This document shows, piece by piece, positions 1-32,752 of a stretch of 32,752 nucleotides of DNA. Made by a program: the position numbers and the translations under genes. The notes beneath the pieces are model-generated. The model searched no databases and was not told the origin of the DNA. It was given only the letters and a program-made list of their open reading frames with translations. Origin of the DNA: Candidatus Fermentibacterota bacterium (GTDB lineage Bacteria; Fermentibacterota; Fermentibacteria; Fermentibacterales; JCC-6). Each line of letters starts with the position of its first letter. Within the stretch, counting starts at the first letter, position 1. The stretch is from assembly GCA_003646025.1 (NCBI GenBank), contig QNDR01000016.1, positions 1-32,752 of the forward strand, read 5' to 3'.

Positions 1-5
1 ACCAG

Positions 6-38
6 TTAGCAGAATGTACCAGGTACAGAGGAAACCGC
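6..38 (+). repeat. 33-base direct repeat, copy 1
   Basis: Matches the segment at 128-160 at 29 of 33 positions. Both copies end in ACAGAGGAAACCGC and lead into a GC-rich hairpin. Copy 1 directly follows ACCA at the very start of the window, as if it were the 3' flank of a tRNA whose body lies outside. Copy 2 follows another CCA end. The repeat may be a duplicated tRNA 3' flank and terminator. Confidence 0.7.
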
Positions 39-63
39 CGAGCGGCGGTTGCGCGCTTCGCGC
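33..63 (+). other. two adjacent GC-rich hairpins
   Basis: AACCGCC (33-39) pairs with GGCGGTT (44-50) around a 4-base loop. GCGCG (51-55) then pairs with CGCGC (59-63) around CTT. The first hairpin resembles the terminator stem at 154-170 but is not followed by a T-run, so it may be a decayed or recombined terminator. An alternative pairing, GCGGTT (45-50) with AACCGC (80-85), is also possible. Confidence 0.45.
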
Positions 64-90
64 GGGCGCAGGCAGCCTAAACCGCAGGCC

Positions 91-118
91 ACACGTTCGA
101 ATCGTGTCAGGGGCGCCA
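91..118 (+). other. tRNA-like 3' half: T-arm, acceptor strand and CCA
   Basis: ACACG (91-95), loop TTCGAAT (96-102) and CGTGT (103-107) form a textbook T-arm. They are followed by a 7-base acceptor strand CAGGGGC (108-114), discriminator G115 and CCA (116-118). A complete gene needs a GCCCCTG-like 5' strand some 70-95 bases upstream. None is present, and no canonical anticodon loop can be folded in 24-90. It may be a tRNA remnant, an integration (att) footprint, or the end of a larger RNA that starts before the window. The acceptor does not match the usual GGGGCUG/CAGCUCC pair of tmRNA. A terminator follows at 154-174. Confidence 0.4.
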
Positions 119-127
119 GGCAATCAA

Positions 128-160
128 TTAACAGAGTGTATCATGTACAGAGGAAACCGC
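128..160 (+). repeat. 33-base direct repeat, copy 2
   Basis: Second copy of the repeat at 6-38, with four mismatches. Its last bases form the left arm of the intrinsic terminator at 154-174. The spacing after a CCA end (9 bases here, 1 base in copy 1) suggests that both were tRNA trailers. Confidence 0.7.
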
Positions 161-174
161 AAGGCGGTTTTTTT
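154..174 (+). terminator. intrinsic terminator after the tRNA-like element
   Basis: AAACCGC (154-160) pairs with GCGGTTT (164-170) around AAG and runs into a stretch of seven T (168-174). This is a standard Rho-independent terminator on the plus strand. Its position 36 bases after the CCA fits termination of an RNA gene. Confidence 0.75.
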
Positions 175-206
175 GTCAGTAGAAGTGTGCTCTCATCGCT
201 TTCCCG

Positions 207-233
207 TTGACAATGCAGGGAATCAGGTATGAT
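207..233 (+). promoter_or_regulatory. possible promoter for the exported protein at 272
   Basis: TTGACA (207-212) is a perfect -35 element. TATGAT (228-233) is a good -10, but the spacer is only 15 bases. It lies 39 bases upstream of the preferred start codon. Confidence 0.35.
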
Positions 234-271
234 TTTAAGTGCGTGAATATCTTAAGCCGGGAGGGTGTTTT

Positions 272-1351
272 ATGCGAAGTTTGATGGTGCTGGCAGCCGT
301 AGTTTATTCAGGGTTTGCCCAGGGGATTGTTATCGATCACACATGTGCGGATCTTGATGAGATCCCACCTGTCTGGATAACTGCGGTTCAGAATACAATT
401 CAGTCTCACTATGCCCACACTTCACATGGAGGGCAGCTTACCTACGGGGTTGAGTTTATAGAGGATGCCAATTCATTCTATGACTGTGAAGTGGGGTATC
501 TTACCCTTCCCACAGTTTCAGGGGCATACTGCGTGTTTGACGGCCAGGAAAACGGAGATTATGTAGGGCCGGAAGACTACTGGCAGACACCGGACGGGCT
601 GAATCTTACCAGGGATGTGCTGAACAACAATCCATCCATAGATACTTCAATGTGGTGCTGGTGCGGTCAGTGCAGTTACTACAGTGCTGCACAGGTGCAG
701 GAGTACCTCGATGCCATGACACTTCTTGAGGGAGAATACCCTGATGTGACATTCATTTACTTCACTGGGAATGCGCAGGAGGAAGATTCCGGGGGCTATA
801 ACCGGTATCAGCGGAACAACCAGATCCGGGATTACTGTGCAGCCAACAACAAGGTTCTGTTTGATTTTGCTGATCTTGACTGCTGGTGGTACAATACATC
901 GGCTCAACAGTGGGAGCAGCATACCTACAACTACGGCGGCACTGATGTTCCATCTGAACATCCCCAGTACTACGGCGATGAGTATGCTCATACAACAGCC
1001 GAAAGCTGTACTGTAAAGGGAAGTGCCTGGTGGTGGATGATGTCTGTGCTTGCAGGCTGGAGCTCAACTGGAATTACTCAGGATGAATCCAGTCCACAGG
1101 GTGAGTTGTCTGTTTTTATAGAGAATCCTGTGACTGTTCCCTTTGAGATCTCTGTAACTACGCCGGTTTCCTGCGAGCTCTCCATGAACATCTACGATAT
1201 TTCCGGAAGGCAGACTGCAGATGTTGCAAGCGGTTCTTATGGTGCCGGAGTGCACTCTTTTTCAGTGGACGGGCTGAACACCGGGGTGTATTTCATCGGG
1301 GTGGATGACGGGCTTGGCTTTACATGTCACAAAGCAGTTGTGGTTAACTGA
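272..1351 (+). CDS. exported protein with a T9SS-like C-terminal sorting domain
   Basis: The protein has 359 residues from the ATG at 272, which has a GGGAGG ribosome site about 8 bases upstream. An in-frame GTG at 239 would add 11 residues before the signal peptide and is less likely. The N-terminus is a short signal peptide (Leu/Val/Ala core ending near GFAQG). The main domain, residues about 20-265, is rich in Trp, Tyr and Cys, with a TSHGGQ motif (50-55), a WCWCGQC cluster (128-134) and a HTTAESC segment followed by three Trp (about 240-254). I do not recognise it firmly; an SGNH/GDSL-like hydrolase is one possibility. Residues about 277-359 (IENPV, YDISGR, GVHSF, GVYFIGV) look like a T9SS type A or FlgD-like sorting domain. 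Probably secreted and surface-attached; substrate unknown. Confidence 0.75.
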   Translation: MRSLMVLAAVVYSGFAQGIVIDHTCADLDEIPPVWITAVQNTIQSHYAHTSHGGQLTYGVEFIEDANSFYDCEVGYLTLPTVSGAYCVFDGQENGDYVGPEDYWQTPDGLNLTRDVLNNNPSIDTSMWCWCGQCSYYSAAQVQEYLDAMTLLEGEYPDVTFIYFTGNAQEEDSGGYNRYQRNNQIRDYCAANNKVLFDFADLDCWWYNTSAQQWEQHTYNYGGTDVPSEHPQYYGDEYAHTTAESCTVKGSAWWWMMSVLAGWSSTGITQDESSPQGELSVFIENPVTVPFEISVTTPVSCELSMNIYDISGRQTADVASGSYGAGVHSFSVDGLNTGVYFIGVDDGLGFTCHKAVVVN

Positions 1352-1368
1352 GTGTCTTTGCCTGCCTG

Positions 1369-1397
1369 TTGACAGTCATCCTTTCTTCCTTTAGATA
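1369..1397 (+). promoter_or_regulatory. candidate promoter of the slyD-like gene
   Basis: A perfect TTGACA (1369-1374) is followed by a 17-base spacer and a weak -10, TAGATA (1392-1397), 29 bases before the start codon at 1427. The -10 matches only half of the consensus, so the call rests on the -35 and the spacing. Confidence 0.4.
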
Positions 1398-1426
1398 TGG
1401 CCCCTTAACTGATGAACGGAGCCGGA

Positions 1427-1852
1427 ATGAAGATTGAGAAAGACTGTATCGTGTCTATTGACTACAAACTCAGAAACAAGGCCGGCGAGGTTATCAGCAG
1501 TTCTCCCGAAGGAGAGCCTCTTGTTTTCAAGTACGGAACAAGAGCTGTTATTCCAGGACTGGAAAAGCAGCTTGAGGGAAGAGAAGCAGGGGATGTGTTC
1601 AGCGCCGTTGTGGAACCGGAAGATGCTTATGGAGAAATCAACCCCTGTCTGTACGGAGTTTTGAAGAGAGAAGTGTTTTCCGGAATTGATGTAATTGAGC
1701 CGGGAATGCAGTTCCAGACCACAGATGAAGACGGAAACAATCAGGTGATCCGGGTGATGGTTGTTGAAGGTGACGAGGTTACTGTAGACAGAAATCATCC
1801 TCTCGCAGGAAAGACACTGTTTTTTGATATAAAGATTGTTTCAGTAGATTAG
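1427..1852 (+). CDS. slyD: FKBP-type peptidyl-prolyl isomerase, SlyD-like
   Basis: A 141-residue protein that begins MKIEKDCIVSIDYKL, the typical SlyD N-terminus. An in-frame ATG at 1412 would add only five residues. The start at 1427 is preferred because it matches the family and has ACGGAG six bases upstream. The FKBP core is visible: a PLVFKYG segment, IPGLEKQLEG, then EPEDAYGE, which leads into the inserted chaperone (IF) domain at about 70-115, and a final FDIKIVSV strand. SlyD enzymes speed cis/trans proline isomerisation in the cytoplasm and act as folding chaperones. The His/Cys-rich metal-binding tail of E. coli SlyD is absent, so a nickel role is not supported. Its stop overlaps the stop of the convergent sensor gene. 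Confidence 0.88.
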   Translation: MKIEKDCIVSIDYKLRNKAGEVISSSPEGEPLVFKYGTRAVIPGLEKQLEGREAGDVFSAVVEPEDAYGEINPCLYGVLKREVFSGIDVIEPGMQFQTTDEDGNNQVIRVMVVEGDEVTVDRNHPLAGKTLFFDIKIVSVD

Positions 1853-4770
1853 AACTCAAACTGTGTCTGAACAACTCTCTTGTCGTGGTCAATCAGTGTA
1901 AAGCCCTTTTCCCTGAAGAGTCTCAGGCAGCTGTCTACAACATCTTCCCTGAAAAATGTTCCCCTGCCGTCCAGAATAATGTCCAGAGCTGCTTCAACTC
2001 CCATGCTTGCTCTGTATGGTCTTCTTGAAGCAACCGCTTCCACCACGTCAGCTACTGCAATTATGCTTGCTTCAATCATTATTTCGCCGCTCTTAAGACC
2101 TCTGGGATAACCGGATCCATCCTGTCTTTCATGGTGCTGGTGAATAACCTCAGCAATAGGCCATGGGAATTCAACAGTTTTAAGAATATCGTAACCTGCG
2201 CCGGGATGAGTCTTGAGGAAGTCCATCTCGAATTCGTTGAGCGGCCCGGGCTTGTTAAGAATTTCAAGCGGTACATTCAGCTTGCCAAGGTCGTGAAGGG
2301 TACTTGCAATACGAATACAGTCTATTGTGTCTTCGTCCAGACCCATTTCTCTGCCGATTGCACACGCAAGCAGAGATACTCCCTTCTGATGTCCTGATGT
2401 GTAGGGATCTTTCATCTCTACCAGAAGACTCATCGCTGAAACTGTTCCTTCGATGGCCTTCTTGAAACTGTCCAGTGTTTTGCGAAGAGTTTCCTCCTGA
2501 AGTTTGATCTCTGTTATATCTGAAATAATACCGTCGATCATATTTGCCTGGTGATCATCATCCTGAGTTAAAAATCTTGCCGAGATGGATGCCCAGAACT
2601 CAGTTCCGTCTTTTTTTCGCATTGGGGTTTCGTAGTTTTCCACCACACCAGTTGAATTCAGCCTGTTCAGGAATGATGTTCTTGATTTCTGACTGGTAAA
2701 CAAATACTCCGAGCTTCTCTGCAGAAGGTCATCCTCCGAATCGTATCCAAACATGGTTACAAGAGTTGTATTGATGGCAAGAAGGGTTCCATTTTTGGAG
2801 GGATCGCTTCTGAAAATACCAACGGGTACATTGTTTGAAAGAGTTCTGAAATTGTTTTCGCTCTGCCTTAGAGCTTTCTCAGCTTCCGTTCTTGACGTTA
2901 TATCGTCAACAAGTGCCTGGATATAGTTATTCCCACCGATGTTTACCGCATTTAAACTAATTTCAGCCGGAAAATTCTCACCGTTTGTTCTGGTGTGTGT
3001 CCACAGGAAATGCTGGGGTTCTTTTGTTATTGCCATCTGGATTTTCTCCGCGCCTTTTTCAGCCGAGGATATTCCGTCAGGTTGCATTCTCGGAGATAGA
3101 TCGTAGGGTCTCATCCCTATAAGATCTTCTCTTCTGCAACGGAACACTTCTGCAGCTTTTGCGTTGCAGTCTAGAATCATGTCCTCGCACATAAACAGAA
3201 TCGCCATACCGGAATTTTCGAAGAGGGCTTTGTATCTGTCTTTACTTTCGTTGAGAGCTTTGTGGGCAAGATCCTTCTCTTTTTCTCTTTCAATGCTGTC
3301 CAGGGCGAAGGCAATATCGTCGCAGACCTCCTCGAACAGCCCGAGTTCTTCTTTGTCAGGCATTACAGGACCCAGACCAGCTACAGTTAGAACTCCGAAC
3401 ACTGTGTCGCGGTATTCAAGCCGGCACGACATAATGTGTCTAGGTTCAGGTGAAGCTGGCTTCAGCGGGCAATCAGAGCAGATACTGTCAGCAGGGCCGG
3501 ACAACCATGACTTTTCCGAGATCAGAGACTTTTTGATGCAGGGAGGTTGAGCATTCTTAATAAGCTCTTCTTTAAGTGATTCAAGTTCCTCACAGCTCTG
3601 TGCAGCCGACGCGATCATGTGGGAGCCATCTCTGTTGTTCAGTAGAATCCACACATCTTTGTAACCTCTTGCTTCAACAAGCCTTGAACAAACATTATCA
3701 ATAAGTACCTGAATGTCTGTTTCTTTTGTAATCAGCAGGTTGATGCTTCTGATCGCTTTCAGCATCTGTTTCAGGTGTTCTGCACGTTCTTCAGCAACGA
3801 TTCTTTCCTTTATTTCAATTCTGAGGAGACTTACGGTGTTTCTGAGCCTGGTTGTTTTTTCGTCAACTACTTCCTGGAGATGTTCTCTGTATTTTTCAAG
3901 TTCTGCCGTTCGCTCTGCAACCTTTTCGCGCAGGGTTTCCTGAATGCTCAACAGCTCTTTTTCCGCCTGCTTGTTAAGACTGATATCTTTTGCGATAACC
4001 TGGGTTGACGGTTTTCCTCTGTATTCAAACTTTCGTGCGGTAATTTCAATATCAAAAGCAGTTCCATCTTTTCTCAGTATCTGTGTTTCGTAGACCGCCG
4101 GTGTTGTTTTCCCGGTGATTCTATTAGTGTGTATCTGACCCACTTTTTTTTGTTCAGCAGGGGAAATGAGAGTAATAAAATCCCGGCCAATCAATTCATC
4201 CTGACTGTACCCGGAGAGAACGGTGGTTGCCGGATTGGCAAAAACAAGCTTTCCGTCGGAAATTATTACTATTCCAACGGTGGTCATTTCCACCAGTGTT
4301 CGGTAGAGTTCTTCACTTCTGCGCAGTGTTTCGTGCTGATTATCTGATGGTTTCTTTAGCACTGTGACAGCCAGAGAGCCGTTGAAGACGCCGTCTCTGT
4401 ACACTGGAGAGCAACTGGTTATAAAATGTGTATTTTCCGTGTCTTTTTTGAGGGTGTAGCTGAACTCAACAGTTTCACCAGCAGAGTTGCTTTTAAAAGC
4501 CTCTCTTAAAGCTGTGGCTACATTCTGTGGAAAGATATCTTCCGGAGATCTGCCTGAAAGGCTTTCAGGGCTGGCAGAGTCGTAGAATCTCATGCCACCC
4601 TGTGCTGAAACGATTAAGCCTTCCGGGGAAAACAGGAAGACAGTCAAGCCGTTCGAGGCTGGCGAATTTGAAAACAGACCATTCCCGGAGGCATCCGGGT
4701 CGTCAGTTAAGTCTGAATGTACTTTATTCACCGGTGATTTTACCTTCCAATCGGGAACCAAGCCAAACAA
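1849..4770 (-). CDS. multi-PAS/GAF sensor with HD-GYP phosphodiesterase domain
   Basis: 973 residues with no membrane segment. Order: PAS (about 40-138), PAS (150-268), coiled coil (268-335), GAF-like domain (335-495), PAS (510-632), PAS (638-760), HD-GYP (770-935). The HD-GYP signature is intact: HDLGK at 826-830, HH at 879-880, GYP at 887-889, plus the AD pair and RPY downstream. HD-GYP proteins degrade cyclic-di-GMP, so this is probably a soluble sensor that lowers c-di-GMP in response to small-molecule or redox signals. The GAF-like part has five Cys, including CSDC at 431-434. There is no receiver or kinase domain. The start is a TTG with AAGGG upstream at rather short spacing, and a later start is possible. 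Single-gene unit, convergent with slyD. Confidence 0.9.
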   Translation of the reverse strand: MFGLVPDWKVKSPVNKVHSDLTDDPDASGNGLFSNSPASNGLTVFLFSPEGLIVSAQGGMRFYDSASPESLSGRSPEDIFPQNVATALREAFKSNSAGETVEFSYTLKKDTENTHFITSCSPVYRDGVFNGSLAVTVLKKPSDNQHETLRRSEELYRTLVEMTTVGIVIISDGKLVFANPATTVLSGYSQDELIGRDFITLISPAEQKKVGQIHTNRITGKTTPAVYETQILRKDGTAFDIEITARKFEYRGKPSTQVIAKDISLNKQAEKELLSIQETLREKVAERTAELEKYREHLQEVVDEKTTRLRNTVSLLRIEIKERIVAEERAEHLKQMLKAIRSINLLITKETDIQVLIDNVCSRLVEARGYKDVWILLNNRDGSHMIASAAQSCEELESLKEELIKNAQPPCIKKSLISEKSWLSGPADSICSDCPLKPASPEPRHIMSCRLEYRDTVFGVLTVAGLGPVMPDKEELGLFEEVCDDIAFALDSIEREKEKDLAHKALNESKDRYKALFENSGMAILFMCEDMILDCNAKAAEVFRCRREDLIGMRPYDLSPRMQPDGISSAEKGAEKIQMAITKEPQHFLWTHTRTNGENFPAEISLNAVNIGGNNYIQALVDDITSRTEAEKALRQSENNFRTLSNNVPVGIFRSDPSKNGTLLAINTTLVTMFGYDSEDDLLQRSSEYLFTSQKSRTSFLNRLNSTGVVENYETPMRKKDGTEFWASISARFLTQDDDHQANMIDGIISDITEIKLQEETLRKTLDSFKKAIEGTVSAMSLLVEMKDPYTSGHQKGVSLLACAIGREMGLDEDTIDCIRIASTLHDLGKLNVPLEILNKPGPLNEFEMDFLKTHPGAGYDILKTVEFPWPIAEVIHQHHERQDGSGYPRGLKSGEIMIEASIIAVADVVEAVASRRPYRASMGVEAALDIILDGRGTFFREDVVDSCLRLFREKGFTLIDHDKRVVQTQFEF

Positions 4771-4972
4771 GCTACCCTTACACTACTCACATCTACATGC
4801 AGGTCAAGCCCTTCCCTGATGGTTATTTTCATGTAGTACTGTAGATTGCTGTATAAACACAGTTAATGGGTATGGACTGGTTATATGTTTTCCTGGATTG
4901 TTTTAACTGATATATTGCAGACTATGCCTGAATTGATCAGGCCGTCTATGCAGGCCAATTCGAGGAGTTCCT

Positions 4973-5890
4973 GTGAAGGAGAGTGTTGTTACCGTTAAGA
5001 ATCTGGTTAAGCACTACGGTAAGGTGAAAGCCGTTGATGGAATTTCTTTCAGCGTAAAACAGGGTGAAATATTCGGGATTGTGGGTCCTAACGGCGCAGG
5101 AAAAACAACAACAATAGAGTGTATAGCGGCAATGCAGGAGTATGATTCCGGGATTATTGATGTTCTTGGGCTTGATCCTGCAGCGGGATCTCTGTCTATA
5201 AAGCAGAGAATTGGACTGCAGCAGCAGGAGTCGGAGATACCCGACAGACTCCGTCTCAGGGAAGCTATGCTGTTGTTCTCATCTTTATACTCCAGGGTTC
5301 TGGACTGGAGATTGCTTTTGAAGCAGCTTGACCTGTGGGACAAAAAAGATACCTTTTACTCTGCCCTGTCGGGAGGACAGAAAAAGCGGTTCTTCGTGGC
5401 TATGGCTCTTATCGGCGACCCTGAAGTTGTTTTTCTCGATGAGCTGACCTCCGGTCTCGATCCGCAGGCAAGGAGATCTGTATGGGAGCTTGTTAGATAT
5501 CTCAGGAATCAGGGGAGAACAGTTGTTCTCTCCACCCATTACATGGATGAAGCAGAAAAACTGTGTGACAGAGTTGCTGTAATACACAACGGAAAACTTG
5601 CTGCACTTGATACACCCTCTAGCCTGATCTCGCGTTATGGAGGGTATACAAAGGTTTGTTTTGATTTTGACGATAAGTTTGATCAAGGCGTTTTGTCCGG
5701 AGTGAACGGAATCGAATCCAGGGTGATTGAGAACGGACTGTGTACACTTGAGGTAAGCGAGCGCCATGCAATTGTTGAAATAGTGAAAAGCCTTGACGCT
5801 GCAGATCAGGGTCTTGTCTCATTCAGAATTGAGGCTCCGACTCTGGAGGATGTGTTCCTGAATATCACTGGCAGAGAGGTGAGAGATTGA
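4973..5890 (+). CDS. ABC-2 type exporter, ATP-binding protein
   Basis: 305 residues from a GTG start with GAGGAG five bases upstream. All nucleotide-binding motifs are present: Walker A GPNGAGKTT (38-46), the LSGGQKKR signature (about 132-139), Walker B VVFLDE followed by the LTSGLDP D-loop, and the switch His in STHYMDEAE. The C-terminal 80 residues are the extension common in DrrA/NodI/CcmA-type exporters. It powers the permease encoded next, with which it shares a stop/start overlap. Exporters of this class move drugs, lipids or polysaccharides; the sequence does not show which. The upstream 200-base gap, divergent from the sensor gene, contains TATATT at 4911-4916 but no convincing -35. 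Confidence 0.92.
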   Translation: MKESVVTVKNLVKHYGKVKAVDGISFSVKQGEIFGIVGPNGAGKTTTIECIAAMQEYDSGIIDVLGLDPAAGSLSIKQRIGLQQQESEIPDRLRLREAMLLFSSLYSRVLDWRLLLKQLDLWDKKDTFYSALSGGQKKRFFVAMALIGDPEVVFLDELTSGLDPQARRSVWELVRYLRNQGRTVVLSTHYMDEAEKLCDRVAVIHNGKLAALDTPSSLISRYGGYTKVCFDFDDKFDQGVLSGVNGIESRVIENGLCTLEVSERHAIVEIVKSLDAADQGLVSFRIEAPTLEDVFLNITGREVRD

Positions 5891-6633
5891 TGATCAGATC
5901 AACTGCCGCTGTAACAAAATGGGAATTCATCCTGTTTCTGAGAGAGCCGTCTGCTTTTTTCTTCACAATGGTGTTTCCACTTCTTATGATGCTTCTGTTC
6001 AGCAGTATGTGGGGGAATGAACCATTTCCCGGCGAAGCATACGGATACGTTGATTTCTCTGTACCGGCATTCATGGGTATGGTCATGGCAACTGGTGGAA
6101 TAATGTCTCTCACGACCAGCATTGCAGCATACCGTGAGAAGGGGATTCTGAAAAGGTTCAGGGCAACTCCTGTTTCTCCTGCAGCAATACTTATCGGTCA
6201 GTTTGCCTCGGTTCTTGCAGTGACCGTTGCCGGTGTAGTTTTGCTTCTGGCAGTCGGATTTGCGTTCTACAGCCTTCATTTCATGGGGAATATTTTTGAG
6301 TTTGTACTTGCGTTTCTACTCTCCGCCTGCAGTATTTCCGCCATGGGTTTCATACCTGCAAGCCTGGTATCAACTGCCAGGAGTGGCGTAGTTGCTGCAA
6401 ATATCCTGTACTTTCCCATGCTGTTTTTGTCCGGTGCTGCACTGCCATGGTTCATGCTGCCGGATTTTCTTAAGAAAGTCTCACTGGTTTTTCCCCTTAC
6501 ACACGCGATCAAGCTGATGCAGGGTGTATGGCTTGGCGGTAGTCTTTCAGATTACCCTGTTCAGCTGGCTGTACTTGCAGGCTTTGTTGTTATTGGTCTG
6601 TTTGTTTCGATCAGGCACTTCAGATGGGTATAG
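5890..6633 (+). CDS. ABC-2 type exporter, membrane permease
   Basis: 247 residues starting at the ATG that overlaps the ATPase stop (TGATG); GAGAGGTGAGAG just upstream is the ribosome site. There are about six hydrophobic segments: one near residues 25-45 after a short cytoplasmic N-terminus, then segments near 55-80, 100-130, 135-160, 170-190 and 220-242. The cytoplasmic loop AYREKGILKRFRATPVSP is the hallmark of ABC-2 permeases (the REK...LK..RATP motif). It forms the inner-membrane channel for the ATPase encoded upstream. No substrate-specific feature is visible. Confidence 0.9.
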   Translation: MIRSTAAVTKWEFILFLREPSAFFFTMVFPLLMMLLFSSMWGNEPFPGEAYGYVDFSVPAFMGMVMATGGIMSLTTSIAAYREKGILKRFRATPVSPAAILIGQFASVLAVTVAGVVLLLAVGFAFYSLHFMGNIFEFVLAFLLSACSISAMGFIPASLVSTARSGVVAANILYFPMLFLSGAALPWFMLPDFLKKVSLVFPLTHAIKLMQGVWLGGSLSDYPVQLAVLAGFVVIGLFVSIRHFRWV

Positions 6634-6642
6634 CTGAGGCGT

Positions 6643-6713
6643 CCTGAAGTCTCCCGCTAGACACGGATGACAGCAGTTTTCAAGGGGGAATCTCCTGTGT
6701 AGGTTACTTCAGG
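6643..6713 (+). other. long-range hairpin between the ABC-2 permease and the next gene
   Basis: CCTGAAGT (6643-6650) pairs perfectly with ACTTCAGG (6706-6713), and ACAC (6661-6664) can pair with GTGT (6697-6700) inside. There is no T-run, so it is not a simple terminator. It ends 36 bases before the next start codon and could be a leader structure or chance. Confidence 0.3.
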
Positions 6714-6749
6714 TGTCTGTTCACGGGAAAGTTCTGAAAGAGGTGTGAA

Positions 6750-7232
6750 ATGCTGTTTTCTATTGCTTCGGTTGTTGTTCTGTTATCATTTAATGTCGGA
6801 CCTGTTCTGGGTGCTTTCGTTCCGGTACAGGAACAGGGTGATCCATGGCGAACCAGTGCCCTTTTTGGATTGAAGGCCAGATATGAGCTTTCAGCAGTGG
6901 ACATGGATTTCCAGCTGGTTTTTACACAGCTGCGGATAGATCCGGACTCCTCCCGGGGTTATGACTACTCCATGGTCCCGGTTTCTCTTGGTCTTTCCGG
7001 AAAAGCCGGGTTTTTGAGATACGGTACCGGGGCAGCTCTGTATTCAATTGAAGCAAAAAAGGAAATCACTGAAGGTCTGGAGTCTGTCTGGAGCGGCACC
7101 TACCCCGGGATGTATCTGTCTTTCGGGAAGGACTTTGCCGTTGGCTCAAACACAGCAGACATTACTGCACGATTCAATATTATCAACTTTGACGGTCTGT
7201 GGGTCGGATTGTCAACTTCGTTTCTGTTTTGA
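6750..7232 (+). CDS. small exported beta-rich protein, possible outer-membrane barrel
   Basis: 160 residues from an ATG with AAAGAGGTG upstream. A clear signal peptide (residues 1-22, ending near VLGA) is followed by alternating polar and hydrophobic strands rich in Tyr, Gly, Phe and Ser. The protein ends in Phe (SFLF), as many outer-membrane beta-barrel proteins do. It shares no motif I recognise and is best called hypothetical. It lies between the exporter pair and the ammonia-lyase and could be transcribed with either. An 80-base gap follows with a weak inverted repeat (GCTCT/AGAGC) and no T-run. Confidence 0.65.
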   Translation: MLFSIASVVVLLSFNVGPVLGAFVPVQEQGDPWRTSALFGLKARYELSAVDMDFQLVFTQLRIDPDSSRGYDYSMVPVSLGLSGKAGFLRYGTGAALYSIEAKKEITEGLESVWSGTYPGMYLSFGKDFAVGSNTADITARFNIINFDGLWVGLSTSFLF

Positions 7233-7312
7233 GGTGAGCTTACTCTGAACAGGGCTCTTTAGTATTATCAGAGCATCCCGCGTTTCACAATTTCTTTACA
7301 CTGGAGGATGGT

Positions 7313-8851
7313 ATGTCTGTTGTTCTGACCGGTAAAGACCTTACTGTTGAGACTGTTGTTGCAGTGGCGCGCAATGGTGAAAAGGTAGAGCTGCACCCCG
7401 ATGCTATTGAGAGAATAAATACCTGTCGTAAAATGGTTGAGCGCAAGATTGCCGCAGGCGAAACCATGTATGGAATCAACACTGGAATTGGAGAGTTCTC
7501 CGAAACAAAGCTCAAGGATGACGAAGTTCTGGCTTTTCAGAAATACCTTATCTACAACCATTCTGCAGGTATTGGGAAACCGGCGCCTGTGGAGCATGTA
7601 CGCGGAGCAATGCTTGGCCGCGCGAATGTTCACAGCAATGGTCACAGTGCCGTTCGTATAGAAATGACACAGATGCTTGTTTCAATGCTCAACGCAGGGG
7701 TGACTCCTGTTGTCTGCGAGAAGGGATCTGTTGGGGCAAGCGGAGATCTGGCTCCTATGAGCATGATAGCACTGGTTGTTATGGGCGAAGGTGAAGCCTG
7801 GTTTGAGGGCAGCAGGTACCCCGGGAAAGAGGCACTGGCTCTTGGTGGGTTGAAACCGCTTAAACTGCAGGCCCGCGATGGCCTGGCTCTTATCAACGGC
7901 TCAAACCTGCTTACAGCTATTTCAGCTCTAAACCTTTACGATATGAACAGATGGCTAAAACAGGCAGAGATAACAGCAGCCATGAGTCTTGAGGCTCTGT
8001 ACGCTAACCTGACTCCTTACGAGGACAAGGTTCACACTGTAAGAGGTTTTGCAGGTTCGCTCCGAAGCGCAAGGGCAATAAGAAAGTGTATTGCTGGAAG
8101 CGATCTCTCCACGGGAAAGACACCGCAGAAAGTTCAGGATGCCTATTCCATGCGCTCTACTCCACAGGTTATAGGAGCTGCCCATGACGCAATTGCCCAC
8201 GCCAGGAAACAGGTGGAAACAGAGTTGAACGGAGTTGGAGACAACCCTCTGTTCTTCCCTGAAGAAGATCTGGTACTTACCGGAGCCAACTTCCAGGGTA
8301 CTCCTGTTTCCCTCCCCATGGAAATGGCCGGTACTTCTATAACTATGGTTTCTGTTCTCAGTGAGAGAAGACTGAACCGTCTGTTGAACCCGGCGCTTTC
8401 AGTGGGGCTTCCTCCTTTTCTTGCTGAAAAGCCCGGTCTTTACAGCGGCCACATGTTGAGCCAGTACACGGCAGGCATGCTGGTTACCGAGCAGCGAATA
8501 CTCAGTGCTCCTGCCGCGGTAGCCTCTATTCCAGCTGCTGCGGATCAGGAAGATTTTGTGAGTATGGGTATGAATACATCTCTTAAAAACTGCCAGATCC
8601 TGGAAAACGCATACGGTATCCTCGGTATCGAGATGATTGCCGCCGCACAGGCACTGGATTTCCGGAGTCATGAATTCGGCAAAGGTGTTCAGACTGCGTA
8701 CAAAGTAATCAGAAAGTATGTTGAACATCTCGGCGAAGACAGGCCTCTGTATCCTGATCACAACAAAATGAGTGAGGTCGTACAATCTGGAGAGATACTT
8801 GAAGCGGTTGAACAAGCTGTCGGATCCCTTGAAGGTGGTGAACAGCGATGA
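7313..8851 (+). CDS. hutH: MIO-type aromatic amino acid ammonia-lyase, probably histidine ammonia-lyase
   Basis: 512 residues, normal length for the family, from an ATG with a strong GGAGG site. The cofactor-forming triad Ala-Ser-Gly is at 142-144 within GSVGASGDLAPMS. Other family residues are present: the Tyr of MYGINTGIG, the His of NHSAGIG, Asn in LINGSN, Tyr and Arg of QDAYSMRSTPQV, Phe of GANFQGTPV and Glu of QEDF. The enzyme removes ammonia without hydrolysis, making urocanate if the substrate is histidine. The usual HAL motifs S/HQEDHVSMG and INGTQ are changed to DQEDFVSMG and INGSN, so another aromatic amino acid cannot be excluded. No other hut gene (urocanase, imidazolonepropionase, formiminotransferase) is in the window. 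Its stop overlaps the start of the secreted peptidase gene (ATGA). Confidence 0.87.
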   Translation: MSVVLTGKDLTVETVVAVARNGEKVELHPDAIERINTCRKMVERKIAAGETMYGINTGIGEFSETKLKDDEVLAFQKYLIYNHSAGIGKPAPVEHVRGAMLGRANVHSNGHSAVRIEMTQMLVSMLNAGVTPVVCEKGSVGASGDLAPMSMIALVVMGEGEAWFEGSRYPGKEALALGGLKPLKLQARDGLALINGSNLLTAISALNLYDMNRWLKQAEITAAMSLEALYANLTPYEDKVHTVRGFAGSLRSARAIRKCIAGSDLSTGKTPQKVQDAYSMRSTPQVIGAAHDAIAHARKQVETELNGVGDNPLFFPEEDLVLTGANFQGTPVSLPMEMAGTSITMVSVLSERRLNRLLNPALSVGLPPFLAEKPGLYSGHMLSQYTAGMLVTEQRILSAPAAVASIPAAADQEDFVSMGMNTSLKNCQILENAYGILGIEMIAAAQALDFRSHEFGKGVQTAYKVIRKYVEHLGEDRPLYPDHNKMSEVVQSGEILEAVEQAVGSLEGGEQR

Positions 8852-11358
8852 AACTTTCAGCGGTTTGCCTGATCCTTGCCGTATCTACCGTGATGGCGGT
8901 ACCCGAGGGTATCCCTCTTCAGTACATGGACAGCAGAGGAAGGCAGCCATCGTCTACCAGAGTTTCCTGCGAGGCAGGACGGGGAGCCTACAGTATGACA
9001 CCTGTTTCAGCACCGGTTGGCTCTTCCACCGATGGCGATAAGGTGGTGCTTCTTGTAGACCAGGCTGTGTTTTCGGGAATTGCAGCTTCTCTTTCAGTGT
9101 TTCAAAGCGATCTTGAGGCAGAGGGCTTTACCGTTTTGACATGGCAGATAAGCGGCGGTACAGCGACAGACATAAGGACAGATCTTCAGACAGAGTATAC
9201 CGCCGGAGATCTGGCAGGAGCTATTGCCATTGGAGACATACCCACCGGATGGATCGAGAATGGTTATGGTGAGTACCCCATAGATATGTACCTTATGGAC
9301 ATGAACGGCACATGGAGCGATCCGGATGCAGATGGTCTGTTTAATTCCTACAGCAGCGGTGCTCCGGAGATATGGCTGGGAAGGCTCACTCCAACCCACC
9401 TTACTTTCGGGTCTTCAGTGGGTCTTCTGAACTCTTACTTTGCAAGGAATCATGCCTATAGAAATGGAACTCTGACACTTCCGGACAGGGCACTTGCATA
9501 CGAGGAGGCTTTTACCGGTCTTACAGGTGCGCTGGATAATCTTTACGATGATGTTACCCGAAAGACCGACCCGGTTTCAACCAACGCTGATGACTTCAAA
9601 TCAGAGCTGCTTTACGGATACCAGTGGGTCCACCTGATCTCCCATTCAAGCCCGTGGGGAAGCAGTTTTCACACAGGTGCTCCATCGTCAGGCGGTGGAA
9701 CTCTGGACAATTTCGAGGTTCCTCCTCTTGATCCCCATGCTTTCTTCTATGTATGCAACTGCTGCACAAACGGCAGGTGGACAGAGGTGGACAACCTTGC
9801 CAACAGTTACATCTGGACAGATTCCTACGGTCTTGCAGCTCTGGCCCAGACAAAAGTTGATTACACCAACTACTTTACTGAATACTACAGTCAGCTGTCA
9901 TCAGGATCGAACCTGGGTGATGCTTACAGAGTGTGGCTGGGTGCAAACATGGGTAACGAGGACGGTGCTGTTCTGTTTGGAGATCCCACTCTGAAACCCC
10001 GGGTTGGAAGTGCCTGCCGTTCCGGGTTGTCTGGTGAATCCCCATACCCTGCAGTTGCCGGGTGGCTTGATTACCCGCTTACAGACGGTCTGCATTCACA
10101 GGGAAGAGTAGACACCTACCATGACCCGTTTTCAGACATGATTTTTGCTGTATCGGGAACATCCGATCCTGTGAGAGCAAACATACTGGCTACAGTTACA
10201 GATGGAGATTCCTGGGCTGCTCCGATGATTGTCTGCCAGCATGAATACTGGGACTGGCATCCAACTGTCGGCGGAGACGGTATGGGAAAAGTGTGGACAG
10301 CATGGCATTCCATGCGCGACAACCACGAAGGTTACGATATCTATGTGTCCCTGTGGAATGGATCAGGGTGGGGCGCGGCTCAGACACTCACAACTGGAGA
10401 TCCTTTTGATGTAGAGCCCTCTCTGTCCGGTGGAAACGGTCACACATGGCTTGTGTGGCAGAAGTGGGACGGAGGAGATCCTGATATTGTGGGGCGGATG
10501 TGGACAGGCTCTCAGTGGACAGTTGAGGAAACCATTGCCGGGTCTGACAACGCTGAACAGTATCCTGATGTTGCCTGGAACGGATCCGGGTACGGAGTGG
10601 TGTACCACCGTAAATCAGCGTCAGGAGGGTGGGTGATCGGTTTCAGAGATGCTCCGGACAGCGGAGCATTTGGTGCGGAAACCGTGATATCCTCTTCTTC
10701 CGGCGAGAACAGGTATGCATGTATTGCAGGAACTTCCAGCGGGTTTGCTGCTGTCTGGCAGAGTCAGAACGGCAGTATTGTGTACTCGCGACTGACAGGA
10801 AGTACCTGGAGCAGCCCTGAGGTGGTTTCCGGAAGTGATTACGGAGCACGCCCCGGTGTCGCCGTTACTTCAACGGGTTCTGTGATTGTTTCGTGGACTG
10901 CGGCAATGAATACCATCCGCTACAACTTGTGGGACGGCTCTTCATGGAGCGGGGTACTCACCGCAGCCTCAGCAAGCGCAATTGACGACGGTAAAATGAC
11001 CTGCAACTCAGCTGGCGATCTGTGGCTGGTGTATGGAGCCAGAGGAGATGACTACCAGTGGGATCTCCGGGCATCTACACCTGATCCTTCCGGTATTGAA
11101 GAAACGGAAGAGTCCGTAGCATTGTCTGTTGCGAACACAGGTTCCAATCCAGCTGGCTCATCAGCATTGTTTTCTGTCTCTGCCGCCGGAGAAGTCCTTC
11201 TTACCGTGCACGATATGAGTGGAAGAGTTGTGCACAGTGATACAGTGATGCCCGGAGAATATATCTGGAACTGCAGCAGTTCCCCTGCGGGTATTTACAT
11301 TGTAAGGGTTTCCAGAGGTATGGCTGCGCAAGACTTCAAACTTGTTGTTATCAGATAA
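8848..11358 (+). CDS. secreted gingipain-like (C25) cysteine peptidase with propeller-like repeats and T9SS-like tail
   Basis: 836 residues with a signal peptide (1-17). Residues about 50-385 resemble the clan CD peptidase C25 fold: a KVVLLVDQAVF strand, then candidate catalytic His (H262 or H266, in HLISHSSPW), then candidate catalytic Cys (C303, C305 or C306, in YVCNCC). Residues about 400-745 contain repeated W-rich blades (such as GSGWGAAQTL, GSQWTVEETI, GSTWSSPEVV, GSSWSGVLTA), suggesting a sialidase or lectin-like beta-propeller. The last 85 residues (VHDMSGRVVHSD, AGIYIVRVSRG) are a T9SS-type sorting domain. Probably an extracellular protease anchored at the surface. It overlaps the ammonia-lyase stop by ATGA, so the two are translationally coupled. 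A strong terminator follows. Confidence 0.85.
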   Translation: MKLSAVCLILAVSTVMAVPEGIPLQYMDSRGRQPSSTRVSCEAGRGAYSMTPVSAPVGSSTDGDKVVLLVDQAVFSGIAASLSVFQSDLEAEGFTVLTWQISGGTATDIRTDLQTEYTAGDLAGAIAIGDIPTGWIENGYGEYPIDMYLMDMNGTWSDPDADGLFNSYSSGAPEIWLGRLTPTHLTFGSSVGLLNSYFARNHAYRNGTLTLPDRALAYEEAFTGLTGALDNLYDDVTRKTDPVSTNADDFKSELLYGYQWVHLISHSSPWGSSFHTGAPSSGGGTLDNFEVPPLDPHAFFYVCNCCTNGRWTEVDNLANSYIWTDSYGLAALAQTKVDYTNYFTEYYSQLSSGSNLGDAYRVWLGANMGNEDGAVLFGDPTLKPRVGSACRSGLSGESPYPAVAGWLDYPLTDGLHSQGRVDTYHDPFSDMIFAVSGTSDPVRANILATVTDGDSWAAPMIVCQHEYWDWHPTVGGDGMGKVWTAWHSMRDNHEGYDIYVSLWNGSGWGAAQTLTTGDPFDVEPSLSGGNGHTWLVWQKWDGGDPDIVGRMWTGSQWTVEETIAGSDNAEQYPDVAWNGSGYGVVYHRKSASGGWVIGFRDAPDSGAFGAETVISSSSGENRYACIAGTSSGFAAVWQSQNGSIVYSRLTGSTWSSPEVVSGSDYGARPGVAVTSTGSVIVSWTAAMNTIRYNLWDGSSWSGVLTAASASAIDDGKMTCNSAGDLWLVYGARGDDYQWDLRASTPDPSGIEETEESVALSVANTGSNPAGSSALFSVSAAGEVLLTVHDMSGRVVHSDTVMPGEYIWNCSSSPAGIYIVRVSRGMAAQDFKLVVIR

Positions 11359-11367
11359 ACTGCTGAA

Positions 11368-11400
11368 AGGAAAATGGGAGACGCTGTCTCCCATTTTCCT
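11368..11400. terminator. bidirectional terminator between convergent operons
   Basis: AGGAAAATGGGAGAC (11368-11382) pairs perfectly over 15 bp with 11386-11400 around a 3-base loop. The stem holds A/T tracts on both sides, so it can act in both directions. It lies 10 bases after the peptidase stop, and its right arm overlaps the first two bases of the stop codon of the minus-strand antiporter gene. Confidence 0.8.
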
Positions 11401-12619
11401 AATCCGGGATTTCTCCGGCATTTTTCAACGCAATTTTAGCTGTTATCGGGCCTAAAATTTCAAACAGGATGCATGTGGCAGTAATTGTTGTTACAACTGA
11501 CGCTGCAATGGCGTGAGCCTGCGCAGAGTCGATACTGGAAAACTCCTGTGAAACAAGAAGAGAAAGCCCGATGGCCACACCGGCCTGTGAAAGAAGCCCG
11601 AAACCGATGTTGTTTCTTATTGTTTTGCTTGCTCCGCCCAGGTAGGCACCCAGCCATGATCCTCCGATTTTTCCCGCTGCTCTTCCTACCATGTAGGCAA
11701 CGCCGATGAGACCAAGCGCAGGCAGAGAAGCGAAGTTGAGATGTGCCCCGGCAAGGAAGAAGAACAGTATGAACAGAAGAGGCATAAGTGATCGGAGCTG
11801 CTCGTTCACACTGACCACAGTGCTTTGTTTTGTTGTGTTTGCAAGCACAAATCCAATGCCCATGTTTACAAGTATAAGAGACAGATGGAACATCTCCGCC
11901 AGACCTGCTCCCATGAGAATAAAGCCGAATGTAAGGGCGGGAATATTGTTTTTTGATAGCAGTTTAGGTATCAGGTATGAGTAGAGAAACCCAAGAACAG
12001 AACCCAGAACCAGGCTGAGCACAATTTCCACTGAGGGTTGTATCAGTCCGGAGGCAAGGCTTCCCTGTGAGATTCCACTGCTGGAGAGCAGTATCTGTTT
12101 GGCTATGGCTGCGGTAAAGCCGAACAGCAGAATCGCCACTCCGTCGTCGAACCCTGCCACAGCATACAGCGAAGAGGACAGTTTGCCCTTTGCCTTGTAT
12201 TCCCTTATCACAGCAACAGTGCCGGCAGGGGCTGTGGCTGGAGCGAGAGACCCGAAGATCAGTGCTGTAACAATATCTCCTGAAACTAGATAAACGAGTA
12301 CTGCAACAAGAATTAAGGCAGAAACAGATTCAAATACAATTATCAGCCCTATGGATTTACCGAGAGATTTCAGCGTGGACATCTTGAGTTCATTGCCGAT
12401 ACTGAAGGCCACAAACCCCAGAGCTATATCTGTTATAAAGGTGAGTTCCCGCAGGTGCTCATGGTGGAACAGCTTGAGTACTGAAACACCCATTACAGTG
12501 CCAAGCAGCATGTAGCCAATTATCGATGGAAGACCAACTTTTTTGACCAGTCTGCCAGAGAACAGGCCCAGCGTAACGGCTATTCCTATAAGAGCCAGAA
12601 GGGTGAATTCGAAGCTCAT
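11399..12619 (-). CDS. CPA2-type cation:proton antiporter (second of a tandem pair)
   Basis: 406 residues with about 12 hydrophobic segments, an NhaP/KefB-type Na+(K+)/H+ exchanger core. Recognisable parts are SGRLVKKVGLPSIIGYMLLG near the N-terminus, ALGFVAFSIGNEL, the GSLAPATAPAGTVAVI helix, and AGFDDGVAILLFG with the Asp pair expected at the ion-binding site. There is no C-terminal TrkA-N/RCK domain, which many KefB proteins carry. It starts with ATG overlapping the stop of its paralogue by four bases (ATGA), so the two are coupled. Two similar subunits in tandem suggest a heterodimer or duplication with divergence. Ion specificity cannot be read from the sequence. Confidence 0.88.
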   Translation of the reverse strand: MSFEFTLLALIGIAVTLGLFSGRLVKKVGLPSIIGYMLLGTVMGVSVLKLFHHEHLRELTFITDIALGFVAFSIGNELKMSTLKSLGKSIGLIIVFESVSALILVAVLVYLVSGDIVTALIFGSLAPATAPAGTVAVIREYKAKGKLSSSLYAVAGFDDGVAILLFGFTAAIAKQILLSSSGISQGSLASGLIQPSVEIVLSLVLGSVLGFLYSYLIPKLLSKNNIPALTFGFILMGAGLAEMFHLSLILVNMGIGFVLANTTKQSTVVSVNEQLRSLMPLLFILFFFLAGAHLNFASLPALGLIGVAYMVGRAAGKIGGSWLGAYLGGASKTIRNNIGFGLLSQAGVAIGLSLLVSQEFSSIDSAQAHAIAASVVTTITATCILFEILGPITAKIALKNAGEIPD

Positions 12620-13830
12620 TTCTCTCTACCGATCTCACCTGCTCTGGTCAGGGCGTACTTGGCTCCTATGGGCCCGACTATTTCGAAAATAATGCAGGTT
12701 GCGGTAATTGTCGTAATTACCGTTGATGCAATACTAACAGATTCAGGTGTACCCAGCTCCGTGAATTCATTCAAAACAAGCATTGACAGACCAATGGCAA
12801 CTCCGGCCTGTGAAAGTATCCCAAAACCAAGATACTTTCTGATTTTGGGTTCAGAAGCACCTGCAACCGCACCCAGCCATGCCCCTCCCATGAGTCCTGC
12901 AGTTCTTGACAGCATGTATATAACGCCGAGGATACCGAGCGATGGAAGAGATGTAATATCTAAATGGGCACCGGCAAGAAAGAAGAACGGAATAAATAGA
13001 AATGAGATCCATGAACGTAATTGGCCAAGGAGTTTGTTTACCATAATTGACGGTGTTGTGTTTGTAAGTACAAATCCCAGCATCATTGAGGTGAGAATCA
13101 AGGAAAGATGAAGCCACTGTGAAATACCTATGGATACGGCAACAAATCCGAATGTAAGAGACGGGATATCCGTAAGAGGTTTCAGCCTTCGGCTGAGTAC
13201 CGTGTATATGTAGCCCAGAATTCCGCCTGCTGCCAGACTCAGCAGAATCTCCCCGGCAGGATGCAGTATTCCCTGAAGCAGAGACATAGAGTTTGCAGGG
13301 TCAAGCATGTTTCGCGCTGCAGCATTCGCAAATCCGAAAATTACTATAGCCAGCCCGTCATCAAATCCTACAACAGCGTACAGAGCTTTGGTAAGGGTTC
13401 CCTTTGCTCCATATTCCTGAATCACGGCTACAGTTCCCGCTGGAGCACTTGCTGGAGCCAGAGATCCGAAGATAAGAGCCATAGGCATGTTCTTTGTAAG
13501 AAGCCATACGCCAGCTGTAACCACAGCGAATGCAGCAAAAGACTCTGCTATAATAATGTATATGATGCCTTTGCCAAGCTTTTTCAGACCACGGATGTTG
13601 AGTTCACTGCCAATTGTGAAGGCAACAAACCCGAGGGCAACATCAGTAAGGAAGCCGAGTGAGTGCAAGTTTTCGCCAGACAGTACGCCAAGAACCGAGC
13701 CTCCCAGAACAACACCGAGAATCATGTATCCCACAAGCGAAGGAAGATTGACTTTTTTAACCAGCCTGCCCATGTACAGGGACAGAACGGTTGCTATACC
13801 CACAAGGGTGATCAGTGGTAATGATGACAT
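12616..13830 (-). CDS. CPA2-type cation:proton antiporter (first of a tandem pair)
   Basis: 404 residues from the ATG at 13830. A further upstream ATG at 13863 would add 11 residues and overlap the preceding gene. The shorter form is preferred because it aligns from residue 1 with the downstream paralogue and starts 7 bases after the preceding stop. About 12 membrane segments and the same landmarks: GRLVKKVNLPSLVGYMILG, ALGFVAFTIGSEL, GSLAPASAPAGTVAVI and VGFDDGLAIVIFG. No cytoplasmic RCK domain. Expected to exchange Na+ or K+ for protons across the inner membrane, probably under control of the EIIA/PII-like protein encoded just upstream. Confidence 0.88.
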   Translation of the reverse strand: MSSLPLITLVGIATVLSLYMGRLVKKVNLPSLVGYMILGVVLGGSVLGVLSGENLHSLGFLTDVALGFVAFTIGSELNIRGLKKLGKGIIYIIIAESFAAFAVVTAGVWLLTKNMPMALIFGSLAPASAPAGTVAVIQEYGAKGTLTKALYAVVGFDDGLAIVIFGFANAAARNMLDPANSMSLLQGILHPAGEILLSLAAGGILGYIYTVLSRRLKPLTDIPSLTFGFVAVSIGISQWLHLSLILTSMMLGFVLTNTTPSIMVNKLLGQLRSWISFLFIPFFFLAGAHLDITSLPSLGILGVIYMLSRTAGLMGGAWLGAVAGASEPKIRKYLGFGILSQAGVAIGLSMLVLNEFTELGTPESVSIASTVITTITATCIIFEIVGPIGAKYALTRAGEIGREK

Positions 13831-13837
13831 GATAAAC

Positions 13838-14662
13838 CTAAAATTCCAGGGAGCCAAGAGCATGGTGCAGATCTGTAACGGTAACCATTACATCTGTCTG
13901 TTTCCGGAAATCCCCGCAGACATATTCGATGTTTCTCAAAGTCTGGTTAAGCAGAGATTCCTTCACAACCGCCATGATAATTCTGTTGAAAGTATTGAGG
14001 TCGTTGTTCCATAACCCGGCAAAAACGGGCATGTTGGACATGTATTCAGTTGATTCATGCGCTTCCAGAACCATTGCTCCAGTCAAGTCGTCGGAGGCGA
14101 ACACCTGCAGTACATCGTTGAACAGGTCTTCATCGCGAATGAACACATGAAGCATGCGCATTGCTGGTCCCAGCTGCTTTGTTTCTGTAGAGGAGGTACT
14201 GCTCTGCAGAATACCTTCCAGAAAGTCGTACAGTTCCTGTGGGGAGACAGCTTTTCTTATTGTGCTTCTGGTTTCAGGATTCCTAAGAAGCCTTGCCATA
14301 CCTGAGAGAACCTTCAGGTGTTCTTTGGGGTTGTCTTCCGGGCCGATAACAAAGGGGAATATGTTTACTTTTTCGTTGTCTATAGAGTTGAAATCAATAC
14401 CTTTTCTAGTGGTGATAATACCAACGGCAAAAGAATCTATGCCCTTTATTCTGCAGTGGGGGATAGCCACGCCGCTGCCAAGCCCTGTTGATGCCAGCTC
14501 TTCTCTCTCAAGCAGAAGTTTTTCCACTTCAGACGGGGCTATTCCTTTCATCGCAGGATGTTTGCAGGCTATCACTGCAATCTCAGTGATCAGCTGTTTT
14601 TTGTTTTTCAGATCAACGTTGACTTCGATTGTCTCCTTAGTAAGAATATCAGTGAGATTCAT
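13838..14662 (-). CDS. PTS EIIA (fructose/nitrogen-type) domain fused to a PII-like domain
   Basis: 274 residues. Residues 1-155 are a PTS EIIA type 2 domain related to FruA/MtlA/PtsN: the TGLGSGVAIPHCR motif holds the phospho-acceptor His69, followed by the KEHLKVLSGMARLL helix. Residues about 167-274 start with a MRMLHVFIRDEDLFNDVLQVF strand-helix and continue in a beta-alpha-beta-beta-alpha-beta pattern that looks like a PII/ferredoxin-like regulator; this second assignment is inferred from pattern only. No EIIB or EIIC domain is present, so the role is regulatory rather than sugar uptake. EIIA-Ntr (PtsN) is known to control potassium transport in E. coli. The gene precedes the antiporter pair by 7 bases and follows the HAD gene by 17. 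Confidence 0.83.
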   Translation of the reverse strand: MNLTDILTKETIEVNVDLKNKKQLITEIAVIACKHPAMKGIAPSEVEKLLLEREELASTGLGSGVAIPHCRIKGIDSFAVGIITTRKGIDFNSIDNEKVNIFPFVIGPEDNPKEHLKVLSGMARLLRNPETRSTIRKAVSPQELYDFLEGILQSSTSSTETKQLGPAMRMLHVFIRDEDLFNDVLQVFASDDLTGAMVLEAHESTEYMSNMPVFAGLWNNDLNTFNRIIMAVVKESLLNQTLRNIEYVCGDFRKQTDVMVTVTDLHHALGSLEF

Positions 14663-14679
14663 CCGGTCCTCCAGTATCG

Positions 14680-15426
14680 TTATCCCTCTGTTAAGAGAGC
14701 TGGGTCGATTCTGCCCAGTCCTGCCAGCGGCAGCACTTCGGTAAGATCGGCTACGGTTATAACAAGCTCCGGTTCGACAAACTCAATCTGCTCGGCCTGC
14801 CATGTAAGTGGACGCTGGACATATAGTGCGTTAACACCACATCCAATGGCCGGATTGATGTCTGACCTGGGGCTGTTTCCAATCATACAGGCCTCGCCAG
14901 GTGTTGTTCCTGTAGAGGCAAGCAACTGTTTCATCGTCTGTTCAGTTTTTACGGGAACCACTGTGCAGTTCTCGAAAAACTTTGAAATTCCCGATCGCTT
15001 GAACTTGTCTGTCTGATGATCTTTTTCCCCCATAGTATAAACGATCATCCGTTTTCCTGAAGCATGCATTCTTGTGATGGAACTGAGAACACCCGGCAAG
15101 AGAACAAGTGGATGGTGAAGAAGTGAATACGCTATATCATCTAGCGCTCTAAGCATATAAGTTGTTGGATTGTTGACCTTGTCCTCAATCATCGAACGCA
15201 GAACAGACATATAGGGGCGTGCTCCGTATCCGGTAACAGAGAGTCTCTCCAGGTCTCTGGTGTGTATTTCAGAGATGATCTCTGAAGGCTCGAAACCCAG
15301 ACTGTGCATAAGCGCGGCAAAGTCGTTTTCAGCACGTCTGAAGTACAGGCCACTTTCCCAGAGAGTGTCGTCTGCATCAAAAATCCAGAGTTTTGTGTTC
15401 TCAAGTCTGTTATTGAATTTCTTCAT
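14680..15426 (-). CDS. HAD-superfamily hydrolase
   Basis: 248 residues from the ATG at 15426. An open frame continues to 15501, but the added 25 residues look non-conserved. HAD motif I is WIFDADDTLWE (Asp17 nucleophile, Asp19). The cap helices follow, then motif II near IVYTMG, the conserved Lys in VPVKTEQTMK, and the acidic motif GNSPRSDI near the C-terminus. Likely a phosphatase of a small phosphorylated metabolite; substrate unknown. The chosen start lacks a Shine-Dalgarno site and has TATATT six bases upstream, so the message may be leaderless or the start may lie further upstream. First gene of the minus-strand operon with EIIA-PII and the antiporters. Confidence 0.8.
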   Translation of the reverse strand: MKKFNNRLENTKLWIFDADDTLWESGLYFRRAENDFAALMHSLGFEPSEIISEIHTRDLERLSVTGYGARPYMSVLRSMIEDKVNNPTTYMLRALDDIAYSLLHHPLVLLPGVLSSITRMHASGKRMIVYTMGEKDHQTDKFKRSGISKFFENCTVVPVKTEQTMKQLLASTGTTPGEACMIGNSPRSDINPAIGCGVNALYVQRPLTWQAEQIEFVEPELVITVADLTEVLPLAGLGRIDPALLTEG

Positions 15427-15501
15427 AGGACAAATATAACACATCCAGCTGTTGACGGAACGGGCCTTGTTGTTGAGGTGTGAGTAAACACAAATATACA
15501 T

Positions 15502-15783
15502 GGGAATCGCTCATTTCAGGACAACGGTGAAAGGGGTTCGTGTAATTGATTTGACAGCAGCAGGATAGTTCATCATCCTGTGCGAGTTAACAAATAGTTG
15601 TTGCGGGAAATATGGTATTTAGAACAGAAATTCTGTAATCGAGGGATACGATGTAGATTACGCCTACAGAAACAGAAAATCGAACAGCATATTAGTGTGT
15701 AAACTCATAATATATGAAGTTGCGTAAACATGAAATTCTGAAGTTCATACACTGAGCCGGAAGTATAACACAAAATTCTGCCG
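15502..15783 (+). other. non-coding leader region with three AAATTCTG motifs
   Basis: No credible gene lies between the HAD gene and the ABC importer. The octamer AAATTCTG occurs at 15628-15635, 15733-15740 and 15773-15780. The first lies in the inverted repeat ACAGAA-A-TTCTGT (15624-15636). The second lies in ATGAA/TTCAT. They sit upstream of the promoter at 15784 and could be operator sites, though short A/T-rich motifs can recur by chance. Confidence 0.35.
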
Positions 15784-15812
15784 TTGACGAGGTTCATGAA
15801 ACGGCTTAGTAT
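15784..15812 (+). promoter_or_regulatory. promoter of the ABC importer operon
   Basis: TTGACG (15784-15789), a 17-base spacer and TAGTAT (15807-15812) form a sigma-70-type promoter. It is 111 bases upstream of the first start codon, leaving room for a leader. Confidence 0.55.
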
Positions 15813-15923
15813 TTCAGCGGCAGATGCAGGTTCTAGCTGCACTGCTGTTTTGTGATTCGGCACAACCGGGCAGATGTTCTAGATCTGTTCGCAGGGAAAA
15901 TTACGTAAAAATACGGAGGGGTT

Positions 15924-17129
15924 ATGAACAAGATTGTTCTGTCTGTTCTGACGCTATTTGCTATTTTGCTTGTCACTGGATGCGGAGAGGAACTGCCGCA
16001 GCCGGTGGTAGACAATCAGGTGGACGAGGTTGCACCGGTAGAAGAATCCGCACTGAACAACATACCCATTGAGGACGTAGTTCTTGATGCAGACGCTGTT
16101 CAGTTGAAGATCGGGTTTGTGAAGCAGGACCACCACTCTGCTGTTTTTGTAGCGGCGCTTAGAAGTGAAATGATGCATGACCTTTTCCCGGTTTACCTGA
16201 TTCCACTGGGCGAGAACTTCTACGCTCTGATAAAGGACAACCAGCAGGTAGCCGAGATTGAATTCATACAGTCACAGGGCGCAATTAACGTACCCAACAA
16301 CATGAGCGCTGGCCTTTTTGAGATGGGCTTTGGCGGTGTTGTGCCTTTTGTCGCGAGTATCGATCAGGGAAATCCCATCAAGATAGTCAGCCCTCTGCAT
16401 GAGAGGGGAGACATGCTGGTTGTTCGTGCAGACAACGAAACCGTTACAGACTGGGACAGCTTTCTCGCATGGGTTAACACTTCAGAGGAACCGGTTACAG
16501 TCGGATTTAAGAGCCCCAAAGCTGTGGCACTTATAATATTCGAAACAGCTCTGTCTGAAGCTGAAGTTCCATTTGCATTGTCCGGCGGCGATGTTGAGGG
16601 AGTTAAAGTAGTTCTTTACAACGCCCAGGGGCAGCCTAACCTCAATCCAGCACTTCAGGAAGGCTTGATAGACGCTTACGTGTCCAATAACCCCGCGTGC
16701 GCCATGGCAGAGTATAACGGTATAGGCAAGTCCGTTGCCGCTCTCTCAATGCTTCCCCCGGGAGATTTCCACGATCATCCATGTTGTGCAATTGCCGCGA
16801 CACAAGAGGTCATAGCGGCAAAGCCGCACGAGGTCGCGGCCGCGCTTGAGCTTTTTGCGTATGCGACAGAGTTTATAAACGAGAATCCTGAAGAGGCGGC
16901 GGCAGCAGCTTCCGAGTGGATAGGCACTCCTCTGGAAGTGGAGCTGGCGTCCATGGCTACCAGTCTCTATGATGTTCATATCACCGAGGCATGGACTTCC
17001 AACATGAGCACAATCATGGATCACATGAGAGGGCTGAATGTTTTCAGCGGACCTCTTATGGATGCGAATGAAGTTTCCGAGATAGACATAATTTCGGATT
17101 TCAGCCTGTTGCCGGAAGAATACAGGTAG
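15924..17129 (+). CDS. ABC importer substrate-binding lipoprotein (NitT/TauT type)
   Basis: 401 residues from an ATG with a very good GGAGGGG site. The signal peptide ends in the lipobox LVTGC, so the mature protein is probably a lipoprotein. An acidic linker (about 22-55) is followed by a type II periplasmic binding fold of the SsuA/TauA/NMT1 group: LKIGFVKQDHHSAVFVAAL, then NNMSAGLFEMGFGGVVPFVA and VGFKSPKAVALIIFETAL. An unusual motif, PGDFHDHPCCAIAA, lies at about 276-289. Ligands of this family include nitrate, sulfonates, taurine, thiamine precursors and cyanate; the sequence does not settle which. First gene of a three-gene importer operon. Confidence 0.87.
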   Translation: MNKIVLSVLTLFAILLVTGCGEELPQPVVDNQVDEVAPVEESALNNIPIEDVVLDADAVQLKIGFVKQDHHSAVFVAALRSEMMHDLFPVYLIPLGENFYALIKDNQQVAEIEFIQSQGAINVPNNMSAGLFEMGFGGVVPFVASIDQGNPIKIVSPLHERGDMLVVRADNETVTDWDSFLAWVNTSEEPVTVGFKSPKAVALIIFETALSEAEVPFALSGGDVEGVKVVLYNAQGQPNLNPALQEGLIDAYVSNNPACAMAEYNGIGKSVAALSMLPPGDFHDHPCCAIAATQEVIAAKPHEVAAALELFAYATEFINENPEEAAAAASEWIGTPLEVELASMATSLYDVHITEAWTSNMSTIMDHMRGLNVFSGPLMDANEVSEIDIISDFSLLPEEYR

Positions 17130-17137
17130 GGGATTCT

Positions 17138-18004
17138 ATGGACGGCAGGGTTCCGTCTGAAAGAAACACAAAGGCTTTCTGGCAGAAGATGAAGGATCTT
17201 CTGCCAGGGCTTATTATTCCAGTTCTGATTCTGGCAGCATGGAGTTATTACGGAAACGGCAGTTTTCTGCCGTCGCCTTCGGCTGTTTTTAACGTACTTT
17301 TACATCCTGCAGAGGACATTCTGAGTTGCGGGTCTCTGCTCTGGAACATAGGTGTGAGTCTTGTTCGAGTTCTGCTTGGCCTTTTTATCGCTATTGTTGT
17401 GGGAACACCTTTTGGTTTCATGATGGGTGCGAACAACCGCTTCAGAAAATTTACTTCGGTTGTTACCGAGCTTGCCAGACCTCTTTCGCCAATCGCTCTG
17501 CTGCCGCTTTCAATAATCGTGTTCAAAGACACTTCGTTTACGGAAGTTCTGGGATTGAACAGTCTCAAATACACAAGGCACATACTCAATGAGCTTCAGA
17601 TCGGGATGATCTTTATACTGGCCTGGGGAGGTGTATTCCCAATTATTTTGGAAACAATGCACGGGGTACGGGGAGTAAGAAAAGTCTATGTGGAGGCTGC
17701 CCGCGTTCTTGGAGCCAGCAGAACTTTTATCTTCAGGCACGTTCTTCTCCCGGCTTCACTTCCGGACGTTTTTACCGGTTACAGAATGGCTGTGGGCAGA
17801 TGCTGGATGGTGATAATCGCTGCGGAAATGCTTCCCGGTACCAATTCTGGTATAGGTTATCTGCTGCGGTATTCTTACCAGCTTTCAAGGCTGGATATCA
17901 TGCTGGCATGCATTTTCATTATTGCCGTTATAGGTTTTGTCTTTTCCCGGGGGCTGGAGTATGCCGGAGACCGGTGGTTGCTCTTGAGAGCAAGGGAGCG
18001 GTAG
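17138..18004 (+). CDS. ABC importer permease (NitT/TauT type)
   Basis: 288 residues from an ATG with an AGGGG site. A charged N-terminus precedes about six membrane segments. The EAA loop that docks the ATPase is clear: YVEAARVLGASRTFIFRHVLLPASLPDVFTG, with EAA and the conserved Gly. The pattern matches the SsuC/TauC/NrtB group. Residues about 130-150 (FKDTSFTEVLGLNSLKY) form a small insertion I do not recognise. It begins 8 bases after the binding protein and is followed directly by the ATPase. Confidence 0.88.
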   Translation: MDGRVPSERNTKAFWQKMKDLLPGLIIPVLILAAWSYYGNGSFLPSPSAVFNVLLHPAEDILSCGSLLWNIGVSLVRVLLGLFIAIVVGTPFGFMMGANNRFRKFTSVVTELARPLSPIALLPLSIIVFKDTSFTEVLGLNSLKYTRHILNELQIGMIFILAWGGVFPIILETMHGVRGVRKVYVEAARVLGASRTFIFRHVLLPASLPDVFTGYRMAVGRCWMVIIAAEMLPGTNSGIGYLLRYSYQLSRLDIMLACIFIIAVIGFVFSRGLEYAGDRWLLLRARER

Positions 18005-18742
18005 ATGATATCTTTCAGCTTTCTGGGAATTGAGAAATCGTACAGCGATCCGTCAGGCAAAAATCTGCAGGTACTTGGTCCTGTAGATCTGACTGTGGAA
18101 AGTGGCCAGTTTCTGTGTCTGCTGGGTCCCACCGGATGCGGGAAAACCACTTTGCTTCGTATCCTGTCCCGCCTTGAATCGGCAGACAGCGGTAAAATAT
18201 CCATGGGAAGCGGTAATCTGGGCTATGTTTTTCAGCAGGGTGCTCTGTTTCCATGGATGACAGTGGAATCCAATGTGATGTTTCCCCTGAAAGCAAAAGG
18301 TGTAAAGTCGGGATTGTGCAGATCCCGGGCCGGGGAAATGCTGAGAAATGTAGGGCTCTACGAATTCCGCAGGAGTTTTCCACACGAGTTATCCGGAGGA
18401 ATGCAGCAGAGAACTGCGCTGGCAAGAGGGCTGGTTACCGAGCCGGATATTCTTCTGCTCGATGAACCTTTCGCCTCCCTGGACACCAGAACAGGTATTC
18501 ATCTGCAGGAAATGCTGAGAAAACTCTGCCGGAGTCTGTCTACAACTGTGGTTTTTGTTACACACAATATTGAAGAGGCTGTGTATCTCGCGGACAGAAT
18601 AGCAGTGATGGGGCACAGACCCGGAAGAATCGTGCGTGACGAAACCCTCAGCCTGAAGTGGCCCAGAGACCGTCTTTCAAGTGACTTCACCGGCGTATTG
18701 CTGTCGTTCAGGCAGACATTTGAGGAACTTGTAGATCAGTAA
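18005..18742 (+). CDS. ABC importer ATP-binding protein (NitT/TauT type)
   Basis: 245 residues whose ATG directly follows the stop of the permease. Walker A is GPTGCGKTT (41-49), the Q-loop is VFQQGALFPW (about 74-83), the signature is LSGGMQQR (128-135), Walker B is ILLLDE (148-153) and the switch His is in VTHNIEEAVYL. This is the SsuB/TauB/NrtD pattern. It energises import by the two genes upstream. Convergent with a possible small gene; no terminator is evident between them. Confidence 0.9.
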   Translation: MISFSFLGIEKSYSDPSGKNLQVLGPVDLTVESGQFLCLLGPTGCGKTTLLRILSRLESADSGKISMGSGNLGYVFQQGALFPWMTVESNVMFPLKAKGVKSGLCRSRAGEMLRNVGLYEFRRSFPHELSGGMQQRTALARGLVTEPDILLLDEPFASLDTRTGIHLQEMLRKLCRSLSTTVVFVTHNIEEAVYLADRIAVMGHRPGRIVRDETLSLKWPRDRLSSDFTGVLLSFRQTFEELVDQ

Positions 18743-18743
18743 A

Positions 18744-18881
18744 CTACTTTACTTTCCTGAAATGCAGCAGAAGCAGGAATGCTATGGTGTCAAGTGAAAC
18801 CAGAGTAGCAAGCGTCTGACCGTCTCCATAATTATTAATTCCAAAACCGAACCGCAGAATGATAAACACAATAGTTCCCAA
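18744..18881 (-). CDS. possible small membrane protein, 45 residues
   Basis: The frame is open upstream to 18947, but the most plausible start is the TTG at 18881, which has AGGAGGT (18887-18893 on the plus strand) five bases upstream. The peptide has two hydrophobic stretches: MGTIVFIILRFGFG, then a NNYGDGQTL turn, then VSLDTIAFLLLLHF, ending in basic FRKVK. That matches a short two-helix membrane protein. It has no family I recognise. It is the only open frame in a 250-base gap and has a perfect ribosome site, but it lacks a visible promoter and could be chance. Confidence 0.4.
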   Translation of the reverse strand: MGTIVFIILRFGFGINNYGDGQTLATLVSLDTIAFLLLLHFRKVK

Positions 18882-18997
18882 TTCATACCTCCTGATTAAG
18901 CAGTGCTCATGAATACCTGAAGCTCCCCCACGTATGTATATTAACACCCCTTGGATGTGCAGGCAACCTGAGCCGCTGAAAGGCTGGTGATACTTTT

Positions 18998-20095
18998 TTG
19001 AACAGAAAAATTGTCAAGAACGGCAATACAGTCAGTCTTTCAGGAAGATTCACGGTTAAAGATCTTAAGAATGTAACCCGTGTGCTGGGAACCAGTTCAG
19101 CGCAAAGTATTACCGTTGACTTCAGTAACTGTCAAAGTCTGGATACCTCCATAGCAGTGCGTATCTGGTCTATTGCTAAGGCTGCAGAGGCATCGGGAAA
19201 TACCTTTAAACTCACGGGGATGAACAGGGACACAGAGTTGATATTCGACAGGTTCAAAGCCATTGACAAATGGCCTGCTCCTCCGGTGAAGGCTCTCACC
19301 GTTCTTTACAATTTTGAAGATATCGGTGACAAGGTTCTTGCAACATGGCGTACTATGTACGGGCTGGCAGCTTTTTCTGGAAAGGTATTTAAGGCTCTTT
19401 TCTCCGGAAAGATAAGAGGGTCAATAACAGCGTACTATATGGAGCAGTCCGGTGTGATGGCTATACCGATAATTGTTACGCTGAACTGGCTGATGGGTGT
19501 TGTTCTGGGTTATCAGGCAGGGTACCAGATGAGTCAGTTTGGCGGCGAACTGTTCATGCCTGCTCTTCTGGCGTACAGTATATGCTGGGAAATTGCTCCC
19601 ATGATGACCGCTGTTCTTGTTGCCGGTAGATCAGGTTCTGCCTTTGCCGCAGAAATAGGAACAATGAAAGTGCGCCAGGAGATCGATGCTCTGGAAGTCA
19701 TGGGTTTTAATATCTACGGTTACATCGTTACACCCAAGATGATTGCACTGTTTGCTGTGATGCCTCTTCTTATCACGGCCGCAAACTTCGCCGGTATGGC
19801 AGGAGGCCTTGCCGCCGGTGGCATGTTCCTGAAAATGCCAGCGGTTGTCTACATTGCCGAGGTAAAAAAAGCGATTATTCCCTTCGACCTTTACTGGGGT
19901 GTGATCAAGGGCTTTTTCTATTCCACGATCATATCCATAACCGGTTCTTACATGGGAATGCGGGTCCGTGGAGGACCTGCTTCTGTTGGAAGAGCAACTA
20001 CTTCAGCAGTTGTTGTGAGTATTTTCCTTGTAATTCTGGTGGATGCTCTGCTCTCCCTTCTGTTTATCCACATAAGACCGGGGCTGACACTGTGA
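18998..20095 (+). CDS. mlaE: Mla-type lipid ABC transporter permease with N-terminal STAS domain
   Basis: 365 residues from a TTG start with GGTGA about eight bases upstream. Residues 1-90 are a STAS domain (VSLSGRFTVKD, then ITVDFSNCQSLDTS). Residues about 130-365 are the MlaE permease: FGGELFMPALLA, the ICWEIAPMMTAVLVAGRSGSAFAAEIGTMKV core, QEIDALEVMGFN and four to five membrane helices. In E. coli the STAS partner MlaB is a separate protein; here it is fused to the permease, which is known in other phyla. The complex moves phospholipids between the membranes. First gene of a long operon. Confidence 0.92.
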   Translation: MNRKIVKNGNTVSLSGRFTVKDLKNVTRVLGTSSAQSITVDFSNCQSLDTSIAVRIWSIAKAAEASGNTFKLTGMNRDTELIFDRFKAIDKWPAPPVKALTVLYNFEDIGDKVLATWRTMYGLAAFSGKVFKALFSGKIRGSITAYYMEQSGVMAIPIIVTLNWLMGVVLGYQAGYQMSQFGGELFMPALLAYSICWEIAPMMTAVLVAGRSGSAFAAEIGTMKVRQEIDALEVMGFNIYGYIVTPKMIALFAVMPLLITAANFAGMAGGLAAGGMFLKMPAVVYIAEVKKAIIPFDLYWGVIKGFFYSTIISITGSYMGMRVRGGPASVGRATTSAVVVSIFLVILVDALLSLLFIHIRPGLTL

Positions 20096-20841
20096 GAGAC
20101 AAGATAATTCAGGTCGAGTCTCTTACCGGTGGTTACGATGGCAAAGTGGTTCTTAAAAATGTGACCATGGAAGCTGTCAGAGGAGAAGTTCTTGTTATTG
20201 TTGGAAGAAGCGGCTGCGGCAAGTCAACCACTATCAACTACATGCTTGGCCTGCAGAAGCCTTATTCCGGGAAAATATTTTTTGACGGTGTTGATATCTG
20301 GAGCAGTCCTGAGGCACTCATATCAGCCAGGCGCAGATGGGGTGTTCTTTTTCAGTCAGGGGCCCTTCTGGGAAACTACACAGTGGTAGAGAATGTAATG
20401 CTGCCTTTGAAAGAGTTTACCAGTCTGACCAGAGCTGAGATGAGAGATGTCGCGATGAGTAAACTGGAGCTTGTGGGCATGGCTCATGCTGCCAACGAGA
20501 ACTCTCTTGAAATCTCAGGAGGAATGCAGAAAAGGGCCGGTCTCGCGAGAGCAATGGCTCTCGACCCGGAGATACTGTTCTTCGATGAGCCTTCTGCAGG
20601 CCTTGATCCGGTGACTTCCGCAGAGCTTGATAACACAATACTGTCGGTGAACAGATCCCTTGGTACCACTTTGATCATTGTTACACACGAGCTGTACAGT
20701 ATTTTTGCCATCTCAGACAGAGTTATTATGCTTGACCCGGAGGCACAGGGTATAATTGCTTCCGGAACGGCCCGCGATCTGGCTGATCATTCAGAAGATC
20801 CCAGGGTCAGGTCCTTTTTTGGAGGAAAGATTGGAGAGTAG
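20092..20841 (+). CDS. mlaF: Mla-type lipid ABC transporter ATP-binding protein
   Basis: 249 residues from a GTG that overlaps the permease stop. Walker A is GRSGCGKST (38-46), the signature is ISGGMQKR (141-148), Walker B is ILFFDE (161-166), then PSAGLDP and the VTHELYS switch. QSGALLGNYTVVENVMLPL is typical of MlaF. It drives lipid movement by the STAS-MlaE permease and binds the MCE protein encoded next. Confidence 0.93.
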   Translation: MRDKIIQVESLTGGYDGKVVLKNVTMEAVRGEVLVIVGRSGCGKSTTINYMLGLQKPYSGKIFFDGVDIWSSPEALISARRRWGVLFQSGALLGNYTVVENVMLPLKEFTSLTRAEMRDVAMSKLELVGMAHAANENSLEISGGMQKRAGLARAMALDPEILFFDEPSAGLDPVTSAELDNTILSVNRSLGTTLIIVTHELYSIFAISDRVIMLDPEAQGIIASGTARDLADHSEDPRVRSFFGGKIGE

Positions 20842-20843
20842 TA

Positions 20844-21725
20844 ATGGCATTGCAAGCCAATAAACTGCGACTTGGCGTGTTCTTCGTGCTGATTATGACT
20901 CTTTTCATTGGAGCTATATTCTGGCTGGTGGGAGGTTTTACAAGGGATCCCAGCACCGAGTATGCCTGCTATTACCCCTGGAGTGTCAGCGGGTTGAATG
21001 TTGGAAGTTCGGTTAACTACAATGGTGTACCTGTTGGTTCAGTAATTTCAATTGGAATTGCTCCGGATGGCAGGCTCGTAAAGGTTGTTCTCCAGATTGT
21101 TGACGATAAATTCAAAGTAGACGAAACAATTGTTGCCTCACTCTATGTAACAGGTATAACCGGTTTGAGAAATGTTAACCTTGAGAGTCTTCCCGACTCC
21201 ATAGGGAGACAATACACACAAGACCAGCTTTCATTTGAATCTGACCTTCCGGTTATTCCAGTCCGCTCAGGGACAGTGCAGTCGGTAACCACCGGTATAA
21301 CGAGATTGTTTGAAATAATGGAAAGTATTGATGCAAAGGAACTGAATGACCAGGCGATTCTTGCACTTACAAGGATAAACGTTATCCTTGAAGATGTTGA
21401 GTATGACTCTATCGGATTCAGAATTTCCAGCACCATAGATAAAATTGACCTGCTTCTGATCACTTACAACAATTTCGGTGTGGAGTTGTCATCTGCTCTG
21501 GGTGGAATGACAGGTGATGTAGCGCCAATTCTGTCTGATATACAATCTTTTATGGATGAGCTTGCAGTGCTCAGTTCAACTCTGTCATACATGGCCGACG
21601 ATCTGGAAAGCACTTTTGACAATACTGAAGTAATACTTCGCGAGATAAGCGTTATGCTGCCAACACTCAACAGAATGCTGGATGATCTTTTCTCCAGTTC
21701 CAGTGGAGAGGATGTATGGAGATGA
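20844..21725 (+). CDS. mlaD: MCE-domain protein of the Mla-type transporter
   Basis: 293 residues. One N-terminal membrane helix (about 10-30) is followed by a single MCE domain (about 38-120: YYPWSVSGLNVGSSVNYNGVPVGSVISIGI, then ASLYVTGITGLRNVNLE). Residues 150-285 are helical and rich in Ile, Leu, Asp and Ser, a coiled tail longer than in E. coli MlaD. Such tails extend the hexameric channel into the periplasm. It starts two bases after the ATPase stop and ends overlapping the lipoprotein gene by ATGA. Confidence 0.92.
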   Translation: MALQANKLRLGVFFVLIMTLFIGAIFWLVGGFTRDPSTEYACYYPWSVSGLNVGSSVNYNGVPVGSVISIGIAPDGRLVKVVLQIVDDKFKVDETIVASLYVTGITGLRNVNLESLPDSIGRQYTQDQLSFESDLPVIPVRSGTVQSVTTGITRLFEIMESIDAKELNDQAILALTRINVILEDVEYDSIGFRISSTIDKIDLLLITYNNFGVELSSALGGMTGDVAPILSDIQSFMDELAVLSSTLSYMADDLESTFDNTEVILREISVMLPTLNRMLDDLFSSSSGEDVWR

Positions 21726-22345
21726 AAATAATTAAAACTCTTTTTCTGGTGGCCCTTATGGTCAGCTCGAGCTGTATTACAGTGAATATTCCCCTTGGCG
21801 GAGGAGATACAGAACCGTCTTTCAAGTGGCAGTTGCAGTGGGATGTCCCGGAGGAAAACGATGTTGTGGCTTTTTCCAGTGCTATCCGGGTTAAAGACCT
21901 CGATGCTTCAGGTTGTTATCAGCTGTCCGGTATGGTTGTGAGGCGCATGGATGGTACTTTAACAGAAAGCTCCAGCAACAGGTGGGCCGCAAGACCGGGT
22001 TCCATGCTCAGCGAACTGCTTTCGAGAGATCTGCTTCTCTCCGGAGAGTATCCTGCAGTTTTCAGAACCGCGGCAAGCCTTGACAATATGATTACCTTAG
22101 AAGGCTACGTACGGGAATTTGGCGCAACGCAGGTAGACAGCCTCACATGGATAGCTGTTCTCGATGTTGATGTCACACTGTTTGGAAGCAGAGGGTCACA
22201 GGTAATTTTTCAGAACAACTACAGATACGAAAGAAGAATGGCTGAGCCTGGATTTAAGTTTCTGGCCGATCAGATGTCGGTGCTTGGGGCTGTCTGGTCT
22301 GAAGAGGTTATGACTGATCTGGCGTCTGTGCAGTTACACCGATAG
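21722..22345 (+). CDS. ABC-type transport auxiliary lipoprotein (PqiC/YmbA-like)
   Basis: 207 residues from the ATG at 21722, which overlaps the MCE gene stop (ATGA) and has GGAGAGGA about nine bases upstream. An ATG at 21716 is too close to that site. The signal peptide ends in a lipobox-like ALMVSSSC, so it is probably an outer-membrane lipoprotein. The rest has alternating strands and helices, with segments such as SELLSRDLLLSGEYPAVF and TLEGYVREFG that fit the PqiC/ABC_trans_aux fold. It would take the place of an outer-membrane partner; no MlaC or MlaA is in the window. Confidence 0.72.
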   Translation: MKIIKTLFLVALMVSSSCITVNIPLGGGDTEPSFKWQLQWDVPEENDVVAFSSAIRVKDLDASGCYQLSGMVVRRMDGTLTESSSNRWAARPGSMLSELLSRDLLLSGEYPAVFRTAASLDNMITLEGYVREFGATQVDSLTWIAVLDVDVTLFGSRGSQVIFQNNYRYERRMAEPGFKFLADQMSVLGAVWSEEVMTDLASVQLHR

Positions 22346-22353
22346 GAGCATAA

Positions 22354-23268
22354 TTGGGTATTTTCAGCAGAAAAACAAAAGCGCCGGGGATTGCCTCAAG
22401 AACAGCACCTCCGTTTGACAACATGAACAATTTTATTGTTGTTGTTCTGGACAGCTGCAGGTACGATTCGTTTATGGAAGCGGCTCCTTCCACCATCATG
22501 AAACTTGGTGCAGTGGAAGACAGGTACAGTTACGCTACATGGACGGCACCATCACACTACAACCTGCTCATGGGTCTCATGCCACACACAAGTCCCAGAG
22601 GTGTTTTTGCAAGCGAATACTACAAACACGACTTCATAAAGTACAACGAGAGACTCGGGGCGGAGAACATAGAGTTTAAAAGTCTTGTTCCCCGGTTGTG
22701 GCTCCCGGATTTTCTTCAGAGAACCATGGGTTACAGGACCCATGCAATGGTTTCTCTTCCGGTTCTAAACAGCATGACACCTGTAAACAGAGGATTCGAC
22801 ACTTTCAGGCTTATGGATAAACACAACGATATGAATGCCATGCTCGACCTCATGACATTCCCGTCTGACAGGCCGAGTTTTTATATGCTGAATGTGGGGG
22901 AGACTCACTATCCCTATGCCAGGCCCACGGAAGACAAAAATGAATGGCCCCGTATAAGCGGCGTACACGGTGTGTTTAAACACCTTGACGATCACATTGT
23001 AGACGGCTGTATTGAAGAGAGTACCACTGGAGCAAAACAGTTCTTTGATCAGAAGGAAATGGATATGCTCAGGGGCCGTCAGGTAGACACGGTCAGGTAT
23101 CTCGATACAGTTTTCGAGAAGCTTTTTGATATTGTTCCCCCCAACACATGGATAACTGTTACTGCGGACCACGGGGAACTTTTTGGAGAAGAGGGGTATT
23201 TTGGACATGGTCCTATTTTTTCAGAGAAGGTCTTCCAGGTTCCCTTCCTGGAAGGCAGAATAAGATAA
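22354..23268 (+). CDS. sulfatase-like (alkaline phosphatase superfamily) hydrolase
   Basis: 304 residues from a TTG start with TAGGAG six bases upstream. The N-terminus has the metal-binding strand FIVVVLDSCRYDSF; the nucleophile region is SYATWTAPSHYNLLMG, where the Thr before the Ala-Pro-Ser may be catalytic; the C-terminal metal motif is TVTADHGELFGEEGYFGHG. There is no signal peptide or membrane segment, so it appears cytoplasmic, unlike phosphoethanolamine transferases. It lacks the CxPSR sulfatase signature, so it is more likely a phosphodiesterase or transferase of the superfamily. It sits in the lipid-transport operon between the auxiliary lipoprotein and HtpG; substrate unknown. Confidence 0.8.
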   Translation: MGIFSRKTKAPGIASRTAPPFDNMNNFIVVVLDSCRYDSFMEAAPSTIMKLGAVEDRYSYATWTAPSHYNLLMGLMPHTSPRGVFASEYYKHDFIKYNERLGAENIEFKSLVPRLWLPDFLQRTMGYRTHAMVSLPVLNSMTPVNRGFDTFRLMDKHNDMNAMLDLMTFPSDRPSFYMLNVGETHYPYARPTEDKNEWPRISGVHGVFKHLDDHIVDGCIEESTTGAKQFFDQKEMDMLRGRQVDTVRYLDTVFEKLFDIVPPNTWITVTADHGELFGEEGYFGHGPIFSEKVFQVPFLEGRIR

Positions 23269-23277
23269 GGAGAGTTT

Positions 23278-25134
23278 ATGTCAAAAAAACGAACCATGAA
23301 ATTCAAAGCGGAGACAAAGCGGGTTCTCGACCTTGTTATCCACAGCCTTTACTCGAATAAAGATATTTTCCTCCGTGAGCTGGTTTCCAACTCGTCTGAT
23401 GCAATAGACAGACTTCGGTATCTCGCACTGGATGATCCCGATCTTCTGGGGGAAGAGTACACTCCTGAAATTGTGATCAGCTTCGACAAAGACGCGAAAA
23501 CTCTTACCGTGGCAGACAACGGCATTGGAATGAACGACGAAGATTTAAAGAACAACCTTGGAACGGTTGCGTCTTCCGGAACCATAAAATTCCTTGAAGA
23601 AGCCGCGACCAATGCTATACAGCCCGAGCTCATAGGTAAGTTTGGCGTGGGGTTCTACTCAGCTTTTATGGTAGCTGATACTGTTACCGTTCACACACGC
23701 AAAGCGGGAGAGGAATCCGGCTGGATCTGGGTAAGCGGAGACACAGAGGGCTACACCATACAACCGGCTGAGGACCTTCCTGTTGGTACATCGATCACCC
23801 TCCAGATGAAAGAAGATGCTTCAGAGTACCTTGATAACTGGAAAATTGAATCTCTTGTTAAACACTACTCGGATTTTGTAAGCAACCCGGTGTTTATCCG
23901 CAAAGAAGAAAAAGACGATGACGGAAACACACAGGAGAAGAACAGCCAGATCAATACTGGAACTCCTGTATGGCTCCGTTCACCGTCTGATGTGGATGAT
24001 GCTGAGTACAACACCTTCTATTCCCACCTGACCCATGATCACGCAGAGCCTATGGACAGGTTCTGGTACCACGGCGAGGGAACTACAGAGTTCTATTCTC
24101 TTGTGTTTATTCCTGCTTCACGGGGAATGGATATCATGATTCCGGACAGAAGGCCCGGTCTCAGTCTGTATGCCCGCAAGGTAATGATCATGGAAAGAGC
24201 TGAAAGCATTCTGCCTGCGTATCTGCATTTTATCCGCGGGGTTGTTGAAAGCCCGGATGTTTCTCTTAACGTTTCCAGGGAGATGCTTCAGCAGGACAGG
24301 GTTCTTAAAACTGTAAACAAGGTTCTAACCCGGAAAATACTGGATCACCTCAGTGAGATGCTGGAGCAGAACAGGGAGAAGTACGACAAATTCTTTGATC
24401 TCTACGGTGATTTTCTGAAAGAAGGCGTTTATTCCGACTACGAGCGCAGGGAAGACCTGGCCTCTCTTCTTCTTTTCAACACATCGAAATCAGAAGAACA
24501 CAGGCTGCTTACAGACATCGTTGAAAAACTGCCTGAAGACGGTTCCATTTACTATCTGGGAGGGGCTTCTCTCGATGAATTGAAGAGGTCTCCACATCTG
24601 GAATCTGCAGGAGACAACGAGGTTCTTCTGCTCTACGGTCCTGTTGATCTTCTTGCCCTTGAGTCTCTGGCGGAATTCAAAGGAAGAAAGTTTGTTAACC
24701 TGGCCAGTGAAGCAAACGAAAAAGATCTATCGAAAGAAGACAAAAAGATAAGAGACAAGGCTGAAAAAGAGCACGCGGAACTCATTCAGTCTATCAAAGA
24801 CATACTTGGCGACAGGGTTTCAGGTGTGAGGTTCTCTCCCAGACTCAGAGAGACTCCCTGCATTCTTGTAGCTGCGCAGGATGATCCCGGTGAGATGATG
24901 AAGATGATGATGAGGGCAATGAATCAGGATACTCCGGAGTCAAAGAGAATACTGGAGCTGAACCCGGCACACCCGATACTGGCCTCGCTTGAAACGCTGA
25001 GTTCAGAGGGGAAATCCTCTGAATCCTTCAAAGACAGGGTTGAAATGCTTCTTGAGCTCGCAAGGGTTCTTTCTGGTTTGAAGCCGGATGATCCGGCTCG
25101 TTTCGGCAGGTATGTTGCCGAGCTTATGGGCTAG
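23278..25134 (+). CDS. htpG: chaperone HtpG (Hsp90)
   Basis: 618 residues, the usual length. An AAGGAGAG site precedes the ATG by about six bases. The ATPase domain carries ELVSNSSDAIDRLR, VADNGIGM, LGTVASSGT and GKFGVGFYSAFMVAD. The middle domain has the SPDVSLNVSREMLQQ loop with the conserved Arg. The C-terminal dimerisation domain runs to the end. HtpG is an ATP-driven cytoplasmic chaperone. It starts nine bases after the sulfatase-like gene, so it is probably co-transcribed with the envelope genes upstream rather than being a solitary heat-shock gene. Confidence 0.96.
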   Translation: MSKKRTMKFKAETKRVLDLVIHSLYSNKDIFLRELVSNSSDAIDRLRYLALDDPDLLGEEYTPEIVISFDKDAKTLTVADNGIGMNDEDLKNNLGTVASSGTIKFLEEAATNAIQPELIGKFGVGFYSAFMVADTVTVHTRKAGEESGWIWVSGDTEGYTIQPAEDLPVGTSITLQMKEDASEYLDNWKIESLVKHYSDFVSNPVFIRKEEKDDDGNTQEKNSQINTGTPVWLRSPSDVDDAEYNTFYSHLTHDHAEPMDRFWYHGEGTTEFYSLVFIPASRGMDIMIPDRRPGLSLYARKVMIMERAESILPAYLHFIRGVVESPDVSLNVSREMLQQDRVLKTVNKVLTRKILDHLSEMLEQNREKYDKFFDLYGDFLKEGVYSDYERREDLASLLLFNTSKSEEHRLLTDIVEKLPEDGSIYYLGGASLDELKRSPHLESAGDNEVLLLYGPVDLLALESLAEFKGRKFVNLASEANEKDLSKEDKKIRDKAEKEHAELIQSIKDILGDRVSGVRFSPRLRETPCILVAAQDDPGEMMKMMMRAMNQDTPESKRILELNPAHPILASLETLSSEGKSSESFKDRVEMLLELARVLSGLKPDDPARFGRYVAELMG

Positions 25135-25164
25135 CACCGGCAGTTTAACACAGGGGGAGTGCAA

Positions 25165-25857
25165 ATGCAGTATCTAATCATTGTTCTGGTGTCTGTGCTC
25201 CCCGGTCTTGGATGGCTGTGGTTCTTCTACAGAGCAGATAAGTACGAACCGGAACCCAGGAAGCTGGTGCTCAGAACTTTCCTTCTGGGGGTTTTTGTGG
25301 CAATAGCTCTTGGTACTTCATTTGAGGGTTTGCCCTTTCCCTGGGGCCCTGCGCGGTATGCGGCTGTTCTATGGGCGCCTGTTGTGGAGGAGTCAGCAAA
25401 ATTTCTCATTGTGTTCTGGACAGTGTTCTCCAGAAAGGATTTCAACGAGCCAATGGACGGTATTGTATACGCTGCTTCCGCCGCACTCGGTTTTGCCGCC
25501 TGTGAGAACGCCTTTTATGTTCTTGCCAGCTGGCACGGAGGAAGTCCTGAAATGGGTATGTTTACCCTTCTTGCCCGTTCGGTGTTCAGCGTTCCAGGTC
25601 ATGCACTGTTCTCGGCATTTTTCGGTGCTGCCCTTGGCTTTGCAAAGGGGCGGAAAGGTTTCAAACCGGTTCTTATGGTAGCTGCCGGTCTTCTGCTCTC
25701 AATGATTGCCCATGGTCTGTTCAACTGGCTGAGTATGGAGAACATTTTCGGCGGGTTGCTGTTTGTTGTTTTCATGGGTCTTTTGTGGCGGCTGGTATAC
25801 AGAAAACTTGTTATTCCAGCCCTGAACTCTTCACCGTTTAAGAAAGCGCTGGAGTAG
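25165..25857 (+). CDS. PrsW-family intramembrane metalloprotease
   Basis: 230 residues from the ATG at 25165. A GTG at 25159 lies directly on the ribosome site (GGGGGAG at 25153-25159) and is unlikely. Seven to eight hydrophobic helices. The family motifs are present: YEPEPRK near residue 30, EESAK with Glu75-Glu76, HALFS with His147, and HGLFN with His183. PrsW cleaves membrane anti-sigma factors in Gram-positive bacteria, and homologues belong to the CPBP/glutamic-type protease superfamily. Its target here is unknown. It follows htpG by 30 bases and is followed by the MOSC gene at 12. Confidence 0.87.
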   Translation: MQYLIIVLVSVLPGLGWLWFFYRADKYEPEPRKLVLRTFLLGVFVAIALGTSFEGLPFPWGPARYAAVLWAPVVEESAKFLIVFWTVFSRKDFNEPMDGIVYAASAALGFAACENAFYVLASWHGGSPEMGMFTLLARSVFSVPGHALFSAFFGAALGFAKGRKGFKPVLMVAAGLLLSMIAHGLFNWLSMENIFGGLLFVVFMGLLWRLVYRKLVIPALNSSPFKKALE

Positions 25858-25869
25858 ACAGGAAGGTTA

Positions 25870-26337
25870 ATGACCAGAAAATTCAAAGTGTTATCCCTGA
25901 ATATTTCCCCTGAAAAGGGAACGGAAAAAACTCCGGTTGAAACTGTAACGGTTACCGCTGCAGGGTTCAAGAATGATGCACATGCAGGTAACTGGCACCG
26001 GCAGATAAGCCTGCTTGATCAGGAGAGTGTAGAGTATTTTGCATCGGCAAGCGACCTGACAATAAAACCGGGAGATTTCGGAGAGAATATCACCACGGAA
26101 GGCATAGATATAACCCTGCTGGTTCCCGGGAAAGTTATTCTGGGTCCAGGAGGGCTGCGTCTTGAAGTTACCCAGGTGGGAAAGGAATGTCACGGTGACG
26201 ACTGCACCATCTTCCAGAAAGTAGGCAAGTGCATTATGCCTGCAAGAGGTGTGTTCTGCCGTGTTGTTTCCCCCGGGATATTGCACAAAAATGATACGCT
26301 TGAACTTGCTGATACGCAACAACAATCTGAAAACTGA
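25870..26337 (+). CDS. MOSC domain protein
   Basis: 155 residues, a stand-alone MOSC domain. Typical parts: GFKNDAHAGNWHRQISLLDQ (about 32-51), KPGDFGENITTEGID (66-80) and the Cys-containing region VTQVGKECHGDDCTIF, with C107, C112, C121 and C130. MOSC proteins carry sulfur or bind molybdenum cofactor, and stand-alone members include YiiM-like reductases. The precise role is unknown. No molybdenum cofactor genes are nearby, and the partners in this operon are proteases and chaperones. Confidence 0.87.
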   Translation: MTRKFKVLSLNISPEKGTEKTPVETVTVTAAGFKNDAHAGNWHRQISLLDQESVEYFASASDLTIKPGDFGENITTEGIDITLLVPGKVILGPGGLRLEVTQVGKECHGDDCTIFQKVGKCIMPARGVFCRVVSPGILHKNDTLELADTQQQSEN

Positions 26338-26348
26338 AAGAAGGTTCC

Positions 26349-27833
26349 ATGTCGATATTCAGCGAATTGAAAGAGGCTGTCACCAGGAACATTGATCGGA
26401 TGACAGGTTCCGGTGCCCAGTACACAGATGCCCGGTGGTATCAGGATGACAGCTCTGAGATGCTTGTTCTTCTTGATGGAAACCTGGAAGGCAATGACAC
26501 TTCTGTGGAAAGTGGGCTTGGGGTCAGAGTGCTTTACGGTGGCGCCTGGGGCTTCGCGGCAACAAGTCGCACCACCGATGTGGATTCATGTTTCGACAGA
26601 GCAATGGCCAATGCGGTTTCCGCTTCAAAGCTTGTAAAAGTAAGGCTTGATATGGGGAGTAAACTTGGCCACACCGGCAGTTACACTTCACCCCATCAGG
26701 TTGACCCCATTGATGTCAGTCTTTCGGAGAAAGTGGATTTTCTTAGAAGAGTTGATGAATCTCTTACCGAAGACTGGATTCTCCGCAGAATGCTCAGGGT
26801 ACAGTTCCAGAGAATGATAATCCATTTCTGGAGCAGCGAAGGTACCTACACCATGAAGAAACTCATAAACACATTCGCACACATGACTGCTCTTGCCCTG
26901 GACACTGATCATCAGATGCAGAGACGCTCTAAAACTCTGGTGTGTGAGACAGACGGTACAAGAGGCTGGGAGATGCTTACCAACCCTGCTCTGTGGAGCG
27001 GCCACGCGGAACGGATAAAAAAAGAACTCAAAGAAGTTCTCGCAGCTCCCGAACTTGAATACGGCACCAGGTCGGTTATTCTTCTTCCCGGTCAGGGTCA
27101 TCTGCAGGTTCACGAGACCATAGGGCATCCCCTGGAGCTTGACAGAATACTGGGATACGAGCTTTCCTACGCAGGAGGCAGTTTTGTAAATCTTGATTCC
27201 TTTGGAAAACTGAAATACGGATCAGACAAGCTGAATGTCAGTGCATACGGATCCATAGTGAACAGTCCTGGAACATTCGGTTTTGATGCAGAGGGAACAC
27301 CGGAGCGCGACTACCTTCTGATTGACAAGGGTGTTCTGGTCAACTGCCTTACATCAAGAGCCATGATCAGTGAAGCCAACCAGAGAGCCGGACGGGAAGT
27401 GTTTACAGAGAGCGGCGGTGCCAGCAGGTCCACGGCATTCTACAGAGCACCAATCGACAGAATGACAAATGTCAACATTCTGCCGGGAACCGACGGAACT
27501 CTTGAAGACATCATCAAAACCACGGAAGATGGAATAATCGTGGACAATCCCACAAGCTGGTCCATCGGATCGAACAGAGAGCACTTCCACTTTGGATGCG
27601 AGATCGCATGGGAAGTGAAGAACGGGGAGATCACCAGAGTCCTCAGGAATCCTTCCTACCAGGGCCACACCGTGGAGTTCTACAACAACCTCTCAGCAGT
27701 GGGAGACAAGTCTACATGGGTTGTAGAGCAGGTAGAGAACTGCGGCAAGGGTGAGCCCAACCAGGTTATGGAACTGGGACACGGTGTTCCTGTGATCAAG
27801 TTCGATAATGTTATTTCCGGAGAAAGGAAGTAG
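26349..27833 (+). CDS. tldD: TldD-family metalloprotease subunit
   Basis: 494 residues from an ATG with GAAGG upstream. Metal-binding HETIGH (His255, Glu256, His260) is intact in GQGHLQVHETIGHPLELDRIL. C-terminal motifs are present: NVNILPGTDGTLEDIIKTTEDGIIVDNP and a Cys in HFGCEIAW. TldD is the active subunit of a TldD/TldE protease that digests peptides such as microcin B17 precursor and antitoxin CcdA in E. coli. It stands immediately upstream of the TldE/PmbA partner, with three bases between stop and start. Confidence 0.9.
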   Translation: MSIFSELKEAVTRNIDRMTGSGAQYTDARWYQDDSSEMLVLLDGNLEGNDTSVESGLGVRVLYGGAWGFAATSRTTDVDSCFDRAMANAVSASKLVKVRLDMGSKLGHTGSYTSPHQVDPIDVSLSEKVDFLRRVDESLTEDWILRRMLRVQFQRMIIHFWSSEGTYTMKKLINTFAHMTALALDTDHQMQRRSKTLVCETDGTRGWEMLTNPALWSGHAERIKKELKEVLAAPELEYGTRSVILLPGQGHLQVHETIGHPLELDRILGYELSYAGGSFVNLDSFGKLKYGSDKLNVSAYGSIVNSPGTFGFDAEGTPERDYLLIDKGVLVNCLTSRAMISEANQRAGREVFTESGGASRSTAFYRAPIDRMTNVNILPGTDGTLEDIIKTTEDGIIVDNPTSWSIGSNREHFHFGCEIAWEVKNGEITRVLRNPSYQGHTVEFYNNLSAVGDKSTWVVEQVENCGKGEPNQVMELGHGVPVIKFDNVISGERK

Positions 27834-27836
27834 ATC

Positions 27837-29201
27837 ATGATGAACGATAAACTCCGAACCATGATCGCAGGTGCAAGAGACCTTGCCAGAGACCGTGGAA
27901 TAAAGGCATCCATTAACTACCACCACGAGAACAGTCATCTCATGAGAATCGGTAACAACTCGGTGAGCCTTAATACCAGTGAAGAGCTGACTAGAATCGA
28001 TATAGAGGTTATTGACGGCAGGAAAAAAGGAACACACACACATCTCGGTGAACTGGCTTCCACAGAGGAACTGTTCGATATCATTCTGAAGGTTTCCGAA
28101 AAGGCGGCAAACTCGGCTGAGATGGATTTCGAACCGGTTCTTACAGTTATTGAAAGCAATGTGGAACTGCAGACCCAGTACGATGAGGCACTGGACCACC
28201 TGGACCCTGCAGTAAAAGAGCGGGTATACAGTTCCATCTTCAAAAGTGTCGGAGAGGATTACAACTACTCCGGATCCTGGTCCAGCGGAAGTACCGAGAC
28301 ATTTTCCGTTACCACAGCCAACAACAACTATGTATGGCACAGGCTTACAGACCAGCAGTTCATGTGTGTTCTAAAGCACCCTGAGAAGATGTGGGAGCTT
28401 GCCAGCTGGCAGACAGGCTGGAAAGCCGGAGACATCAAAGCTGAAACAACAGTTGAAGAATTCAAGGCTATTCTTCCCACCTACGAGAACCATGCCGGTT
28501 TCAAGGTTGAACCTGGCAACTACAAAGTGGTACTTGGTTCCCAGGCGGTTGGTGAGCTGATGAGTATGGCTGTGTGGTCAGCATGCGCCGGGCGCACCTG
28601 GGAAATGAAGATGGGCTGGACAGCAGACAAAAAGATAGGTGACCAGATACTTCACCAGTCTGTAACAGTTCTGGATGATCCCACAAGCGATCAGATATTC
28701 TCAGAGCCCCTCAGTGATTCCGGAATGCTTACAAAGACTCTTCCCATGATAGAGAGCGGCAAATTCGCGGGTCTTCTGTACGACAGGAACACAGCTTCAA
28801 AGTACGGCAAAAAACCTACACCCAATGCCGGCTGCCTTGTTATGCAGCCCGGCAGTGGACCTGCTGATTTCCTTGAGGCAGTGGAAGGCATCGACCGCGT
28901 TCTCTACATCCCGGCGATCCACTACATGAACATACCCAACATGAGCAAAGGAATATTCACCGGAAGCAGCCGCTTCAGCGCGGTGCTTGTTGAAAAGGGA
29001 AAGATTGTAAGCCCGATATTCTCGAGCAGAATTACCGACCAGTTCGACAACATCTTCGGAAATGTTCTTGAAATTTCATCAAAGACCACGAGTGTAAACA
29101 CATCCAACACCTACGGCAGAAGAAATCCGTCTGCCGTATCGGTACCCACATGGATGCTGGTCGATGATGTAAAGATCACAGACTGCGCAGACAGCTTTTA
29201 A
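27837..29201 (+). CDS. TldE/PmbA-family partner of the TldD protease
   Basis: 454 residues. The family pattern is clear: an N-terminal beta-rich part with RIGNNSVSLNTSEE, a middle FKVEPGNYKVVLGSQAVGELM and a C-terminal NAGCLVMQPGSGPADFLEAVEGIDRVLYIPAIHYMN. The HExxxH motif of TldD is absent, as usual for the TldE partner. It probably forms a heterodimer with TldD. Its stop overlaps the stop of the convergent acyltransferase. Likely last gene of the operon that begins at 18998. The ATG ATG start is preceded by GGAGAAAGGAAG. Confidence 0.88.
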   Translation: MMNDKLRTMIAGARDLARDRGIKASINYHHENSHLMRIGNNSVSLNTSEELTRIDIEVIDGRKKGTHTHLGELASTEELFDIILKVSEKAANSAEMDFEPVLTVIESNVELQTQYDEALDHLDPAVKERVYSSIFKSVGEDYNYSGSWSSGSTETFSVTTANNNYVWHRLTDQQFMCVLKHPEKMWELASWQTGWKAGDIKAETTVEEFKAILPTYENHAGFKVEPGNYKVVLGSQAVGELMSMAVWSACAGRTWEMKMGWTADKKIGDQILHQSVTVLDDPTSDQIFSEPLSDSGMLTKTLPMIESGKFAGLLYDRNTASKYGKKPTPNAGCLVMQPGSGPADFLEAVEGIDRVLYIPAIHYMNIPNMSKGIFTGSSRFSAVLVEKGKIVSPIFSSRITDQFDNIFGNVLEISSKTTSVNTSNTYGRRNPSAVSVPTWMLVDDVKITDCADSF

Positions 29202-30184
29202 GAAAACAAATCAATAACCCCCTTCAGAGGTAAAACTCTGGAGGGGTCTGCATCTTCATAAACAGCAAGCTGTTCAAGTTCCCGTTCGTTTACGGGAATT
29301 CTGCCGATTCGGGCAATTGTGTTTGTCTCCCTGTGGCGTATAAGAAGGTTTTTCCATTCGTACTGATTGGGAAACTCACGGGCCAGCTTTTCCGTGGCTT
29401 CGGCCGTCGCGCGGGCAAAATCAGTTTTGTCATCTGCAGTTTCAACAGGGGTAAACCGCAGATGGAACCCCATATCCGGTGTTTGAGCACACGAGGCCAG
29501 AACAACACCGCACCCTGTTCTCTTCCACATTTTCCACGGTGCTGAAGGTACCAGAACAGGCACTCCGAAGTTCTCTATCCAGGTTCCCCCGGGCCCTCCG
29601 TACGCGGTTGACGCATAGTGAATTATTCTGCCTGCCTGAAGAGTTCTGTACATCCACCTGGGATTCTCATCGGGGAAGTGCAGTGTGTTCCATTTTCTCC
29701 CGATAGACAGCCTGCACTCAGCTGCATAACGGGGCATGTCACTGTACCTGCTGGTAATAACATCAACAGGGTACCCTTCCATTCCAAGAATAACATGCAG
29801 GCTTCTCTCGTCACCGAAGTGGGGAACAAGCAGCAGCAGCCCCTTTCCAGAACTCACTGCAGAATCAAGGTGTTCCCGCCCCTCCCAGGTTACTCTGTTC
29901 TTAATATCCGCATAAACTTTATTCTTCAGGTAAAACAGGGCAAACAGGTTTCTTTCATGCACCCTCCAGTACCCTGAAAGAACCCCGGCCCTCCATTCCC
30001 TGTCCATATCCGGGAAAACACGCTTCAGGTGATCATTGTATAGATTGTTCCGGGATGAGGAAACACTTCCGCGCAGAGATGAAACCACATTGGATATTCT
30101 CTCCACGCCGGAACCGCTCCGCGCCAGTTTAACTGCCAGTGCGATAAATCTGTAATAGACTGACGACAAACCCGATGCTTTCAT
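29198..30184 (-). CDS. LpxL/HtrB-like lipid acyltransferase
   Basis: 328 residues, length and shape of lauroyl/myristoyl acyltransferases. A short hydrophobic N-terminus is followed by LFYLKNKVYADIKNRVTWEGREHL, then GKGLLLLVPHFGDERSLHVI (115-132), the catalytic region, and a C-terminal QYEWKNLLIRHR that matches the P-x-QY-x-W segment of the family. The usual HX4(D/E) dyad reads H122-FGDE-R127 here, so the acidic residue is shifted to position +3 or +4. The family adds acyl chains to lipid A, but members also act on other lipids. It suggests an envelope with LPS or a similar glycolipid, in line with the Mla operon. Confidence 0.78.
   Translation of the reverse strand: MKASGLSSVYYRFIALAVKLARSGSGVERISNVVSSLRGSVSSSRNNLYNDHLKRVFPDMDREWRAGVLSGYWRVHERNLFALFYLKNKVYADIKNRVTWEGREHLDSAVSSGKGLLLLVPHFGDERSLHVILGMEGYPVDVITSRYSDMPRYAAECRLSIGRKWNTLHFPDENPRWMYRTLQAGRIIHYASTAYGGPGGTWIENFGVPVLVPSAPWKMWKRTGCGVVLASCAQTPDMGFHLRFTPVETADDKTDFARATAEATEKLAREFPNQYEWKNLLIRHRETNTIARIGRIPVNERELEQLAVYEDADPSRVLPLKGVIDLFS
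29219..29246 (+). terminator. hairpin at the end of the long operon
   Basis: CCCCTTCAGAG (29219-29229) pairs with CTCTGGAGGGG (29236-29246) over 11 bp with one G-U, around a 6-base loop. It lies 18 bases after the TldE stop and inside the 3' end of the convergent acyltransferase gene. There is no T-run, so it may be a Rho-dependent or weak stop, or only a coding-sequence coincidence. Confidence 0.4.
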
Positions 30185-30381
30185 CCCATTCCTTTCAGGT
30201 CAGAGAATGAAATCTAGCACTTCAACTGGCCGATGTCAGTTGTAAAGCAGTCATAGAGCTAATGGTATTTTCAAACGGAGATGGGGCAATTGCAGATGAA
30301 CGGTATTTGTCAGATGATGTCTGGCATTTCTAGCTGGCGGGCAAATGTGCAGCTATTGTTAAGATGAGCCTCAACTATTCA

Positions 30382-30440
30382 GGTGGTACCCACCCCCTTG
30401 CCAGTTTTCATTCTAAAACTGGTGGCTACCCCCTAGCCAA
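30382..30440 (-). mobile_element. possible IS21-type terminal repeats, remnant
   Basis: A degenerate direct repeat (GGTGGTACCCACCCCCTTGC and GGTGGCTACCCCCTAGCCAA) brackets a perfect hairpin, CCAGTTTT (30401-30408) with AAAACTGG (30415-30422). On the minus strand the block continues outward as TGTCATTGGCTAGGGGGTAG. GGGGG/CCAGTTTT repeats next to a TGTCA end are familiar from IS21-family termini. No transposase is present, so this would be a remnant or solo end. Confidence 0.3.
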
Positions 30441-30598
30441 TGACACTCAAAGTGAACACCAACAAGAGCAGTAATCTCACAGTTGTGACAGTAACCTGTT
30501 TGCACATAGTCGACTGCGCCTAGTCTATGCCATTGTTATGTCTTTTGTCGTCTTCTGTTTTGTTCTCATTGCCGGAGATGATAATGCCCAATATTACT

Positions 30599-30684
30599 AA
30601 TCACAAGGGTTTACTGGAGCATCATCCGGAATTTGCCTTGATAAATGAATCAGCCGAGGTTCCGGTTTCATTTTATCCGGATCG
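30599..30684 (+). repeat. degenerate dispersed repeat, two partial copies
   Basis: AATCACAAGGGTTTACTGGAGC followed by ATCATCCGGAATTT (30599-30634), and GAATCAGCCGAGGTTCCGG followed by TTTTATCCGGATCG (30647-30684), share the start and end of the unit seen at 31542, 31872 and 32664 but lack the middle. Confidence 0.4.
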
Positions 30685-30769
30685 TAAGCTCCCATCGACG
30701 ATTATCTTCACAGTATGCAATAGTCCGTCCAGTAGAACAATTGTCATCTCTGTTTCTTGATTGTTTTGA

Positions 30770-30819
30770 GAATCAGCGGAGGTTCTGTGACAGGCATAAT
30801 CAGAGCATTGTTCGGATTT
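30770..30819 (+). repeat. dispersed ~50-base repeat, copy R1
   Basis: Unit pattern: GAATCAnCnGAGGTTCTG, then about 10 bases, then AATCAnCAGAGCATTTG, then CCGGATT. This copy reads GAATCAGCGGAGGTTCTG and ends near TTCGGATTT. A further partial copy (GAATTAGCGGAGCATCTAG) follows at 30827. It lies on the far side of hicBA from copy R2. Confidence 0.55.
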
Positions 30820-30970
30820 GACCGGAGAATTAGCGGAGCATCTAGATTTCATTAGGTATTAATACTTCGTTTTGTGATTCTTAATCTCTTTCAAAATCAA
30901 CAGAGTATTTGCCAAGCTTTTATGGTTTTAGGAAACCCGAGCAGATTATGAACGGAATGGCTGGTTCAGC

Positions 30971-31138
30971 TTAATTTTTTATTATATGCTTGGCAAGGGA
31001 TTCAACCACTTCACGATGACGTGGAACTGGCTGACATGCCTTTGTTTCGGGATTTTGATACCAATCGTGATTGCTACCATGTCTTATTAATAAACAACCG
31101 GATTCTTTTAATCTCTTTATCAACTCAATTCTTTTCAT
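30971..31138 (-). CDS. hicA: HicA-type toxin (mRNA interferase)
   Basis: 55 residues: MKRIELIKRLKESGCLLIRH, then GSNHDWYQNPETKACQPVPR and HREVVESLAKHIIKN. The family pattern is intact: a Gly-hydrophobic-Arg strand, the GSNHDWY segment carrying the catalytic His, and the VPRHREV turn. HicA cleaves mRNA and is held inactive by HicB. Its ATG overlaps the hicB stop (ATGA) and there is no separate ribosome site, so it is translated by coupling. The antitoxin is encoded first, the reverse of the commonest hicAB order. The product is shorter than the usual gene-calling cut-off and is easily missed. Confidence 0.85.
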   Translation of the reverse strand: MKRIELIKRLKESGCLLIRHGSNHDWYQNPETKACQPVPRHREVVESLAKHIIKN

Positions 31139-31326
31139 GCTAAGACCAGTTCATCAACATGATAAACATGGGGAATCTCGCCGGATGTCAAATCGTTGTG
31201 TATTTCGGTAAGATTTCGTTTTAGCTCTTCTATATTTTCCCCTTGTGTGCGGTAATCTGGAAATTCTTCAAGAAAGCCAATATAGTACTCATCTTCTAGA
31301 TAATATACATATTTAACTTTTTTCAT
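31135..31326 (-). CDS. hicB: HicB-type antitoxin
   Basis: 63 residues from the ATG at 31326, which has a near-perfect AAAGGAGGTGAT site. An upstream frame would add only three residues. It shows the partial RNase H-like HicB fold: MKKVKYVYYLEDEYYIGFLEEFPDY, then the ENIEELKRNLTEIHNDL helix. There is no C-terminal DNA-binding domain (ribbon-helix-helix or HTH), so repression must depend on the core fold, on the complex, or on another factor. It neutralises HicA encoded next. Confidence 0.85.
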   Translation of the reverse strand: MKKVKYVYYLEDEYYIGFLEEFPDYRTQGENIEELKRNLTEIHNDLTSGEIPHVYHVDELVLA

Positions 31327-31349
31327 TAGAATCACCTCCTTTCGGCATT

Positions 31350-31377
31350 AATATAGTACACTATAGCAGTTTTTCAA
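31350..31377 (-). promoter_or_regulatory. hicBA promoter with internal palindrome
   Basis: On the minus strand TTGAAA (31377-31372), a 16-base spacer and TATATT (31355-31350) form a good sigma-70 promoter 24 bases before the hicB start. The inverted repeat TATAGT-N2-ACTATA (31352-31365) covers the -10 and the inner spacer, as expected for an autoregulatory operator. Confidence 0.6.
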
Positions 31378-31541
31378 GGCTGTACTGGCTTTTCATTATG
31401 TTGAACTGGTGCTGGGAAGAACCGACAAAAAACCCAATCTTTCAATCACTGTCCAGATAACAGGTTTCCATAGACGATTACCTTTACAAACAGCAATGGC
31501 TGCTCTGATAAACAAGTGTCGTATGTGATTCTTGTTTTTTA

Positions 31542-31590
31542 GAATCAACAGAGGTTCTGCAAAGCATCAACAGAGCATTTGCTGGATTAT
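31542..31590 (+). repeat. dispersed ~50-base repeat, copy R2
   Basis: GAATCAACAGAGGTTCTGC, then ATCAACAGAGCATTTGC and TGGATTA: the unit itself holds two similar halves. A stem GATTCT (31527-31532) with AGAATC (31541-31546) leads into it. The same feature (GTGATTCTT) precedes the partial copy at 30873. Confidence 0.6.
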
Positions 31591-31871
31591 TTGGCTTAGA
31601 GGAGCCAGAAGCAAATTACTTACATAGCGCTCTAAATCAGCAGACAGTAATACACGAGTTGAAAAGTACCATAACCGCTGTTCTGCTGCATTTTGTTGTT
31701 CCCGAAATTATTTCTTCTTTCGTGTATAATAGTATCTGTAAGAGGGATAAACAAGGAGAACAGTGTTCGATTAATTGTTCTATATCAGCATCGGAAAGGC
31801 AGTTATCCTAACTCATGGGAATTGGCTTACTAGTTGAGTGATAGTCATACATTATTCCTTTTTTTGAGCCT

Positions 31872-31924
31872 GAAAACAACCAGGGTTCTGCGTTAGCAAT
31901 TACCGGGGCATTTTGCCCGGATTC
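31872..31924 (+). repeat. dispersed ~50-base repeat, copy R3
   Basis: Reads AACCAGGGTTCTGCGTTAGC, then AATTACCGGGGCATTTTGCC, then CGGATTC. Closest to R4: they share GTTAGCAAT, the GAGC/GGGC-ATTT block and the CCGGA end. It lies just upstream of the higBA promoter. Confidence 0.6.
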
Positions 31925-31956
31925 TTCATGTGGATTGAAATTGAGATTCTCCAGAC

Positions 31957-31985
31957 TTGTCAAATAGTAACATATATGTTATGAT
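31957..31985 (+). promoter_or_regulatory. higBA promoter with palindromic operator
   Basis: TTGTCA (31957-31962), a 17-base spacer and TATGAT (31980-31985) form a strong promoter. The perfect palindrome TAACATATATGTTA (31968-31981) fills the spacer and touches the -10, a typical site for autorepression by the HTH antitoxin. Transcription would start at about 31991-31993, at the higB start codon. Confidence 0.7.
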
Positions 31986-31991
31986 ACCTGC

Positions 31992-32327
31992 ATGAGATGG
32001 CAAATCAAATACTATAACCAGAGGCTTGAAGAAGAGATTCTCAAATTACCAGCTGGTCTGCTGGCAAGATACTTGCGACTCTCTGATTTACTGATTGAGT
32101 TTGGTTCGAATCTTGGTTTACCACACACAAAGAAAATTGAGACAGGGCTTTTTGAATTACGGTTGAAGGGAAAAGAAGGAATAGCACGAGTTTTCTTCTG
32201 TACGAAAATAGGTAAGGAGATTATCATGCTTCATTCTTTTATCAAGAAATCTCAGAAAACGCCCAGGAAGGAAATTGAAATTGCAAGAAGAAGAAAGAAG
32301 GAGGTGTTAGAAAATGAATCATTCTGA
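31992..32327 (+). CDS. higB: HigB/RelE-type toxin (phage Gp49-like family)
   Basis: 111 residues: MRWQIKYYNQRLEEEILKLP, then GLLARYLRLSDLLIEFG, LGLPHTKKIETGLFELRLKG, then IARVFFCTKIGKEIIMLHSFIKKSQKTPRKEIEIA. This is the RelE-like Gp49 pattern: the LFELR strand, the R-x-FF strand and the LHSFIKK-x-x-K-TP-x-x-EI end. Such toxins cleave mRNA on the ribosome. There is no Shine-Dalgarno site, and the predicted transcript starts at or next to the ATG, so the message may be leaderless. It overlaps the antitoxin gene by 14 bases, toxin first, as usual for higBA. Confidence 0.85.
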   Translation: MRWQIKYYNQRLEEEILKLPAGLLARYLRLSDLLIEFGSNLGLPHTKKIETGLFELRLKGKEGIARVFFCTKIGKEIIMLHSFIKKSQKTPRKEIEIARRRKKEVLENESF

Positions 32328-32604
32328 ACTGAAAGAGAAAGCACTGGAAAATGGAAAAGTCAGGGATGCCTATGAAGCACTTGAACCAGAATTCTCCCTG
32401 CTTCATGAAATATTGAGAGCTCGCCAGAATGCCGGGCTTAGCCAGGCAGAGATCGCTGAACGGATGGGAACAAAGGCTCCAGCAGTTACACGATTGGAAT
32501 CTTCATTGAGCAGCGGTAAACATTCGCCATCACTTTCTACACTTAAGAAATATGCGGATGCCCTGAACTGCCATCTGGAAATCAAGCTTGTAGCAAACAG
32601 TTAA
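32314..32604 (+). CDS. higA: HigA-type antitoxin with XRE helix-turn-helix
   Basis: 96 residues. AAGGAGGTG precedes the ATG by about eight bases. Residues about 35-90 form the HTH: LHEILRARQNAGLSQAEIAERMG, then APAVTRLESSLSSGKHSPSLSTLKKYADALNC. It should bind and neutralise HigB and repress the operon by binding the palindrome at 31968-31981. The strong ribosome site, compared with none for higB, would favour excess antitoxin. Confidence 0.88.
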   Translation: MNHSELKEKALENGKVRDAYEALEPEFSLLHEILRARQNAGLSQAEIAERMGTKAPAVTRLESSLSSGKHSPSLSTLKKYADALNCHLEIKLVANS

Positions 32605-32663
32605 GCAACTACTCGGAACTTACTGGATAGCCATTGCCGTCCATATTTTTCGTGTGTGGCGGG

Positions 32664-32714
32664 GAATCACCTGGGTTTCTACGTTAGCAATCACCAGAGC
32701 ATTTGTCCGGAATG
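32664..32714 (+). repeat. dispersed ~50-base repeat, copy R4
   Basis: Reads GAATCACCTGGGTTTCTACG, then TTAGCAATCACCAGAGCATT, then TGTCCGGAATG. It follows the higA stop by 60 bases and closes the higBA unit in the same orientation as R1-R3. Confidence 0.6.
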
Positions 32715-32752
32715 TTGAGATGGGATTCTAAGAGTCTGCACAAGTCTCGGGA

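Follow-up and report, generated by a model that had tools for sequence, protein, structure and literature searches.

A PII-like domain fused to EIIA and encoded with two CPA-type antiporters: a candidate regulator of cation/proton exchange

Introduction

How a phosphorelay controls cation/proton exchange has been worked out in detail mostly in E. coli. In a genome of Candidatus Fermentibacterota bacterium, a protein with an EIIA domain is encoded just ahead of two cation/proton antiporters, which raises the question of what this protein could do for ion exchange and by which of its parts. Here, we analysed a stretch of 32,752 nucleotides of this genome (contig QNDR01000016.1, positions 1 to 32,752; hereafter the window). 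An earlier note on this DNA had suggested that a single protein links phosphotransfer and nucleotide or metabolite sensing to ion exchange. Taken as a whole, the evidence is best explained if the adjoining antiporters are regulated by the 274-aa protein, a cytoplasmic protein of two domains, a reading that we consider fairly probable. The genetic linkage and the relay genes speak for the suggested link, while sensing of the classical PII kind is not supported, the residues for it being gone family-wide.

Results

The minus strand of the window carries, at 11399-15426, an operon that encodes, in this order, a HAD phosphatase, a fusion of EIIA with a C-terminal domain (CTD), and the antiporters AP1 and AP2. 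CTD denotes residues ~165-274 of the 274-aa protein, which is referred to as EIIA-CTD or EIIA-PII. The features are as follows.

14680..15426, minus strand: HAD-superfamily phosphatase, subclass IA-like, 248 aa (Pfam Hydrolase, 2.2e-8)
13838-14662, minus strand: EIIA-CTD fusion ORF, 274 aa
14213..14662, minus strand: EIIA domain of EIIA-Ntr/fructose type, residues 1-150 (PTS_EIIA_2, 3.3e-30)
13841..14170, minus strand: PII-type CTD, residues ~165-274 (from AlphaFold, Foldseek, standalone relatives and comparison with GlnB)
12616..13830, minus strand: AP1, CPA-type antiporter, 404 aa (Na_H_Exchanger, 2.6e-31, residues 15-382)
11399..12619, minus strand: AP2, CPA-type antiporter, 406 aa (Na_H_Exchanger, 5.8e-35, residues 19-396)

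The HAD and EIIA-CTD frames are separated by 17 bases and EIIA-CTD and AP1 by 7 bases, and AP1 and AP2 overlap by 4 bases. The four-gene operon and the 7-base spacing before two coupled antiporters, both described in the earlier note, were thus found as it had them. A further in-frame ATG of the HAD gene is located at 15501, and an ATG upstream of AP1 lies at 13863, inside the EIIA-CTD gene. No Rfam elements were found in the window, and its promoter and terminator patterns are about as numerous as in shuffled sequences.

The N-terminal half of the fusion protein is a clear EIIA domain. PTS_EIIA_2 (PF00359) covers residues 6-149 with 105 bits against a Pfam cut-off of 27, and the phospho-acceptor H69, within the motif GVAIPHCR, is invariant across 31 aligned homologues. 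This half matched PtsN/IIA-Ntr among PDB sequences at 1e-18, and PtsN structures were also matched by Foldseek using the whole protein. With 87 bits, it is below the cut-off of 139 of the PtsN equivalog TIGR01419, so the domain is PtsN-like and is not classed as PtsN. An HprK-HPr-EI operon is present in the same genome (contig C4), as are three more EIIA genes, one fused to an amino-acid permease and a further one to a putative helix-turn-helix domain (weak match). There are no EIIB or EIIC partners at the locus, and PTS_EIIC (PF02378) had no match in a genome-wide search that covered this family only, among the EIIC and EIIB families. HPr is present in 39 of the 42 genomes of the phylum and in 28 of the 31 genomes of other phyla that carry the CTD. 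Together, the HprK-HPr-EI operon, the extra EIIA genes, the unmatched PTS_EIIC and the widespread HPr among CTD carriers fit a PTS that is used for regulation. The phospho-histidine and the lack of EIIB/EIIC partners, both claimed earlier, are therefore borne out at this locus, and a search for EI and HPr, which had been proposed, found both together with HPr kinase.

The C-terminal half has no significant match in Pfam or NCBIfam, and its assignment consequently rests on structure and on intermediate sequences. A weak Pfam hit to Imm49 (0.005) is below the cut-off of that family and was set aside, and a sequence profile search of the PDB with the CTD found nothing (best E 0.37). AlphaFold modelled the full-length protein with a mean pLDDT of 81 (31 homologues) and the isolated CTD with a pLDDT of 79, which is moderate confidence (38 homologues). 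The modelled CTD can be described as beta-alpha-beta, a short helix with a T-loop, and a second beta-alpha-beta unit. When this model was compared with the PDB by Foldseek, the best 50 matches all belonged to the PII superfamily, with chains of PstA, GlnB/GlnK, GlnZ and DUF3240 among them, and a non-PII fold was rejected on this basis. Matches of the whole protein to the band-3 cytoplasmic domain come from a broad alignment dominated by the EIIA half and are uninformative for the CTD. Furthermore, free-standing homologues of the CTD, of ~115 residues and from other phyla, exceed the cut-off of Pfam P-II (PF00543); these are L112, L115, L116, L121 and L122. The CTD is therefore predicted to be a PII fold, in agreement with the earlier note, in which the C-terminal 105 residues looked PII-like and a structure prediction of residues 165-274 was proposed.

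The modelled fold is PII-like, but the ligand residues are lost. For comparison, we used E. coli GlnB. The canonical K90, R101, R103, Q39, K58 and Y51 are all absent from the CTD of the window, as is the TGxxGDGK motif, and the six residues are missing almost throughout its family; among 38 aligned rows, K90 is lost in every one and R101 is replaced by glycine in 36. The T-loop is shortened relative to GlnB, and a P-x-F-A motif in the T-loop region (P212-F214-A215 in the window) is nearly invariant in the family. The free-standing members retain the G-x-G / FTxPV strand of PII. Because the residues by which GlnB binds its ligands are lost while the fold is PII-like, the CTD is, judged from its sequence, not a canonical ATP/2-oxoglutarate sensor.

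Both antiporters match Na_H_Exchanger (PF00999), with 121 and 109 bits against a cut-off of 26.2. This transport domain spans nearly all of each protein, neither has another Pfam match, and there is consequently no space for an RCK domain. The predicted proteins thus lack RCK (TrkA-N), as the earlier note had it, and do not qualify as KefB/KefC. The DD ion-site pair, typical of electrogenic exchangers (NapA/NhaA-type antiporters), is found in AP1, AP2 and 50 of 63 aligned relatives. Two antiporters are present in five genomes of the phylum, the window included. In the antiporter tree, AP1 clusters (100/99) with the sole antiporter that four species of genus g2 possess, and AP2 with the one found in other species of its own genus. 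Since each groups with the single antiporter of a different genus, the pair is old, and on this tree AP1 and AP2 are older paralogues that were retained differently in two genera. The grouping rules out a recent tandem duplication.

Within this small phylum, the CTD is present in 37 of 42 genomes, and most copies are located in two clusters. Cluster A comprises HAD, EIIA-PII and one or two antiporters, and is divergent from an NMT1-like ABC transporter. Cluster B comprises an antiporter, EIIA-PII and a gene of ~480 aa, which is SHMT-like in the single member scanned. At two loci of the phylum (L072 and L073), HAD-EIIA-PII is kept with no adjoining antiporter.

A sample of 290 genomes spanning the domain was used to look beyond the phylum, and the CTD was found in 31 genomes (32 copies). 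These carriers were searched genome-wide with the EIIA, Na_H_Exchanger and MNHE families, with a proximity limit of 4 kb and with expected counts derived from gene numbers and genome size. EIIA is within this distance of 24 of the 32 copies (expected 0.43), a CPA-type antiporter of 18 (expected 0.24) and MrpE of 2. These counts rule out a chance neighbourhood; the search across phyla that the earlier note had put forward thus shows the EIIA, PII-like and antiporter grouping recurring far above chance. Of the two outcomes that the earlier note had named as refuting, a non-PII fold and a neighbourhood unique to this genome, neither was seen. EIIA and PII are fused in some of these genomes and are separate, adjoining genes in others. 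When named genomes were scanned for the free-standing family, 80 of 209 loci were kept; EIIA is a neighbour at 62 of them, Mrp subunits at 36 and CPA-type antiporters at 13, while 18 have EIIA only and 14 have neither EIIA nor an antiporter. One Mrp-type locus, L205, belongs to the cultured Breznakiella homolactica. In Spirochaetota and Aerophobota, the PII-like gene comes first and EIIA second, followed by MrpE, F, G, B, C and D; in Gemmatimonadota, EIIA often precedes the PII-like gene, and a CPA-type antiporter comes third. In Calditrichota/KSB1, a Ser/Thr protein kinase or a HisRS-like gene follows the EIIA-PII pair, so antiporters are not its sole partners. A locus first placed beside an RND pump (L113) in fact adjoins carbamoyl-phosphate synthase. 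In four genomes, the antiporter and EIIA form a single open frame. Both versions of the cluster, regulator-first and antiporter-first, have counterparts in other phyla, and the antiporter and EIIA-PII trees agree in their two large clades and in the clusters from other phyla that fall with each. The exception is L109, whose placement in the EIIA-PII tree is not settled.

Discussion

The arrangement suggests a mechanism for the proposed regulator. H69 of EIIA would take phosphate from the EI-HPr relay of the genome, and the phosphorylation state of EIIA would report PEP/pyruvate status. The PII-type domain, as predicted, would form a PII-like and probably trimeric body, whose short T-loop with the P-x-F-A motif would touch the antiporter. 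Phosphorylation would alter the binding of the protein to the antiporter and thereby open or close Na+ (or K+)/H+ exchange, with a ligand other than the classical ATP/2-oxoglutarate as a possible second input. The antiporters themselves carry neither RCK nor CorC; EIIA-PII would in this way regulate them in trans and dock through its PII part. The same pair of EIIA and PII-like protein, fused or adjoining, would serve CPA-type and Mrp-type antiporters in different phyla. Because it occurs at both types across phyla, the pair looks like a portable module, and in our best reading it acts post-translationally, as a portable regulator of Na+(K+)/H+ antiporters. A broader claim is that EIIA with a divergent, non-nucleotide PII-like protein is a widespread module that controls at least two unrelated antiporter families (CPA-type and Mrp) in many phyla and makes ion and pH homeostasis respond to PEP status and to a second signal, the halves being fused in the lineage of the window; we regard this claim as evenly balanced between true and false. 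Several points count against the preferred explanation: a PII trimer and an antiporter dimer would be mismatched in symmetry, the canonical PII ligand residues are all lost, 14 of the 80 standalone loci have neither partner and 18 have EIIA only, L072 and L073 have no antiporter, and the CTD model reaches only a moderate pLDDT of 79.

In one sub-version of this explanation, the PII-type domain is ligand-free and acts as a trimerising adaptor that docks EIIA on the antiporter. The PII-type half may indeed sense nothing, as all canonical ligand residues are lost while the short T-loop motif is kept. However, the conserved G-x-G / FTxPV strand of the free-standing members, and standalone members with no EIIA nearby in some genomes, suggest an activity of their own, and we hold a pure adaptor to be somewhat unlikely.

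A transcriptional or general PTS output, comparable to the action of PtsN on kinases or KdpD, in which the protein shares a salt/pH stress regulon with the antiporters and makes no contact with them, is a little less likely still. PtsN acts on several non-transporter targets, for example the KdpDE pathway, and this alternative would also accommodate EIIA-PII at L072, L073 and L114, which have no nearby antiporter, as well as the kinase or HisRS-like genes of Calditrichota/KSB1. Against it, the pair is linked to antiporters of two non-homologous families across many phyla, which, like the single-frame antiporter-EIIA proteins, points to direct contact, and the EIIA-PII protein has no DNA-binding domain.

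We consider it improbable that the PII-type domain serves, as PstA/DarA does, as a receptor for c-di-AMP, with c-di-AMP and EIIA phosphorylation together controlling ion exchange: c-di-AMP does control K+ transporters of Firmicutes, the top Foldseek match of the CTD is S. aureus PstA with c-di-AMP (4wk1), and diadenylate cyclase (DAC) is found in this genome and in 38 of 42 genomes tested, but PstA leads ordinary PII chains by a very small margin (E 2.3e-5 vs 2.7e-5), DAC is common generally (11 of 14 control genomes), and G106, G245 and G030 have the CTD with no DAC match.

The two-domain regulator that we favour resembles several known systems in part. In SbtB-SbtA and GlnK-AmtB, a PII or PII-like protein gates a transporter; as here, a PII fold is encoded beside or near a membrane transporter, with the T-loop as the likely contact. 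In contrast, these proteins have no EIIA domain, act on other transporter families and bind adenyl nucleotides, in GlnK via residues that are absent from the CTD of the window. PstA/DarA, the best fold match, is PII-like with a shortened T-loop but has no EIIA partner. The K+/H+ antiporter YcgO of E. coli is inhibited when PtsN in its unphosphorylated form binds to it, probably at the CorC domain (PMC11808508). For the EIIA half, this sets a direct precedent: an EIIA-Ntr-type protein, a cation/proton antiporter and an EI-HPr-type relay are common to both, as would be an interaction set by phosphorylation. However, YcgO has its own RCK and CorC domains, of which the antiporters of the window have neither, and PtsN has no PII domain, whereas the regulator described here has a predicted PII fold and is encoded with the antiporters. 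LacS-type transporters carry a fused EIIA domain (PMC10710835) and likewise use EIIA as the regulatory domain of a secondary transporter, but it is of EIIA-Glc type, is fused to a sugar transporter and has no PII domain. According to a secondary citation, PII-NG proteins adjoin CzcABC efflux pumps (Sant'Anna et al. 2009, as cited in PMC7726332), so that a PII-like protein is encoded with a proton-driven cation exporter; CzcABC is, however, an RND pump for divalent metals, and that citation, as far as it goes, reports no EIIA partner.

Antiporters controlled by PtsN, transporters controlled by PII-like proteins and PII-NG encoded beside CzcABC pumps are kinds already known. Full-text searches of the open-licence literature turned up no account of EIIA paired with a PII-like protein at antiporters of either the CPA or the Mrp type, which agrees with the novelty claimed earlier. 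If the proposed regulation is true, a single module would couple energy status to Na+/K+/pH balance in many bacteria, including Spirochaetota and Gemmatimonadota, and a PII subfamily with an EIIA partner would be added. The Mrp antiporter, whose control is to our knowledge poorly understood, would gain a candidate regulator. Since EIIA and PII are joined in the window, a single purified protein would be enough for a direct test of the proposed partnership.

The operon also includes the HAD phosphatase, whose catalytic motifs are intact (DADDTL, T in VYTMG, K in VPVKT, and GNSPRSD). In a family test, all four motifs (DxD, T, K, GNSxxSD) were present and conserved in orthologues, with a weak NCBIfam match to TIGR02253. 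No HAD gene was found in the CTD loci of other phyla. At locus L072 of genome G007, HAD, EIIA and PII form a single frame of 557 aa, and this fusion suggests that the phosphatase works alongside the EIIA-PII regulator.

Gene neighborhood of the EIIA-PII fusion

The operon in the window is flanked by the following genes:

15924-18742, strand opposite to the operon and divergent from it: NMT1-like substrate-binding protein, permease and ATPase
8848-11358, convergent with the antiporter genes: 836-aa protein with a weak match to Por_Secre_tail (type IX sorting)

At most Fermentibacterota loci read, the HAD-EIIA-PII cluster is adjoined by the NMT1-like binding protein, permease and ATPase, and the binding protein is retained there even at loci that lack the antiporter. 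The gene for the 836-aa protein comes after a histidine ammonia-lyase-like gene.

In genome G007, the HAD, EIIA and PII-type domains are found in a single open frame of 557 aa (locus L072, 3735-5405), which has no adjoining antiporter. At locus L043 (3-1196), the orthologue of the second antiporter, AP2, is broken into two frames of 163 and 218 aa, which reflects either an assembly error or decay. In the second cluster of the phylum, the antiporter and the EIIA-PII fusion are accompanied by a protein of about 480 aa, which is SHMT-like (PF00464) in the one member scanned (L057, 3336-4766).

Outside the phylum, in Spirochaetota and Aerophobota, a free-standing PII-like gene and an EIIA gene are located upstream of an Mrp antiporter operon at L173 (5813-9893) and at similar loci in the range L131-L206, with the Mrp genes in the order E, F, G, B, C, D. 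In Calditrichota/KSB1 (L177, 2627-5452; L132, 5348-6619), what lies downstream of the EIIA-PII pair is a PEGA-domain Ser/Thr protein kinase, a histidyl-tRNA-synthetase-like gene, or both.

EIIA is also fused to other domains. The CBS-CBS-EIIA protein of L125 (5514-6488), which adjoins two antiporters and a PII-like gene, carries an additional sensory domain on the EIIA/PII-like/antiporter module. The genome of the window itself encodes an amino-acid permease with a C-terminal EIIA domain (L037, contig C1, 5298-7172), and long EIIA frames of this kind, of 613-663 aa, are present in many of the other genomes searched.
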